Made by a program: the position numbers and the translations under genes
The notes under the pieces: model-generated
What the model was told of the DNA's origin: nothing
The model's input: only the letters and a program-made list of their open reading frames with translations
The model's database searches: none
Shown: positions 1 through 64,000 of the stretch, piece after piece
How positions within the stretch are numbered: the first letter of the stretch is position 1
How the letters are laid out: every line of letters starts with the position of its first letter
NCBI GenBank assembly: GCA_013289665.1
Contig: JABCZN010000006.1
Span: forward strand, 124,001 to 188,000
DNA length: 64,000 nucleotides
Direction of reading: 5' to 3'
Source of the DNA: Acidobacteriota bacterium
GTDB lineage: Bacteria; Acidobacteriota; Terriglobia; Acidiferrales; UBA7541

Positions 1-1396
1 CTTCGATGGCGTCGGACGCGATGATGTTGTCGACATCCTTGCCCCGCAGTTCCTTCTGGGAGTAATCGAACATCCGCTCGAACGCCGGATTGCAGAACAC
101 CACGCGGTTCTGCTCGTCCTTGGTCACGATACCCAGCGGGCTGTTGGCTATAAGCGCATCCAGATACATGTTGCGTTCCAGAAGTTGCTGCTCGGCGCGC
201 TTCATTGCCGTGATATCAAAAGCCGTGGCCAGAATGGCGGGTTTCCCTTCGAAATTCGTGCGCGCGCCGGAAAAGTCAAGCCAGCGGATTTCTCCGGATT
301 TCGTCCGGATCTTGAACTGGTAGCGAGGGTCGGGATTTTCACCGCGGAGCCGCGCGCTGGATCGTTGTTCGCCCATGGCGCGAAATTCCGGATCCACGAG
401 TTCCCACGGGTTCATGGAAAACAGCTCATCCCGTGAATAGCCGCTCAGGTTTTCCGCATAGCGATTCACATAGACCAGCCGCTCGCCCTGCACAATCCAG
501 ATGGCGCAGGGAGCAGTCTCGGCAACCAGGCGGAACTTCGCCTCGCTCTCTCGCAACGCAAGTTCCACGCGGTGGCGCTCGTCAATTTCTTGCTGGAGCT
601 CGACATTGTTTACGGCCAATCCCAGGCGGCGCCGCTCGCTGAGTTCCAGGTTCCGCTCCATTGACTGGGAATGTTCGACCAGCAGCAGAATCATTCCCAG
701 GCAGATGCCGCAGATGTGCACCAGATCCAGGAAAAAAAGGGGCGATCCGAGCAGAGTCTCCACATAGTCGATCGGGTTGGGGGTGACCTCCGTACCGTTG
801 CCGTAATACTTGCGGAGGATGCCTATAAAATCGATGGTGTAGGAAACCTGGTCGATCGCGTAAAACAGGCAAAATGCACCGGACATCAGCGCCGCCCAGG
901 ATCCCTTTCTGCGCCACTGCCCGAAAAACACCACGCAACAGTAGGCGAGCGCCGCCATCATGGTCAGTGTTCTTGGCAGATTGCGCGCAGCGAAGCTCAC
1001 GTCACGATGGGAACGCAGGTCGTAACCAACCCAGAAGGCCATGGCCGACAGCGCCAGGGTGATCCACAGTCCGGCCCTGAACATCTTTTGCAGCGAGCGC
1101 TCCGGGACGCGCCAACTGAGGCCCCCCAACGCCAGCAGCAACGACTGCAGCATTCCAAAAACGAGGACGGCCACGAGCAAGCTGATTTTCAGGGGCGTCC
1201 AGTTGGGGCCGACCCTGACCGACTCAATAGCCGCGGCCAGAAAAAGAGCGGAACATGTCCACGCCCAGGCCCACCAGCGAAAGAACTCCACTCTTCTCAG
1301 GCGCTGGTAAAGAGCCCAAAGCAGGACGGCGAGGAAAATTGTGATCAGCAGTTGAACATGGACCGAGTGGAAAGAGGGATGCGGGCTGCTGTTCAT
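1..1396 (-). CDS. Membrane PAS-domain sensor protein, 3' end outside window
   Basis: The reading frame starts at the ATG at 1396 and runs off the left edge, giving 465 residues without a stop. The first ~225 residues are a run of hydrophobic helices (about seven) that look like an integral-membrane sensor domain. A short linker holds ELQQEIDERHRVE, a typical coiled connector to PAS. Two PAS domains follow: one at about 265-390, ending in the PAC-like stretch IRWLDFSGARTNFEGKPAIL, and a second starting near 405 (NSPLGIVTKDEQNRVVFCN). PAS domains bind small ligands or cofactors and pass a signal to an output domain. The output domain (histidine kinase, GGDEF or other) lies outside the window and cannot be named. 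Confidence 0.85.
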   Translation of the reverse strand, partial: MNSSPHPSFHSVHVQLLITIFLAVLLWALYQRLRRVEFFRWWAWAWTCSALFLAAAIESVRVGPNWTPLKISLLVAVLVFGMLQSLLLALGGLSWRVPERSLQKMFRAGLWITLALSAMAFWVGYDLRSHRDVSFAARNLPRTLTMMAALAYCCVVFFGQWRRKGSWAALMSGAFCLFYAIDQVSYTIDFIGILRKYYGNGTEVTPNPIDYVETLLGSPLFFLDLVHICGICLGMILLLVEHSQSMERNLELSERRRLGLAVNNVELQQEIDERHRVELALRESEAKFRLVAETAPCAIWIVQGERLVYVNRYAENLSGYSRDELFSMNPWELVDPEFRAMGEQRSSARLRGENPDPRYQFKIRTKSGEIRWLDFSGARTNFEGKPAILATAFDITAMKRAEQQLLERNMYLDALIANSPLGIVTKDEQNRVVFCNPAFERMFDYSQKELRGKDVDNIIASDAIE

Positions 1397-1476
1397 CGGT
1401 AAAAGCTCAAGCGAATGAATTTACTTCAATGAAATCTCTGGTTTTTGAAAATTGGACTTGCGAAAGTGTACCGCAA

Positions 1477-2754
1477 TCAAGCGGCTTTTGCATGCGGCAG
1501 GGTTCGCAGCCAGGGCCACGTCAGGGCCAGCGCCATCAGTAGCGCCAGGATCGGATCGCACGGATGCCGGAGCCGCAACGAAACTTGGGTCAGGTAATAA
1601 ACCAGTGGAAACGCGAACGGAAAGGCGGCAACAGGCAGCAGGAACCACCTGCGGACCAAGAAGAGAAAAGCAAGGCCTGAGGCCGCGCCGATGACGGCCA
1701 CCGCATTCCACAAAAAGATGAATCGCGCCAGATTGGAATCGGCCCGCAGAAAGTCCTGCCAGGGCGTCGGAGTTCCCATCCAGATCGCCACTGCGCGCCG
1801 CGTGGCTAGTTCGATAGCCAGTGCGGGATGTGTGCGGATGAATTCCTTCGCGGCCCGGCCTTTTTCTTCCAGAAAAGCGGTCTCACCCAGTTGGGAATAC
1901 CGATGCACTTCTTCATAACGCGTGATGCGATTCAACTGCCGGGAGTGCTGGTCGTAAATCGGATTGTTCCCCATCCAAAGTTCAAACGGAAAATCCGAGC
2001 GAATTGGAATGAAGCGGTGGAATTCGACGGCATTGCGGATGGTCCACGGAAGACAGACAAGAGCTGCCATGCAAACGACCAACGCGAGCTGACCAAGCCG
2101 CGCGGGATTTGTGGAGTTCGATTGGAAATAAATCCAGAGAAGTAGAAATGGAAACACGGCTCCAAGCGCCGGATTTACCATCAGGCAGAACCCCCACAGC
2201 AATCCGTACAAAATGAAATTCCGCCGGCTGGGATCGTCGGTCAGCCGAAAAGTAGTCCAAAGAAGTGTGACTGCCAGGAGTGCGGATAGCGAGGAATCCC
2301 AAATCCATTCGAACGGTATGAGGATTCCGCTGGGAAAGACTGCCCAAAGCCAGCCGGCCGCAGCGGCAGTGGCGCGATTTCCTATCCGCTGCGCTGCATA
2401 AAAAAGTGGCAGGCAAACAAACGCCGAGCATATGCAGTTGAAGAAAGCTGCGGCATAAAAGGAAGCGGCCGTAAAGCTGCCGAACACCTTGAAGAGGATC
2501 GCAAGAAAAAAAGGATAAACCGGCGCCAGCCAGGCCGTGGGCCCCGTCGGCTGGTGAAATACGCAGCAGAATCCTCGGCCTTCGCTCAGCGCTGCGGCCA
2601 CGCTGCCAACTTCATTTTGAAATGGAACGGTGGCCAGTGCTTCGGGCGGAATTTGATGCGCTTCATAAAAGAGGAAGCTCACCCGCAGAAGCAGTGCGAC
2701 GCAGAAGATCAGCCATGGCGAAGAAAGTAGCGACTGGAATCGGGAATTCACCAA
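1477..2754 (-). CDS. Dolichyl-phosphate-mannose mannosyltransferase-like membrane glycosyltransferase (GT39/GT83 type)
   Basis: A 425-residue polytopic membrane protein with about nine to ten hydrophobic segments. The N-terminal part has the layout of the PMT/ArnT superfamily, in which a polyprenyl-phosphate-linked sugar is transferred to a protein or lipid on the outer face of the inner membrane. A first TM helix is followed by a periplasmic loop with acidic residues (FQNEVGSVAAALSEGRGF) and then the motif APVYPFFLAILFKVFG, typical of this superfamily. The start is uncertain: a TTG at 2754 and a GTG at 2751 are both possible and neither has a strong ribosome binding site. It lies 42 bases after the GH57 gene on the same strand, so the two may be cotranscribed. 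The acceptor cannot be inferred. Confidence 0.75.
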   Translation of the reverse strand: MVNSRFQSLLSSPWLIFCVALLLRVSFLFYEAHQIPPEALATVPFQNEVGSVAAALSEGRGFCCVFHQPTGPTAWLAPVYPFFLAILFKVFGSFTAASFYAAAFFNCICSAFVCLPLFYAAQRIGNRATAAAAGWLWAVFPSGILIPFEWIWDSSLSALLAVTLLWTTFRLTDDPSRRNFILYGLLWGFCLMVNPALGAVFPFLLLWIYFQSNSTNPARLGQLALVVCMAALVCLPWTIRNAVEFHRFIPIRSDFPFELWMGNNPIYDQHSRQLNRITRYEEVHRYSQLGETAFLEEKGRAAKEFIRTHPALAIELATRRAVAIWMGTPTPWQDFLRADSNLARFIFLWNAVAVIGAASGLAFLFLVRRWFLLPVAAFPFAFPLVYYLTQVSLRLRHPCDPILALLMALALTWPWLRTLPHAKAA

Positions 2755-2796
2755 AAAGAGGATAACCCCGGGAAGTCACGCCGCCCAAGTGAAAGA

Positions 2797-4947
2797 CTAG
2801 AGCGACTCCACGCGCCAGAGCAGCCGCGCCGAAAACGACGTGTGCTGAACGAAATCCGGGCGCCAAACCGCCAGGATCTGCGAACCCTGATAAACGCGCT
2901 CGAATCCTCCCTCGGATTCCGACACCGTTTCAATCGGCGCGACCCAGAATTCCTGCGATCCTGGTGCGTGCAGCGTGACACGAATCTTCTGCCAGCCGTC
3001 CTCCAGCCGAAGCAGCGGCGCCGGCAAAGCACCGGAAAAGCGCAGGTTTTGCGGGCCGGATGGCGTCTGGAAAAAACGGTCCGCATCCGCAGGCGCCAGA
3101 AGATTGATCACCGATTCCAGTCCCATAGCGAGAGGACGCGATAACGGCGCGGAAAGCGTAATCGAGATATCGCAGCTGACTTCGCATCCTTGCGGCGTCG
3201 GGCCAAACAGAAAGAGCTTCGTGACCGACAATCGCGGAGGCTGGCCGCCATCCGCGGCATAGTCCGGAAGCTCGCAGGAAAACTGCATGTCCGCGTAGTT
3301 CGCAGAGGAGGCATTCAAGAGGTAGGGGCCGGAGGCCGCCGCGGCAACCTCTTTCAGCCCAAGTTCCTCGTAATCCGCCTGCGTCTCTGACGCATCGAAC
3401 AGGAACAATCGGAAAGCATGGCGCGGGTAGCGATCGTATCGCAGGAACCTCTCGAGATTCGGCTCCTTCACCAGCACCTGATCGTGGATGGAAACCGCGC
3501 CGTCGGTCGATGGTTTTGCATTTGCGGCTTCCCGGAGTCTCGTGTGGTACGCCTCGGGACGCCGGAGTATGGAATTGATCAGCGTCGCGCTCGCGGGTCG
3601 AAAATCAAAAAACGTCAGTGTGGCCCCATCGGAAAGTTTCAGCAGTGCCTGAAATTCGGGTGCGCTGAAAAGTATTTCCGCGGCGCCGTCGGCGTCGTAG
3701 TCCACCAGCTCAACCCGCGGCATCAAGCCGCCGGGAGTGAGCTGGTCCGCCAGCGCCTCCGCGCGGATTAAATTGCGCCAAATTTCCGTGCGCAGGTGCG
3801 GCGCGTAAATTCCGCCAAAAACGCCGTGCCAGTAAGCGTCATTGCCCTGCCCGCGCAGCACCCGGTCCCGGGCTTCTTGATTTTGCGCGGCGTATTCGGC
3901 GCTGGTGCGGCGAGTCGGAATCGAAGCCACTGCAGCGGACGCGCGGAGCATTTTCTTGTGCAGCAGGTTGGACTCCGGATACTTGCGGAAGAATCCGCGC
4001 CAGGAGCCGCCCCGCAGAAAAGCCAGCACGTCCGGGCGCGACGCGAATTCCTTTTCCAGGGCAAAGAATCGTTGCCGCGTGTTTGTCGGCAGCACCCACT
4101 CCATCATCTCCGCGTAGGAAGCGGCCGGCAGATCGGCGCGGCCCAGCGGCAGATGGCTGGCCATGAATTCCCCGGGCGTCACGGTCTTCAACCACGAAGA
4201 ATTCTCCTCAAGCGCGGAAAGAAATTCCTCCAGCCAGCCATCGGTGTAGCAATGCTTGAAAGTTCCGGGCCAGCAGCCAAATTTTTCCATGTCGTCGCCA
4301 AACGCGGCAACGCCGCCCTGGTGCACCTGTACGGCCTTCAGAAGATATGCAATCGTCTCCGCGGGCTTGCGGAACGGTATCAGGTAACGCAAATCCTTCA
4401 ACCCGGAAAACAGCCAGACCGACTTGCCGCGATCCTCGGCGATATACGCTCCAAACAGCTCCTCCGCTTCGAACCCGGCGGCGATGAATGGCAGATCGTC
4501 CACCAGCGTATACGCCACATTCGCTTCCGCCAGCGTGCCCGGAAGCTGCGGCTCCCACACGCGCTCCGCCAGCCACGCTCCCGTGGGGCGTTTGCCAAAT
4601 TGCTGCTCGATGTAGCTTGCCAGGCGGTTAAGTTGCTCCACCTGATCCACGGTCGGAATCGAAATCAGGATGGGCTCGTAGAATCCCCCACCGATAAGTT
4701 CCACCCGGCCGGCAGCCACCAGTTTTCGCAAGCGATCGAAATACGCAGGATGATTTTTCTCGATCCACAAAAGCAGGGGCCCGGAATAGTGCAGCGCCAG
4801 CCGCACCCCCGGATGCTTTTCGATCATGGCCAGAAAGGGATCGTAGGACGTGCGATAGCATTCTTCAAATATGTGCTGAAAATTCCCAGCGGGCTGGTGG
4901 GCGTGCACAATCAGCAGGAGATGAAATGGAGGGCGAGGCTCGGGCAT
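2797..4947 (-). CDS. Glycoside hydrolase family 57 protein (alpha-amylase / 4-alpha-glucanotransferase type)
   Basis: The protein has 716 residues from the ATG at 4947, chosen because the sequence then begins MPEPRPPFHLLLIVHAHQP, matching the family's first conserved strand (HxHQP). The other GH57 signatures are present: ELIGGGFYEPIL near 83-94; WLAERVWEP at 125-133 with E128 as expected nucleophile; and FGDDMEKFGCWPGT near 216-229, where Asp 218/219 corresponds to the acid/base. The C-terminal half matches the layout of the beta-rich DUF1925/DUF1926 domains of bacterial amylases and 4-alpha-glucanotransferases. Family members cleave or transfer alpha-1,4-glucan through a retaining mechanism. 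No signal peptide is seen, so a cytoplasmic role in glycogen or maltodextrin metabolism is likely. The exact specificity is not resolvable. Confidence 0.88.
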   Translation of the reverse strand: MPEPRPPFHLLLIVHAHQPAGNFQHIFEECYRTSYDPFLAMIEKHPGVRLALHYSGPLLLWIEKNHPAYFDRLRKLVAAGRVELIGGGFYEPILISIPTVDQVEQLNRLASYIEQQFGKRPTGAWLAERVWEPQLPGTLAEANVAYTLVDDLPFIAAGFEAEELFGAYIAEDRGKSVWLFSGLKDLRYLIPFRKPAETIAYLLKAVQVHQGGVAAFGDDMEKFGCWPGTFKHCYTDGWLEEFLSALEENSSWLKTVTPGEFMASHLPLGRADLPAASYAEMMEWVLPTNTRQRFFALEKEFASRPDVLAFLRGGSWRGFFRKYPESNLLHKKMLRASAAVASIPTRRTSAEYAAQNQEARDRVLRGQGNDAYWHGVFGGIYAPHLRTEIWRNLIRAEALADQLTPGGLMPRVELVDYDADGAAEILFSAPEFQALLKLSDGATLTFFDFRPASATLINSILRRPEAYHTRLREAANAKPSTDGAVSIHDQVLVKEPNLERFLRYDRYPRHAFRLFLFDASETQADYEELGLKEVAAAASGPYLLNASSANYADMQFSCELPDYAADGGQPPRLSVTKLFLFGPTPQGCEVSCDISITLSAPLSRPLAMGLESVINLLAPADADRFFQTPSGPQNLRFSGALPAPLLRLEDGWQKIRVTLHAPGSQEFWVAPIETVSESEGGFERVYQGSQILAVWRPDFVQHTSFSARLLWRVESL

Positions 4948-5020
4948 CGGGTTCACATTCCATGATACCGCGAGACACCACAAACGTTGAACCGAAGAGC
5001 AAGTATGAGCGATTGAACTT

Positions 5021-6766
5021 TTACTGCCTGGAGGCGCTGTGACCTTTAACCCAGTCCACGATCAGCGCCAGCGCCTCTGGTGAAAATGTCTCTTCGATAG
5101 CGGCGTATTCGGCCGGAGTTCCCGTGTAGGCGTGCTGAAACAGGTGATTCAGATCCGGCATCTCGCGAGTCTCGGCCTGAGTGTTCATTGAATCGTGGAA
5201 TGCTTTCTCGACCAGCGGCAAATTGACCTTCGAAGAAACCTGCAGGTCTTTCTGTCCATACAGGGCCAGCACCGGACAGCCGACCGCCTTCAGATCTGGC
5301 AATGGGTCGTAGTCCAGGAAGAACCGAAACCAGGGAGACGCCAGCATCCGCAACTGCGTCTCCAGCGTCGCCGGAGGCAGCGCCGCGTCCAGCCCTGACT
5401 CCTTGACCAGCGCGACCAGTTTTTCGGCAAGGGTGCCAGGATCTTTTTCTTTTCGAACCAGGGCGTAGGCGGCCTGATCAAATGCGAGGCTTGGCTCGAG
5501 TTGCTCATCACTCAACCCGCCGGCCCGGCCAATCAGATCAGACTGATTCAGCAGCGTTTGCTCACCGGTGGTTCCCGGTGCAGCCAACAGGACCAGCCAG
5601 TTCACCGCTTTCGACTGCCCGGCAAGATGCGGCGCAATGATGGCGCCTTCGCTGTGGCCGATCAACCCAATGCCGGCCACTTTAATTTCTTTGCGCGTTT
5701 TCAGAAATGCCAGCGCTGCATGGGCGTCCGCGGCCAGATCCATCGTCGTTGCGGTGTCTGGACTGCCGGTGGATTTGCCCACGCCGCGCTTGTCGTAACG
5801 CAGGACGGCGATTCCCTTGCGGGTGAGCGCGTCGGCTATCAGAAGAAACGGCCGGTGGTTGGCCAGAGACTCGTCGCGATCCTGCGGCCCTGATCCGGCG
5901 ATGAGCAGCGCCGCGGGAAACGGGCCTTCGCCCTTTGGCAGCGTCAGAGTTCCTGAGAGCACAATTCCTTCCGCTCCTCCGCTGAACGCCACTTCCTCTT
6001 CGGTGTAGGGAAACGGCCTGATGGGCGTCTGCGGACGGCGCAATTCCAAAGTCTGGTCAGAGCGCTTGAAGTCCAGCGGCAAATTGTCGGCGCTGGTTTG
6101 CGACCATTTGCCGGTGATCGCATTCCTGGTTGCGTTCAAGGCGCCTTCGTAAACGCCGGCCACGGATGGAATTTCAAAATGAAAGATCGGATCCTTCAAT
6201 GTCACGTGGTTGGCTGGCAGCCCGGTCACGCCTTGGTCCAGACTGTCGAGCGCGGCGATCAGCGCGCCCTCGGTATCGTGGGAAATATGCAGTTGGAATC
6301 GCAGCCGCATCCCATGCGTTTCGACGGCGCCTTGCCACAGGCCCTCCACGGGAAAAATCGCGTCCCCGGGCTTTCGCGCTACGGCGCCTGTTTCTCGCCG
6401 AAATTTCAAGGGAAGCGAAGCGCTGCCCTGCGACCAGTTGCCGTCAATAATCTCGTGGTCCGGGGAAACTTTGCCCTCGAACCGTGCGCCGACCGAAGTG
6501 AGCTCCAATTTCAAATTGAAATTGACAAACGAAACCGAACTCGCTTCGATGGCGAACACGCCTTGCTCCAGGCTGTCCAGCGTCGCGCGCAGCGACCCGT
6601 TCGCTGCCTTGGAAAGATGCAGAAGCAGGTGAAGCTGCGCCTCGCCCGCCTGCAATGTGCCGGAATAGGTGCCCTGTGGAACGCCGGATAATTGCGCGGC
6701 TGCTCCGCCTGCCGACGGAAGCAGAAACATCAACAACGTCGAAAAGTTCATTAAGAGTCGGCGCAA
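5021..6766 (-). CDS. Secreted alpha/beta-hydrolase fold protein
   Basis: 581 residues with an N-terminal signal peptide (LLMNFSTLLMFLLPSAGGAAA). The first ~235 residues form two similar ~110-residue modules: QAGEAQLHLLLHLSKAANGS and HGMRLRFQLHISHDTEGA each precede a segment with LDSLDQGV or LDSLEQGV. This is an internal duplication. The C-terminal half is an alpha/beta hydrolase with GSGPQDRDE (oxyanion region), RYDKRGVGKS, the nucleophile elbow GHSEG and a late His in DLNHLF. Acidobacterial and Bacteroidetes homologues of this layout are annotated as serine esterases or peptidase-like hydrolases. The start is a TTG at 6766 preceded by AAGGGG at a 5-base spacing; the ATG at 6751 is an alternative. 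Substrate unknown. Confidence 0.8.
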   Translation of the reverse strand: MRRLLMNFSTLLMFLLPSAGGAAAQLSGVPQGTYSGTLQAGEAQLHLLLHLSKAANGSLRATLDSLEQGVFAIEASSVSFVNFNLKLELTSVGARFEGKVSPDHEIIDGNWSQGSASLPLKFRRETGAVARKPGDAIFPVEGLWQGAVETHGMRLRFQLHISHDTEGALIAALDSLDQGVTGLPANHVTLKDPIFHFEIPSVAGVYEGALNATRNAITGKWSQTSADNLPLDFKRSDQTLELRRPQTPIRPFPYTEEEVAFSGGAEGIVLSGTLTLPKGEGPFPAALLIAGSGPQDRDESLANHRPFLLIADALTRKGIAVLRYDKRGVGKSTGSPDTATTMDLAADAHAALAFLKTRKEIKVAGIGLIGHSEGAIIAPHLAGQSKAVNWLVLLAAPGTTGEQTLLNQSDLIGRAGGLSDEQLEPSLAFDQAAYALVRKEKDPGTLAEKLVALVKESGLDAALPPATLETQLRMLASPWFRFFLDYDPLPDLKAVGCPVLALYGQKDLQVSSKVNLPLVEKAFHDSMNTQAETREMPDLNHLFQHAYTGTPAEYAAIEETFSPEALALIVDWVKGHSASRQ

Positions 6767-6861
6767 GGATTCCCCTTAAATAGCCCCAGGCATTGCATCG
6801 GATTGGATGTGAGCCGCGATCAAAAGGCCGCCTGCATGCCCAATTCTCTTGATGGCCGGGC

Positions 6862-6889
6862 AAAAAAAGAACCCCGGATTCCGGGGTTC
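6862..6889 (-). terminator. Rho-independent terminator after the ferredoxin gene
   Basis: A perfect 9-bp inverted repeat (GAACCCCGG / CCGGGGTTC, 3-base loop) lies at 6869-6889. On the minus strand it is followed by a run of seven T (A-run 6862-6868 on the plus strand). It sits about 40 bases beyond the ferredoxin stop codon and is oriented to end that transcript. Confidence 0.9.
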
Positions 6890-6927
6890 CGCAAACCAGA
6901 AAATTGCCCAGTTTCGCCTAGCTTCGT

Positions 6928-7191
6928 TTACTTCTTGGCATACCAGTCGGCATTCATCGCCGTGAACTGCTGCCACTTCTCCGGAAGATCTTCCAGCGCG
7001 AAAATCGCGGTCACCGGGCATACCGGGACGCAAGCGCCGCAATCAATGCATTCCACGGGATTGATATACAGCATCGTTTCGCCCTGGTGGGTCGGCTCGT
7101 CCTTGCGCGGGTGGATGCAGTCCACCGGACACACATCAACACACGCCGTGTCTTTGGTGTTGATGCAAGGTTCGGCAATCACATAAGCCAT
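6928..7191 (-). CDS. fdxA: 7Fe-type ferredoxin
   Basis: An 87-residue small electron carrier. The cysteine layout of the FdxA (3Fe-4S/4Fe-4S) group is visible: C9, C17 and C21 in [16 protein letters not shown], then C48, C51, C54 and C58 in [12 protein letters not shown]. The acidic, aromatic tail [18 protein letters not shown] is also typical. Family members shuttle low-potential electrons in the cytoplasm; the partner enzymes are not apparent here. AAGGAGAG lies just before the ATG at 7191. The gene stands alone and ends in its own terminator, so it is probably a single-gene transcript. Confidence 0.93.
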
Positions 7192-7367
7192 CTAAACTCT
7201 CCTTTGCTTCAGGTAGCGGGCCGGGGTTAGCTTACGAAACGCAGCCGGCGACAGTCCAAATAAAGTTAGCGCTGCAGGGTAAATGCAGCATCAAATCCAT
7301 TCTACGCGGTACTCCCTGGATTCTCAACCAGCCAGGAAAGGCTAGAATGTGGGGGAGAGGAAACGAC

Positions 7368-7871
7368 ATGAAACTCAGATTGGGGCTGGCTGGATTGCTG
7401 GTGATCGCAGGTTTGGCGTTGGCCGTGGCAGAAACGCCCGCTCCTAAGGACCCGGAACTCCTCGACACCCAGGGCTACCAGAAACTTCTCCAGCAATACA
7501 AGGGTAAGCCCCTGCTGGTCACCTTCTGGGCCACCTGGTGCGAGCCTTGCCGCGACGAATATCCCATGTTGAATGAACTCGCCAAGCAGTACGCCCCGCA
7601 AGGCCTGAAAGTCGTGGGCGTCAGCCTCGACCAGGACGGCGACCTCATCCTTATGCGCCGGTTCCTGGCGCGCTACAAGCCAATCTTCCCGAACTATCGC
7701 AAGAAAAAGGGAGAAGAAGACGCATTTGTCCAGGCCGTCTTGCCTGGATGGAACGGCTCGATCCCCGCATCGGTTTTCTATGGCAAGGACGGCCAGCAAA
7801 TCGGCCATTTTGTCGGCGCCGGCGACCACGACACCTACGAGGCGGCCATCAAGATGCTGCTCTCTAAATAA
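7368..7871 (+). CDS. TlpA-family thiol-disulfide oxidoreductase
   Basis: 167 residues from the ATG at 7368, which follows a GGGGGAGAGG ribosome binding site; the in-frame start at 7347 lies upstream of that site and is rejected. A signal peptide or anchor covers residues 1-21 (LAGLLVIAGLALAVAE). The thioredoxin fold has its active site in TFWATWCEPCRDE (C58, C61), the cis-Pro region (GSIPASVFY) and the usual TlpA/ResA insertion. It should act in the periplasm as a reductant, for example in cytochrome c maturation, although no cyc genes are nearby. The UPF0173 hydrolase follows 23 bases downstream, so the two may share a transcript. Confidence 0.88.
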   Translation: MKLRLGLAGLLVIAGLALAVAETPAPKDPELLDTQGYQKLLQQYKGKPLLVTFWATWCEPCRDEYPMLNELAKQYAPQGLKVVGVSLDQDGDLILMRRFLARYKPIFPNYRKKKGEEDAFVQAVLPGWNGSIPASVFYGKDGQQIGHFVGAGDHDTYEAAIKMLLSK

Positions 7872-7894
7872 GTTTTCCCCGGGAAGGAGATCCG

Positions 7895-8611
7895 ATGCTT
7901 GATTTGAAGGGCAACAAAATCACTTATTTCGGGCACAGCACTTTCGGCCTGACCACGCCCGGCGGCCAGTATGCGATCATCGATCCCTTTATCATGTCCA
8001 ATCCGCGGTGCCCGGAAAATCTGAAAAAGTTAACCCGGCTGGACGCCATTTTCATCACCCACGGCCACACGGATCATATCGGCGACCTGCTTTTGATCGC
8101 CAAGCAATTCAAGCCCAAGATTGTCGCTACGTTCGAGACTTATCTTTGGATCGAGTCCAAGAAAACCGGAGCGCAATGCCTTCCGGGCAACAAAGGCGGG
8201 TCGCAAAAGGTCGGCGATTTCGAAATCACCATGACCAACGCCTTCCACTCCAACTCCATCGAGGATAATGGCGAGCGCATCTACGGCGGCGAAGCGGGCG
8301 GTTACATCGTCAAGCTTCCCGGTGGAGTGACTCTGTATCACGCGGGAGACACCGCGGTCTTCGGCGATATGAAGCTTATCGGCGAAATTTACAAACCCGA
8401 AATCGCAATGCTGCCGATCGGCGACGTCTTCACGATGGGCCCTCGGGAAGCAGCCGTTGCCATTCGCCTACTCGGCGTCACACATGCTATCCCGATGCAC
8501 TTCGCCACATTCCCGATGCTTACCGGCACGCCTGAAGCCTTCTGCGCCGAGGCGAAAGACATCGCTGGGTTGACTGTTCACGCGATGAAGCCCGGCGAAT
8601 CGTTGGGTTGA
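7895..8611 (+). CDS. UPF0173-family metal-dependent hydrolase (metallo-beta-lactamase fold)
   Basis: 238 residues. The metallo-beta-lactamase metal motif HxHxDH is present as THGHTDHIGD (H56, H58, D60, H61). Further ligands occur in NAFHSN, YHAGDTAVFGD and the late MHFATFP. The opening KITYFGHSTFGL is the signature of the UPF0173/YtkL family, cytoplasmic hydrolases with poorly defined substrates. GGAAGGAG precedes the ATG. Length and motif order are normal for the family. Confidence 0.9.
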   Translation: MLDLKGNKITYFGHSTFGLTTPGGQYAIIDPFIMSNPRCPENLKKLTRLDAIFITHGHTDHIGDLLLIAKQFKPKIVATFETYLWIESKKTGAQCLPGNKGGSQKVGDFEITMTNAFHSNSIEDNGERIYGGEAGGYIVKLPGGVTLYHAGDTAVFGDMKLIGEIYKPEIAMLPIGDVFTMGPREAAVAIRLLGVTHAIPMHFATFPMLTGTPEAFCAEAKDIAGLTVHAMKPGESLG

Positions 8612-8648
8612 AGGATTGAACAATGAGGAACCTCGCGCTCCTCCCTGG

Positions 8649-9560
8649 CTACGACCGCAGGAAGTTGCGCAAGAAGAACATCAGGTTCGCGGGGCGCTCC
8701 GCCAGCCGCCGCATTACATACGGGAACCAGTCGCGGCCGTACGGAATGTAAATGCGCAGGCGAAAGCCGTCGCGCACCAACTGGCGCTGCAGGTCCGTGC
8801 GGATCCCATACAGCATCTGGAACTCGAAATCGTCCTTGGAAATCTGCTTTTCCGCGGCCCAACGAATAGTCGCCGCGATCATTTTCGGATCGTGCGTCGC
8901 AATCCCGTGGTAAAAACCGCTGGGCAGCAGCATGCGCATCAGGCGAGTGTAGTTGCCATCCACATCGGCCTTGCGCGGGTAAGCCACCTCCATCGTCTCG
9001 CTGTACGCGCCCTTGCACAGGCGGATACGGCACCCTACAGAGAGCAGGTCGTTGACGTCGCTTTCGCTGCGGTAGAGATACGACTGAATCACCGTGCCGA
9101 CGGTGGGGGTTTGCGCGCGCACGCGTTTCACCAGGTCCACGGTGCGCTGCGTGTACGCGGAGCCTTCCATATCAATACGCAGAAAGCTGTCGTTCGCCGC
9201 CGCCCGTTCGGCAATCGAAAGCACCAGCCCTTCGCAAAATTCGGGGGAAATATCCAGGCCCAATTGTGTCAGTTTGCAGGAAACATTGGCATGCAGCCGT
9301 TCCTCGGCAATGCGGTCGAATATCTCCAGATACGCGTCGCGCGCTTTCTGGGCATCCTCAATGGTGCTGACATTTTCCCCCAGGTAGTCGAGGGTTGCGT
9401 GCATTCCGGCGTCGTTGCAGGCGCGCGCCACCTCGAGTGCCTCTTCAAGGGTTTCGCCAGCGACAAAACGGTGAGACATCCGGCGCGTCGTGGCGTTGGT
9501 GGTAACCCAGTGGGCAAAACTTTTGCTTTCGGAAAACTTCAGAAGGATCGAACGCAACAT
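8649..9560 (-). CDS. Proline dehydrogenase
   Basis: A 303-residue monofunctional PRODH, the usual length for bacterial single-domain enzymes. It oxidises L-proline to 1-pyrroline-5-carboxylate with FAD in the first step of proline catabolism. The (beta-alpha)8 barrel motifs are visible: LDYLGENV, VSCKLTQLG, LRIDMEGSAYTQ, QSYLYRS, RLCKGAYSE and the C-terminal substrate-binding LRIYIPYGRDWFPYVMRRLAERP, whose paired arginines bind proline carboxylate. No P5C dehydrogenase gene is next to it, so the second step must be encoded elsewhere. It is separated by about 50 bases from trxB on the same strand. Confidence 0.94.
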   Translation of the reverse strand: MLRSILLKFSESKSFAHWVTTNATTRRMSHRFVAGETLEEALEVARACNDAGMHATLDYLGENVSTIEDAQKARDAYLEIFDRIAEERLHANVSCKLTQLGLDISPEFCEGLVLSIAERAAANDSFLRIDMEGSAYTQRTVDLVKRVRAQTPTVGTVIQSYLYRSESDVNDLLSVGCRIRLCKGAYSETMEVAYPRKADVDGNYTRLMRMLLPSGFYHGIATHDPKMIAATIRWAAEKQISKDDFEFQMLYGIRTDLQRQLVRDGFRLRIYIPYGRDWFPYVMRRLAERPANLMFFLRNFLRS

Positions 9561-9607
9561 GGACCATTCGATTATGCCCGGAGTTGCGCCGGGAGGCCAG
9601 CCGCGCG

Positions 9608-10528
9608 CTAGTCTTTGTGCTCTTCCAGGAACTTTTCCGCGTCCAGTGCCGCCATGCAGCCGGAGCCCGCCGCAGTTACCGCTTGCCGGTAGCGGTGATC
9701 CTGAACGTCTCCCGCCACAAAAACACCCGGGACATTCGTCAGGCTTCCGTGGCGCTGGATGATGTAGCCGTTCTCGTCGGTTTCCAGCTTGCCGCGGAAC
9801 GCCACGGAATTCGGAGTGTGGCCGATCGCCACGAAAATCCCGTGCAGGGCGATTTCGCGTTTCTCGCCGGTCTTGGCGTGTCGCAGGCGTATGCCGGTGA
9901 CCGCTTTTTCCGGAGACAGAATTTCGTCCACCACATACGGCGTGACGAACTCCACCTTCTCGTTCGCCCGCGCCCGGTCAATCATGATTTTCGACGCGCG
10001 GAACTCATTCCTCCGGTGAATCAGATACACCCGGCTGGCATAGCGCGAAAGGAAGTTCGCCTCCTCCATCGCCGAATCTCCCCCGCCGACCACCGCCAGC
10101 GGCTGGCCGCGGAAGAAATACCCGTCGCAAGTCGCGCAAGTGGACAACCCCCGGCCAATCAGTTCTTTTTCTCCCGGCAACCCCAGCAGGCGGGCCGAAG
10201 CGCCTGCCGCGACGATCACCGAGCGTGTTTCGTAGGTTTCTTTCCCCGCAAAGACTTTGAACGGGCGCTTCGTCAGATCCACTTCCGTCACCGCTCCAGC
10301 CTTGAATTCCGCGCCGAAGCGTTGCGACTGTTTGCGCATGTTTTCGATCAGCTCCGGCCCCATGATTCCATCAGGGAAACCGGGATAATTCTCCACGTGC
10401 GTGGTCAAGGAAAGCTGGCCGCCGGGTTCGTGGCCGTCCAACACGAGGGGCTTCAGGTTGGCTCGCGCCGTGTATATCGCGGCGGTCAGGCCTGCACATC
10501 CACTCCCGATGATTACCACATTGTGCAT
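9608..10528 (-). CDS. trxB: Thioredoxin reductase
   Basis: 306 residues from the ATG at 10528. This start is preferred over the upstream ATG at 10543 because a GGAG lies 8 bases before it and the protein then begins directly with the FAD-binding strand MHNVVIIGSGCAG. The redox-active CATC is at residues 131-134, a second dinucleotide fold (VVGGGDSAMEEANF) binds NADPH, and GVFVAGDVQD completes the FAD site. The enzyme reduces thioredoxin in the cytoplasm using NADPH. It is divergent from the DinB gene; the 277-base gap between them holds no other gene that I can see. Confidence 0.95.
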   Translation of the reverse strand: MHNVVIIGSGCAGLTAAIYTARANLKPLVLDGHEPGGQLSLTTHVENYPGFPDGIMGPELIENMRKQSQRFGAEFKAGAVTEVDLTKRPFKVFAGKETYETRSVIVAAGASARLLGLPGEKELIGRGLSTCATCDGYFFRGQPLAVVGGGDSAMEEANFLSRYASRVYLIHRRNEFRASKIMIDRARANEKVEFVTPYVVDEILSPEKAVTGIRLRHAKTGEKREIALHGIFVAIGHTPNSVAFRGKLETDENGYIIQRHGSLTNVPGVFVAGDVQDHRYRQAVTAAGSGCMAALDAEKFLEEHKD

Positions 10529-10805
10529 TAGAAAAAGCTCCATACCTTAGATTCAGAAAGCCAGCCTGAAGGTACAAGGCGAAGATTGTAGCATTGCCGC
10601 CGGGAGGAGGCGTGCGAACGGGCGCGAGAGGAGTACAGAAAGGCCGCTCTGGCACGGGTGAGAGCTCGCGTTTGGCAGTCTGGCAGCAAATCGCCTGTCA
10701 AACGGCCAATTTGGCAACCCGCAGTGGTTCTGCCACGCTGGACGTCCCCCCGCGTCTCTTTTAGAGTGGAAACGTGCTCGAAAGTTACTCGGATGAGGAG
10801 GTTCG

Positions 10806-11330
10806 ATGGACCCGCGTTATCCCGTTGGAAAATTTGCGATGCCCACCAACATTAGCCCCGCCCTGCGTCAGACCGCGATTGAGGAAATTGCCAATGCCCC
10901 GGCGAAACTACGTTCGGCCGTCGCGGGACTCACGGATTCACAACTCGAAACTCCCTACCGCGAAGGCGGTTGGACCCTGCGCCAGGTGGTTCACCACATC
11001 GCCGACAGTCACTTGAACGCGTACATCCGGCTGCGGCTCGGGCTGACAGAAACCGAACCCACCATCAAGGCGTACCAGGAGGCCGACTGGGCCCGACTGG
11101 AAGATGCACAACACGCCCCGGTCGAAGTCTCCCTCAAACTTCTCGAACCCCTCCACGACCGTTGGGTTCGGCTACTGCGAACCGTCACGCCGGAACAATA
11201 TGCCCGGCCGGTCCGTCATTCCGAGTCAGGCCTGAAAAACGTCGAATGGCTGCTCTTCCTCTACTCGTGGCATGGCCGCCATCACACGGCGCACATCACC
11301 GAACTGCGCAAACAAAAGAGCTGGAATTAA
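10806..11330 (+). CDS. DinB-fold YfiT-type putative metal-dependent hydrolase / thiol transferase
   Basis: 174 residues of the DinB four-helix-bundle superfamily. The closest recognisable group is YfiT/BstA: GGWTLRQVVHHIADSHLNAYIR and the C-terminal HGRHHTAHI supply the His triad that binds a divalent metal. Members are known or suspected to transfer or hydrolyse low-molecular-weight thiol conjugates; the thiol used here is unknown. ATGAGGAGG precedes the ATG with good spacing. The gene converges with a second DinB-fold gene 15 bases downstream. Confidence 0.82.
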   Translation: MDPRYPVGKFAMPTNISPALRQTAIEEIANAPAKLRSAVAGLTDSQLETPYREGGWTLRQVVHHIADSHLNAYIRLRLGLTETEPTIKAYQEADWARLEDAQHAPVEVSLKLLEPLHDRWVRLLRTVTPEQYARPVRHSESGLKNVEWLLFLYSWHGRHHTAHITELRKQKSWN

Positions 11331-11345
11331 TCTCGCAGCAAGCCA

Positions 11346-11804
11346 CTAAGCACCGAACTGCCGCAGGTGGTGGTGCGTGTGCAGATAACCCCAGCGCATC
11401 CAATCCCGTTCGGTCATTTCCAGAAAAATGGGATGCGGCCGGAACTGAAATACGCGTGGCTGCTCAGTGTATCTCTCAATCAGAACTTGTAACGACCGCA
11501 AGTCCTCACCAAAATCCGACGGTGGAGTCCCGCCAAGTTCCTGATCGAACTCCGGGCGGGTAGGCACTCCTTTCGGCCACGGAAGCGGCACATACAGCGC
11601 CACCCACTTGATCAATTTGCGCGCCAGATAGCCAGGCGCAACCTGTGTCGGTCTCTCCCCCATCGCACCCAAAAACGAGTCACTCAAGTGACACACCATC
11701 TGCCGCGCATTCATCCTTCCCCACCGGCGTGGCGAATCCGGCCGCACCGCCCGCAGCCGCTCCAGAATTTCCTGTTTGGATTTGGGCTCGTTCAGCAATT
11801 TCAT
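11346..11804 (-). CDS. DUF1569 family protein (DinB-like fold)
   Basis: 152 residues from the ATG at 11804. The longer in-frame start at 11876 would add an unlikely hydrophobic and basic stretch overlapping the promoter region of the cyclophilin gene. The sequence GRMNARQMVCHLSDSFLGAMG and the C-terminal GYLHTHHHLRQFG give the spaced histidines of DinB-like DUF1569 proteins. The biochemical role is unknown. It converges on the YfiT-type gene and diverges from the cyclophilin gene. Confidence 0.78.
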   Translation of the reverse strand: MKLLNEPKSKQEILERLRAVRPDSPRRWGRMNARQMVCHLSDSFLGAMGERPTQVAPGYLARKLIKWVALYVPLPWPKGVPTRPEFDQELGGTPPSDFGEDLRSLQVLIERYTEQPRVFQFRPHPIFLEMTERDWMRWGYLHTHHHLRQFGA

Positions 11805-11876
11805 CGCGAATCGCCGCGTTTGCTTTGCTTTCCGGAATAACAGTAACATACAAAGAACACCAAAAAAGGAGAGCAC

Positions 11877-12401
11877 ATGGCGCGACCCGCTGGAACTTAT
11901 GCAATTTTTGAAACTTCAATGGGCAACATTGTTTGCCGACTGTTTGAAAAGGAAACACCAAAGACCGTCGAGAACTTTATCGGCCTCGCCGAAGGCACCA
12001 AGGAATTCAAGGACCCCATCAGCGGAAAGAAAGAAAAGCGCCCCTATTACGACGGCCTGGTCTTCCACCGCGTGATTCCGCAATTCATGATTCAGGGCGG
12101 ATGCCCGCAGGGCGACGGCCGCGGCGGCCCGGGCTATCAGTTCGCCGACGAATTCCACCCGAGCCTCCGCCATTCCAAGGCCGGAAAACTTTCCATGGCC
12201 AACGCCGGCCCGAACACCAACGGCAGCCAGTTCTTCATCACGGTCGCGCCCACGCCGCATCTCGACAATCGGCATTCCATTTTCGGCGAAGTCGTCGAAG
12301 GCCAGGACATCGCCAACAAAATCTCTGAGACCTCGCGTGACGGCATGGACCGTCCGCGCGTTCCCGTCACCATGAAGGTCCGCATCGAACGGGTTTCCTG
12401 A
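11877..12401 (+). CDS. Cyclophilin-type peptidyl-prolyl cis-trans isomerase
   Basis: A 174-residue, single-domain cyclophilin that catalyses proline isomerisation during protein folding. Diagnostic elements are [13 protein letters not shown] with the catalytic Arg, [10 protein letters not shown] and [10 protein letters not shown]. It lacks a signal peptide, so it is cytoplasmic. AAAAAGGAGAG gives a strong ribosome binding site. The insertion [14 protein letters not shown] is typical of the acidobacterial/proteobacterial subgroup. Confidence 0.94.
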
Positions 12402-12414
12402 ACCACGAGGTCAG

Positions 12415-12774
12415 ATGCTCTCGCCCGCCCGCCTCACGCAATTGCTGACGGAATTCATCTTCCTGCTGCTGGGAGCGCTGGTGATGTGGCTAGCCGCCAA
12501 CGGACGAATTTATTTCGATCGCCACGGTGTGAGCTGGCTGGTGCTCAGCGTGGCGCTGATTGCCTGGGGTCTGCTGGCCCTGGCCAAGCCGGGGCTATTC
12601 CGGGCCAAATGGCAGAAATGGAATCGTGGCGGCTCGCTCGTCCTGCTGGGCATCGCGATGCTTTCGATTTCGCGCGTCCCATTTGACTGGGTCGTGAAAC
12701 TCCTCGCCGCCGCCGGACTGATCCTCCTCGTGCGCGGCATCCTCGGGTCTCTGCTCATTTTGTGGCAACGCTAG
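12415..12774 (+). CDS. Small integral membrane protein of unknown function
   Basis: 119 residues with about four hydrophobic segments: [46 protein letters not shown] and [25 protein letters not shown] lies 6 bases before the ATG, and the gene begins 13 bases after the cyclophilin stop, so the two are probably cotranscribed. I do not recognise a family. The basic stretch between helices two and three (RAKWQKWNR) suggests a cytoplasmic loop. Confidence 0.7.
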
Positions 12775-12883
12775 CGCCCCCGTCAGTTATAATCCCGGGC
12801 ATTCAACGCTTCCCGCCGCCCGGGGGAAGACCTGCCTGCGAACGGCTGTTTTCCCGCTCGCATCTTCGAAGAGGAGAACTATC

Positions 12884-13309
12884 GTGTTCAAGGAATTCAA
12901 GGAATTCGCAATGCGGGGCAGTGTTCTGGATCTCGCCGTCGGCGTCATCATCGGCGCGGCGTTTGGAAAAATCGTTGGTTCCTTCGTGGACGACATCCTC
13001 CTGCCGCCTCTCGGCCAGCTTCTTGGAAAAGTAGATTTTTCTGGACTGTTCATCAACCTGAGCGGGACGCATTTCGACACGCTAAAAGCCGCGAAGGAAG
13101 CGGGCAAGGCCACCCTGAACTACGGCAATTTCATCAACACGGTGATCAACTTCCTGATTGTGGCCTTCACCATTTTCGTGGTGGTGCGCATCGTCAATCG
13201 CTGGATGCCCAAGCCTCCGCCACCGGTTACCACAAAAGATTGCCCGCAGTGCGCCATGGCGATTCCCCTGGCTGCAAAGAAATGCGGCCACTGCACGAGC
13301 GCAATCTGA
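12884..13309 (+). CDS. mscL: Large-conductance mechanosensitive channel with C-terminal zinc ribbon
   Basis: 141 residues from a GTG at 12884 with GAGGAG 7 bases before it. The MscL core is clear: [40 protein letters not shown] (amphipathic N-helix plus TM1), a periplasmic loop, and TM2 [20 protein letters not shown]. MscL is a homopentameric inner-membrane pore that opens on membrane tension after hypo-osmotic shock. In place of the usual charged C-terminal helix there is a two-CxxC tail ([18 protein letters not shown]), a putative zinc ribbon. Such tails occur in other MscL homologues. Confidence 0.93.
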
Positions 13310-13326
13310 CGACATTCCGAAAAGCG

Positions 13327-13354
13327 TAGTGGCCGGTCAGAAGACCGGCCACTG
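13327..13354. repeat. Palindromic repeat element, copy A
   Basis: A perfect 11-bp inverted repeat (AGTGGCCGGTC / GACCGGCCACT) with an AGAA loop, 18 bases after the mscL stop. It may fold as a 3' hairpin, but there is no T-run on the plus strand, so it is not a classical terminator. Related palindromes recur at 25807, 51025, 58510 and 59840. The rest of the gap up to 13612 holds no gene that I can support. Confidence 0.65.
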
Positions 13355-13612
13355 CACGGGCGCGGTTTAATCAGGGAGCTTGTCCCTGAAAAGTAGCAGA
13401 CTGGGCCGCGAAGGGAAGTTAGGGCCGGGCAAAGACCGGAAAAATGTCGGCGCGCCGACATTTAAAGTAAAACCTGAAACTTCTTCTGTTTGGTGAACGG
13501 AATATCGGAGAGCAATTTCAAGTCGCGGAAAGGAAAGTGGTTCGGAGTCTGTAATTCGAACGATTTATGGGTGAGAGATTTCCTTCGGACGTCTCGTTAT
13601 GAGGAATACATT

Positions 13613-15880
13613 TTAAATCGTCGGGGGCTTGCTCTTAACGTTAGCTTCCAGGTGCGCCTTCAGCCTGGCAATCACGGATTCTTCCTGGCCTTCCTCGACT
13701 TCTTTCATTACCTCCTCTAGCGCAAAATGCACCACGTCGTGGTGATGCAGTTCGAGCGGCGCTGCCGATTCGCTGAAACGCAGCCACAAGCGGTGCAGCA
13801 GGTTCACCTCATTGGCGGTCAGGTTCGGCGCGTGCGGCCCAAGGACCTTGTAGACCTTGTCACCGTTCGCCATGTGAATTTCCAGATTGAACTGCGGCTT
13901 CGGATCGCCCAGTTTTTCCCACGCGTCGCCGAGGTGCCGGGCCTGCTCTTCCGTGGGCTCCTTGGGTGAATGGCCGACAACGATCGTGCTTGACTGCAGC
14001 GATGTCGCTGCCCGCAATATCGCGTCCCAGATATCGTTGGCGGCAACAACGGCGAGCCGGATGGTTTTCCCGCGTTTCTCGGCCATGGAGAGCGCCTGGG
14101 AAAACAGGTGCTGCTCGATGCTGCCGAAAAGCTGGTAGGCTTCCAGCTCGTTCTCGCCCGATGCGGCGCGCCGGAGAAGGCGCACGTGGAGGACGATAAC
14201 GTCCCGCCTCCCGGGCTTGATACGGTCAAGTACGTTCGCCAGGTGATAAAGATTGTAGTGGTTGCTTACCGGAACCAGAATGTTCCCAGGCTTCGCACCA
14301 ACCGCTTCCGAAGTGAGTTCGCCCTCCATCTCCAGATTGAACTGGTCCATTTCCACGTGATCGCCGCCGCGCCGGGCGCGCCGTTCGGAAATGGTGAACA
14401 CGATATAAAGCAAGACGGAGAACGCGCCGCCGGCCATCGTGGCGACGGGCTTGGTAAACAAATTGGTGACTGCAATGAGAAACAGCGTAAGGGTAATCAG
14501 AATCAACCCGACAGGGATCTGGACGCCGCGGACGTAAAAGTTGAAAGGCACCTGGAAATCGCGATGGCCCGGCTTGGTGTAGCGCAGAACCAGCACAGCC
14601 AGCCCGTTCATCGCAAAACTCCAGATCACACCGAACGCATACAGGTTGGCAAGGAAGGTTACGTCGCCGCGGCTGATGATGATCGTGATCACCTGCAGGG
14701 CAACCACGATATTGATGATGCGGTAGCTGGTGCCGTATTTCCGGTGCGGCTGCCGGAACCAGGAACTCAGCACCCCGTCCTCGGAGACGCGATTCAGCAC
14801 TCCGTTCGAACCCACGATCGCCGTGTTCACCGCGCCGGCAAGAATCAGCGTGCCCACCACGACCACAAATCCATGGAAGATGAGCCGCGCATAAATCGGG
14901 CCTTGCAAATTCATCGCCAGGCCGCCGATCAGATTCTGCAGGTAGCTCTCCCGAATGGAGTCGGGAATAATCATCACCGCAAAGAACGAGACCAGCGAAG
15001 TGAACACCAGGCTGTAAACGAAAATCACCAGCCCGGCCTTTTTCAAATTCGGAAGCTTTGGATGTTCAATTTCCCTGTATACCTGCGCCAGCGATTCCTC
15101 GCCGCTCATGGCCAGCACCGAATGCCCCAACGCGATGAAGATGGCCACAATGCCGAACATGTGCGGCAGGCTGCTGTGGGCGAGCCAGCCCAGCGCGCTT
15201 TCGCTCAACCTGAGGTTTCGGGGATGCGGAAAGGGTGGCAGGGAGGAATGGCGCAAAAGCGCGGTGTAGATGCACCAGGTAATCAGAATCACCACCATGA
15301 CCGTTACCAGCTTCATGATGTGGAGCGCTTTTTCGCTCGACTCCGGGATCCCCTTGGTGTTCTCCCACCAGAAATACAGCGTCACGACGATCGCAAAGCT
15401 CGCGCTGACAAAATCAATGGCCCCCAGGGACAGCGGCCCGCTCACGTGAAAATATTGCAGGAGTTCGCTGATCAGTCCGGCCAGATACTGCCCCGCCGCC
15501 ACGCCGCTGATCGGTCCGGTCAGGATGTAATCGAACATCAACGCCGAAACGCTGAATTTCGCCAGGGTTCCGCCGAGCGATTGCTTCACCGCCCGGTACA
15601 CGCCGCCCCGGACGAACATGCTGCAGCTTTCCACATACACCGCGCGCACGGCGTAGGAAAACAGCATGATGGCGAGGATGAACCACGGCGCGGCCTTGCC
15701 AATGTAGGCTTCGGCCTCGCCACCGGCGTAATACGCCGAGGAAGCGAGGTCGTTCAGCACGATGGCGGCCGCGCGCCAGAAGGATATAAAGCTTAACAGC
15801 GCCGTGGTCGCAATCAAGACGCGCGGAATACCGCTGCTCTGGCTGCCCTTGGCAGCCGGGCTTTGGGGAGTGCTGCTCAT
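13613..15880 (-). CDS. APC-superfamily amino acid permease with C-terminal stress-protein-like domain
   Basis: 755 residues. Residues ~20-500 form about 12 TM helices of the amino acid-polyamine-organocation superfamily (IPRVLIATTALLSFISFWRAA near the start; RGGVYRAVKQSLGG; a conserved APC-type E-S-L in MSGEESLAQVYREIEHPK). Such permeases move amino acids or polyamines across the inner membrane. The cytoplasmic C-terminal ~240 residues resemble a universal-stress-protein fold (GNILVPVSNHYNLYHLANVLD, then VIVLHVRLL and STIVVGHSP). USP-like tails on transporters are thought to sense nucleotides or stress, but that role is inference here. The gene stands alone; substrate unknown. Confidence 0.85.
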   Translation of the reverse strand: MSSTPQSPAAKGSQSSGIPRVLIATTALLSFISFWRAAAIVLNDLASSAYYAGGEAEAYIGKAAPWFILAIMLFSYAVRAVYVESCSMFVRGGVYRAVKQSLGGTLAKFSVSALMFDYILTGPISGVAAGQYLAGLISELLQYFHVSGPLSLGAIDFVSASFAIVVTLYFWWENTKGIPESSEKALHIMKLVTVMVVILITWCIYTALLRHSSLPPFPHPRNLRLSESALGWLAHSSLPHMFGIVAIFIALGHSVLAMSGEESLAQVYREIEHPKLPNLKKAGLVIFVYSLVFTSLVSFFAVMIIPDSIRESYLQNLIGGLAMNLQGPIYARLIFHGFVVVVGTLILAGAVNTAIVGSNGVLNRVSEDGVLSSWFRQPHRKYGTSYRIINIVVALQVITIIISRGDVTFLANLYAFGVIWSFAMNGLAVLVLRYTKPGHRDFQVPFNFYVRGVQIPVGLILITLTLFLIAVTNLFTKPVATMAGGAFSVLLYIVFTISERRARRGGDHVEMDQFNLEMEGELTSEAVGAKPGNILVPVSNHYNLYHLANVLDRIKPGRRDVIVLHVRLLRRAASGENELEAYQLFGSIEQHLFSQALSMAEKRGKTIRLAVVAANDIWDAILRAATSLQSSTIVVGHSPKEPTEEQARHLGDAWEKLGDPKPQFNLEIHMANGDKVYKVLGPHAPNLTANEVNLLHRLWLRFSESAAPLELHHHDVVHFALEEVMKEVEEGQEESVIARLKAHLEANVKSKPPTI

Positions 15881-15952
15881 TTACGGGTAGTTAGACCTGC
15901 AGATTCCAATGCTCCCATTTTTCGAAAGACAAGTCCAGCGAACGCCGCGCGC

Positions 15953-16357
15953 CTAAACGATTTTTTGCTGCGTTTTTTCCGGAGTCTCGCGAAACGCGCG
16001 CCCGCATTCTTCGCACGGGCAAAGCGTGCGCAGGTAATCGTAACTGAAGATTCCCGTGGAGTGCCCATCCGTAAAACTGATTTGCACGGCGTAATTTCCC
16101 ACCTGGGTGGCCCCCTGCGCGCGCGGTTTGGGCTTGTACATCGGCAGGAGCGGCGACGACAGCAGATTTGCGGACGGCATCGCCTCCTTTTTCCCACGCT
16201 CATCGTTGCACGTCGCGCACGGGCACTGTTCGCGCAGATAGGCAAAGTCAAAATGGCTGGAATGCCCGTCGGCCCAGGTGATGTCGACACCCGCACCGGT
16301 CTTCACATGAATCTTTACGGCGGTTGGCTTCTTGCGCTGGTCAATCGGTGTCGGCAT
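15953..16357 (-). CDS. DUF971 (gamma-butyrobetaine hydroxylase-like N-terminal domain) protein
   Basis: 134 residues from the ATG at 16357; a TTG at 16375 would add six residues and neither start has a clear ribosome binding site. The protein is a stand-alone DUF971 domain with ITWADGHSSHFDFAYLREQCPCATC and ISFTDGHSTGIFSYDYLRTLCPCEEC. The two CPCxxC clusters suggest a bound metal. DUF971 is found alone and in Fe-S carrier proteins of the HCF101/ApbC type. It lies 90 bases after the ATPase-DtxR gene on the same strand, so it is a plausible last gene of the iron operon. Its function is unproven. Confidence 0.8.
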   Translation of the reverse strand: MPTPIDQRKKPTAVKIHVKTGAGVDITWADGHSSHFDFAYLREQCPCATCNDERGKKEAMPSANLLSSPLLPMYKPKPRAQGATQVGNYAVQISFTDGHSTGIFSYDYLRTLCPCEECGRAFRETPEKTQQKIV

Positions 16358-16447
16358 CGGGAGAAAGTCTTTCAAGAATACTTGGATATTGTCGCTCGCG
16401 GCAAAAAGTCGATCGGGAAAAGGCGCTCCATTTCAAGCTGCGCCCCC

Positions 16448-17539
16448 TCATCCGCCCGTTCCCTTCTTGTGACCGCAGCATTCACCCGGGGGAATGGGAT
16501 TTCCGTGCGGGCAAGTCGTCGGATGCCCCAGGAACGAGCAGATCCGCTGGTCCAGCTCCGGACTGATGATGTGTTCAAACTTGCAGGCCTGGCTGTGGGC
16601 TTCGTGGTCGTCAATGCGGAATGTGTCCTTGAACAGCCGCTCCGCCAGCCGGTGCCGCCGCACAACGTCGCGTGCACGGCTTTTCCCCCGGTCCGTCAGT
16701 TCGATCAGCTGCTCTTCGAGCACCTCGACCAACCGCAGGTCTTCCATTCGTGCCAGTGTCCGCACGGGATCCAGACCGCCCGGCGTGCGAATGTGCTCGA
16801 TGTCGGCCGGCTTCCCTTCTTCTCCGCGAACCCAGATCTGCTCCAGCAGGTGATCGAAGTGAATGCCATCGTCCATTGAAATGCGCTGGTCTACCGCGAG
16901 ATGGCCATGCACCAGCTCGATCCGCCGGTCGGCCTGCTGCGCGATGTCCGGATCGTGTGTCACCATCAGGATGGTGTGTCCCGCACTGTGCAATTCGCGG
17001 AACAGTCCGAGAACGATCTCTTCATTCGCCTCGTCCAGATTGCCCGTCGGCTCGTCGGCCAAAATCAATTTCGGCTGGTTGATCAGCGCCCGCGCAATTG
17101 CCACGCGCTGTTGTTCGCCGCCTGAAAGCTGCGAAGGCAGTTGCGTCAGCCGGTGGCCCAGCCCGACCCGTTTCAGAGCTTCCGAAGCCTGCGCCTCGTC
17201 CGTCACGCTGTGAAAATACTGCGCCAGCATCACATTCTCCAGCGCATCCAAATACGGCACCAGGTGGAACTGCTGAAATACGAATCCAATCTTCTCCGCG
17301 CGATAGCGCACCAGGTCGTTCTCGGAAAGTTTGGCAAGATCCACGCCATCCACGATCACATGTCCTGACGTCAGTGTATCCAGCCCGCCCAGAATGTTAA
17401 TCAGCGTGGTCTTTCCGGAGCCCGACGGCCCCATCAACGCTACCCATTCGCCCGCCTGGATGTGAAAGGAAATGCCGTTCAACGCGCGGAGCGTCCCATA
17501 CTCCTTCACCAGCGATTCAATGCGCACTTGCGCGCTCAC
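16448..17539 (-). CDS. ABC transporter ATPase fused to a DtxR/MntR-like metal-sensing domain
   Basis: One uninterrupted 363-residue frame carries two domains. Residues 1-~218 are a LolD/MacB-type ATPase: Walker A GPSGSGKTT (37-45), Q-loop near 89, signature LSGGEQQR (139-146), Walker B LILADEP (158-164) and switch H195. Residues ~225-350 match an iron-dependent repressor. A winged-helix-like region (~228-290) is followed by RRHRLAER and ACKFEHIIS. All DtxR metal ligands have a counterpart: H296 and E300 (DtxR H79, E83), H315 (H98), C319, E322 and H323 (C102, E105, H106), and H230 at the M10 position. The tail HPTTCPHGNPIP is also DtxR-like, but there is no SH3-like third domain. Start is a GTG overlapping the upstream permease stop (GTGA), implying translational coupling. 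The ATPase should power the two FtsX-type permeases; the sensor may be a repressor, or may gate ATP hydrolysis by metal level. Confidence 0.9.
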   Translation of the reverse strand: MSAQVRIESLVKEYGTLRALNGISFHIQAGEWVALMGPSGSGKTTLINILGGLDTLTSGHVIVDGVDLAKLSENDLVRYRAEKIGFVFQQFHLVPYLDALENVMLAQYFHSVTDEAQASEALKRVGLGHRLTQLPSQLSGGEQQRVAIARALINQPKLILADEPTGNLDEANEEIVLGLFRELHSAGHTILMVTHDPDIAQQADRRIELVHGHLAVDQRISMDDGIHFDHLLEQIWVRGEEGKPADIEHIRTPGGLDPVRTLARMEDLRLVEVLEEQLIELTDRGKSRARDVVRRHRLAERLFKDTFRIDDHEAHSQACKFEHIISPELDQRICSFLGHPTTCPHGNPIPPGECCGHKKGTGG

Positions 17540-18696
17540 GCTTCACCTCGAAACACACTTGCAGGCCGTACGCTCGCCAGTCGGCGCAGGGGGAATGCGC
17601 TGGCAACAGAAACGATGATGGTGATGCCTACAGAAACAGGATACACAATCCAGCGAGGCTGCGCAGCCACGCCAAACACCGATTTTCCCAGCCAAATGGA
17701 GCCCCCGATGCCGATGGCCGAGCCAATCAGTCCGCCCACAATACCCATCAAAATCGCTTCCGCCAGGAACAGCCGCACCACGCGGCGCACAGAACCGCCG
17801 ATGGCTTTCATCAACCCGACATCGTTCTTGCGCTCAATCGCTACATTGCTCATTCCCGCCATCACGCAAAGCGAGGTCAGCAGCAATACGATGATCACCG
17901 TGGCCGAGAGCAGCCCGCTGATGCGGTTATAAAGTTTTCCCTCCGCCAGGGCCAGCTGCTTGATACCGTGCACGTCCGCACCCGGCATACGCTCGGCGAG
18001 CGCAGCAATGAAGCGCTCGATCGAATCCGGCGTGCCCGTCACGCTCAGCTGCACGAGGCTGATGCGCCCCGGCAGATCGGCCAAGGTTTGCGCCGTCGAA
18101 AGCCTCGAGAAAATCTGCGTATCTTCCGCACCGCCCGTGGCCACCACTGCGAATACCTTGCAGGTCGCTTCCCTGCCCTGATTGCGCAGGCGCAGCGAAT
18201 CCCCGGCGTGAACCTTGAACTGTCCCGCCGCCTTGGCACCGACTTCGCACGCCGCCGGATCTTTCTCGAGTTCGGCAGAGTATTCCGTGCGCTGCCCGGG
18301 CCGCACCCGGGTCAATCCCTGGCCCTCGGTGCCAGCAATCACGGCTGCTTGGTCATGAATCTCGCCGGCCTTGGCCACCTCGCCGATCACGTAGAGAAAT
18401 GCCACCGCAGGCACGGGTTTTCCGGCGTTTTCTGCTGGCAAACCCCGAAGCAGCCCCTCTTCCAGCGTGCCGCCTGCTGAATTTGCATCCGCATCGCGCG
18501 GAGCCACAATCACATTCGCTCCCAGCGCGCGAAATTCCGTGGTTAGACGTCGCTGGGCATCAATCTGCAAATTCAGCAATGCCGCGGTAATCGCCGCGCC
18601 CGCCCCCAACGCCAGCAAAATTACAAACAGCCGGCCGTAATTCGCGGTGATCAACCTGCGAACGATGCGCCAAAACATCGGGACATCGCTCATCAC
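17536..18696 (-). CDS. FtsX/MacB-type ABC permease (second permease of the iron operon)
   Basis: 386 residues: an N-terminal TM helix (YGRLFVILLALGAGAAITAALL), a ~220-residue periplasmic domain and three C-terminal TM helices (SATVIIVLLLTSLCVMAGMSNVAIERKNDVGLMKAIGG, then LFLAEAILMGIVGGLIGSAIG and IVYPVSVGITIIVSVASAFPLRR). The ERKNDVGLMKAIG coupling loop is diagnostic for the FtsX permease family, whose members do mechanical work on periplasmic or membrane substrates rather than forming a simple import channel. Its start overlaps the previous permease stop by 4 bases, and its stop overlaps the ATPase start. It is equivalent in position to one of the paired permeases of the Campylobacter Cj1658-Cj1663 iron locus. 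Confidence 0.88.
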   Translation of the reverse strand: MMSDVPMFWRIVRRLITANYGRLFVILLALGAGAAITAALLNLQIDAQRRLTTEFRALGANVIVAPRDADANSAGGTLEEGLLRGLPAENAGKPVPAVAFLYVIGEVAKAGEIHDQAAVIAGTEGQGLTRVRPGQRTEYSAELEKDPAACEVGAKAAGQFKVHAGDSLRLRNQGREATCKVFAVVATGGAEDTQIFSRLSTAQTLADLPGRISLVQLSVTGTPDSIERFIAALAERMPGADVHGIKQLALAEGKLYNRISGLLSATVIIVLLLTSLCVMAGMSNVAIERKNDVGLMKAIGGSVRRVVRLFLAEAILMGIVGGLIGSAIGIGGSIWLGKSVFGVAAQPRWIVYPVSVGITIIVSVASAFPLRRLASVRPASVFRGEA

Positions 18697-20051
18697 TCGC
18701 CCCTCAGGATGGGCGCCGGGTCATATTGTGAAGCGCGTCGCAGCGGATAAACGCTTCCGAGCAGCGTAATGAGCGATGCAAGCACCTGCACAATGAAAAA
18801 CAGGAAAAATTTCGGCTCCGGCGTAAATCCAAATATCTTCTCGCCCAGCAGGCGCGCGAGCAGGATTCCGACCGCGTATCCGATCCCGCCGCCGACAAAC
18901 GCCACCAGCAATTGCTCCGCCGCCAGCAGCACGCCCACCAGCCCGGAACCCGCTCCGAGCGCCTTCATCAATCCAATCTCCGTCCGCCGCTCGATCACCG
19001 AAGCCGCCGCCGAGGCCCCCACAGCGAGCGCCGCCGCCAGCAGCGCCGCAAGGGTCACCAGCCACAGCAGCGCGCGCACGCGCGTCAGAATCGTGCCCTC
19101 GCCTTGCGCCACGCGGCGAATCACGCGCACATCCGTCCCTTTCAACTCCTGGCTGATCTGCAAAGCGATCGACGAAATGTACGGGGAGCAGTACCAGCGG
19201 TCGAACTCCGCCGGGGTCATGGTCTTCGGATCTTTCCGTGCGAACGCGTCTTCGGGCTTTGTAAGCGCGCTCACGTACAGGCGCCGGTACTGGCCCGGCT
19301 TAGCAGCAAACGTTTGCACCACTTCGAGTGGCGCAATGATGGCGTTATCTTCAGGTCCACCGGTATCGAGAACACCTACGACATGCAACCTGACTGGAGT
19401 CTGGCCCTTAATTTTGTACACGAACAGGACATCCCCAGGCTTCAAGTCATCCCTTGTGGGAAGCTCACCCGGCCGTTCCGGCACAACCGACTTTCCCTTT
19501 TTTATGGCAAAAGTTTTCCCTACGACACATTCATCCTGGCCTTCTGTGAACCATCGGCCTTTTTTCAGTCCCCACCACGGATTGGTCCGTTCGATTCCGG
19601 TCACATAAGTTGTCCCGTCGGGAATCTTCACCTCGTGATTCACCCATGTTCCGATGATTGTGTATGCGGCTCCCGGAGGGGGATCGGGGAAATAGTCCAT
19701 GTCATACGGCGTCGCTTTGACCTGGGCTTCTATAATCGGCGCAAACGCCTTGATGTTGAAGCGCCAGAAAATCGTCTTCAGTTTTCCGAGGTCTGCTTCA
19801 GGCAGGTACGCGCCCGCATTCGCGGGGCGATAATCCACACCGCCAATCTCCAGAGGCAGCGAGTCCGCTTCGGGCGTCACCAGCAGATTCGCGCCCAGGC
19901 TGCGAAACTCCTCGGCCAGCCGGTCGCCCACATCCAGGGACACGCTCAAAGCCGCGGTGGCCACAGCCATCCCCAAGGCCAGGGCGGCCAGGGTGAGCAT
20001 TTTGCGTTTCGGCCGGCGCGTGAACGAGTCGGCGACGAGTCGAAGGAACAT
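18693..20051 (-). CDS. FtsX/MacB-type ABC permease (first permease of the iron operon)
   Basis: 452 residues with the same architecture as its downstream neighbour: N-terminal TM helix (KMLTLAALALGMAVATAALSVS), a long periplasmic domain of ~280 residues, and three C-terminal TM helices with the coupling sequence ERRTEIGLMKALG. The periplasmic domain is larger than in the partner and contains ATPYDMDYFPDPPPG and an aromatic NPWWGLKKGRWF. The pair probably forms a heterodimeric transporter with the fused ATPase. It starts 34 bases after the FTR1 gene and overlaps the next permease by 4 bases. Confidence 0.88.
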   Translation of the reverse strand: MFLRLVADSFTRRPKRKMLTLAALALGMAVATAALSVSLDVGDRLAEEFRSLGANLLVTPEADSLPLEIGGVDYRPANAGAYLPEADLGKLKTIFWRFNIKAFAPIIEAQVKATPYDMDYFPDPPPGAAYTIIGTWVNHEVKIPDGTTYVTGIERTNPWWGLKKGRWFTEGQDECVVGKTFAIKKGKSVVPERPGELPTRDDLKPGDVLFVYKIKGQTPVRLHVVGVLDTGGPEDNAIIAPLEVVQTFAAKPGQYRRLYVSALTKPEDAFARKDPKTMTPAEFDRWYCSPYISSIALQISQELKGTDVRVIRRVAQGEGTILTRVRALLWLVTLAALLAAALAVGASAAASVIERRTEIGLMKALGAGSGLVGVLLAAEQLLVAFVGGGIGYAVGILLARLLGEKIFGFTPEPKFFLFFIVQVLASLITLLGSVYPLRRASQYDPAPILRGE

Positions 20052-20085
20052 TTATTTGTGCGGATCGCTGAGCGCGCCAAATCTC

Positions 20086-21348
20086 CTATCGCGGAATTTC
20101 TTCCGCAGCGTTGGTGACCGACGAAACGTCGATAACCACGTCGTCGCCATTTACCTGCGACGTAAACCCGATTGGATTGCATCCGCCCTTTTGCCCGATC
20201 GACGGGATATAAATCGCCGACGCGCAGTGCCGGCAGATTACATTCTGCCCGTCCTGCCGGTAGCCCTCCGCTCCGCAAATCAGGCAGGCATCCAGCGCCG
20301 TTCCATAGCCATTGGGCTTCTTGATGACCATGAATCGGATGGCCCGCCCTTTGGCATTCAGCGTGAAGAGATGCAAATTTCCGTCCTGCACTTCCGCAAC
20401 GGGCACTTTCACGATGCCATTCACGGCTTCCACGGCTTTCGCTTGCGGCGGTGCCGAATTCACCTTGGCATAAATAAAATCGGCCGTCAGCGCCAGGATC
20501 ACCGCCAGGCTCATGCTCGCCGCGGCGATCATCCAGCGGCGCTGCCGGCGATTTTGCGATTCGATCAGCCGGCGTTCAGCGTCATTCGTCACAGCAGTGG
20601 CTGCCTTGTTGTCGGAAGCCGCCTGCCACTCGCGGATAATCATCAACGCCGCCGCCCCGAACACAAACACAAAAAAGAATAGTTCGTTGGCCACGATCGG
20701 CCCCAGCACGGCCATCTCCGTTTTGCTCGAAGGCAGCCACTGTGCCTCGCTCAATTCGTGCAGACCGGTCACCGCCAATTGCACCGCCACCAGCATCAGA
20801 ATCCAACTGGTGACCGCAAAAAACCTGTGCAGCGGCACCTTCAACGTGCCCTTGAAAAAGAAGAGGCCCACGGCAACCGCGGCTCCGATACCCGCAATCG
20901 TTCCAATCCAGGTCTGGAAGCCTTCGGTCGAAAGCTCGACTGCGCGCAGGATCAGCGCCAACTCCGCTCCCTCTCTCACCACCATCAGGAAGACGAACAT
21001 TCCAAGGCCCCATCCCGCCGCAGAACCCGCTCGGGATGCGAACACCTCCACTTTCTCTTCAATTTCCTTTTTCAGATGCCGCGCAATGCGGTTCATCCAG
21101 ATGATCATGGTGACGACGAAAAACGCCGCCACCAGCAACAGTAGACCTTCAAATCCGTCCTCGCTGATGTTGAAACGCTCGAGCGCGATAGCCACGCCGA
21201 GGCTCAGGGCGACGGCCGCTGCCACGCCTCCCCAAACATACCGGACCAGATGGGTCCGATTGGTCCGCGATAGATAAACCAGGATAATCCCTACGATGAG
21301 GGAAGCTTCGACGCCCTCACGCAGGGCGATAAGGAAGGCAGAAAGCAC
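20086..21348 (-). CDS. FTR1-family iron permease fused to an FtrD-like DUF2318 Fe-S domain
   Basis: 420 residues from a GTG at 21348, chosen because GGAG lies 5 bases before it and the protein then starts MLSAFLIALREGVEASL as other FTR1 proteins do. A GTG at 21354 is the alternative. Residues 1-~240 form a seven-helix FTR1 permease with the paired REGxE iron motifs (REGVE 10-14, REGAE 125-129). A further TM helix (~272-295) leads into a DUF2318 domain with two CxxC pairs (C355/C358 and C372/C375) and GGCNPIGF. In yeast and bacteria FTR1 moves Fe3+ produced by a partner oxidase; DUF2318/FtrD is thought to handle electrons or iron on the periplasmic side. No P19 periplasmic partner is encoded nearby. 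Confidence 0.9.
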   Translation of the reverse strand: MLSAFLIALREGVEASLIVGIILVYLSRTNRTHLVRYVWGGVAAAVALSLGVAIALERFNISEDGFEGLLLLVAAFFVVTMIIWMNRIARHLKKEIEEKVEVFASRAGSAAGWGLGMFVFLMVVREGAELALILRAVELSTEGFQTWIGTIAGIGAAVAVGLFFFKGTLKVPLHRFFAVTSWILMLVAVQLAVTGLHELSEAQWLPSSKTEMAVLGPIVANELFFFVFVFGAAALMIIREWQAASDNKAATAVTNDAERRLIESQNRRQRRWMIAAASMSLAVILALTADFIYAKVNSAPPQAKAVEAVNGIVKVPVAEVQDGNLHLFTLNAKGRAIRFMVIKKPNGYGTALDACLICGAEGYRQDGQNVICRHCASAIYIPSIGQKGGCNPIGFTSQVNGDDVVIDVSSVTNAAEEIPR

Positions 21349-21379
21349 GCTCACTCCAGTTGAAAACGATTTGCAACAA

Positions 21380-21416
21380 CGATTCTAGTCTAACCCCTCC
21401 TTCTCTGCCCCGTCAA
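21380..21416 (-). promoter_or_regulatory. Candidate promoter and DtxR/IdeR-like operator for the iron operon
   Basis: On the minus strand TTGACG (21416-21411) and TAGACT (21392-21387) are 18 bases apart and point toward the FTR1 gene. The -10 lies inside GGGTTAGACTAGAAT (21396-21382). This agrees at ten positions with the core of the DtxR/IdeR box (AGGTTAGSCTAACCT), with a good left half and a weak right half. Sigma70 spacing is plausible. The operator is an inference from a partial match. Confidence 0.4.
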
Positions 21417-21473
21417 GTCGAGACGCCCTTTCCCCCGACACGGTAGAATGGTGGCTTGCGTCTATCTACTAGA

Positions 21474-24400
21474 ATGAGAAGACCGCCGCTTACTATCGTC
21501 ACCGCACTGCTGCTCTGCTGGGCGCTTGTCTGCCAGGCCCTTCCGGCGCAAGAGCCGCAGGCTCCCACCCCGAAACGCGACGCGGAGCGCTCCTTTGTGA
21601 AACCGGACCCAAAGCGCGCCAAGAAGCTTCTGGAGCAAGCCGCCAGGGAAGAAGCCGCCGGAGATTATCTCCGCGCACTGGGCGATTACGAGGAGGCTGC
21701 TCGCTACGCCCCGTTTGACGTCACCATCGTGGGCAAAGGCACAGCGCTCCGCTCGCGCCTCTTGCACGAGCATTTGGACGGCGCGGAGCGCCTGGCTGTG
21801 GAAGGGAATATAGATGGCGCCACGCAGGAACTCGCCGCCGCGCTGGAGATCGATCCCAGCAACCCCGCGATTCTCGAGCGGCTGCAGCAGATAGGGTCCA
21901 TCAGGGAGTCCCCCACAGGCGAGCGGCGCGCGGAATCCCCCGAAGGCCTGCCCCAGCTTGCGCCAGAGAAGACCAACAGGAGCTTCAACCTGCAAACGGA
22001 CGTGAAATCCGCCTATGAACAGGTAGCCCGGGCTTTCGGCCTGAAGGCGTCGTTTGATCCAGATTTACCGGTGCGCTCCACGCGCTTGCACCTCCAGGAG
22101 GTCGATTTTTATACCGCGATGAAAGTCATGGGCATCGAAACCGGCACATTCTGGCGCCCTGTGGACTCCAAGCAATTTTTTGTCGCGGCCGACACGGCGG
22201 AGAAACGCCGCTTGTTCGAACCCGAAATTGAGGAGACCATTCAGCTGACCTCCTCGGTAACTCCCACAGAAGCCGGCGAGGTGGTCCGCGCGATTCGTGA
22301 ACTTACCGGCATAACGCGGCTCAGCCAATCCAACTCGGCGCATACCATTGCCGTCCGTGGAACCGTACAGCGCGTGCATCTCGCCGAAGAAATCGTCCGC
22401 AACCTCGAACACGGCCCCGGGGAAGTTCTCCTGGAGATCGATCTGCTGGAAGTGGATCGCACAAATGCCAGCACTCTCGGACTCACGCCGCCCACAAGTC
22501 AGCGGCTCGTTCCGGTCCCGGCGAATCTGGCAAGCTCCTTGCGTTCCGCCCCTGATCTAACGTCGCTGCTCACGCTGCTCGCGCAGGTCTTCGGCGGCCC
22601 TGCGGGAGCGCTTGCGGGCGGCGGCATCGCCAGCCTCGCGTCTTCGCTTCCGGCCGTAGCCGCCGTCGGGGGCGGTAAAAGTACGTTTCTTCTTGTTCTG
22701 CCAACCTATTCGGCACAATTTTCGCAAGCGCTCTCTCTGGTGCACAGTGGCAGACAAATTTTGCTGCGCGCGCAAGACGCGAAGCCGGCCACCTTTTTTG
22801 TAGGCGACCGTATACCCATAACGCTTTCGCTTCTTTCGGGGAGTCTCGGCTCGACCGGCTTTACTCCGAACATCGGCGGCACCGGCACGACTATCCCCAC
22901 GCAGCAATTCACTGTGGGGAAAAATCCAGTCGCCATGGTCACGGCGGATTTTCGCAGCGCCGGCACTCAGGATCTCGCCGTCGTCAACCAGACCGACAAC
23001 ACGCTGACGGTTCTGTTGAATCAAGGAACGGGAGCGGTTCCGCAATTCGCGCCGCCGACCAGCGGAATCGGCCTGGTCTCGCCTGTTCCGATGGGAACCG
23101 CTTGGACCAGTTCCACTCCGGCTCCGGCGTTGGCCACAGGAAGCCTGAATGCAGCCTCGACGGCCCCGAATAATGACAACTTTGCGGATTTGCTGGTGAC
23201 CGATCCGGTGGGAAACGCAGTGATCGTGCTTCTGGGCGACGGGGATGGCACCTTCAAAACACCCCCGGCTCCCATCCCTGTAGGCGCTCAGCCAAGTTCC
23301 ATCGTCGTGGGCACCTTTAATTCGAAGAATGGCGATTCCAACCTGGGCTTCGTGGTCACCAATTTCAAGGACAACACGTATTCGGTGTTCAACGGCAATG
23401 GCGACGGCACGTTCACCCAGGTTACCGGTTCGCCGTTCGCGTTGCCGGCCACCGCGACCGGGCCGGTCGCTATGACGGTGGCGGACTTCAACGGCGACGG
23501 CAATCCCGATCTGGCTATCGTGAACCAGACCACCCAGAACGTCACCATCCTCGAGGGCAATGGCAACGGCACCTTCACCGAATTCCCCAAATCTCCCCTC
23601 GGCGTCGGAAAAGTCCCAGTGGCCATCGCGTCCGGATCTCTCAGCGGAAGCAACGGGCCGGCTCTCGCCATCGTCAATCAGACAGACAACACGCTGTCGG
23701 TCTACCTCGGGAATGGCGACGGCACTTTCGTCGCGGCTTCGCAGTCTCCGCTCGCGACAGACACGACTCCCAGTGGCGTGGCGATTGCCGACCTTGCCCA
23801 GTCCACCACGGGCGGCATTGCAGTGACCAACACAGCCGTCGGCACGGTCACGGTGTTCGCCGATCTCGGGAGCGGCCTGTTCGCCAGCGCGATTGAACCC
23901 GCCGCCGGCACAAGCCCCGACGCCATCCTCGCCGGCGCTTTCACCAACAGCTCCTTTCCAGACGTCGTCGTCACCAACAATATCGCCAACGCGGCCGGCC
24001 AGGTCACGCTGATCGAAAGCCCCGCCAGCCTGATTTCCAATCCCGCGATCGCCCAGACACCGTATCCCGGCTCCGAATATGAGGACGTGGGAATAAAAAT
24101 CAAGGCCACGCCACAATTGCACGACAACAAGGAAGTCACGCTGCAGCTGGAATTTGAAATTAAGGCGCTCTCGGGAACCAATATCAATGGCATTCCGGTG
24201 ATTTCGAATCGCACGGTCACGCAAACCGTGCGGCTGAAGGAAGACGAAACCTCGCTGGTCACCGGGGTGCTCAGCGAGAACGAAACGAAAGCGCTGTCCG
24301 GGATTCCCGGCCTGGCTCAGTTGCCCGGCGTGGGCTACGCCTTCGGCACGCGCAACAATTCCTTCACCGACGACGAACTGCTTTTCCTGATAACGCCGCG

Positions 24401-24674
24401 CCGCGTCCGCGCGCCTTTCCATCAATCAAAGACCATCTATGCGGGAACGGGAGAGCCCACCGGCCGCGGGCAGGGCGGCGGCGCCCTCCCTGCCGGAGGA
24501 CGCTCGGATCAGGAACCTGCACCCGCACCCGCTCCCGCTCCGTCCCCGGCAGAAACGCCTGCCCCAGCACCATCAGCGCCGCCACAACCTGGTCCTCCAC
24601 CGGCTCAGCCGCCGCCGCAAAATCAGCCGCCGCAACCTCAGCCCGAAATTCCCCTGCAGCAACCACCTAGCTAA
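21474..24674 (+). CDS. Secretin-family outer membrane protein with an inserted VCBS/FG-GAP propeller
   Basis: 1066 residues from the ATG at 21474 (a TTG at 21456 also exists). A signal peptide (PPLTIVTALLLCWALVCQALPA) is followed by TPR-like helices to about residue 145, a short STN/N0-like domain, and an N1-type domain (SSVTPTEAGEVVRAIRELTG). The secretin domain opens with GEVLLEIDLLEVDRT. After FFVGDRIPITLS it is interrupted by ~380 residues (22908-24050) made of repeats such as VADFNGDGNPDLAIVNQT and GNGDGTF. It then resumes with EDVGIKIKATPQL, NGIPVISNRTVTQTVRLKEDET and IPGLAQLPGVGYAFG. The C-terminus is Pro/Gln-rich. Secretins form multimeric outer-membrane gates for type II, type III or pilus systems. 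No other secretion gene is next to it, so the system it serves is unknown. Confidence 0.88.
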   Translation: MRRPPLTIVTALLLCWALVCQALPAQEPQAPTPKRDAERSFVKPDPKRAKKLLEQAAREEAAGDYLRALGDYEEAARYAPFDVTIVGKGTALRSRLLHEHLDGAERLAVEGNIDGATQELAAALEIDPSNPAILERLQQIGSIRESPTGERRAESPEGLPQLAPEKTNRSFNLQTDVKSAYEQVARAFGLKASFDPDLPVRSTRLHLQEVDFYTAMKVMGIETGTFWRPVDSKQFFVAADTAEKRRLFEPEIEETIQLTSSVTPTEAGEVVRAIRELTGITRLSQSNSAHTIAVRGTVQRVHLAEEIVRNLEHGPGEVLLEIDLLEVDRTNASTLGLTPPTSQRLVPVPANLASSLRSAPDLTSLLTLLAQVFGGPAGALAGGGIASLASSLPAVAAVGGGKSTFLLVLPTYSAQFSQALSLVHSGRQILLRAQDAKPATFFVGDRIPITLSLLSGSLGSTGFTPNIGGTGTTIPTQQFTVGKNPVAMVTADFRSAGTQDLAVVNQTDNTLTVLLNQGTGAVPQFAPPTSGIGLVSPVPMGTAWTSSTPAPALATGSLNAASTAPNNDNFADLLVTDPVGNAVIVLLGDGDGTFKTPPAPIPVGAQPSSIVVGTFNSKNGDSNLGFVVTNFKDNTYSVFNGNGDGTFTQVTGSPFALPATATGPVAMTVADFNGDGNPDLAIVNQTTQNVTILEGNGNGTFTEFPKSPLGVGKVPVAIASGSLSGSNGPALAIVNQTDNTLSVYLGNGDGTFVAASQSPLATDTTPSGVAIADLAQSTTGGIAVTNTAVGTVTVFADLGSGLFASAIEPAAGTSPDAILAGAFTNSSFPDVVVTNNIANAAGQVTLIESPASLISNPAIAQTPYPGSEYEDVGIKIKATPQLHDNKEVTLQLEFEIKALSGTNINGIPVISNRTVTQTVRLKEDETSLVTGVLSENETKALSGIPGLAQLPGVGYAFGTRNNSFTDDELLFLITPRRVRAPFHQSKTIYAGTGEPTGRGQGGGALPAGGRSDQEPAPAPAPAPSPAETPAPAPSAPPQPGPPPAQPPPQNQPPQPQPEIPLQQPPS

Positions 24675-24809
24675 AATCGGGGTTGTTGCCTTGAACGCGA
24701 ACCCCTGCCCGCCCTGCTTGCCGCAGGCAGTAGAAGGATCTCACCCCCCGCACCTTGCACAAAGCAATCCACAGGCATCCCAAAGAGTGTCAACCGGGGA
24801 GGAAAACCT

Positions 24810-25784
24810 TCAGGGCAGTGGATCAAACACAACAATCGGCTGGTAAGTCCTCGGCACCACCGCTTCGGCGATGGCGATCAACTTGTTTTCCTGGCTGAAG
24901 ACTCGCAGTCGAGGCGGCTGTGCTTCTTCTGTATCGAGATGCGTTGTCGCTCCCGGCGGCAACTCCACGCGGCCCGGCTTCAGCTGCGAAGGCATCACGT
25001 TGAACTTCCCCCCGTGGCGAATTTTCTTTTCAAGCACCGGCAGCACATTGGTCCGCGGGAAATTGGGCAGCAGGTGCTCCAGCGGAATCAGAAAGGATTC
25101 GAACTTCCCATCCTTCCTGGCCTGCGCCAGCTCTTCCAGGCTGATGGCCTGCTCCAGGGAAAATTCCCCCACCGCCGTGCGGCAGATTTCCGCCAGATGG
25201 GCGCCGCACCCCAGCTTCCGCCCCATGTCGTCGACCAGCGACCGGATGTAGGTCCCCGAGGAGCACTCGATTGAAAACCTTGCGATCGGTCCTTCGATCC
25301 CCGTCAGCCGGTACTCAAAAATCTCCACCGGCACTGCTTTCAGCTCTACAACCTGATTTTTGCGGGCCAGTTCGTACGCGGGCCGCCCGTGAATTTTCTT
25401 GGCGGAAAAAATCGGCGGCTTCTGTTCGAACCGCCCAGTGGACTCCGCCGCGAGCTGCTGCAACACCTCTCGCTCGAGCACAGGCGCCAGATCCGGGCCC
25501 GCCGGCTGCCCTTCCGAGTCAAACGTGTTGGTGGCATAGCCGAAGCGGAAACCAGCGGTGTAGCGCTTGCGCCGCCCGGTATAAAACCGCACAAAACGAG
25601 TGGCCTTGCCGAGCAGCAGGACCAGAACTCCCGTCGCCAGCGGATCGAGCGTGCCCAGATGCCCGATTTGCCGGAAGCCCGCGAGGTGGCGCACCGCATC
25701 CACGATGTCGTGCGAAGTCTTGCCTTGGGGCTTGTTGATGACCAGTGCGCCATCGAACGGGGCGGGTTGTGGTTGACGCGGCAT
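24810..25784 (-). CDS. truB: tRNA pseudouridine(55) synthase
   Basis: 324 residues. TruB isomerises U55 in the T-loop of tRNAs. The catalytic motif HLGTLDPLATGVLVLLLGKATR holds the essential Asp, and DGALVINKPQGKTSHDIV is the N-terminal signature. KRYTAGFRFG and SSGTYIRSLVDDMG are the later conserved blocks. The C-terminal ~70 residues resemble a PUA-like domain (GRVELPPG, RLRVFSQENKLIAIAEA). It closes the rimP-nusA-infB-rbfA cluster, the usual bacterial arrangement. Confidence 0.95.
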   Translation of the reverse strand: MPRQPQPAPFDGALVINKPQGKTSHDIVDAVRHLAGFRQIGHLGTLDPLATGVLVLLLGKATRFVRFYTGRRKRYTAGFRFGYATNTFDSEGQPAGPDLAPVLEREVLQQLAAESTGRFEQKPPIFSAKKIHGRPAYELARKNQVVELKAVPVEIFEYRLTGIEGPIARFSIECSSGTYIRSLVDDMGRKLGCGAHLAEICRTAVGEFSLEQAISLEELAQARKDGKFESFLIPLEHLLPNFPRTNVLPVLEKKIRHGGKFNVMPSQLKPGRVELPPGATTHLDTEEAQPPRLRVFSQENKLIAIAEAVVPRTYQPIVVFDPLP

Positions 25785-25806
25785 GTGTGGTCGTTGGCGG
25801 AACTCT

Positions 25807-25836
25807 GGTGGCCGATCTTAAGATCTGCCACTAGGC
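25807..25836. repeat. Palindromic repeat element, copy B
   Basis: In the rbfA-truB gap an imperfect palindrome reads GTGGCCGATC-TTAA-GATCTGCCAC on the plus strand. Read from the minus strand it begins TAGTGGC and ends GGCCAC, as copy A at 13327 does, with a TTAA loop in place of AGAA. Arm length and overall size match copy A. Confidence 0.5.
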
Positions 25837-25925
25837 GGGCGAAAGAAAATCAGATGCCTGCTTCGCAAACTGCCCCAGTAAGGGATAATACTCACTTTAT
25901 TTCTGAAACTTATGTCGCCCGTGAT

Positions 25926-26309
25926 TCAGGGATTCGGTTCCGGCTTATCGGCCTTATCCGATTTCATCTGCTTCAAGAGCTGTTCGATGCGCTCGACGTG
26001 CTCCTGCGAAAGATCCAGCGTGAAGTGCAAATCTGGAACCCGCCGCAACTGCAGCCTCTCGACCAGCTCATGCTTGATGTAGCCCGAGGCGTGCTCCAGC
26101 GCCTTGATGGCGTCTGTCTGCTCCCTCGAGTTTTCCGTCCGCACGCTCACGTATACCCGCGCGTGCTTCATATCCGGCTGCACGCGGACTTCGCTGACGC
26201 AGACATTTCCTTCCAGGCGCGGGTCTTTCAGTTCGCCCACCAGCATGGCGTTCAATTCATGCGCGATTTCCTCGCCCACGCGCAAATGACGATGATGATC
26301 AGGGCTCAT
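25926..26309 (-). CDS. rbfA: Ribosome-binding factor A
   Basis: 127 residues from the ATG at 26309, preferred over an in-frame start at 26441 that would add 44 atypical residues reaching through the intergenic hairpin. GAGGA lies upstream. The KH-like fold is recognisable: RVGEEIAHELNAMLVGELKDPRL, VCVSEVRVQPDMKHARVYVSV and LRRVPDLHFTLDLSQEHVERIEQLL. RbfA binds the 30S subunit late in assembly and aids 16S 5' end maturation. It sits in its normal place between infB and truB. Confidence 0.93.
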   Translation of the reverse strand: MSPDHHRHLRVGEEIAHELNAMLVGELKDPRLEGNVCVSEVRVQPDMKHARVYVSVRTENSREQTDAIKALEHASGYIKHELVERLQLRRVPDLHFTLDLSQEHVERIEQLLKQMKSDKADKPEPNP

Positions 26310-26468
26310 TTCCGTGCTTTTCCTCGACGTCGGTTCTGTGTTTGATGCCGGCTGCGAGCTATTGGCTCTAAGTCGTAGGTCTCCGGCTATAAGCCAAAAG
26401 CAGCAAGCCTTAACCCCGACGGCCGGGTACCAAGAGCTCAAAGCTCAGGGCTTACGACTTGAGGCTTT
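26310..26468. other. Intergenic stretch with inverted repeats between DUF503 and rbfA genes
   Basis: This 159-base gap contains TTGGCT (26362-26367) paired with AGCCAA (26392-26397), and AAGTCGTA (26370-26377) paired with TACGACTT (26453-26460) 75 bases away. The region has lower GC than its surroundings and no open frame that I can support. It may fold in the mRNA of the rimP operon, or may be a small degenerate repeat. No function can be assigned. Confidence 0.4.
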
Positions 26469-26750
26469 TCAAAGAATCTCCACTGCGTGCCCAACAATCA
26501 TTGGCCCTAGTATCCCGTCGGCTTCGGCCAGGACTTTTTGCAGCGCTTCTTCCACGTGGTGCTCTTCATTCGACAGCGTCACCACGCCGACCACCGATCG
26601 CTGCCAGGTATCCTCAAAGTCCAGTTCCGCCACCGCAACATTAAAGTGCGCGCGCAGGCGATCCTTCAGGCTGCGCAGTACCTGCCGCTTATCCTTCAAA
26701 GATTGTGCTTCCGCGATATGCAACTCCAGTGTGAGTAATCCGACCGGCAT
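26469..26750 (-). CDS. DUF503 family protein (YlxP-like)
   Basis: 93 residues opening with MPVGLLTLELHIAEAQSLKDKR, the hallmark of the DUF503/YlxP family. VLRSLKDRLRAHFNVAVAELDFED follows. Family members are small ferredoxin-like-fold proteins encoded in nusA-infB operons of many bacteria, as here. A role in ribosome assembly is suspected but not established. It begins 48 bases after infB. Confidence 0.92.
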   Translation of the reverse strand: MPVGLLTLELHIAEAQSLKDKRQVLRSLKDRLRAHFNVAVAELDFEDTWQRSVVGVVTLSNEEHHVEEALQKVLAEADGILGPMIVGHAVEIL

Positions 26751-26798
26751 GGCAAGCCACCCTCAGGCCCGGGGAAGCCTGAACCTGATCGATCGCTT

Positions 26799-29774
26799 CT
26801 ATTTGCGCGCGGCGGAGGATCCCTGGGCAGCGGCTTCGGCGGCGGACAGCTTGGTCACCTGGAAGCACTCCAGGATGTCGCCCACCTTGACGTCGTTGAA
26901 GTTTGCGATTCCCAGGCCGCACTCAAATCCCGTGCGCACTTCGCTGACATCGTCCTTGAAGCGCTTCAGCGAGCTGAGCTTCGAGGTGTAGACCACCGCG
27001 CCATCGCGCATCACGCGAATCTGCGAGTCGCGCTTGATCACGCCGTCCTGGACATAGCAGCCAGCCACCGTGCCCGACCCCTTGATCCGGAACGTGTTTC
27101 GCACTTCCGCGCGACCCACGTAAGTCTCCTGAAAAACGGGTTCCAGCAGGCCTTCCATGGCTTTCTTAATTTCGTCGGAAACTTCGTAAATGATGTTGTG
27201 GGTACGGATGTCCACTTTTTCCTGTTGTGCCAGGTCTTGCGCCTTGCGATCCGGACGCACACCGAACGCGATGACGATGGCGCCGGAGGCCGACGCAAGC
27301 AGAATGTCGTTTTCCGTGACCGTTCCGACGCCAGCGCTGATGATTTTCAGCTTCACCTGGTCGGTTGAGAGCCTGGGCAGCATCTCTTCCAAAACTTCCG
27401 CGGAGCCCTGCACGTCGGCCTTGATCACGATCGGAAGCTCTTTCACTTCCCCGGCCTTCAACTGCTCGTGCAACTGATCAAGCGTGATGCGGCTGCCCGC
27501 GCTGGCGCGCAAAGCCGCATCGCGCTGCTTGGACTGCCGGAATTCCACCACGTGGCGCGCCTTCGCTTCATCGGTCACTTGGAAATGGTCGCCGGCTTCC
27601 GGGACGCCCTGCAAGCCGAGTACTTCGACCGGTGTGGACGGCGGGGCGATTTTCACGGGACGCCCGTGATCGTCAAACATCGCGCGCACTTTGCCAAACA
27701 CCGAGCCGACGATGAAAAAGTCGCTGTTGTTGAGGGTGCCGTTCTGCACGAGTACCGTGGCGACCGGGCCGCGGCCCTTGTCCACCCGCGATTCGAGCAC
27801 GGTTCCGCTGGCCGGCGCGTCCGGATTCGCTTTCAACTCCCGCAAATCCGCCACCAGCAAGATAATTTCCAGCAGCTTGTCGAGATTCTTCTTTTGTTTT
27901 GCGGAGACTTCCACGAATTCCGTCTCGCCACCCCATTCCGCGGGCATCAAGCCAAGATCGGAGAGCTGCCGCTTCACGCGCTCCGGCTGTGCTTCCGGCT
28001 TGTCAATCTTGTTGATCGCCACGATGATCGGCACGTTCGCTGCCTTCGCGTGGTCAATCGCTTCGCGGGTCTGCGGCATCACGCCGTCGTCGGCCGCAAC
28101 CACGAGCACGACGATGTCTGTAACTTTCGCACCGCGCGCGCGCATCCGCGTAAACGCTTCGTGGCCCGGTGTGTCCACAAACACCACGCTCTTTTCGCCC
28201 ACCTGCACTTTGTAAGCGCCGATGTGCTGCGTGATGCCTCCGGCTTCGCCCGCCGCCACGTCTTCCTTGCGGATGGCGTCGAGCAGACTGGTCTTTCCGT
28301 GGTCCACGTGGCCCATCACCGTGACCACCGGTGGCCGCGGCTTTAGATTTTCCTTGGTCTCTTCCTTGGCAACCTCGAGAACCATTTCTTCCTCGAGGGA
28401 CACGACGCTCACCACGCCGTTAAACGATTGCGCCAGGTCCGTTGCTGTCTGCACGTCCAGCGCCTGGTTGATACTGGCGAAGACGCCGCGATCGAGCAGG
28501 GTTTTTAGAAGGTCTTTTGCGCGCACATCCAGTTTTTCAGCAAGTTCGCGGATCGTGATGCCTTCTGTCAGCGTGATGTCACGCGGGGCGCGCGGCTCCG
28601 GTGGCGCGACTGCTGCCGCAGCCACTCCGCGGCCGCCGGCTCCCGGACGTTGCCGAGTCGGGTGCAGCTTGCGCTCGCCTTCCATCTCCCGCTTATCCGC
28701 CATCGGGCGCTGGCGCTGTTGTGGTTTGCGCGCATAAAGTGGTTTGCCCGGCTCGGCCTTCGACGGCATTTTTTCAGAGAACGGCGGCGGCAGCATCCCA
28801 CCCGGCCGTCCGGGAGTGCGTTGCCCCGGCCTCGCGCCAGTTGGCGCAGCACCAGGACGCTGGGTAAATGTGCGTCCGCCTCCGCCTGGTCCAGCTGGAC
28901 CGCCCGGCCCTCCGGGACGCGGTGTAAACGGACGTCCGCCCGGGGCGCCCGATTGTTGGGGACGCATCGGCTGGCCAGGACGCGGGCCGCCTGGCCTGCG
29001 CTCGCGGTCTCCCGGCGCCGTTCCGGGCACTGGCCCGCGGTTGCCCGTAGGCATGGGACGAAGAGGTTGTTGCGGCCGCGGCGCACTTGCCGGCGCACCG
29101 GAGCGCGCGGCTTGCGGCTGTGAGCCTGGTTGCTGCGGGCGCGATTGGGAAGGCGGCGCTCCGCCGGGGCGTGCAGCAGGTTGCTGGCCCGGAGCGCGAC
29201 TTGTCGGGTGCGTGGGACGCAAAGGTTGCTGCGGGGCAGGCCGCGGCGCGCCGGAAGTCAGAGGAGCGGCAGGGCGCTCCGCAACAGGTGCAGTGGGTGC
29301 GGCGGCGACAGACGGTGCCGGCGCAGCGGGTTTGGCGAGCGGAGCTGCAGGCACGGGAGTTGCAATTTGCGGAGGCGCTAGAGGCGCAGGTTTCACCGCC
29401 GCGGGTGCGGCAGGTGGCGTTACTGCCGGAGCAGTCGCGGGCGCAGCGGTCACGGGCTTCTGAACCGGCGCTGGTGGCGCGGGCGCGGCAACCGGAGCAG
29501 GAGCGGCAGCCACGGGCGCGGGTGCCGGGGGCCTTCTGAGCGCTGCCTTCGCGGCCGCTTCTCTGGCCGAGCGCTCGGCTTCGGCCGCGGTTTCGGCGTC
29601 CGCTGCAGTCTTTAGGTGGTGCTTGACTTTTTCGGCCACATCGGCCGGAATCGAACTGGAGTGCGTTTTCTTTTCGGTTACGCCAAAACCGGCCAAAAGG
29701 TCAATAATGGCTTTCGCCTTGACCTCGAGTTCGCGCGCGAGCTCATTGATGCGGACTTGATTTGCGTCGCTCAT
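26799..29774 (-). CDS. infB: Translation initiation factor IF-2
   Basis: 991 residues. An IF2_N helix bundle (1-55, [21 protein letters not shown]) is followed by ~320 residues extremely rich in Pro, Ala and Gly with scattered Arg and Gln (about 75-395). A second IF2_N module ([22 protein letters not shown]) then leads into the GTPase domain: G1 [12 protein letters not shown] near 487, G3 DTPGHEAF and G4 NKID. Domains II, III and IV complete the protein. IF-2 delivers initiator fMet-tRNA to the 30S P site and drives 50S joining. It starts 5 bases after nusA. The linker is longer and more repetitive than in most phyla. Confidence 0.96.
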
Positions 29775-29779
29775 GCTTC

Positions 29780-31306
29780 TTAGGAACTTTTCTCTTCCTG
29801 CTGCTCCGCCGGGGTATCCGTCTCGGTGGATGCAGCGGCTTCAGAGTTAATCTCCGAAGCGGATTCCGTTGCTGCTGAAGCTTCCGTGTCGCTCGCGGCT
29901 TCGGCCGGGCTTTCCTCTGATGCGTTAGCCACTGCTTCGGTCGCGGATTCGGCCGATCGTTCGGTCGCGACCTCGGCTGCGACCTCGGCTGCCGGCGTCT
30001 CCTCGCCGTTTTCGTCCGCGGTTTCCACCGGCGCGGCCGCGGCGTCGCCGCCTTCATAGAAGCGGTTCACCGCCTGATAAATCTTGTCCACCATCTTTTC
30101 GCCGATGCCCGGAATTTCCATCAACTGTTCCGGCGTCATGCTGGCGAGTTTTTCCAGGTTCGCAATGCCGGCGGCTTCGATCTTCTCGATCGTCTTGGGC
30201 CCGACACCCGCCAGAACGGTCAGCGGAGTCGTCGGCGCGGTCAGCGCGGTCATCTGCTCTTCGATCTCGCGCCGCTTCTCTTCCTCGCTCTTGATATCAA
30301 TGTCCCAGCCGATGAGCTTGCTGGCCAGGCGGACGTTCTGTCCCTTTTTGCCGATCGCGAGGGAAAGCTGGGAATCCTCGACGATCACTTCCAGCTTTTT
30401 GTTTTCAGGGTCCGTGATCTGGACGCGGGTCACTTTCGCCGGGCTCAGGGCTTTTTGCGCGAACGCAACCGTTTCTTCGTTGTAGGGAATGATGTCGATT
30501 TTTTCGCCGCGCAATTCGCGGATGATGGACTGAACGCGCATGCCCTTCATACCGACGCAGGCGCCCACGGGATCCACGTCCTTGTCGCGGCTCGCGACTG
30601 CCACTTTCGTGCGCTCGCCCGCTTCGCGGGCCGCGGCACGAATCTGCACCGTGCCATCATAGATTTCCGGCACTTCCATTTCAAAAAGGCGTTGTACCAG
30701 CGAAGCGTCCGCGCGCGAGACGATTACCTGCGGGCCTTTCGCGGCCCGGTCCACGGCCTTGATCACCACGCGCAACCGTTCGCCGATGTTGTAGGTTTCT
30801 AGTTTCGACTGTTCGCGCTTGGGCAGCCGCGCTTCCGTGCGCCCCATGTCCACGATCAGGTCGGGGCCTTCGGCGCGCTTCACAATTACGGTAACCAGTT
30901 CGCCGGCGCGGGTGTGATACTCGTTGTAAATCGTGTCCCGCTCCGCTTCGCGCACCTTCTGCAGGATAACCTGCTTCGCGGTCTGCGCGGCGATGCGTCC
31001 CAGCACGTCCGTCGGCTTGGCCGTCAAAATCTCGGTCCCGATTTCCGCGCTCGGATTCTTTTTCTTGGCGTCCGCAAGGCTGATTTCCCGCTTCGGGTCG
31101 GTCACTTCTTCGACGACCGTATACACCGAATGCACGTCCACCTGCCCGCTTTCGGGATTGAATTTTCCGCGCAGGTCTTCTTCGGTCTTGTAGAACTTCC
31201 GGGCCGCCACGACCATGGCGTCTTCGATGGCGGAAATCACCACTTCCGGTTCGATGTGCTTCTCCCGGCTCAACATCTCGATTTGCTGATAGAGCAGATT
31301 CGCCAT
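29780..31306 (-). CDS. nusA: Transcription termination/antitermination factor NusA with acidic C-terminal tail
   Basis: 508 residues: NusA N-domain (1-130), S1 domain (ELVTVIVKRAEGPDLIVDMGRTEA), two KH domains (DPVGACVGMKGMRVQSIIREL and LAIGKKGQNVRLASKLIGW), and one helix-hairpin-helix region at about 355-412 (LAGVGPKTIEKIEAAG, IPGIGEKMVDKIY). The last ~93 residues are a low-complexity tail of Ala, Glu, Ser and Thr. NusA binds RNA polymerase and modulates pausing, termination and antitermination. It is 9 bases downstream of rimP and 5 bases upstream of infB, a tight operon. Confidence 0.95.
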   Translation of the reverse strand: MANLLYQQIEMLSREKHIEPEVVISAIEDAMVVAARKFYKTEEDLRGKFNPESGQVDVHSVYTVVEEVTDPKREISLADAKKKNPSAEIGTEILTAKPTDVLGRIAAQTAKQVILQKVREAERDTIYNEYHTRAGELVTVIVKRAEGPDLIVDMGRTEARLPKREQSKLETYNIGERLRVVIKAVDRAAKGPQVIVSRADASLVQRLFEMEVPEIYDGTVQIRAAAREAGERTKVAVASRDKDVDPVGACVGMKGMRVQSIIRELRGEKIDIIPYNEETVAFAQKALSPAKVTRVQITDPENKKLEVIVEDSQLSLAIGKKGQNVRLASKLIGWDIDIKSEEEKRREIEEQMTALTAPTTPLTVLAGVGPKTIEKIEAAGIANLEKLASMTPEQLMEIPGIGEKMVDKIYQAVNRFYEGGDAAAAPVETADENGEETPAAEVAAEVATERSAESATEAVANASEESPAEAASDTEASAATESASEINSEAAASTETDTPAEQQEEKSS

Positions 31307-31315
31307 TTCGCTTTC

Positions 31316-31828
31316 CTAAAACTCCACAACCAGGTTCGCCTTCCGAATCGCGCCCAGCGGTATTTCCACGATTCGCGCGTCTTTCCCTTTCAACTCCATG
31401 CGGACATTTCCCTCCGCCAGTCCCCGCAGCCTTCCTTCAAAAAACTTCGCATCGCCGATGGGTTCCGCCGTCAGAATCTTCGCCAGGCGGCCCGTGAAGC
31501 GCTCGAAATCCGCGGCCTTGGTCAGCGCGCGGTCCATTCCCGGTGAACTGATTTCCAGGGTGTACCCCGGCCCTGGAATCAATTCTTCCACATCCAGAAT
31601 GACGCTGAGTTGTTGACTCACGCGCTCACAATCGGCGTGGCTGATTTTCGGGTAAGGACTCGGCGCCTCTTCACCCGCAATCGCCGCGGCGGGTTTCCTG
31701 GGGGGCACTTTGTCGATGTACACCCTTAGAAACCTCTGCTTGCCGATCTTCCATTCGACATCCACGACTTCCAGGCCTTCTGAACGGGCAACCCGTTCGG
31801 CGGCCTCGCGGACCTTTTCCAAATTCAC
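31316..31828 (-). CDS. rimP: Ribosome maturation factor RimP
   Basis: 170 residues. The N-terminal alpha/beta domain (LEVVDVEWKIGKQRFLRVYID, then the conserved ISHADCERVSQQLSVILDVEELIPGPGYTLEISSPGMDRAL) and the C-terminal SH3-like domain are both visible. RimP is needed for 30S subunit maturation. It is the first gene of the rimP-nusA-infB operon, preceded by a promoter and a premature terminator. A lysine/proline-rich insertion (PPRKPAAAIAGEEAPSPYP) lies between the first strand and the ISHADC motif. Confidence 0.93.
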   Translation of the reverse strand: MNLEKVREAAERVARSEGLEVVDVEWKIGKQRFLRVYIDKVPPRKPAAAIAGEEAPSPYPKISHADCERVSQQLSVILDVEELIPGPGYTLEISSPGMDRALTKAADFERFTGRLAKILTAEPIGDAKFFEGRLRGLAEGNVRMELKGKDARIVEIPLGAIRKANLVVEF

Positions 31829-31880
31829 GCGAAGACTCCACGGCTAAGCCGGTCGAAAGCTCAGCACCGCCGGCGGCAAC

Positions 31881-31904
31881 AAAAAAGTGGGCTTGCGCCC
31901 ACTT
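31881..31904 (-). terminator. Intrinsic terminator in the rimP leader (candidate attenuator)
   Basis: A perfect 8-bp stem (AAGTGGGC / GCCCACTT, 4-base loop at 31893-31896) is followed on the minus strand by TTTTTT. It lies between the rimP promoter and the rimP start at 31828. Transcripts from that promoter would meet it after about 25 bases, so it can act as an attenuator rather than as the end of an upstream gene, which has its own terminator at 32138. Confidence 0.8.
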
Positions 31905-31935
31905 CATGGTGCGACCCGATTCAGAGCGAAGGATG

Positions 31936-31964
31936 AGTATATTCTGGGAACAAGGTAAATGCAA
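31936..31964 (-). promoter_or_regulatory. Sigma70-type promoter of the rimP-nusA-infB operon
   Basis: On the minus strand TTGCAT (31964-31959) and TATACT (31941-31936) are separated by exactly 17 bases. Transcription would start near 31929, about 100 bases before rimP. I looked for a tRNA gene ahead of rimP, as in Escherichia coli, and found none in 31905-32137. Confidence 0.7.
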
Positions 31965-32137
31965 GGTACCTTAGGGCTTAGCCGCCGGCCAGGCTGGCTC
32001 GGGGAGACTCTGCTGAAGCTCAAAACCTCCTCCGATTCTCATAACCCAATGGAATAGAAAGACTAATTCCCGACCTTCCGGGCTGCTCAGACCGACTCCG
32101 CCCGCTTCGGGGGGCAACCCGAAGAGGCCCTGAACTG

Positions 32138-32163
32138 AAAAGGGCCGCCAGACCGGCGGCCCT
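32138..32163 (-). terminator. Rho-independent terminator after skp
   Basis: A perfect 9-bp stem (AGGGCCGCC / GGCGGCCCT, loop 32150-32154), with a short T-run after the hairpin on the minus strand. It lies 24 bases beyond the skp stop and separates skp from the rimP operon. Confidence 0.8.
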
Positions 32164-32186
32164 GATTGCTTCAGGAATAAACGGAA

Positions 32187-32828
32187 CTATCGCTGGGGCT
32201 TCGCTGCGGGAGGCGCGGCCGGTTTGGGCGTAGCAGCCGGCTTCGCCGCCGGAGCGCCAGAGCCCTTGATCGGATACTGCTGGTCGTAGAGGCGGATAAT
32301 ATCCTGGGTGACGTCTACGTTGTTCGAGGCATAGATAATCGGCGAATTCTGTGCCGACGAATCGAACACCGCTACATAGCCATTCTCACGCGCGTAACGG
32401 TCGAGCACATCCATCATCTTGCGGCCGATGCGGTCGACCACGTCGCCCTGCGCCGCGTTCACGTCTTCTTGCAATTCGGTGTTCTTCCGCTCCAACTGCG
32501 CGGCAAGTCTTTGCCCCTGCGTCTGGGCCTTGTTTTTCTGTTCGTCGCTCCAGGTGGTCTGGTTGGCCGCCAGTTGCTGCCGGATATCGTTGATCTGCTT
32601 GTTGAGGGTTTCCATCTCGTTCTGCCGCGGAGCGAACTGCGATTGCAGCTCCGCCGAAGCCTGCTTGCCTTCCGCCGTCGTCACGATTGCCTGACGGACG
32701 TTGAGCACGGCGATCTTGCCGCCGCTTGCCGCGCCCGGAGCCGTCGCGCCCTGCGCACGAACGGCTGCTGTGCCCAGCAGGCAGAAAGTGGCCGCCGCAG
32801 CCACACGAATCATGTTTCTCGAATTCAC
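32187..32828 (-). CDS. skp: Skp/OmpH-family periplasmic chaperone
   Basis: 213 residues from a GTG at 32828. That start is chosen because AAGGAG lies 6 bases before it and a clean signal peptide follows (MIRVAAAATFCLLGTAAVRAQG). The body shows the Skp pattern: KIAVLNVRQAIVTTAEGKQASAELQ, a long alpha-helical coiled-coil region (residues ~55-125) and the C-terminal strand NGYVAVFDSSAQNSPIIYAS. A Pro/Ala/Lys tail follows. Skp-type trimers hold unfolded outer-membrane proteins in the periplasm on the way to BamA. In many genomes skp directly follows bamA; here one large gene intervenes. Confidence 0.88.
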   Translation of the reverse strand: MNSRNMIRVAAAATFCLLGTAAVRAQGATAPGAASGGKIAVLNVRQAIVTTAEGKQASAELQSQFAPRQNEMETLNKQINDIRQQLAANQTTWSDEQKNKAQTQGQRLAAQLERKNTELQEDVNAAQGDVVDRIGRKMMDVLDRYARENGYVAVFDSSAQNSPIIYASNNVDVTQDIIRLYDQQYPIKGSGAPAAKPAATPKPAAPPAAKPQR

Positions 32829-33043
32829 TGTTTTCTCCTTATTCATCTTGGCTCTGCCTGGTCTCTGGCTTCGGACGCCACTGAGATTGGCAAGCCTTTG
32901 GATACTTAACCGGTCATCACCGGTCAAACTTTTCCAAGTCCCTCGGGATAACGAACAACTCCGTTTTCGCATGCTCCCCAGGGAATCGGTCGGCACAATC
33001 CGGAGGCCTACACTAGCCTGAACTGCCCCTCGACAAAGCGAAC

Positions 33044-33073
33044 AGTATAGCTGAGCAGTCAAGACCGCTGCAA
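33044..33073 (-). promoter_or_regulatory. Candidate promoter of skp
   Basis: On the minus strand TTGCAG (33073-33068) and TATACT (33049-33044) are 18 bases apart and point toward skp. The 216-base leader to the GTG at 32828 has no other gene. It suggests skp can be expressed apart from the large lipoprotein gene upstream. Confidence 0.45.
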
Positions 33074-33122
33074 ACGCAATCCTGGCTGGGGTGCGCCGCT
33101 GACTGCCTGTGCCGCACTTCCT

Positions 33123-36100
33123 TTACTTCGGCAGGGCCAGGAACACCACGCGATTGTTGTTTTGGTCCACGATCACCGCGGTGTTTGTGACGTTGTCCAC
33201 GTCAATCGCGAACTGTGACATGCTGCTAATCCCCAGCGTCTGCCGGGTCGTGAAATTCTGCACGTCCACCACGGAGCTGCTGTTAGACGTTGAATTGATC
33301 GTCAGCAAGGTTCCGGTCTGGAAATTGTACCCCAGCGAATAGGGGTTGATCCCCACACGGACGGTCTGCACCGAGCCAGTATCCGGGTTGAGCGAGAAGA
33401 TGGCATTGGCCTGGGTGGAGGTGGAGTAGAAAAGTCCCGTGGTCGTGGTCGCCGTGGTATTCGGGTCTCCGGGATCATAAACTATCCCCGTGAGGCTCGC
33501 TGATACCGAAGAAACCGAGGCCGTCGAGCTCTTGATCGGCGGCACGTTGGCAAGGTTTACGACGTCGATTCCCCCCGATACGCTCGTCGTGCCGGAGTTT
33601 TGCAGGTTTGTTACCGCGGCCACTGCCCGGTTCGGATCGATGGCGATGGCTATCGGCGGTCCACTGAGCGCAACTGGTGTGACCGCCGGCACCCCTTGCA
33701 CGTGGCCTGTGCCGCTGGCCGGGCTTGTGGGCAACAGGGGTGTGAGGTCGACCGAAGACAGTGTGTTCGAACCGCTGTTGGCCACGAGAGCCAGTCCACG
33801 ATCCTGATCGACTGTCACTCCCAGCGGTAAAATGCCAACGGTCACCTTGTTTGTCGGTGTCGTCGTTGTGCCCGACGTTACGTTCCAAGAGACGATCTGC
33901 GGACTCTCGGGCGTGCTGATATCAATGATTGAAGCCGTGCCGTTGGGCGTGTCGCCACTGTTCGCCACCACGGCATAACCCAGCCGCGGGATCACACCGA
34001 TCCCCAAGGGCTGATTCCCCACAGTTACCGAACCAAGGACGGTACCGAACGGTACCTTTGTCCCGTTCTTTGTCATGTAACCGCTCGGATCAATGGCGAT
34101 CACTGCCACGCTGTTGCAAGCGTAATTGCTTATCAACGCAATGTGCCGCGTGGAATCCACCGCCACTCCTTCCGGCCCTTGCGGGAAACTCGACGTCGGG
34201 GTGCACGCGTTGGTCCCCAAGGCCGTCATATTCCCGATATCCAGCAATCCAACCACGTTCAGGTCCACCTCATTTGTGATTGCACCACCCGGCGACAATA
34301 CGTCCACCGCAAAGACGTGCGGCCCGGTTAGCATCGCGGCGGGAAGGGTCAGATCCAGTTCGCTGTCGGCCACATACGTTGTACAGAATGTTCCGGGACT
34401 CTTGCTGCAGTCGTTCGACACTTGCCCGTCAAGGCGCGCCAGCGCTCCCGAAGTGGTTCCAAAACCCTGTCCAAGAATGCGGACCGTGGCCGTCACACCT
34501 ACTTGTACCGACTGAGGCATGCAGGGATTTGACGGATTCGAAGGACTGCAAGGCCCGGGCGCGTGCGAGGGGCTTGCCGTGCTCAACGGCGGTTGGATCA
34601 CTGGCACGCCAAAGCAGGTTTGGGGATTCGTTGCGTCACCACAACTCGGGTTCGGCAGCTCCAGATCCAAGATGTGCGCCTTCTGGAATGCATTCGTCGG
34701 ATCAAGACTCATGTAGCTCAGCGAGTTGCTTCCCGCATTTGCCACGAAAACATATTTTGTGATTGGGTCATACGCCATCGGCCCGAACACGGGCGCCGCC
34801 GAGGTCTGTCCGGACGGGGTGTAGGATCCTTGACCGACTTGTCCCGTCGGCGTCGCGGCAATAATCCTGTAAGGGAAATTGCTGGCTCCGTTCAGGTTCG
34901 CTCCTCCCGGATTGATCAGCGAGATCTTATTCCCGTTCTGACTGGCGCTTGTGTTCGCCGTCGGTGCGTATGCGATCATCACGTTCGTATACGGATCGAA
35001 CGCCACCGACCGGAATCCTGTCTCGGGCGCTCCGGGTGGTGTCGGCGTACACAGGTTGCAACTTCCTGCCGACAGCGACAACGACGTGAGCGTTTGATCG
35101 AGCGTGCTGATGAACCCGATTTGCCCGGAACTGGCGTTGTAGTCCGAGAACCCGAACGTCCGCGTAACCGGGTTGATTGCGGCGCCGGCAACGGTAATGG
35201 AAGTTCCCAGGGAATAGTAGGGGACCCCGTACTGCACCGTGCCCGGCATATTGGCGGGATTACTTTCCGTGTCATCCGGCTGACCGACCTGCGTATAGGA
35301 AAACGTGAAGGGGTCGATTACGCTTCCGGGCAGTATTTGAAATGTTCCATTGAAATTGGACATGGCGGTGGAAGTGGTGATCCCCGAAATGATCACGGTG
35401 CCGCCAAGCACGGGATTGATGCCGTGTGGCGATGAGGTGATAATCTTCGTCACCCCCGCGGTGCGCACCGCTCCGCTGGTTCCGCCGGACACAAACGGCT
35501 CAATCTGCGCCGTCTTGCCCTGTTGCAAGAGGTCCACGACAGACGTTGTTCCAGTTCCTCCACCAGGCGTCACGTAGGCCAGTGGCACATTCGGCTGCAT
35601 TACCACCTTCGGCGTGGCTCCGGTCACAATCGACACCGGGCCAACAACGCAAGGTGCGGTTCCTCCCAAAAAGCAAGTGCGGCTATCCTTTCCGTCCAGA
35701 TTCGGATTCACATCCACAATGAACCCGATATTCGTATTCGTATAGGCCACCACTCCGAGGTGTGTAACCGTATCCACTCCGACCGCATAGGGCGTAGGCA
35801 GCCCCGTTGCCGACGGTTCCCCGAGCAGGGTCCGCAGATCCAACGAAACGCTCTTTACGGGAGCAAGCGGCGTTGGCGCCCCGGGGGTGACGGAATAGAG
35901 GTAAAGCGTGCTGTCGGAACCGCTCACAATCGCCGCAAGATCGCCGCCGTTGACGTTCAGCTGGTTGTCAATCGCGATGTCGGTCGGCGCGGGCTGTGTC
36001 CCGCCGACTGCCGCCTTTATCGGCACTGGGGGCCCGCTTTGCGAGGGACCCGCCGGAGACAGTGTTACCAATTGCAATGCGCCTGTGCCTTGCTCGGTGA

Positions 36101-37901
36101 TCACCGCGTATCCTCTGATCGAGTTCAGCGCGATGGCACTCGGAGCCGGATTGCCGCCCCCGGCCAGCAGTGTGCAAGCGGGATACGCGCCAGACAGGTT
36201 TGTCGGCGGGGTCGCAATTGAAGGATCGACGCAAGAGGCCGACGAGGAGTTCGTGGGGTTCGGATTGAAACTTGCAAAGTTCGGCTGCACCGCCGTGTTC
36301 GCGGTCAGCGTACCAAACATCGGTGACGTACCTTGCTGGGTGGTATTGCTTTGTACAGTGACTTCATAAAGTCCGGGACTCGGCAATTGAAATCCCTGCA
36401 TCTGGCCCAAAAGCTGCCTGGGTCCTGAATTTGGGCTCAAAAGCACCGTGTTCCCATTGAAGCTCAATCTTGCCAGCGAGCCGGATACACCGTAATACCC
36501 CCCGTTGGTTGCAAATTGCAGCGAGGCCTGTCCGCTCGTCGGCTGGGGAATGCTGTCCGGTACAGCTGTTACCAGGCCGGGATTCGCTTTTATAATGTGG
36601 ATGGGGCATGCAATGGAATTTGTGGTGCCCGGGAACAACACGCAAGGCGGCGTTGCAGTCGGCGGCGGAGTACCCGGCAGATTTGCCACCAAGATCCAAG
36701 CTGGCTGCGTAGGATCAGGCTCCGGATCTCTCAACTGGTCGGCGAGCAAGCGCACACGGGTCAGGATCGACGCATCGCAAGTCACCGTCTTTGTTGCTCC
36801 CGCAGTGCCGGCAGTGGCTGGCGTGCAATACGCCAGGGTTATCGGAATTTCGAATACCTGGGTCGCGCTGTTCAGCGGCACCTGTGCGCCACTCGCCAGA
36901 TTGGCCGCCGAAGTGGGCCGAATAAAGAAAATCTGCGTGGTGTTCAGCAGATTGGACGCATTCAGAAATACATCCTGCAAAAGGCCGCCCGCCGCGATCG
37001 TGGTCGGGTAAAGGCTTGTGTAACTGACCGCGTTCGTCGAGGCATTCACCAGCGTGATCGTCGCAAACGTGGAGTGCGATTCGTCCGCCTGCGACCAGGC
37101 CACGACGTATACAGTTGTCGGAGACGCGCCACCCTTCGGAACTGTCTCGGAGGGGATGGCCATCGGCGCCGTATATTTCCCGTTCGAATCGATTGTCCCG
37201 CAACCCGGATTCGCGGCCGTCGGGCTGCTGACCGTGCAAGTGTCGGCCAGCGGGTTCGGTGTCTGATCGTTGAGGTTACTTGACGAGGTGTTTACCTGCA
37301 TGAGCAGATATTTCACGCCGACTGGCGGAGAATTCAGAAACGATACGTCGAAGTTAGCGGTTGCAGGTGTCGACAGACCCACCGGCACCGTTGCTGTCGT
37401 CGGTGATATGGATGCGCGAATTCCGCTATCCAGGCCGACCGTGGCCGTGGCTGTCTTCTTGTGGTCCGCGTCCGCTGTTGCGGTAAATGTCAACGTTAGG
37501 GCATACGGCTGGGGGAAGTTACTGAGCGTTGGCCCGGTGTATGTCAAAACGTTGGAGCCGTTCGCCGTGCTGATGATCCAGGTTCCGAACGATCCGGTCT
37601 CTGCGCCGGATAGGGTGCCCCCCGATGTGCACGGTCCGGTTGTCGCCTTCGGCGTGGGATTCGCAGTCGTGCTTGCGATCGTATATGAATACGTGCACGG
37701 CCAGGCTGTGACCGTGGTCGTCGTCGACCCGCTTACCGTCGCCGTGAACGTCTGCACCTGCCCCGTCAGCACCGTGACCGAACTCGGCGCCACCGTCACC
37801 GTCACCACGTTCACGCTGGAACTGCCGCACCCGGACATCACCATCGCCGCGGCCGCGGCGCATACCGCCAGGATCGAATTTCTTGTTGTTCGCCAACTCA
37901 T
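33123..37901 (-). CDS. Very large YVTN/NHL beta-propeller lipoprotein with Ig-like N-terminal domain
   Basis: 1592 residues from the ATG at 37901, which has GGGAG 9 bases upstream; earlier in-frame starts at 37934 and 37919 are less well placed. The signal peptide ends in a lipobox (VMSGCGSSS), so the protein is a lipoprotein. The first domain is Ig-like (VTVAPSSVTVLTGQVQTFTATVSG) and others of this kind follow. The middle and C-terminal parts have YVTN-type propeller repeats (PLGIGVIPRLGYAVVANSGD; PLGVTVDQDRGLALVANSGSNTLSSVDL). Cys pairs occur in places. It lies between bamA and skp on the same strand. Function unknown; binding or surface display is plausible. Ser/Thr/Pro/Gly content is high, as in other exposed proteins. 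Confidence 0.85.
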   Translation of the reverse strand: MSWRTTRNSILAVCAAAAAMVMSGCGSSSVNVVTVTVAPSSVTVLTGQVQTFTATVSGSTTTTVTAWPCTYSYTIASTTANPTPKATTGPCTSGGTLSGAETGSFGTWIISTANGSNVLTYTGPTLSNFPQPYALTLTFTATADADHKKTATATVGLDSGIRASISPTTATVPVGLSTPATANFDVSFLNSPPVGVKYLLMQVNTSSSNLNDQTPNPLADTCTVSSPTAANPGCGTIDSNGKYTAPMAIPSETVPKGGASPTTVYVVAWSQADESHSTFATITLVNASTNAVSYTSLYPTTIAAGGLLQDVFLNASNLLNTTQIFFIRPTSAANLASGAQVPLNSATQVFEIPITLAYCTPATAGTAGATKTVTCDASILTRVRLLADQLRDPEPDPTQPAWILVANLPGTPPPTATPPCVLFPGTTNSIACPIHIIKANPGLVTAVPDSIPQPTSGQASLQFATNGGYYGVSGSLARLSFNGNTVLLSPNSGPRQLLGQMQGFQLPSPGLYEVTVQSNTTQQGTSPMFGTLTANTAVQPNFASFNPNPTNSSSASCVDPSIATPPTNLSGAYPACTLLAGGGNPAPSAIALNSIRGYAVITEQGTGALQLVTLSPAGPSQSGPPVPIKAAVGGTQPAPTDIAIDNQLNVNGGDLAAIVSGSDSTLYLYSVTPGAPTPLAPVKSVSLDLRTLLGEPSATGLPTPYAVGVDTVTHLGVVAYTNTNIGFIVDVNPNLDGKDSRTCFLGGTAPCVVGPVSIVTGATPKVVMQPNVPLAYVTPGGGTGTTSVVDLLQQGKTAQIEPFVSGGTSGAVRTAGVTKIITSSPHGINPVLGGTVIISGITTSTAMSNFNGTFQILPGSVIDPFTFSYTQVGQPDDTESNPANMPGTVQYGVPYYSLGTSITVAGAAINPVTRTFGFSDYNASSGQIGFISTLDQTLTSLSLSAGSCNLCTPTPPGAPETGFRSVAFDPYTNVMIAYAPTANTSASQNGNKISLINPGGANLNGASNFPYRIIAATPTGQVGQGSYTPSGQTSAAPVFGPMAYDPITKYVFVANAGSNSLSYMSLDPTNAFQKAHILDLELPNPSCGDATNPQTCFGVPVIQPPLSTASPSHAPGPCSPSNPSNPCMPQSVQVGVTATVRILGQGFGTTSGALARLDGQVSNDCSKSPGTFCTTYVADSELDLTLPAAMLTGPHVFAVDVLSPGGAITNEVDLNVVGLLDIGNMTALGTNACTPTSSFPQGPEGVAVDSTRHIALISNYACNSVAVIAIDPSGYMTKNGTKVPFGTVLGSVTVGNQPLGIGVIPRLGYAVVANSGDTPNGTASIIDISTPESPQIVSWNVTSGTTTTPTNKVTVGILPLGVTVDQDRGLALVANSGSNTLSSVDLTPLLPTSPASGTGHVQGVPAVTPVALSGPPIAIAIDPNRAVAAVTNLQNSGTTSVSGGIDVVNLANVPPIKSSTASVSSVSASLTGIVYDPGDPNTTATTTTGLFYSTSTQANAIFSLNPDTGSVQTVRVGINPYSLGYNFQTGTLLTINSTSNSSSVVDVQNFTTRQTLGISSMSQFAIDVDNVTNTAVIVDQNNNRVVFLALPK

Positions 37902-37994
37902 GGATCGAATCTCCCTCATTGATTCACCGCCCAAACTTTCCGCGGGTCTTCTGAAGTCATCTCGCTAAATGAAACTCGTATTCCCGCCGCGCTC

Positions 37995-40900
37995 CTAGAA
38001 CGTGCGGCTCACCGTAAAGCGGAATGTCGTCTTCGGCTCAAAGTAGTTCAACCCCGAAGGCGCGAAAAGCGGCTGCACCGCCAGCACCACGGCCGGGCTG
38101 CAAATTGACTGCCAGTTGGTCAAATTATTCGGATCAATGGGCGTGATCGGATTGGTTTGTCCGCTGGCGATGCACTGCCGCGAAAGGTTGACCCCGTTGA
38201 TCTGCGCGTTCGGCGCGTACAAAGTCTGGTGGATGCGCAGCGGATTGTACGAGTAATAAAGCCGGAAGGGCGCCTGCACGATCGGCAAGTTCACGATGAA
38301 TTCAATACCCGCGGAATCCCGCAGCTTGAAGTTCGTTCCCGGGGCGAGCTGCAGTTGCGACTGCTGGTTGGCCAGCGGGAACATCTGATTGATGTTCTCA
38401 ATGCCCGCGGGGGACAGCTGCAATCCCCCCTTGCGCAGGGTCCCAACGGTGCCGATATCGTTGAACAGCGACATCGCCACCGGCCCGGCGATCGGGATGC
38501 GGTACTCGAGATTCATTACTCCTTGCGTGTCGCCGCCAGGGAAAGTGATCGTCTTCAGCAGCACCGGCACGTTAAGCGCTCTTCCCGACACGGAAATGGA
38601 CTCGTTAACGGTGTTCGGGATGTAGGTCACGGGCGAAACCGCGCGAATGTCGAACCCGCGCAAATCATTTTCCCCGCCCAGGTAGAACCGGCTGTAAGGC
38701 GGTATTTCCTTCCCGCCATACCCGGTCGTAAACCCTCCGAGGAATCTTATCCCGACCGCGTTGCGCCGGTGATTCACTGGATGGAAATACTTGAACTCGC
38801 CGGTGTTGGTAATGGTGTTCACGTTGCCGCCGATCGGCCCGCCCGTGAACGAGAGCGAATAGAAATAGCTTTTGCCGTGGGTCGCGTTGATGGGGTTGTC
38901 GATGGTGTTGTAGCTGATCGTTCCCGTTACCGTGCTGGCGATGATCCCGTTCAGCGCGCTGGGGCCAGCGAGACTGCTAAATTGCAATGCCTCGAACAAA
39001 AGCGCCGACGACTGGTTGAAAGTGGAAATATTGGTGCGGGTGAGGCCGTAGGTCAAGCCCACGCGCGTGAACACGTGCTTTTTCAGCGCGTAGTTCGCAA
39101 AGGTCGTGAATCCCGTGCTGTTCTGGTTGTAATCCTGGATGAACTGCGGGTTGATGCTGACCTGTTGCCCGGTCAATTGCGCCGCCTGCTGCGCCTGGTT
39201 GAATTTGTACAGCGTCGAAAATACCGTGAAGCCGCTGCTGATCGGCCGGTCGAACAGATATGGTTCGGTGAACCCGAACATCAAATTCCGCTGGTATTGC
39301 CCGATCTGCGCGGAAAGAGTCAGCGTTTCTCCAAGTCCCAAAAAGTTGTTCGTCTGGTAGGTCAGCCCGATGAATCCGCCGGCCAGCCCGCTGACGCCGC
39401 CCTGCAACCCGATCGACTGTTTGCCTTTTTCATGCAGCTTCAGCAACAGGTCCACCGTTCCCTGCTTCTGGTTGCGCTTGATTTCGACAGCCTTGTCGGG
39501 ATCCAGCTTGTCGAAATAGTCCAGCTGGTTGATGCGCAGGACGCTCAACTCCCAGGCACGCTTGTTGAAGAGCTGCCCTTCGTCAATCAGCAGTTGCCGC
39601 CGGATCACCTTGTCGCGCGTGGTGGTGTTGCCGCTGAAATCGATGCGCCGCACGAAATACTGCTTGCCTTCATCGAATTTCATCGTCACGTCAATCCGCT
39701 TGGCCGCTTCGTCAATATCGGTTTCCGGCGTGGGCACGAAATCGATAAACCCGTATTGCCCGTAAATCTTCGTGTAGTCTTCGAGCGCCTTGCGGATCTT
39801 CGCGGTGGAAAACACATCGCCCTGCTTCAGCGGGAAGGCACCCTTCAGGGCCTCAACCTTCAGCGAGAGCGCCTTGTCCGGGTCGCTGCTGGCGATTCGC
39901 AACGTTCCCATCGTGTACTTGTTGCCTTCTTCGATGGGGATGGTGATGTTCACGGCTTTCCCACTCGTGCGTCCCATCACGACGGGAACGCCCCAGCGCC
40001 AGCCCGTGGTGTCAATGTTTTCCAGGATCGGGTCTTTCACCAGCACCTTGAAATATCCGTTGTCCTGGTAGAGGCCACGAATCCCGACTTCGATGTCTTC
40101 GATCAGCTTGTCGTGGTCGTAGGTCTTCGACATCACGTTGATTTCCGTGATCTTCAGCGGAATCGAATAGGGCCGGTCGTTATGCATTGCGCGGATCAGC
40201 TTCCGCCGGCTGAACGCATGGTTCCCGGTGAACTGGATCTGGCCCACCTTGACCTTCGGCCCTTCCTCGATCTTGAACACCAGGATGACCGCGTTGCTCG
40301 ACGCAATCCGTTCATACTGCGGTGTCACCGTCGCAAATTGCCGCCCGTGCTCGCCCAGGAGGTCTTTGAGGACCACCTCTGCTTTTTTGATGCGGGTTGG
40401 GTCAAACTGGCTTTCCACCGTCAAGCCCACTTTTTTCTCTTTAAAGCGGTCCAGAATGTCGGACTCCGAAATCGAGTGAATTCCGTCGTAGCGGATGCGC
40501 CGGATCACCGGCCGTTCCGTCACCTCAAACACAATCACTTTTCCACTTGGCTTCGCGGGCGATTCTTCCACGCGCAATTTCACGTCTTCAAAAAACTGCG
40601 TGTTCCACAGCGCCTGGAAATCGCGCCGCAGCGTCTCTTCGTTGTAAGGATCTCCGTCGCGGCTGAAGATACGGGCCTTCAGCGTGTCCGTCCGGATGCG
40701 CCGGTTCCCAGTGAACTCGATCCGGTCAATCACAAAGTTGCCGCCGGTTTGCGCGTCCGCGCCGGCTTCCCCCGCCGTGAAATCGTCAATTTTTTCGGTC
40801 AGAGAATTTACATCCAGGTTGGCGTGAAACAGGTAATGCTCGTGCCCTCCGCCGGCTTTTGCTTCTAACCTTGCGTCCCCGGCGCGAATCAAACCAGGAG

Positions 40901-41012
40901 CAAGAACCGGCAGCAACGCAAGAAGAAGTAGGGATCGCCAGGAGATACCTGCTCGCTCAGAACGCGCCAAGTTCATCCCCGAGAACACACAGACTTTCCG
41001 TTTAGCGGCCAT
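37995..41012 (-). CDS. bamA: Outer membrane protein assembly factor BamA
   Basis: 1005 residues from the ATG at 41012 (an ATG at 40976 would give a shorter, more typical signal peptide SLLLLALLPVLAPGLIRAG). Five POTRA domains span roughly 80-500, with the usual GNRRIRTDTLKARIF, RIRYDGIHSISESDIL and FSGNTTTRDKVIRRQLLIDEGQLFN. The Omp85 16-strand barrel fills the rest and contains GGENDLRGFDIRAVSP, the conserved L6 (V)RGF/Y element, and ends in a terminal aromatic (FRFTVSRTF). It inserts beta-barrel proteins into the outer membrane. Barrel loops are longer than in Escherichia coli BamA (810 residues). It lies 140 bases after clpC. Confidence 0.95.
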   Translation of the reverse strand: MAAKRKVCVFSGMNLARSERAGISWRSLLLLALLPVLAPGLIRAGDARLEAKAGGGHEHYLFHANLDVNSLTEKIDDFTAGEAGADAQTGGNFVIDRIEFTGNRRIRTDTLKARIFSRDGDPYNEETLRRDFQALWNTQFFEDVKLRVEESPAKPSGKVIVFEVTERPVIRRIRYDGIHSISESDILDRFKEKKVGLTVESQFDPTRIKKAEVVLKDLLGEHGRQFATVTPQYERIASSNAVILVFKIEEGPKVKVGQIQFTGNHAFSRRKLIRAMHNDRPYSIPLKITEINVMSKTYDHDKLIEDIEVGIRGLYQDNGYFKVLVKDPILENIDTTGWRWGVPVVMGRTSGKAVNITIPIEEGNKYTMGTLRIASSDPDKALSLKVEALKGAFPLKQGDVFSTAKIRKALEDYTKIYGQYGFIDFVPTPETDIDEAAKRIDVTMKFDEGKQYFVRRIDFSGNTTTRDKVIRRQLLIDEGQLFNKRAWELSVLRINQLDYFDKLDPDKAVEIKRNQKQGTVDLLLKLHEKGKQSIGLQGGVSGLAGGFIGLTYQTNNFLGLGETLTLSAQIGQYQRNLMFGFTEPYLFDRPISSGFTVFSTLYKFNQAQQAAQLTGQQVSINPQFIQDYNQNSTGFTTFANYALKKHVFTRVGLTYGLTRTNISTFNQSSALLFEALQFSSLAGPSALNGIIASTVTGTISYNTIDNPINATHGKSYFYSLSFTGGPIGGNVNTITNTGEFKYFHPVNHRRNAVGIRFLGGFTTGYGGKEIPPYSRFYLGGENDLRGFDIRAVSPVTYIPNTVNESISVSGRALNVPVLLKTITFPGGDTQGVMNLEYRIPIAGPVAMSLFNDIGTVGTLRKGGLQLSPAGIENINQMFPLANQQSQLQLAPGTNFKLRDSAGIEFIVNLPIVQAPFRLYYSYNPLRIHQTLYAPNAQINGVNLSRQCIASGQTNPITPIDPNNLTNWQSICSPAVVLAVQPLFAPSGLNYFEPKTTFRFTVSRTF

Positions 41013-41151
41013 TGAGAATCTCAAGGCCGCGCCCCCAAACTCAAGATGTTATTCTCCCGCCAGGCCCGGTGGGGCTGGTCGCGCATACCACGCGGGGCGG
41101 TTTCCACTCCGGCTAAACCGCTTCGCGTTCGTACGTGTTGCGTCAGATTCG

Positions 41152-43578
<2,427 letters not shown>

Positions 43579-43580
43579 GA

Positions 43581-44342
43581 TTAGCTCGCTTCTCCCCCTG
43601 GGGTCCCCGTCGCCTCGGCTCTCACCGAGCGAGTCCGCAGAACGCCATGTTCCAGTCCCACCACGCGGTCACATCGTGCCGCCAGCGCCAGGTTGTGCGT
43701 CGCTATTAACGACGTCAGGCGATGCGTGCGATGCAACCGCTCGAGCAACTCGAACACGGCCCAAGCATTCTGCTCGTCCAGATCTCCGGTCGGTTCATCC
43801 GCCAGCAGCACGCGCGGCCCTGTGACGAGCGCCCGGGCAATCGCAACACGCTGCTGTTCCCCGCCCGAAAGTTCTCCTGCACGGTGATGGGCCCGGTCCT
43901 CGAGCCCAACTTCCGCCAGCCATTTCCGCGCCGTTTCAAGCGCCGCCGGCTGTGGCTCTCCGCGCACCAGCAGCGGCATCGCTACGTTCTCTGCTGCCGT
44001 AAAATCCGGCAGCAGTTGATGCCTTTGCCAGAGAAACCCCACGACTCGATTGCGAAATTGCGCCAGAGCCGCGTCTTCATTCGTTTCAATCGCTTTGTTT
44101 CGAAAGTATACTGTACCGCTCGTTGGAGTGTCTAGCGCGCCGAGCAGATGCAGCAACGTGCTTTTCCCCGCTCCTGATGGCGCAACGATGGCGACCATCT
44201 CTCCTTCGCGCAATTCCAGGTTTGCATCGGTCAGGACTTCCAGTTTTCTGTCGCCTGCTCCGAAATGCTTCCGCAAGCTGCGGGATTCCAGCACCACATC
44301 GCCATGCGGGACTTCTCCGGCAGCTCTGGGCAAGCTCATCAA
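43581..44342 (-). CDS. lolD: Lipoprotein-release ABC transporter ATPase LolD
   Basis: 253 residues. Walker A is APSGAGKSTLLHLLGALDTPTSG, the signature is LSGGEQQRVAIARAL, and Walker B is RVLLADEPTGDLD; the switch His is in ATHNLALA. The LolD/MacB subgroup is shown by the LGALDxPTSG block after Walker A. With LolC/E it extracts lipoproteins from the inner membrane, consistent with the large lipoprotein encoded nearby. It lies 363 bases after the permease gene instead of overlapping it, which is unusual. Confidence 0.9.
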   Translation of the reverse strand: MMSLPRAAGEVPHGDVVLESRSLRKHFGAGDRKLEVLTDANLELREGEMVAIVAPSGAGKSTLLHLLGALDTPTSGTVYFRNKAIETNEDAALAQFRNRVVGFLWQRHQLLPDFTAAENVAMPLLVRGEPQPAALETARKWLAEVGLEDRAHHRAGELSGGEQQRVAIARALVTGPRVLLADEPTGDLDEQNAWAVFELLERLHRTHRLTSLIATHNLALAARCDRVVGLEHGVLRTRSVRAEATGTPGGEAS

Positions 44343-44705
44343 TGGGATACTCCGTCGGCGCGGGCCCTGCGGCAGGGGTTTGCCTCATGCCACAAACCGG
44401 CAGGCATACAGATAAGATGCGGCCGGTGGGCTCGGGAGCACCTGAGCCGGCCACCAATCGTTTGCGCATCCTTGCCCAACAAATTTCCCATTTCCTTCCC
44501 CAAGCTGCTCCTGCCGGTAGAGCGAGAAACTGTTCGAAATTGGGACATTTCTAATTGTCTGTGTTTCAATACTTTACGGTAGGCCTTGCGGCCGGAACAC
44601 AACTCCGGCACCGTGGCGGGTCCAGCCTCCCAAGTATCGTCTCCTCTAGGAGCAAATCGAGCGCCATAACCTTCCCGCCCTTGTCCAGGCAGCCTCTCCC
44701 GGGCT
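44343..44705. other. Gap between lolC and lolD without a recognisable gene
   Basis: No frame here reads like a protein on either strand. The gap contains an imperfect palindrome (GGCCGGTGGGCTC near 44422 with GAGCCGGCC near 44447) and little else. It may be a decayed segment or a long leader with a second promoter for lolD-clpC, but I see no good -35/-10 pair. Confidence 0.4.
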
Positions 44706-45932
44706 TCATTCAAACCGCAAGATCTCCACTGGCAGCAGCCGTGCCGCTTCCCGCGCCGGCAACAGTGTCGCCACGATCGCGATGCCCATCGCAACAAGCG
44801 CAATCCACAAGCCGTCAAGAAAACTGGGGTGGAATGGCACATACGGCACCGCGTAGACCTGCGGATCGAGCGGAATCAACTGGTAGGTTCCGGCAATCCA
44901 GGCGAACGCATACCCGAAAACCAGTCCGAGCAGCGTGCCCGATGCCCCGATTGCCAGTCCCTGCAAAAGAAAAATCCGCCGGATCTGTTCACGCCGTGCT
45001 CCGATTGAAAGCAACACCGCAATGTCGCGCGCTTTATCCGTCACCGTCATGGAAAGAACCACCAGAACGTTCAGTCCAGCCACAAACGTGATGAGCCCGA
45101 TGAAGATCGCCGTCACCAATTTCTCCAGCTTCAGCGCCCGGAACAACGCCTTGTTCTGTTCCATCCAGGTGGCGGCGGAAAATCCCTGCCCCGCGGCTTG
45201 TTCCACCGCCGGGGCAATCTGTGCCGCCATTTCCGGCCGCATCAGCCGGAATTCCAGCACGTTCACAATATCCCCCGCGCCCGCCAGCGACTGCGCCGCC
45301 GCTAGGGAGACGAAGCACCAATTTTCGTCATAGTCGTAAAATCCGGATTCGAATACGCCCGCCACGCGGAACCTTCTTGTCCGCGGCATCAATCCAAATG
45401 GCGTCAGCCGCCCCTGCGGGCTCGTCAGCGTAACGTAATCTCCCGGCCGCAATCTCCACTCGTCCGAGAGTTGCTTGCCGACGATCAATCCATCAATGCC
45501 ATCCGCATCGGTTGAAAAATCCAGTTGTCCAGAAGTCAGCTTCTGCAGCGCCTCATCGCTCTTCTTCTCGCGCTCGACGTCAATCCCCTTCGTCACCACC
45601 CCCCGTGCCTCCCCGCCAAACGACAGCAGCACCGTCTCGTAGATCGCCGGAGTAACCGAGCGCACACCGGCCATCCGCTCGAACTTATCCGATAGCGCCT
45701 GATAGTTTGAAATTCCGCCGGAGCCCGGCCGGGTAAGGGAAATATGGGCGGTCACTCCGAGCAAACGGTCCTGCAGGGTTTCGCGGAAGCCGCTGTTCAT
45801 CGCCAGAGCGATCACCAGCGTGGCCACGCCGGCCGCCACTCCGATGACCGAAAACAGCGTGATCAATCGCAGGATCGCCGGGCGATGGGGCGACCTGAGG
45901 TAACGCCGCGCCACAAACCATTCGAAGCTCAT
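44706..45932 (-). CDS. lolC: Lipoprotein-release ABC transporter permease (LolC/LolE family)
   Basis: 408 residues. It begins MSFEWFVARRYLRSPHR, the LolC/LolE opening, then TM1 (LITLFSVIGVAAGVATLVIALAMNSGFRETLQDRLLG). The periplasmic domain spans ~50-260, and three C-terminal TM helices carry the coupling sequence DKARDIAVLLSIGARREQIRRIF. A single permease gene suggests a LolF-like homodimer (LolF2D2), as in many non-enterobacteria. It starts 16 bases after lysS ends on the same strand. Confidence 0.9.
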   Translation of the reverse strand: MSFEWFVARRYLRSPHRPAILRLITLFSVIGVAAGVATLVIALAMNSGFRETLQDRLLGVTAHISLTRPGSGGISNYQALSDKFERMAGVRSVTPAIYETVLLSFGGEARGVVTKGIDVEREKKSDEALQKLTSGQLDFSTDADGIDGLIVGKQLSDEWRLRPGDYVTLTSPQGRLTPFGLMPRTRRFRVAGVFESGFYDYDENWCFVSLAAAQSLAGAGDIVNVLEFRLMRPEMAAQIAPAVEQAAGQGFSAATWMEQNKALFRALKLEKLVTAIFIGLITFVAGLNVLVVLSMTVTDKARDIAVLLSIGARREQIRRIFLLQGLAIGASGTLLGLVFGYAFAWIAGTYQLIPLDPQVYAVPYVPFHPSFLDGLWIALVAMGIAIVATLLPAREAARLLPVEILRFE

Positions 45933-45947
45933 GGCGCGCGGTATCCT

Positions 45948-47513
45948 TTACGCCTTCCCGGCTGCCTGCGCCGGCGGCTCTTCGTGTGAATTTCCTTCCG
46001 GACGTAGCAGCGGGAATAAAATTACATCGCGGATCGAATGCGAATCGGTCAAAAGCATGGTCAGGCGGTCAATGCCGATCCCCTCGCCCGCCGTTGGCGG
46101 CAGGCCGTGGCACAGCGCGCGCACGTAATCCGCGTCCAGTTGCTTTGGCACTTCATCGCCGCCCTGCGCGATCTGGGCCAGGAATCGCCGCTCCTGCTCA
46201 GCGGGGTCGTTCAATTCCGAAAAGCCGTTGGCGATCTCCATCCCGGCCACGTAAATTTCAAATCGCTCGGTCAGGCTGGGATCATCCGGCTTCTGCTTGG
46301 ACAGGGGTGAGATCTCCGTCGGAAAATCATAGAGAATTGTCGGCTGGACCAGTTTGTCTTCCGCGACTGTTTCAAACAGCAACCCGGTCCATTCCCCGTC
46401 GGCAAGATTTCCCTTCGCCGCGGCATACGGCGCCTGATTGGCCTTCGCCCAGCTGTTATAGCGCTCCGTCGCCCGCTGGGCGCCGCCCGGTGCCGCCAAT
46501 TCCTCTAAGGCCGGCGCCGCGCCTGCTGCCGCCGGCCAATACTTCACAATCGCCTCTCGCATCGTTAACCGCTGCATCCTGCTGAAATCGAGCGCCACCT
46601 CGCCGAACTTTACGGTCGTCGAACCGGTAATCGCCTCGGCCATTTGCGCGAAAAGTTGCTCGTTGAGGTCCATCAAGTCGCGGTAGTTGCTGTACGCTTC
46701 GTAAAACTCCAGCATCGTGAATTCCGGATTGTGCTGCGTCGAAATTCCCTCGTTCCGGAAGTTCCGGTTGATTTCATACACCCGGTCAAACCCGCCCACC
46801 GTCAGCCGCTTCAGGTAAAGTTCCGGCGCAATCCGCAAATAGAGGTCAATGTCCAGCGTGTTGTGGTGGGTCACAAACGGCCGGGCCGTCGCTCCTCCGG
46901 CGATCGGATGCATCATCGGCGTTTCCACCTCGATGTACCCGCGCGCGTCAAAAAACTTCCGCAACTCCCGCACAATCCGAGCTCGTGTTTCAAAAATTTC
47001 CCGCGACTTTTCCGTCGCAATCAAATCCAGATACCGCATCCGGTAGCGCAGTTCGATATCGGCAAGTCCATGCCACTTCTCCGGCAGGGGCAGCAGTGCC
47101 TTCGACAAGAAAAACAGTTCCTCCACCCACACCGACAGTTCGCCGGTCTTGGTCAGAAACATATGCCCGCGCACCCCGATGTGGTCGCCCAAATCCAGCA
47201 ATTGAAAAAGTTGAAATCCCCGCTCTCCCACCACGTCTTTCTTCACGTAAATCTGAACCCGTTTCCCGCCGCCCTGCAAATGGGCAAACCCCGCCTTGCC
47301 CATCAGCCGGTAGGAAACGATCCGCCCGGCCACGCGCACCTCTCGCTTGGCCGCTTCCAAATCCGCGGCCTTGGCCAATCCGTACTCCCGGACCAAATCC
47401 GCCGCCGTGTGACTCCAGCGGAACTCCCGTGGAAATGCTTCAAATCCAAGAGCTTGGATCTGCCCGAGCTTCTTCTGGCGCTGTTCAAACTGGTCACGCG
47501 GTTCGAATTGCAA
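45948..47513 (-). CDS. lysS: Lysyl-tRNA synthetase, class II
   Basis: 521 residues from a TTG at 47513; GAGGG precedes it by 9 bases and no ATG lies nearby in frame. An OB-fold anticodon-binding domain (VAGRIVSYRLMGKAGFAHLQ) is followed by the class II catalytic core: motif 1 around MMHPIAGGATARPF, motif 2 FRNEGISTQHNPEFTMLEFYEAYS, and motif 3 GEGIGIDRLTMLLTDSHSIRDVILFP. The enzyme charges tRNA-Lys. It is the first gene of a run that continues into lolC. Confidence 0.95.
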   Translation of the reverse strand: MQFEPRDQFEQRQKKLGQIQALGFEAFPREFRWSHTAADLVREYGLAKAADLEAAKREVRVAGRIVSYRLMGKAGFAHLQGGGKRVQIYVKKDVVGERGFQLFQLLDLGDHIGVRGHMFLTKTGELSVWVEELFFLSKALLPLPEKWHGLADIELRYRMRYLDLIATEKSREIFETRARIVRELRKFFDARGYIEVETPMMHPIAGGATARPFVTHHNTLDIDLYLRIAPELYLKRLTVGGFDRVYEINRNFRNEGISTQHNPEFTMLEFYEAYSNYRDLMDLNEQLFAQMAEAITGSTTVKFGEVALDFSRMQRLTMREAIVKYWPAAAGAAPALEELAAPGGAQRATERYNSWAKANQAPYAAAKGNLADGEWTGLLFETVAEDKLVQPTILYDFPTEISPLSKQKPDDPSLTERFEIYVAGMEIANGFSELNDPAEQERRFLAQIAQGGDEVPKQLDADYVRALCHGLPPTAGEGIGIDRLTMLLTDSHSIRDVILFPLLRPEGNSHEEPPAQAAGKA

Positions 47514-47698
47514 GTGGCGATTCCCTCTCTGGCGGCTCTAGGAGGAGTATAAAGGCGGCTGGTTCAGAAGGGCAAGGAACGCGCTCGTTTCCTTCCCGCG
47601 CTCCATTCCCATTTTGGTACACAAAATTAAATATTATCGATTCTTAAAAGTTTTGTTATACTCGCAAACCTCTTCGACTCGTCGCGCGGAGGTCTACA

Positions 47699-48421
47699 TT
47701 GCGGCTCACATTTTCTCCTCTTCGTGTCAGCTCTGTGTCTCAAGATTGGAGATCCCCGCTCTCCGCTGAAAAATCCAAAACCTACATGAACGCGTTGCGC
47801 GGACTTGAAACTTCCTACGCCATGTTCAGTGTCAATCTGGATGAAGCCATCGGTCTCCGGCGTAATGGTCGTATGATCAAAGCCCATCAAGCCCTCTCGG
47901 TTACTCCGGCGCTTTGCAAAAGGCTCGCCGACTCGCTCGAGAGCCTGCTCCGCGCCATGCTCGCTCACGCCAAGCACTTTCGCACCACGCCGAATCTCAG
48001 CCCGCTCGATCCCGAAAATTTTCAGCAGGCCAAGAGCCGCCGCGCCGCCAGCTTCAACGGAATCTGCAGCCGTATTTTCCTCAGCCAGCGCTCGCAATTC
48101 CTTCATAAGATTTCGACCCTTCTGGAGCTCGTCGAGAACCTGAACGAATCCTTCTCCGGCGCCGCGGAAGAGCTGAGCGACCCGTCGTCCGTCGAACCCG
48201 AACTTGAATGGGAACTGCTCGACGCCTCCCACTACGACCTGAATACCTGCCTCCGCGAATCCATCGTGCTTCTCAAGTGCTTCCTGCTGGCCCTGCCGGA
48301 GGAGCAGTTGTTGGAGTTCAACGCCGCGCTCCGCGGGGCTGCCATCCCTTCCTCCTCCCCTCTGCTGGCCCCCAAGCGTCATCTTGCCCATAGACGGATG
48401 ACCCTGCTCAAGGGACAATAA
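47699..48421 (+). CDS. Hypothetical alpha-helical protein with TTG start
   Basis: 240 residues. The start is a TTG at 47699 because GGAGG lies exactly 6 bases before it; a TATACT at 47657-47662 could be a -10 element. The composition is mostly helical (YAMFSVNLDEAIGLRRNGRMIKAHQAL; SQFLHKISTLLELVENLNESF) with no signal peptide, TM segment or motif I recognise. The frame keeps a coding-like bias throughout and is followed by the sigma factor gene. Function unknown. Confidence 0.7.
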   Translation: MRLTFSPLRVSSVSQDWRSPLSAEKSKTYMNALRGLETSYAMFSVNLDEAIGLRRNGRMIKAHQALSVTPALCKRLADSLESLLRAMLAHAKHFRTTPNLSPLDPENFQQAKSRRAASFNGICSRIFLSQRSQFLHKISTLLELVENLNESFSGAAEELSDPSSVEPELEWELLDASHYDLNTCLRESIVLLKCFLLALPEEQLLEFNAALRGAAIPSSSPLLAPKRHLAHRRMTLLKGQ

Positions 48422-48492
48422 CCCTGACCCCTTGGGGATGCCCTTTTGGCCCCATGCAACCTATAGACCGCAACTACCTTCTATAGGTGCAT

Positions 48493-49221
48493 ATGTGCGC
48501 CTCCTCCGTCATCCCAGGGACAACTTTAGGAGCGACTCGGCGCATCCGTACTATCAGTGGCGCCGCAACTGGACAGTTGGCCCGCCAAAGACCAGCACAA
48601 CCGGTAGCGTGGACCGAAGCAGAGGCTATCCCTCTGGCCCAGGCGGGGAATGCCGCTGCTTTTGAGTTTCTTTACCAGCTGCATGGCCGCAGGGTGTATG
48701 CCTTGTGCCTGAGGATGGTGGGGAATCCCGCCGATGCGGAAGACCTGATGCAGGAAGCATTCCTTCAGCTATTCCGCAAGATCGGCACGTTTCGCGGCGA
48801 ATCGGCCTTTTCCACCTGGTTGCATCGCATGACCGTCAACGTGGTTCTCATGCGATTGCGGAAGAAGTCGCTCCCCACCGATTCGCTCGAAGAGACTCTG
48901 GAACCGGACGCCGAAAACAGCGGCCCCAAGCGGGATGTCGGCGCCCCCGATCTGCGGCTCTCCGGAGCCGTCGATCGTGTCAACCTGGAGCGGTCGATTG
49001 AAAAGCTCCCTCCAGGGTACCGGACCGTGTTCGTCCTCCACGATGTGCAGGGCTACGAACACAACGAGATTGCGGACATCATGGGATGTTCAGTCGGCAA
49101 TTCGAAGTCGCAGTTGCATAAAGCGCGCACCCGTCTTCGCGAACTGCTCCAGGAGGAAATTCGCCAGCAGGCTCGCGAGGAACGCAAGGCCGCAAAAACT
49201 CCGTCAGGTTCCTTGGATTAG
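48493..49221 (+). CDS. ECF-type RNA polymerase sigma factor
   Basis: 242 residues from the ATG at 48493 (a GTG at 48487 is possible; no strong ribosome binding site for either). Region 2 reads [67 protein letters not shown], with the DAEDLMQE core-binding helix and the -10 recognition helix. Region 4 is [48 protein letters not shown]. The sigma E/W-like ECF layout is complete. The ~40-residue N-terminal extension is unusual. The next gene encodes a zinc-type anti-sigma factor, so this is probably a membrane-stress regulated sigma. Confidence 0.92.
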
Positions 49222-49321
49222 GCTAGAATGAATAAAACACTCCAGTCACCCGGTGCGCAAAGTTCGCGGAGTAGGTTTCCAGGGACAGCCGTCCAGTGCT
49301 TCTCCCTCGGGAGTTCCTTGT

Positions 49322-50101
49322 ATGCACTGTAAAGAATTGGAATCCGTTCTTGAAACCCAGGGACTCGGGGAGCTTCCGAAAGATGCTCGCCTTCATCTGG
49401 CCGCTTGTGGCGCTTGCCAGGGCCTTCTTGCCGATCTCGGCTCCATCGTCTCCGCGGCCAAGATTCTTCCTGCCGAGGTTAATCCGCCGGATCGCATCTG
49501 GATTTCGCTGCGCGCTCAACTCGAAGTTGAAGGCTTGATCAAGGAGCCCGTCGAAGCGTCCGAGCCGTCTTCCTGGTGGGAATCGCTCACTGCGCGGATG
49601 AAACCTCGCACGCTTGCCACCGCCGCTGCTGGTCTACTCGTAGTTGCAATCTCCGTTTTCGTCATGCGGACTTCCGAAAATAACAACAACAATGTGGCCT
49701 CCGACAAGAAGCCCGCGGTGGTTGAGACCCCGCGCCCCGCGCAGCCTCAGGTGACAGCCTCGGCGCCACCGTCTTCCGCAGTTCCCGTGACTGCACTTTC
49801 TACCAAGGGACCAACTCCTCCCAAGGAAAGGGGGCTCGCTCCTTCGCCTTCCGAGTCCGCCTCTTTCACTCTCAACCAGGCGGAGCTTGACGTGCCGAAC
49901 ATGCAGCTTGCCGGCAATTCCCAGGTGGACTTTGCACTCCGGCAGAACCTGCGCACCTTGAACGCCTTCATCGCCGAGTGCGAACTGCATCTGAAGCAGA
50001 ATCCGCAGGACGAACTGGCGCGCGAATACCTGAATACCGCCTATCAGCAGAAAGCCGATTTACTCGCCGCGATGATGGAAAGCGGCAGGGGTGAAAACTA
50101 A
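49322..50101 (+). CDS. Zinc-type anti-sigma factor with single TM helix
   Basis: 259 residues from the ATG at 49322, with GGGAG 8 bases before it. The N-terminus has the ZAS motif HLAACGACQ (H25, C29, C32), a typical anti-ECF domain. One TM helix follows (TLATAAAGLLVVAISVFVM, about 97-115), then a periplasmic Pro/Ala/Ser linker and a C-terminal helical segment (QVDFALRQNLRTLNAFIAECELHLKQNPQD). It should hold the upstream sigma inactive at the inner membrane until a signal arrives. A TAGAAT at 49223 may be a promoter of its own. Confidence 0.82.
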   Translation: MHCKELESVLETQGLGELPKDARLHLAACGACQGLLADLGSIVSAAKILPAEVNPPDRIWISLRAQLEVEGLIKEPVEASEPSSWWESLTARMKPRTLATAAAGLLVVAISVFVMRTSENNNNNVASDKKPAVVETPRPAQPQVTASAPPSSAVPVTALSTKGPTPPKERGLAPSPSESASFTLNQAELDVPNMQLAGNSQVDFALRQNLRTLNAFIAECELHLKQNPQDELAREYLNTAYQQKADLLAAMMESGRGEN

Positions 50102-50102
50102 A

Positions 50103-50987
50103 ATGCAGCGTACGATCAGACATCGCCAGACTTTGAGTGCCTGGAGCTTCGGCCTTCTTCTCTTTGCCGCCTCGACTGCCATTGCCGCCTCCCCCGAGCA
50201 TCAGGAGCGGCATTTTACCGTGAAGGGCCGCCCGGTCGTGGTCCTCGAGAACATCGTCAACGGCCGCATCGAGGTCAAGTCCTCGAAAAATCCGGAAGTC
50301 ATCGTCTCCAGCACCTCCATCGCGGACAAAGTGGCGATTGACATCGAGCAGGTCGGCGATCGCATTGACATCAGCGCCTCTTCCCTCAGTTCTTCTCCGC
50401 TTCCCCACGAGGTCGAAGCCAATTTTCAACTGACCGTGCCCGAACAGACCGAACTCCAGCTCAAAACCCAGACCGGTCTGATCTACGTTGAGCAGGTCAC
50501 CGGCGACATGAAGCTGGAAAGCGTTGCGGGCGACGTTCACCTGAAAGAAGTTTCCGGCTACATCATCGTCAAGACCACCGGCGGCTCACTGGTCTGCACG
50601 CTCTGCTCCGGCAAGCTGGAGTTTACCTCCATCAGCGGCGGCGCCCAGGTTCTTCAGCCCTCCCTGACCAACGTGAATCTGATGACCACTTCCGGCAACA
50701 TTCTTTATGACGGTGATTTCATCCGGACCGGCATTTACACCATGCGGAGCGGCAAGGGCCTCGTCGAAGTCCGCTTTTCGGGCACCGATTCCTTCGACCT
50801 GAACGCGCGGACCAACCTCGGCGTGGTGGATAATCAAGCCGCCGCGTTCCTGAAGCCGGACACACATGCAAGCCGCCACGCCGCCTCGCGATACGCTCAC
50901 AGCCTGTTCGGCACCGTAGGCCAGGGCCTAGCCAAAGTGGAACTCTCCTCCTACAGCGGCACCATCCGCATCCTGAAGCGCAACTAA
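50103..50987 (+). CDS. DUF4097-family exported protein
   Basis: 294 residues from the ATG at 50103 (a GTG at 50091 overlaps the anti-sigma stop). A signal peptide (AWSFGLLLFAASTAIAAS) is followed by a beta-rich, repeat-like domain: VLENIVNGRIEVKSSKNPEVIV, LQLKTQTGLIYVEQVTGDMKLESVAGDVHLKEVSG and GGSLVCTLCSGKLEFTSISGG. These matching strand pairs are the DUF4097 (putative adhesin-like beta-helix) signature. DUF4097 proteins often follow ECF sigma/anti-sigma pairs in this kind of operon; the role is unknown. A palindromic repeat follows at 51025. Confidence 0.82.
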   Translation: MQRTIRHRQTLSAWSFGLLLFAASTAIAASPEHQERHFTVKGRPVVVLENIVNGRIEVKSSKNPEVIVSSTSIADKVAIDIEQVGDRIDISASSLSSSPLPHEVEANFQLTVPEQTELQLKTQTGLIYVEQVTGDMKLESVAGDVHLKEVSGYIIVKTTGGSLVCTLCSGKLEFTSISGGAQVLQPSLTNVNLMTTSGNILYDGDFIRTGIYTMRSGKGLVEVRFSGTDSFDLNARTNLGVVDNQAAAFLKPDTHASRHAASRYAHSLFGTVGQGLAKVELSSYSGTIRILKRN

Positions 50988-51024
50988 CCCCGCGTCGCCC
51001 CGGGCGCCGTTGTCTTTCCTATTC

Positions 51025-51053
51025 GTAGGGCCCGCCTTCTCGGGCGGGCCGCT
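51025..51053. repeat. Palindromic repeat element, copy C
   Basis: 29 bases: GTAGGGCCCGCC-TTCT-CGGGCGGGCCGCT, forming a strong hairpin with a TTCT loop. It matches copy D (58510) at 25 of 29 bases. It lies 38 bases after the DUF4097 gene and is followed by GGTTTTTC, so it may also help to end that transcript. Confidence 0.65.
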
Positions 51054-51204
51054 GTCCGGTTTTTCTGCTCTCCCGAACACTCTCCCTTATCCTTTTCCCT
51101 CCATATCTCTTTCACCAAATCTGAAATCTTCGACTTTAGCTCTCGCTCCCTCCGCTGTATTCTTAACTCACCCCTATGAAATCAGCCCCGCGATCGTCGC
51201 CATC

Positions 51205-51807
51205 GTGAACCCAACGCCCACATCTCGCGGCCCTCTCCCGCGCATACCCATAGTCTGCCTCGCAGGATTCATGGGCTCCGGCAAAAGCACGGTCGGGGCG
51301 CGCCTCGCTCGACAGCTCGGCTGGCGCTTTGTGGACCTCGACGAACGCATCGAAACCGCCGCCGGCATCACCATCCCGCAATTCTTCGAACGCCATGGCG
51401 AACCCGCGTTCCGCCAACTGGAAGCCGATGAACTGCGCGCCGCCCTGGGCCGCGCCGTCGAACAAAAGGAACCCACCATCCTTGCCCTGGGCGGCGGCAC
51501 CTACGCGCAACCCGGCGCTCCCGAATTCCTCCGTAACGCCGGCGTCCCCGTCATCTGGCTCGATGCCCGCATCGAAGTCCTGCTTTCGCGCTGCATGACC
51601 ATGACTGGCCGGCCATTATTTCGCGACGAAGCCAGTTTCCGCGCTTTGCACACGCAGCGCATCGTCTCTTACCAGCTCGCCGATTTTCGCGTGGACAGTT
51701 CTGGTGACGCCGCCGCCGTTGTCGCTGAAATTCTCCGCCGCGGCATTGCCGGCGCCCCGGCCGCCGATCTGGAAGCGCATCTTGAACTTGAAAAGCCGAA
51801 ATCCTGA
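51205..51807 (+). CDS. aroK: Shikimate kinase
   Basis: 200 residues from a GTG at 51205. The longer frame from 51010 would add ~65 unstructured residues through the palindromic repeat region, so it is rejected. Walker A is CLAGFMGSGKSTVG (about 18-31), the shikimate-binding VDLDERIE and the ERHGEPAFRQLE block follow, and LALGGGTYA and RPLFRD (lid) complete the family motifs. It phosphorylates shikimate at O3 with ATP in aromatic amino acid synthesis. The start lacks a strong ribosome binding site, so it could lie a few codons away. Confidence 0.88.
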   Translation: MNPTPTSRGPLPRIPIVCLAGFMGSGKSTVGARLARQLGWRFVDLDERIETAAGITIPQFFERHGEPAFRQLEADELRAALGRAVEQKEPTILALGGGTYAQPGAPEFLRNAGVPVIWLDARIEVLLSRCMTMTGRPLFRDEASFRALHTQRIVSYQLADFRVDSSGDAAAVVAEILRRGIAGAPAADLEAHLELEKPKS

Positions 51808-51817
51808 AGGGGGCTTA

Positions 51818-52543
51818 ATGCGAAGTGTTTATTTCCGGCGAATTTCGATGAGCGCGCTGGCTGCGCTGGTGGCCCTCGCCATTATTATTGGCATCTCTGC
51901 CGTCGCCGCCGACAAAAAAGCGGCGCCCGGCTCCGTCTTCGCCGCTGACAAGGGAAAATTCGAAATCCTTCTTGATGGCGCTTCCATCGGCCGCGAGGAA
52001 TTTGAGATTGAACCCTCCGGCGCAAACTGGATTGCCAAGGGCTCCACTTCCATGAAGACGCCCGACGGAAAATCCTCCAAGGTCACCGGCACTCTCACCC
52101 TTGCCCCCGACGGCGCTCCCCTCAGCTACGACTGGGCCGCCCAAACCGACAAGTCCAACTCCGCGCACATCCTGTTCGCGAACGGCGTGGCCAAAACCAC
52201 TTTGCAGATGCAGGGCGCCACTCCCTATCAACAGGACAATTCCTTCGGCTCGCCGCTCATCGCCGTTCTGGACAACAATCTCTATCACCAGTTCGAACTC
52301 CTCGCCCACATCTACGATTGGAACAAGAAAGGCGTGCAAACTTTCCCGGTCCTCATCCCCCAGGAACTAACTCCCGGCACCATTTCTGTCGAATCGGCCG
52401 GCACAGCCTCCGCGGGCGGAAAATCCTACGAATCGCTGAAAGCCACCACCGCCGACCTCGAAATCCATCTCTACCTTGACTCCAGCCACAAACTCATCCG
52501 GCTCGAGGTCCCCTCCGCCAAAGTAGCCGTCGTCCGCGAATAA
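51818..52543 (+). CDS. Hypothetical exported protein
   Basis: 241 residues from the ATG at 51818 with AAGGGGG before it. A signal peptide or anchor (SMSALAALVALAIIIGISAVA) is followed by a beta-rich domain: KGKFEILLDGASIGREEFEI, NWIAKGSTSMKT and KSSKVTGTLTLAPDGAPLSYDW. I do not recognise the family with certainty; it resembles periplasmic proteins of the lipid- or outer-membrane-related DUF type. It starts 11 bases after shikimate kinase. Its last ~59 codons are duplicated as a fragment at 56368. Confidence 0.72.
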   Translation: MRSVYFRRISMSALAALVALAIIIGISAVAADKKAAPGSVFAADKGKFEILLDGASIGREEFEIEPSGANWIAKGSTSMKTPDGKSSKVTGTLTLAPDGAPLSYDWAAQTDKSNSAHILFANGVAKTTLQMQGATPYQQDNSFGSPLIAVLDNNLYHQFELLAHIYDWNKKGVQTFPVLIPQELTPGTISVESAGTASAGGKSYESLKATTADLEIHLYLDSSHKLIRLEVPSAKVAVVRE

Positions 52544-52655
52544 CCGTGCCTATTGTTCCGCTATTGCTTCAAGGGTCCCCTGCCCTTCACTTCTCCGGCA
52601 GCGGGTTAACCGTGACTAAGCGGTCCAGGACCCTCGGTCGCGTAGTTTTTCAGTG

Positions 52656-52661
52656 TATAAT
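52656..52661 (+). promoter_or_regulatory. TATAAT -10 element
   Basis: A perfect TATAAT lies 30 bases upstream of the small cysteine-containing gene. No good -35 is present at 16-18 bases, so it is only a candidate promoter. Confidence 0.35.
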
Positions 52662-52691
52662 CCCGGTCAACTCGGTTTTGGATGGTGAACC

Positions 52692-52967
52692 TTGGGCAGT
52701 ATTCAGACTCCAAATGTCTGGGTCCCAGTGTGCTGTTCGCGTGTGATGCGCTACAACGTGTTCGCGCAACGAGGCGGCGCCGCTTATGGCGTCCTGGTTT
52801 GCTCGGTGTGCAACAAGAGCGTGACGTTTGAGTTGGAACATCAGGTCGACGTGAGTACGTATGGAGAAGGCTCGCGCGTGTTGAGCATGTTGGGATCTCC
52901 AAGGCCCCCGACTGTGGAGCGGAAGAAACCGGATGGGGATGCCGAGCTGGACGAGAAGACATTGTGA
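52692..52967 (+). CDS. Small hypothetical protein with CC and CxxC motifs
   Basis: 91 residues from a TTG at 52692, or about 73 from an ATG at 52746. The motifs are PVCCSRVMRYN and VCSVCNKSVTFELE, suggesting a small metal-binding unit, followed by a charged tail (VERKKPDGDAELDEKTL). No clear ribosome binding site was seen and I do not recognise a family. It lies 34 bases before the kinase gene on the same strand. It is plausibly a real gene but could be chance. Confidence 0.45.
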   Translation: MGSIQTPNVWVPVCCSRVMRYNVFAQRGGAAYGVLVCSVCNKSVTFELEHQVDVSTYGEGSRVLSMLGSPRPPTVERKKPDGDAELDEKTL

Positions 52968-53001
52968 ACTAGACTGCCCCTTCTAAACAGCGGGCTCGGA
53001 C

Positions 53002-55419
53002 ATGATTGACGAGACCATCTCTCACTTCCGCATCGTAGAAAAACTGGGTGAAGGCGGAATGGGCATCGTCTACAAGGCCGTCGATACCCGCTTGGACCGC
53101 CCGGTTGCGCTGAAATTTCTTCCGGATAAGATCGCGAAAGACTCGCAGGCATTGGAGAGGTTTCGCCGCGAGGCGCGGGCCGCATCCGCCCTGAATCATC
53201 CGGGGATCTGCACCATCTATGACATCGGCGAGCAGGACGGCCGCGCTTTCATCGCTATGGAGTTCATTGACGGCGAAACATTGCGGAGTCACATCCAGGG
53301 GAAGGCGCTCCCGCTCGAAGAAACCCTGAAACTTGGGATCCAGATCGCAGAGGCCCTGGATGCCGCGCACTCCGAGGGAATAATCCACCGCGACATCAAA
53401 CCAGCGAATATTTTCGTGACAAAACGCGGACAGGCGAAAGTGCTGGATTTTGGTCTTGCAAAACTTGTTCCGAAAGGGGTTGCGAAAGCGGACGCGGATC
53501 TGGGCGGAGAGGCGCCGGATTCCACTTCGATCGTGGGAATCATCAGCGGCACTCCTTCCTATATGTCGCCCGAGCAAGTCCGCGGAGACAATCTGGACGG
53601 ACGCACGGATATCTATTCGCTCGGTCTGCTGTTGTATGAGATGGCGACAGGGTGCCAGGCGTTTAGCGGCAGCACGGGCGGAGTGATCATCGAGGCAGTT
53701 TTGACACGGTCCCCCATTCCCGCGCGAACTGTCAATCCCGATATCCCGCCGCAGCTGGAAGAAATCATCAACAAGGCGCTTGAAAAAGACAGGGAACATC
53801 GGTATCCGCGTGCGACTGACGTACGCGCTGAGCTGCAACAACTCGAGCGAGGCCCTGATTCCGGCTGGCGAGCCAGGGAAGGAACCGCACGATCTGTCCT
53901 AAGTTCGAACACAGGTCATTTCAAGACGAAGCAGGATCATACGGCGCGGGATTCGACGGGGCAGACGAATGCGCTTCGCCCGGAGCGGGCGTCGAAGATC
54001 ATTGACTCGATTGCCGTTTTGCCTCTCGAAAATGCGAGCCGCGACCTGGAGCACGAATACCTCGGGGACGGAATCGCCGGCAGCCTGATCAATATTCTGG
54101 CGACCATCCCGAAACTGCGGGTCATGGCACAGAGCACGGTATTTCGCTATAAAGGCCGTGCGATTGATCCGCAGGCGGTCGGTCGCGAGCTGAATGTGCG
54201 CGCCGTGCTCACCGGAAGAATCACGGAAAGCGGTGGAGCTTTGCGGATTGGGACCGAGCTCGTCGATGTGGCGACCGGGTCGCGATTGTGGGGCGGGCAA
54301 TACGATCGCAAGCCGGGCGATATTTTTGCGATCCAGGACGAAATTTCCAGCGAAATATCGGAAAAACTGCGGCTGAAGCTAACCCGGGCGGAAAAAAAGC
54401 GGCTGACGAAGCGCCAGACGGTCGACGCCGAGGCTTACCGGCTTTATTTGAAAGGCCGTCATCACTGGAACAAGTGGACCGAAGACGGATTCTACAAGGC
54501 AATTGAATACTTTCAGCAAGCTGTGGAGAGGGATCCCGGCTACGCACTTGCCTGGACAGGCTTGGCCGATTCTTATGTGCTTCTTGGGTGGAACAGCTAT
54601 CTGCCGCCGAACGATGCGTTCCCGAAGGCCAAACGGGCCGCCATGGGCGGGTTAGAGCTCGACCCGGATCTTGGGGAAGCCCATACCTCAGATGCAGCCG
54701 TGTTGTGGCTTCACGACTGGCGGTGGCCGGAGGCTGAGATCGAATTCAAGCGCAGCCTTAGGCTAAGTCCCAGCCATCCGACGGCCAGTCATTGGTACGC
54801 CGAGTATTTGATGACCATGGGACGCCACGCGGAAGCGATCCAAAGAATGAAGAGCAGCCAGGAACTCGATCCTCTCTCCCTAATTATCAGCGTCGCTATC
54901 GGATGGGCCTACTACATGGCCCGGCACTACGACGATGCCATCGAACAGTTCCGGCGAACTGTGGAATTGGACCCGAACTACCCTGTTACGTACTGGATTC
55001 TGGGCCTGGTGCTCCGGAAGATGGGCCGCTATGAAATGGCCATCGCCGAGGGAGAGAAAGGGGTGAAGCTGTCGGGCGGCAGTCCTTTGATGAACGCGGC
55101 GTTGGCCGGAACCCTTGCCACCGCCGGCAGGAAAAAGGACGCGACCCGGATCCTCGATGATCTGACAAACCTGGCAAAACAAAAGTATGTTGCAACGTAC
55201 TTCTTCGCCGGAATTTTCGTCGGCCTGGGCGATCGGGATCGCGCGATGGAATACCTGGAGAAGTCCTACCAAGAGCACTCCCACTGGCTGATGTATCTGC
55301 ATATGGATCCGGGCATGGACAGCCTGCGGCCGGACCCGCGTTTTCAGGACCTGTTGCGGCGCGTCGGCCTTCCCTTACCGCAGGCGAGCGCACCGACAGA
55401 GGATGCCAGACTGCAATGA
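53002..55419 (+). CDS. Serine/threonine protein kinase with TolB-N and TPR domains
   Basis: 805 residues. The Hanks-type kinase has GEGGMG (16-21), K38 (VALKF), HRDIKPAN with D131 and N136, DFGLAK (149-154), and the APE-like region SPEQVRGDNLDGRTDIYSLG. A linker follows (~290-330) with no TM helix. The next domain (from ~337) is SIAVLPLENASRDLEHEYLGDGIAGSLIN, the TolB amino-terminal-like module found in adenylate-cyclase and kinase fusions. From ~475 there are tetratricopeptide repeats (AYRLYLKGRHHWNKWTEDGFYKAIEYFQQAVERDPGYALAWTGLADSYVLLG, and more). The protein appears soluble, unlike many PASTA-type kinases. Such fusions are common in Acidobacteriota. Signal and substrates are unknown. Confidence 0.92.
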   Translation: MIDETISHFRIVEKLGEGGMGIVYKAVDTRLDRPVALKFLPDKIAKDSQALERFRREARAASALNHPGICTIYDIGEQDGRAFIAMEFIDGETLRSHIQGKALPLEETLKLGIQIAEALDAAHSEGIIHRDIKPANIFVTKRGQAKVLDFGLAKLVPKGVAKADADLGGEAPDSTSIVGIISGTPSYMSPEQVRGDNLDGRTDIYSLGLLLYEMATGCQAFSGSTGGVIIEAVLTRSPIPARTVNPDIPPQLEEIINKALEKDREHRYPRATDVRAELQQLERGPDSGWRAREGTARSVLSSNTGHFKTKQDHTARDSTGQTNALRPERASKIIDSIAVLPLENASRDLEHEYLGDGIAGSLINILATIPKLRVMAQSTVFRYKGRAIDPQAVGRELNVRAVLTGRITESGGALRIGTELVDVATGSRLWGGQYDRKPGDIFAIQDEISSEISEKLRLKLTRAEKKRLTKRQTVDAEAYRLYLKGRHHWNKWTEDGFYKAIEYFQQAVERDPGYALAWTGLADSYVLLGWNSYLPPNDAFPKAKRAAMGGLELDPDLGEAHTSDAAVLWLHDWRWPEAEIEFKRSLRLSPSHPTASHWYAEYLMTMGRHAEAIQRMKSSQELDPLSLIISVAIGWAYYMARHYDDAIEQFRRTVELDPNYPVTYWILGLVLRKMGRYEMAIAEGEKGVKLSGGSPLMNAALAGTLATAGRKKDATRILDDLTNLAKQKYVATYFFAGIFVGLGDRDRAMEYLEKSYQEHSHWLMYLHMDPGMDSLRPDPRFQDLLRRVGLPLPQASAPTEDARLQ

Positions 55420-55510
55420 TGGGGAGACTCCGCCCACAATCTCACGCGCCTCGAAGTCCCGAGTTATTGAACTCCCGGGAAGGTTGTGCGCGCGTACAGG
55501 TTTAGGTTAC

Positions 55511-56287
55511 CTAGTCAAGCAGATCCGGCTCGTCACGCACGATGCGGGCGAGAAGTGGCTGAAACTGGAACCATCCGGCGAAATGAGATCCCACCTGTCC
55601 CCTGGTAGCGATCGCCTGCGCGTGATCGATCTTTACCGGTTCACCCGCCGCCTCGGCGAGCAATTGCGCATGGCAACTCCGGTCCATGGTGATGAACCAC
55701 CAGGCCGCCTCTTCTACCGTCTCCCCCACGGTGAGCAAGCCGTGATTCCGCAAAATCGCAGCCTTGTGTGGGCCAAGCGCCTTAGCGATCCGCTCTCCCT
55801 CGGAAGTTTCATACACCACACCTGTGAAGTCCGCGAACAAACCATGGTCTTCATAAAACGCGCAGGCGTCCTGCGTGATGGGATCGAGCAGCCGCCCGAG
55901 TGATGCCCAGGATTTCCCGTACATCGAATGCGCGTGGGCCGCGGCAACGACGTCAGTGCGCGCCGCGTGTACTTGCGAGTGAATCGCGAATGCCGCTCCA
56001 TTTACAGGGTGGTTGCCCTCGACGACCTGGCCGCGATGGTTCACCAGAATCAGGTCCGACGCGCGGATTTGCCCGAAATGCATCCCGAACGGGTTCACCC
56101 AGAAATGGTCCAGCCGCTCAGGGTCGCGGGCCGTGATGTGTCCGGCCACTCCTTCATCAAATCCGAAACGCGAAAACAGGCGGAATGCGGCGGCGAGCAT
56201 ACGCTTGCGATGCAAGCGCTCCTCGGCCGCAGAGGCGAATTTAGGTGGTTGCGGAACGTTTGGTGCGCTTCCGGGCGAGGTTGCCAT
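55511..56287 (-). CDS. Class II aldolase/adducin-family protein
   Basis: 258 residues from the ATG at 56287, preceded by AGGAGAAGG; a TTG at 56302 is an upstream alternative. Metal-binding histidines are in AAAHAHSMYGKSW and the late RNHGLLTVGETVEEAAWWF. The opening LAAAFRLFSRFGFDEGVAGHITARDPE is typical of the aldolase II group. Members include fuculose- and rhamnulose-phosphate aldolases and 4-hydroxy-ketoacid decarboxylases, so the substrate cannot be fixed. It converges with the kinase gene. Confidence 0.85.
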   Translation of the reverse strand: MATSPGSAPNVPQPPKFASAAEERLHRKRMLAAAFRLFSRFGFDEGVAGHITARDPERLDHFWVNPFGMHFGQIRASDLILVNHRGQVVEGNHPVNGAAFAIHSQVHAARTDVVAAAHAHSMYGKSWASLGRLLDPITQDACAFYEDHGLFADFTGVVYETSEGERIAKALGPHKAAILRNHGLLTVGETVEEAAWWFITMDRSCHAQLLAEAAGEPVKIDHAQAIATRGQVGSHFAGWFQFQPLLARIVRDEPDLLD

Positions 56288-56367
56288 TTCCTTCTCCTGC
56301 AAGTGGGAAGTGGAGACTGGAAGCTTACTTCGTTTGCGGCCAAAATGCGACGCGCCACCGGAATTCG

Positions 56368-56547
56368 GAATTGACTCCCAGCACCATCTGTTTTGAATCC
56401 AGTGGCACGGCCACCGCTGGCGGAAAATCCTGCGAAGCTCTCAAAGCCACCACCTCCGACCTCGAAATCCTTCTCTGCCTCGACTCCGCCCACAAGCTCA
56501 TCCGCCTCGAAGCGCCCTCCGCCAAAGTAGCCGTCGCCTGCGAATGA
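56368..56547 (+). pseudogene. Duplicated 3' fragment of the exported-protein gene at 51818-52543
   Basis: The plus strand encodes ELTPSTICFESSGTATAGG and continues to SAKVAVACE and a stop. It aligns with the last 59 residues of the 51818-52543 protein (about 45 of 59 identical, by eye). There is no start, signal peptide or upstream part, so this is a truncated copy. Similarity at DNA level reaches slightly past the stop. The adjacent aldolase gene is convergent. Confidence 0.85.
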
Positions 56548-56665
56548 CAACCCCTATTCCCAATGCTGCTCGGGGATCGGCAGCAAACCGCTTGTCCGCT
56601 AAGCGCTGCGGGCTCAACACTGCTATTGCACACTGCGGAAGCCGACCAAGATCGGCATTGCCCGG

Positions 56666-56701
56666 AAAACACAAACGGCGTCCCACCATCGGAACGCCGT
56701 T
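56666..56701 (-). terminator. Terminator of the XRE regulator gene
   Basis: An 8-bp stem (AACGGCGT at 56674-56681, ACGCCGTT at 56694-56701) with a 12-base loop. On the minus strand it is followed by a T-rich stretch (TTTGTGTTTT, 56673-56664). It lies just beyond the stop of the 56737-57498 gene. Confidence 0.6.
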
Positions 56702-56736
56702 CGCTTTAACCCTGGCCTTCTCTCCCGAAAGTCTTC

Positions 56737-57498
56737 TTACCGTGCCAGCGGGCGCTGGAACACGGGCATACCCGGCCTCCGCAGCGGATATCCCTGCGGC
56801 TGACCATGGGCTTGCGCGGGGATCAGCCCATTCGAATGGCTGGCATGTCCAATGTGCCCGTGCTGCCCGTTGCCATTCGCCGGCGCGGGCTGCGGCAGCC
56901 GTGCCGGGTTACCGATAGGGCGGAGAGTGATCGGCGCAGCGTTCACGTGATCGCTGATCGCCTGCAACCTCTTCAATATGGATTGCCACTGTTCCCAGTC
57001 CAGTTGCCGCAAGAACGGGCGCAGCCCCTGGATGAACGGATCCTCCAGCAGCGCCTCGCCGTCCGACTCCGGGATGAAGAACCGGTTCAGCCCGACGTTG
57101 AGCGCTTCGGAAATCTTCTCCAGCGTGCCGAGGCTTGGGGTCATCTGCCCGCTCTCGATGCGCGAGAGGTACGAGCGGCTGACCTTTGACTTCGACTGCA
57201 GCTGGCTCTGGGTCATCGCACGCGATTCCCGCAGTTGGCGAATCCGCTGGCCGATGTTCTCGACCGTTTCCTGGTTCGCAAACTTCGGTGAGATCGCTTC
57301 GGGAACCACTTCTTCCTGCGGGACCTCCTGCGGTATCAGGTATTCCATGCGCTGAGGCAGTGCCCGCACACAACGTCGGCAATTGCCGGTGCGCGTGCGG
57401 TATTGCACTAGGCCGCAGGTCTTGCAGCGAATCACTTCGCGGTCCATCTCCAGTGAGTTCATCGTTGCCTCTTTATCCATGTGTGCGGACACCGGCAC
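56737..57498 (-). CDS. XRE-family transcriptional regulator with N-terminal zinc ribbon
   Basis: 253 residues from a GTG at 57498 with AGGAG 5 bases before it. ATGs at 57480 and 57462 (the latter with GAGG before it) are alternatives, so the start is uncertain by up to 12 codons. A CxxC-CxxC ribbon (CKTCGLVQYRTRTGNCRRC) precedes a helix-turn-helix domain: IGQRIRQLRESRAMTQSQLQSKSKVSRSYLSRIESGQMTPSLGTLEKISEAL. The C-terminal ~60 residues are rich in Pro, Gly, His, Asn and Gln. XRE proteins bind DNA as dimers; the target is unknown. No neighbour points to a regulon. Confidence 0.82.
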   Translation of the reverse strand: MPVSAHMDKEATMNSLEMDREVIRCKTCGLVQYRTRTGNCRRCVRALPQRMEYLIPQEVPQEEVVPEAISPKFANQETVENIGQRIRQLRESRAMTQSQLQSKSKVSRSYLSRIESGQMTPSLGTLEKISEALNVGLNRFFIPESDGEALLEDPFIQGLRPFLRQLDWEQWQSILKRLQAISDHVNAAPITLRPIGNPARLPQPAPANGNGQHGHIGHASHSNGLIPAQAHGQPQGYPLRRPGMPVFQRPLAR

Positions 57499-57931
57499 TC
57501 CTCGTTTGACATTTGTTTTTTCCGGCGTGCGGATAGGAAGGAACGTCGGAGCGTTCTCAGGGGAAGGCAGTTACTGGCGCGATGGGAGTGTCACTCGCGG
57601 GCCTGTTTCCTGTCAATAGTATTTTTCAAAAAAATGTGACGGGAACGCCCGGAATCACCCCTGTTTACGCCGTGTTTTCGCCTGTACTTCCGGCCGGGAC
57701 ACCCTCGATCCAACAGCCCCTAGTGCTTCTCGATTCATCGCACAACTACAGGTTGTGTTTTCGTTCCTGCCACAGCCTGCTTTTCAATTCCGCATATTCG
57801 TCCCATTCCGGCACAGTTCGTCGTGCGAAAGCGAAGCTCTCGCTTCTGCGGTGTAAGCCCCGCCACCCAATCCGCCCGAATCGCAGCCCATCTGAATCTA
57901 CGCTACAATTCTCTCGTCCTCAGGAGCCCCT
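57499..57931. other. 433-base gap upstream of XRE and HD genes
   Basis: The divergent XRE and HD-domain genes are separated by this gap. TACAAT (57904-57909) is a candidate -10 for the HD gene. A short inverted repeat CACAAC-TACAG-GTTGTG lies near 57740. I see no coding frame that I would support; the stretch is AT-richer than its surroundings in 57600-57640. Confidence 0.35.
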
Positions 57932-58513
57932 ATGCCCACGCGCGAAGACGCTTGGAACATTGTCTGCGAATTCACCCAGTCTGAAAGCCTCCGCAAGCAC
58001 ATGCTCGCCGTCGAAACCTGCGTGCGTGCCTACGCCCGCAAGAACGGCGCCGAGGAAAACACCTGGGGCCTCGCAGCGCTCCTCCACGATTTCGACTACG
58101 AGCGCTGGCCCAACGCCGACCACTCCGCCGACCGCGAGCATCCGGCTGAAGGCGCCAGAATCCTCCGCGAGCGTGGCTACTCTGACGAAATCGTCCGCGC
58201 GATTCTCTCTCACGCCGAATACTCCGGCGTCCCGCGCCAGTCGCCGCTCGAGCACACGCTCTTCGCCTGCGATGAGCTCGCCGGCTTCCTGGTTGCCTGC
58301 ACCCTGGTCCGCCCGTCGAAAAGCATCCTCGATCTCGAGGCCAGCTCCGTCAAAAAACGCATGAAAGACAAAGCCTTCGCCCGCGGCGTCTCGCGCGATG
58401 ACGTTATCAAGGGCGCCGTAGAACTTGGCGTCCCCCTCGACGAGCACATCAGCTTCTGCATCACCGCCTTACGCGAAAACGCCGACGCCCTCGGCCTCCG
58501 CGGCACCTTGTAG
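57932..58513 (+). CDS. HD-domain (HDIG-like) phosphohydrolase-type protein
   Basis: 193 residues, with AGGAG before the ATG. The metal site is HLLAV-type in KHMLAVETCVRAYAR, then LLHDFDYE (HD), and a further His in LSHAEYSG. This matches stand-alone HD proteins that hydrolyse phosphoesters or nucleotides. It reads KKMKDKAFARGVSRDDV near the C-terminus. No (p)ppGpp synthetase partner is seen. The TAG stop is supplied by a palindromic repeat (58510-58538). Confidence 0.8.
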   Translation: MPTREDAWNIVCEFTQSESLRKHMLAVETCVRAYARKNGAEENTWGLAALLHDFDYERWPNADHSADREHPAEGARILRERGYSDEIVRAILSHAEYSGVPRQSPLEHTLFACDELAGFLVACTLVRPSKSILDLEASSVKKRMKDKAFARGVSRDDVIKGAVELGVPLDEHISFCITALRENADALGLRGTL

Positions 58514-58538
58514 GGCGCGTCTTCTGAGGCGGGCCGCT
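58510..58538. repeat. Palindromic repeat element, copy D
   Basis: GTAGGGCGCGTC-TTCT-GAGGCGGGCCGCT, 25 of 29 bases identical to copy C, with TTCT loop. Its TAG at 58511-58513 is the stop codon of the HD gene, so this copy begins inside that gene. Confidence 0.65.
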
Positions 58539-58598
58539 CGTTCGGAGAAGACGCAGTGCGTTCAAGACGCGGACGCTAAACTCTCGCGGCACGGTCAA

Positions 58599-58736
58599 CT
58601 ACGCCCACCGCTCCACCAACTGCCGGTGCGCAATCCGCCAGATCACAATCCCCGAGAACTCATACTTCTTTCCCGTCGCGGCTTCTCGTCCCGTCCACCG
58701 GTTCTGCACCACCACCTTGTCGTCTGCCGCGTCACG
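58599..58736 (-). pseudogene. Remnant of a SnoaL-like (ester cyclase) protein
   Basis: On the minus strand codons 58736-58602 read DDKVVVQNRWTGREAATGKK, then YEFSGIVIWRIAHRQLVERWA and TAG. This is the C-terminal signature of SnoaL-like polyketide-cyclase/NTF2-fold proteins (GDKVV...W.GTH, E.SGI.IWRI.DGKI.E.W). A stop in frame (58739-58737) lies just upstream and no N-terminal part is present. The gap 58514-58878 otherwise holds no gene. Confidence 0.7.
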
Positions 58737-58878
58737 TTATAGCGGCCCTGCTCGGCTCAATTGCAAATTGTCCCCACGCTGCGCGATGTGTTACTTTCTC
58801 GACGACGTACCCGCGCGTCCCGCTCACCTCGCGGAAGAATTCACAATCGATCTCTTCGCTCGACCAAGGAGACCCTGC

Positions 58879-59835
58879 ATGGAACCTCTCGCCACGCTCT
58901 TCACCATCTTCGGTGTAATCTCTCTTCTGCTGGTCCTCGGCGCGGTGCTTGGCTCCTTCTTCACCGTGCAGACCGCCGAAGTCGCCATCGTGCAGCGCCT
59001 TGGCAAATTTGCCCGCGTTGCGGGGCCCGGCCTCAACTGGAAAACGCCCTTCATCGAAACCGTCGTGCGTCGCATGAGCATGAAGGTTCTGCAGTTTGAC
59101 GTGCAGGTGGAAACCAAAACACAAGACAACGTCTTCGTCCAGATCCCCGTCTCCATCCAGTACAAAGTCCTCCCCGAGGGCGTCGAATCCGCTTTCTACA
59201 AACTTTCCGATCCCGTCAAGCAGATCGAGTCCATGGTCTACAACGTCGTCCTCGGGCACGTCCCCAAAATGAAGCTCGACGATACCTTTCTCAACCAGGC
59301 CGACATCGCCAAGGACCTTCGCGACTCCCTCGACAGCTCCATGCACGAATACGGCTACAACATCGTCAAGGTGCTCATCTCCGACATCGTTCCCGATCCC
59401 AAAGTGAAAGCCGCGATGAACGACATCAACGCCGCGCAACGCGAACGCGAAGCCACCGTATCGCGCGCCGAGACCAACAAGCTCCTCGCCGTCAAGCAGG
59501 CCGAAGCGGAAGCCGAGTCCAAGCGCCTGCAGGGCGAAGGCATCGCCAATCAACGGAGAGCGATCATCGCCGGCTTGAAAGATTCCATCGAGGATTTTTC
59601 AAAAGCAGTGGCGGGCGCCACGCCTCACGACGTCATGCAACTCGTCCTGATCACCCAGTATTTCGACACGCTGAAAGAAATCGCGGCCAACGACCGCACC
59701 AACACCGTGCTTGTTCCGCATTCGCCCAGCACCATTGCCGACCTCTTCAGCCAGTTCCGCGACACCATGGTCACGACGAACGCCCTCTCCGCGCCGCCGG
59801 ACGTATCCGGCCCGGCCGGCGGCCGCTTGAAATAA
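58879..59835 (+). CDS. SPFH/Band 7 domain (stomatin/prohibitin-like) membrane protein
   Basis: 318 residues from the ATG at 58879 with AAGGAG 7 bases before it; the longer frame from 58717 would add 54 unlikely residues. One N-terminal TM helix (FTIFGVISLLLVLGAVLGSFF) leads into the SPFH domain: VQRLGKFARVAGPGLNWKTPFIETV, KTQDNVFVQIPVSIQYKVLP and a C-terminal coiled coil (AEAEAESKRLQGEGIANQRRAIIAGLKDSIEDF). SPFH proteins form membrane scaffolds and often modulate proteases. NfeD-type partners are not next to it. About 83 residues shorter than some HflK relatives. Confidence 0.9.
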   Translation: MEPLATLFTIFGVISLLLVLGAVLGSFFTVQTAEVAIVQRLGKFARVAGPGLNWKTPFIETVVRRMSMKVLQFDVQVETKTQDNVFVQIPVSIQYKVLPEGVESAFYKLSDPVKQIESMVYNVVLGHVPKMKLDDTFLNQADIAKDLRDSLDSSMHEYGYNIVKVLISDIVPDPKVKAAMNDINAAQREREATVSRAETNKLLAVKQAEAEAESKRLQGEGIANQRRAIIAGLKDSIEDFSKAVAGATPHDVMQLVLITQYFDTLKEIAANDRTNTVLVPHSPSTIADLFSQFRDTMVTTNALSAPPDVSGPAGGRLK

Positions 59836-59839
59836 CCGG

Positions 59840-59862
59840 GTAGCGGCCACCTTCAGGCGGCC
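59840..59862. repeat. Palindromic repeat element, copy E (diverged)
   Basis: GTAGCGGCCACC-TTCA-GGCGGCC with one mismatch in the stem, 5 bases after the SPFH gene. It has the GTAG opening and a TTC-starting loop like copies C and D, but is the most diverged. Confidence 0.4.
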
Positions 59863-59913
59863 TGGCCAAGCCTGGCTGGGTACTTTTTCCCAACGCTGCG
59901 CCGATTTGCAACT

Positions 59914-60870
59914 TCAAGCGAAGGCAGTACTCTCCGCTCGAGCCGCAGCCTTAATAAACTTGGCGGTCAAATCCGCCGCGGTAATCGGCAGCATGTGACC
60001 ACCCTTTACCAGTTCCAAGCTCACCATCGGACTCTTCGTCTTCATCGCTTCCCCGTGCACCTGATGATCCAATACCTCGTCGTTCAACCCATACAAGATT
60101 CGCACCGGCACCTGAAGAGAAGAGTAACGCCCGACCATCGCCCACAGATCCAGGTTGACGGCCCTCATATCGGATGAGGTGTTGTGAAAACTCCGCGGCC
60201 GCAAGCCAAGAATCCCGCCCGCTCGAATGGGAAAATCCGCCGGCGCGGGTTCCGGACTGAATATCCGATCGAGTATCGCCTTCCCGCGGCGAATCCCGAT
60301 CGGCGTCGCCACAGTCCACGCCACCAGCCAACGCAAAAAGTCCGATTTGATGTCCAGTGCCCGGAACGGTGACGGCACATTTTTCGGCACGTGCGTAAGC
60401 GGCGCAACGAGCGCCAGTCCTCCAACCGCCTCCGGATGGTCGAGCGCCACGCCCAGCGCAATTGCGCCTCCCAGCGAGTGCCCCACCAGCAACGGACGCT
60501 CCAGCCCCAGTTTGCGGATGAACTCCGCCACCGTCGCCGCCTGCTCCGTTAGCCGCCCCGTTGCTCGACGCGCACGCGTCGAATACCCGGACCCGGGCCT
60601 GTCCATCAGGATCACGCGGAACTCGTCCGTTAACCGCTCCAGCAGGGCGTAGGTGAAGTTGCCCATCTGGCCGCCCAGCCCGTGGAGAATCACGATGGGC
60701 GGCCCCGAACCCTTATCCAGGTAGTGGATCCTTGCGCCGGCAACCTCGATGAAACGCCCGCGCGGCGGCAAGGCTTTTTCAACGCGACGCGCCGTGATGG
60801 CGGTGAAAATCACCAGCCCGCCCAGACTCACCACTACGACCGCGGCAGCAACAAGGAGCAGCGTCGTCAT
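59914..60870 (-). CDS. Membrane-anchored alpha/beta hydrolase
   Basis: 318 residues. An N-terminal TM segment (TLLLVAAAVVVVSLGGLVIFTAITA) is followed by the hydrolase fold: VILHGLGGQMGNF (oxyanion), MDRPGSGYS, the nucleophile elbow GHSLGG, an Asp in YGLNDEVLDH and the catalytic His in KGGHMLP. It begins 49 bases after the monooxygenase gene on the same strand, so the pair may be cotranscribed and function in ester formation and hydrolysis; that link is inference. Confidence 0.85.
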   Translation of the reverse strand: MTTLLLVAAAVVVVSLGGLVIFTAITARRVEKALPPRGRFIEVAGARIHYLDKGSGPPIVILHGLGGQMGNFTYALLERLTDEFRVILMDRPGSGYSTRARRATGRLTEQAATVAEFIRKLGLERPLLVGHSLGGAIALGVALDHPEAVGGLALVAPLTHVPKNVPSPFRALDIKSDFLRWLVAWTVATPIGIRRGKAILDRIFSPEPAPADFPIRAGGILGLRPRSFHNTSSDMRAVNLDLWAMVGRYSSLQVPVRILYGLNDEVLDHQVHGEAMKTKSPMVSLELVKGGHMLPITAADLTAKFIKAAARAESTAFA

Positions 60871-60919
60871 CGCCGTCGCTTTGTCCGCTCTTCAATCTCC
60901 TCACAGCACACGTCGCCCA

Positions 60920-62467
60920 TCACTCCGCGCCCCCTCGCTTTTCCGCCTGCTTGAACTCCATCGTGCCGTCGTCCACGCTGGCAAACCGGAACTCCAGCAT
61001 ATCCAGGGCATAATTCTGATGCAGCTTCCACGGCCTCTTCGACCCTTGCTTGGGCAGCACGTCCTTCGCCCGTTGGATGTAGCCGGAACTGAAATCGATC
61101 GCCGGCTCTTCCTTGATTGCCTCATCCCGCTTGCGCGGCGTGCAGCGCGCATACCCGCCCGCGTCCATATGCTTCAGCAACCGGCAGACGTACTCTGCCG
61201 TCAAATCGGATTTCAGCGTCCAGGAAGCGTTCGTATACCCGAATGACGACGCCAGGTTCGGCACATCGCTGTACATCATTCCCTTGTAACTCATCGCTCG
61301 CGACAACTTCACCTGCCCTCCATCCACCCAGACTTCCATCCCGCCCATCAACTGCACCTTCAGCCCGGTCGCGGTCACGATGATGTCCGCTTCCAGTTCG
61401 TAGCCCGACCGCAGCCGCAATCCCTTCTCCGTAAATGTCTCAATCTCGTCGGTCACCACCGTCGCCTTCCCCGAACGGATGGCGCGAAACAAATCCTCAT
61501 CGGGAATGAAGCACAGCCGCTGGTCCCACGGGTTGTAGCGCGGAGTGAAATGCTTGGCCACATCGTAATCGGGCCCCAACGACTTCTTCGCGAGCCCCAG
61601 AATCCATTTCTTGATCTTCTCTGGTTTTCGCCGTGACTTCTGGAACAGAAACATCGCGATCAGCACATTTTTCCAGCGCACGATGCTATAGGCCAGCCCT
61701 GCCGGCACTTTTCCGCGCAGCCAGTTGGCAACCACGTCTTCTGACGGCAGAGCAAGGACATACGACGGCGACCTCTGCAGCATGTACACATGCGCGGCCA
61801 CGACTGCCATCGCCGGCACCAGCGTCACCGACGTCGCGCCGCTCCCGATTACCACCACGCGCTTGTCCTTGTACTCGAGGTCCTCCGGCCACTTCTGCGG
61901 GTGCACAATCCGCCCGCGAAATTTCTCCATCCCCGGCCACCCCGGCATGTAGCCCCCGGCGTAATCGTAGTAGCCGCTGCACATGTAAAGGAAATTGCAC
62001 GTGAACCGCGCCATCGATCCGTCCGTTTTCGCCGCCTCCACCGTCCAGTTGGCACCCGCCGAAGACCAACGCGCGAGCTTCACCTCGTGGCCGTACCGGA
62101 TCTTCCGATCGATCCCGTACTCATCGGCCGTTTCGCGGATATATCGCAATATCGAAGGCCCATCCGCAATCGCTTTCGCCTCTCGCCACGGCCGGAACCT
62201 GTAGCCCAGCGTGTACATATCAGAGTCGGAGCGCACTCCCGGGTAGCGAAACAGGTCCCAAGTTCCCCCGCTCGCGCTCCGTCCTTCCAAAATCAGATAG
62301 CTTTTTTCCGGGCATTCCGTCTGCAGGTGATACGCCGCGCCAATTCCCGAAAGCCCCGCGCCCACAATCAGCACATCGAAGTGCTCAATCCCTTGCGCAT
62401 CACTGGCACCGGGAGGCGCGCCCTCCCCCACCTCTGCTCGATCCGCCATCCGGGCTGCCTCCGTCAT
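60920..62467 (-). CDS. Baeyer-Villiger-type flavin monooxygenase
   Basis: 515 residues. FAD-binding GAGLSGIG (36-43), RYPGVRSDSD, the Baeyer-Villiger fingerprint FRGRIVHPQKWPED, and the NADPH-binding VIGSGATSV are all present, with the ATG motif IVTATGLK late. Relatives include EthA-like ketone monooxygenases, which insert oxygen next to a carbonyl to make esters. The ~30-residue N-terminal lead is not conserved; MADRAE at 62449 is another start. It precedes an alpha/beta hydrolase gene. Confidence 0.9.
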   Translation of the reverse strand: MTEAARMADRAEVGEGAPPGASDAQGIEHFDVLIVGAGLSGIGAAYHLQTECPEKSYLILEGRSASGGTWDLFRYPGVRSDSDMYTLGYRFRPWREAKAIADGPSILRYIRETADEYGIDRKIRYGHEVKLARWSSAGANWTVEAAKTDGSMARFTCNFLYMCSGYYDYAGGYMPGWPGMEKFRGRIVHPQKWPEDLEYKDKRVVVIGSGATSVTLVPAMAVVAAHVYMLQRSPSYVLALPSEDVVANWLRGKVPAGLAYSIVRWKNVLIAMFLFQKSRRKPEKIKKWILGLAKKSLGPDYDVAKHFTPRYNPWDQRLCFIPDEDLFRAIRSGKATVVTDEIETFTEKGLRLRSGYELEADIIVTATGLKVQLMGGMEVWVDGGQVKLSRAMSYKGMMYSDVPNLASSFGYTNASWTLKSDLTAEYVCRLLKHMDAGGYARCTPRKRDEAIKEEPAIDFSSGYIQRAKDVLPKQGSKRPWKLHQNYALDMLEFRFASVDDGTMEFKQAEKRGGAE

Positions 62468-62564
62468 AAACCGCCGCGGTTCGCCGAACTTTGCATTCGG
62501 TCATTCGAAGTCTGCTCAGGACCGCGAAACAATACCACTCCCCCTCCTCGACGCACAGCCACCG

Positions 62565-63755
62565 CTACGGCTTCTCACCCAACTGTTTCAATTTCCCTTC
62601 CGCGCTCTCCTGAATCCCTTTCCGAAAAGCCTCGGTGGCAGTCGTGTCCGTCGCCAGCGTCCGCAGAGCTTTCTTCGCATTTTCCCGCGCCAAGTCTTTC
62701 TGCCCATCTGCAAGATACGCATCGGAAAGGCTGTCGTAGACATTCGCCGAATCGGGAAACGCGCTGGCATTCAGCTTCAAAATCTCGATCGCACCTTTGG
62801 TGTCTCCCTCCTGCATATGCTCGTAACCAATCTCATTTACCAGCCCTTCATCCCATAGCTTCGCCTTTGGATCCTTCTGCTGAACCGCCGCCAGTTTCTG
62901 CGCCGCCTTTTCCGCACCGCCCCGCGAATCGATCAGTTTCAGAATCGCGGGCGAATCGCTGCGCCTCGCCGGATTCACGGGCGCGCTCCCCGGTGTTTTC
63001 ACGAGCGTCTGCGCATACCAGTCGACAATCAGGACCGGCAAATCCTTGTGGGCGGCAAAAATATCCACTCCGTGGCCGCCGTTCGGATATTCCAAGAACT
63101 TGCTTCCGGGATTTGTTGAAAGACTGTAAAGCCATTCCATCAGTTCCACGGCGCCGGCATCGTCCCTCGCCGCGGACAACAGCACCGGCATTTTATCCGA
63201 CGCGCTTAAAAACGCCCGCCCCTCGCGATCCGCGTTCCCGGAAAGCAGCACCAGCGACTTCACCTCCGGATGCCGGATAGCCAGATGGATCGCCTGATTC
63301 ACGCCGCAGCTCGCGCCTCCCGCGCCGACAACGTGGCCATTCACGCCCGGCTGCGAGACCAGGAAGCCGTACGCCACATCCACATCCCCCGGCCATTTTT
63401 CATTCAGAACTTTCACCCCCTCCGCCTGAGGCAAATCTTTGGGCGCCTTGCCTTCGCTGTCTCCATAGCCGCGGTAGTCCAGCGTCAGGACGGAAATTCC
63501 TGCCGCCGCCAGCTGCGTCGCCAGGCCATCCCAGCCCTTGCGCTGTTGATTGCATTGATGCAGCAGCAAGACGCCCGGGCCCGGCTTTCCCGCCGAGAAA
63601 AAAGTAGCCTTCAACTTCGTCCCATCGGCCGCCGTCAAATCCACCACCCGGGGCCCTGGCGCCTGCTGCGCCACGCAACCCAACGCCACAATCAGGAGCC
63701 CCGCCGCCAGCCCGCCCGCTGCTCGCATATTTTTCGTCACCTTACTCGTCTTCAT
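62565..63755 (-). CDS. Secreted dienelactone-hydrolase-like protein with C-terminal TPR
   Basis: 396 residues from the ATG at 63755, preceded by GAGGAGG; the ATG at 63785 is rejected. A signal peptide (GGLAAGLLIVALGCVAQQ) may be a lipoprotein type, as a Cys lies at LGCVAQ. The alpha/beta hydrolase part has VLLLHQCNQQRKGWDGLA, LDYRGYGDSEG and the elbow GASCG, then PNGGHGVDIF. From ~290 two TPR-like helical repeats follow (YEHMQEGDTKGAIEILKLNASAFPDSANVYDSLSDAYLADGQ). Substrate unknown. It may be related to the hydrolase at 5021 in role. Confidence 0.82.
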   Translation of the reverse strand: MKTSKVTKNMRAAGGLAAGLLIVALGCVAQQAPGPRVVDLTAADGTKLKATFFSAGKPGPGVLLLHQCNQQRKGWDGLATQLAAAGISVLTLDYRGYGDSEGKAPKDLPQAEGVKVLNEKWPGDVDVAYGFLVSQPGVNGHVVGAGGASCGVNQAIHLAIRHPEVKSLVLLSGNADREGRAFLSASDKMPVLLSAARDDAGAVELMEWLYSLSTNPGSKFLEYPNGGHGVDIFAAHKDLPVLIVDWYAQTLVKTPGSAPVNPARRSDSPAILKLIDSRGGAEKAAQKLAAVQQKDPKAKLWDEGLVNEIGYEHMQEGDTKGAIEILKLNASAFPDSANVYDSLSDAYLADGQKDLARENAKKALRTLATDTTATEAFRKGIQESAEGKLKQLGEKP

Positions 63756-63884
63756 GGGAAATCCTCCTCTGCCGGCCAGCATCATTCATACGTCCCCACG
63801 CCCCGGTTGGACGCGCCATTCCCTGTTTGGCCGGGTCCCCTAGGGGTCAAGCTTCCGATTGGCCACCCCAGTCGCGGCAGCCGG

Positions 63885-64000
63885 TTAACCCGCGAATGGC
63901 TCATAGCGAAGCAGCACGCTTCCTGAAGCCAGCGCCCGCGATTCCAAGAGCTTCATTCTCAACCGGCCGGGCGGGCGCCCGAAGAGCGGCTTGCCGTTCC
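63885..64000 (-). CDS. Possible 3' end of a gene continuing past the window
   Basis: On the minus strand a frame open from the window edge ends at the TAA at 63887-63885 and reads NGKPLFGRPPGRLRMKLLES and RALASGSVLLRYEPFAG. The composition is protein-like and the other minus frames stop early, but I do not recognise it. The 130-base gap from here to the 62565-63755 gene holds no other gene. Confidence 0.35.
   Translation of the reverse strand, partial: NGKPLFGRPPGRLRMKLLESRALASGSVLLRYEPFAG

What the first reader, a model, noticed from the sequence alone, without database searches (positions are those of the whole stretch)
22908..24050. Seven-bladed VCBS/FG-GAP propeller inserted in a secretin barrel domain
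Seen: typical secretin blocks flank ~380 residues with about seven repeat units, starting near residues 485, 550, 606, 664, 715, 766 and 815 of the ATG-initiated protein, each with a VADF/ASGSL-type strand and DxDGxx loops. The flanking parts join as in ordinary secretins (GDRIPITLS, then EDVGIKIKATPQL). Known: VCBS/FG-GAP repeats form propellers that bind ligands or Ca2+. Inference: the propeller may sit in or above the secretin channel and act as a plug, an adhesin or a substrate filter.
Basis: partly seen in the sequence, partly recalled or inferred. Interest (0 to 1): 0.86.

Follow-up and report, generated by a model that had tools for sequence, protein, structure and literature searches.

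The report
Propeller domain in a secretin gate
A family of soil Acidobacteria carries a giant outer-membrane export pore whose central gate loop holds a large wheel-shaped domain, so that a dozen or so wheels should sit at the mouth of each pore; this domain layout appears undescribed.

Summary
Confirmed and sharpened. The window gene (21474-24674, +) encodes a 1066-residue secretin (signal peptide, TPR, N-domains, GspD-like C-module) carrying a closed seven-bladed FG-GAP/VCBS propeller. The insert lies exactly between the two pivot glycines of the central gate (G444, G873), at the tip of gate hairpin 1. Pivot-to-pivot distance is about 430 residues, against about 41 in insert-free orthologues at the same locus and 30 in XcpD. 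All 42 named loci with an insert have FG-GAP repeats at this one point; they belong to gp2 Acidobacteria ("Candidatus Acidiferrales"). By open-frame length 12 of 13 genera of the window's family carry it; sampled other families do not. The propeller is under strong purifying selection (dN/dS about 0.04) and tracks the secretin phylogeny (r = 0.81). In some sublineages Ig-like domains are nested between its blades. Twelve to fifteen copies should not fit inside the channel, so I infer a crown at the extracellular mouth that props or replaces the central gate and acts as lid and binding surface; a plug inside the lumen is less likely. Function and oligomer structure are untested. I found no published description.

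The parts
21474..24674 (+). secretin gene (ATG start; frame open from TTG 21456), 1066 aa
21609..21905 (+). periplasmic TPR-like helices (residues 46-144)
   Evidence: (TPR, sub-threshold in Pfam), helices at pLDDT ~90
21978..22409 (+). N-domains (residues 169-312, secretin N0/N1-type)
   Evidence: secondary structure; the insert-free orthologue aligns to PilQ/InvG/EscC N-domains
22422..22826 (+). first half of the secretin C-module, ending in gate hairpin strand 439-451; pivot glycine 444 at 22803
22827..22898 (+). N-terminal linker between gate strand and propeller (low pLDDT)
   Evidence: residues 453-472 below 50
22899..24038 (+). seven-bladed FG-GAP/VCBS beta-propeller (about residues 476-855)
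24039..24068 (+). C-terminal linker back to the gate strand
   Evidence: residues 856-865 below 50
24069..24410 (+). second half of the secretin C-module (strands 866-979); pivot glycine 873 at 24090
24420..24671 (+). proline-rich, predicted disordered C-terminal tail
20089..21354 (-). divergent FTR1-FtrD iron permease gene, conserved neighbour (context only)
24813..25784 (-). convergent truB; rbfA, infB, nusA and rimP follow; the locus is shared with insert-free orthologues (context only)
   Evidence: gene names from the translated sequence and gene order

Best explanation
It is an orphan outer-membrane secretin in which a seven-bladed FG-GAP propeller has been inserted, with flexible linkers, into the tip of central gate hairpin 1 (shown by sequence, homologues and model). 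The 12-15 subunits of an assembled ring (number assumed from other secretins) would each bring one propeller to the pore axis. The lumen cannot hold them, so the hairpins most likely stand in the raised, open-like position and the propellers form a crown at the extracellular mouth (inferred). The crown would replace the thin central gate as the barrier, working like the optional top gate of Vibrio-type GspD. It would also present a ring of integrin-like, acidic binding faces to the outside, as an adhesin or receptor whose binding, or the push of a substrate, moves the lid (inferred). The genome's type II secretion-like E/F/L/M cluster has no secretin beside it and is one candidate partner (weak inference).
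For: Gate mapping: the XcpD central gate is residues 466-496 between two pivot glycines, with the tip at 477-480 (PMC10550240). The 5wln alignment (redrawn with insert-free orthologues) puts those glycines at our G444 and G873. All 42 insert-bearing named loci have the insert between these points (366-678 residues between profile ends), against 15-37 in insert-free relatives. A propeller of high pLDDT is flanked by linkers under 50, with gate strands at 439-451 and 866-882. The insert-free orthologue folds like GspD (Z about 15). Conserved locus. Purifying selection on the propeller, dN/dS 0.04, against 0.11-0.16 in the structured secretin parts where it could be computed. Extra Ig-like domains between blades need open space. 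Volume estimate and acidic composition, pI 4.05. No secretin beside the T2SS-like cluster.
Against: No oligomer was modelled; pTM of the monomer is 0.44 and the relative position of propeller and barrel is undefined. The volume argument uses assumed lumen dimensions and subunit number. Partner machine, substrate and ligand are unknown; a second orphan secretin (G000:C1:404-406 kb) could equally serve the T2SS-like cluster. Surface exposure is inferred, not shown.
Confidence: 0.5

Rival explanations
1. The propellers are a plug or sieve inside the channel, above or below the gate, much as the plug domain of a TonB-dependent receptor.
For: The insertion point is the part that closes the lumen in known secretins, and linkers of about 10-24 residues would let some propellers sit inside.
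Against: Estimated total volume exceeds the lumen about 1.5- to 2.7-fold; some orthologues add about 150-270 residues of Ig-like domains to each insert.
Confidence: 0.15
2. The secretin is only a display scaffold: the propeller ring is an adhesin for soil polymers, minerals or other cells, and the pore no longer secretes.
For: Orphan gene with no pilus or T2SS gene beside it; nested He_PIG/Big_2 domains are common in surface adhesins (their commonness is general knowledge); integrin-alpha-like fold.
Against: The N-domains that dock on inner-membrane machines, the pivot glycines and the C-module are all kept.
Confidence: 0.2
3. The insert is a nearly neutral passenger, tolerated because a propeller has its two ends side by side.
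For: One genus of the family (G057/L097, G058/L093) has the secretin at the same locus without the insert.
Against: dN/dS of the propeller is about 0.04, as low as or lower than the secretin parts; kept in 12 of 13 genera by open-frame length.
Confidence: 0.08
4. Assembly chimera, frame error or wrong gene call.
For: Nearly all insert-bearing records are titled as metagenome-assembled genomes.
Against: The same junctions recur in 42 separate named records with open frames, and gene order is conserved.
Confidence: 0.01

Closest known systems
GspD/XcpD/PulD type II secretion secretins (Secretin, PF00263)
   Same: C-module fold (Z about 15 for the insert-free orthologue), pivot glycines, N-domains
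   Different: Central gate hairpin is about 30 residues in XcpD and about 430 here, with a globular domain in it; TPR-like N-terminus; proline-rich tail; no T2SS gene beside it
Top (cap) gate of Vibrio-type GspD
   Same: An added apical barrier contributed by each subunit (proposed parallel)
   Different: The top gate is a short extra hairpin in the apical loop of the barrel; here the addition is a folded domain in the central gate hairpin
FG-GAP/VCBS propellers: integrin alpha head and bacterial integrin-like propeller proteins (PMC3192720, seen as title and start of abstract)
   Same: Seven blades with FG-GAP repeats and, in some members, DxDxDGxxD loops
   Different: Inserted in a membrane pore subunit; most Ca2+ loops are degenerate in the window protein
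Amuc_1098-type secretins (NF042912)
   Same: Weak NCBIfam match over the TPR-like N-terminal part (37 bits, cut-off 750)
   Different: Far under the family cut-off; whether Amuc_1098 has any gate insert was not checked here

Membership tests
Secretin (PF00263) | match to the secretin C-module profile over the curated cut-off | tested here: met
   95 bits against 27.5
Secretin (PF00263) | GspD-like fold of the C-module | tested here: met
   tested on the insert-free orthologue L093: Z 14.9 to 5wq8, 217 residues; the full-length window model also matches PulD, PilQ and InvG by Foldseek
Secretin (PF00263) | 12-15-mer double-walled barrel in the outer membrane | not testable with these tools
   no multimer prediction offered
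Central gate of secretins | hairpin between two conserved pivot glycines | tested here: met
   G444 and G873; both invariant in 31 homologues
Central gate of secretins | short loops that converge and close the lumen | tested here: not met
   about 430 residues with a folded domain instead of 30-41; closure itself is untestable here
FG-GAP/VCBS seven-bladed propeller | FG-GAP_3 repeats over cut-off | tested here: met
   87 bits; FG-GAP_3 matched by all 42 members scanned, the window among them
FG-GAP/VCBS seven-bladed propeller | closed seven-bladed fold | tested here: met
   (predicted model)
FG-GAP/VCBS seven-bladed propeller | Ca2+ loops DxDxDGxxD in several blades (common, not required) | tested here: not met
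   1 of 7 in the window protein; 1-7 in relatives
GspD (type II secretion, TIGR02517) | score over the equivalog cut-off | tested here: not met
   76.9 against 351 bits; the insert may lower the score
PilQ (type IV pilus, TIGR02515) | score over the subfamily cut-off, pilMNOP next to it | tested here: not met
   49 against 284 bits; no pil genes beside it, and the genome has a separate pilQ downstream of a pilM gene
Vibrio-type top gate | added hairpin in the apical loop of the barrel | not tested
   apical loop (residues about 340-410) modelled at low confidence

The most novel reading that the evidence does not exclude
A secretin whose central gate has been rebuilt as a crown of 12-15 gate-tethered propellers at the cell surface, so that ligand binding to an integrin-like domain directly opens or closes a giant outer-membrane channel: a ligand-gated secretin.
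Probability: 0.2. Interest if true: 0.9.

Novelty: new variant of a known kind. Interest (0 to 1): 0.72.

Why it matters
Gate hairpin 1 is a highly constrained moving part of secretins; single substitutions there make the channel leak or stop secretion. A whole family of bacteria that carries a 38-kDa domain at its tip shows that the gate can be converted into something else. It offers a natural test of what closes a secretin and where gate tips point, and suggests a way in which a surface receptor and a giant pore can be joined in one chain.

Tried and rejected
Literature searches for secretins with propeller, FG-GAP, VCBS or inserted domains, and for Acidoferrales secretion systems, gave nothing relevant (open-access PMC only). 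The propeller alone found no strong solved relative by sequence, only TcdB-type propellers at E about 0.007. Rfam: nothing in the window. Monophyly of insert-bearing secretins: the free tree nests the insert-free genus (L093/L097) among them, but the AU test does not reject a single clade (p = 0.10), so one gain without loss and one gain with one loss remain open. Gate inserts of other kinds in unrelated secretin families were not surveyed.

Full report
What is there. The + strand frame 21456-24674 (TTG; the likelier start is ATG at 21474) has no stop and encodes a secretin with a signal peptide, TPR-like helices, N-domains, a C-module and a proline-rich tail. Pfam gives Secretin at 95 bits and FG-GAP_3 at 87 bits in the same chain. 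The secretin match in the second half starts only at profile position 51, because the first part of the domain lies some 390 residues upstream. Seven repeat units fill the gap.

Fold. AlphaFold2 on an alignment of 31 homologues gives pLDDT mostly 80-95 for residues 476-850, with linkers under 50 on both sides (453-472, 856-865). VIA-align matches 472-855 to propellers at Z 30-32, integrin alpha subunits among them. The flanking strands 439-451 and 866-882 are, by homology, the two strands of the gate hairpin. A second model, of the insert-free orthologue L093, matches GspD at Z about 15, and also pIV, InvG, RcpA and PilQ.

Where the insert sits. For XcpD the central gate is residues 466-496, between pivot glycines, with Cys probes at its tip, 477 and 480 (PMC10550240). 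The chain numbering of 5wln is offset by 34 (my inference from the matching residues), so VG(466)QNVP and ERKDIG(496) are the two ends; they align with VG(444)DRIP and YEDVG(873) here. In 31 homologues the pivot-to-pivot stretch is 405-463 residues with the usual insert, 566-618 with the larger ones and 35-41 without. In the named-genome scan the distance between fixed profile ends is 366-678 or 15-37, with nothing between (two rows, L129 and L130, read 82 and 63 because the first profile matched only in part). The insertion point is thus the tip of gate hairpin 1, where every subunit reaches towards the pore axis.

Distribution and history. The insert-bearing loci come from gp2 Acidobacteria, some titled Candidatus Acidiferrum or Acidoferrales (one record is titled Betaproteobacteria, presumably mislabelled). 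In the window's family, 81 of 89 genomes hold the gene at E 1e-70. Insert content was verified for the window and 41 named loci, all with FG-GAP (a 42nd named locus, L078, was left out as a near-copy). Insert-bearing and insert-free orthologues lie at the same place beside infB and nusA, and usually truB and rbfA, so the domain entered an existing gene. Sampled other families of the order and class have the insert-free form. The secretin tree made without the insert puts the insert-free genus inside (two changes), but one clade is not rejected. Propeller and secretin identities correlate (r 0.81, 0 of 2000 permutations): one gain followed by vertical descent is the simplest reading.

Constraint and elaboration. 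Between the window and its nearest named relative (L051) dN/dS is 0.043 in the propeller and 0.11-0.16 in the structured secretin parts where it can be computed; synonymous sites are near saturation, so the values are rough. Seven members of the alignment carry about 150-190 residues between blades 3 and 4, in number and place matching the seven He_PIG hits. One (L070) carries about 270 residues between blades 1 and 2, the likely holder of the single Big_2 match. These labels need three changes on the tree, so elaboration happened more than once.

How it may work. A secretin ring has 12-15 subunits (PMC8563730). The propeller weighs 38 kDa, about 46,000 A^3; 12-15 copies need 550,000-690,000 A^3, and a generous lumen (radius 45, height 60 A, my assumption) has 380,000. 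Add the Ig domains of some members and confinement is unlikely. [quoted passage not shown] I therefore favour a crown of propellers outside, which acts as lid and binding surface. Ca2+ control is not indicated for this species: one of seven loops is intact.

Which machine. The gene stands alone between a divergent iron-uptake operon and convergent translation genes. The genome has a separate pilQ downstream of a pilM gene, an orphan TPR secretin at C1:404-406 kb, and a T2SS-like cluster (E, F, L, M) without a secretin next to it. Partnership with that cluster is possible but unproven.

Verdict. The family parts are known, the combination at the gate tip is a new variant, and the mechanism is inferred.

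Noticed in passing
window 16451-17539 (-): ABC transporter ATPase fused at its C-terminus to an iron-dependent repressor metal-binding/dimerisation domain (Fe_dep_repr_C, 99 bits), in a run with two permease-like genes and an FTR1-FtrD fusion: possible metal-sensing transporter. Conserved in the family.
   Followed up: partly
window 33126-37934 (-): 1603-residue lipoprotein-like frame (MSGCGSSS near its start) with no Pfam match, next to a BamA-like Omp85 gene.
   Followed up: no
L081, L083, L085, L086, L089, L091, L098 (between blades 3 and 4) and L070 (between blades 1 and 2): Ig-like domains nested between blades of the gate propeller: insert within insert, gained more than once.
   Followed up: partly
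G000:C1:540.7-547 kb (L131, L133): T2SS-like E/F/L/M cluster right after the type IV pilus genes, without a secretin beside it.
   Followed up: partly
G000:C21:47888-48241 (L004): Weak secretin match (23.6 bits, under cut-off) in a 213-residue frame: possible secretin relic or short secretin-like protein.
   Followed up: no
L062 (CAJCHZ010000007.1) and L097 (JAIMBE010000015.1): Contigs titled Betaproteobacteria and Bacillota carry clear acidobacterial orthologues: probably mislabelled MAGs.
   Followed up: no
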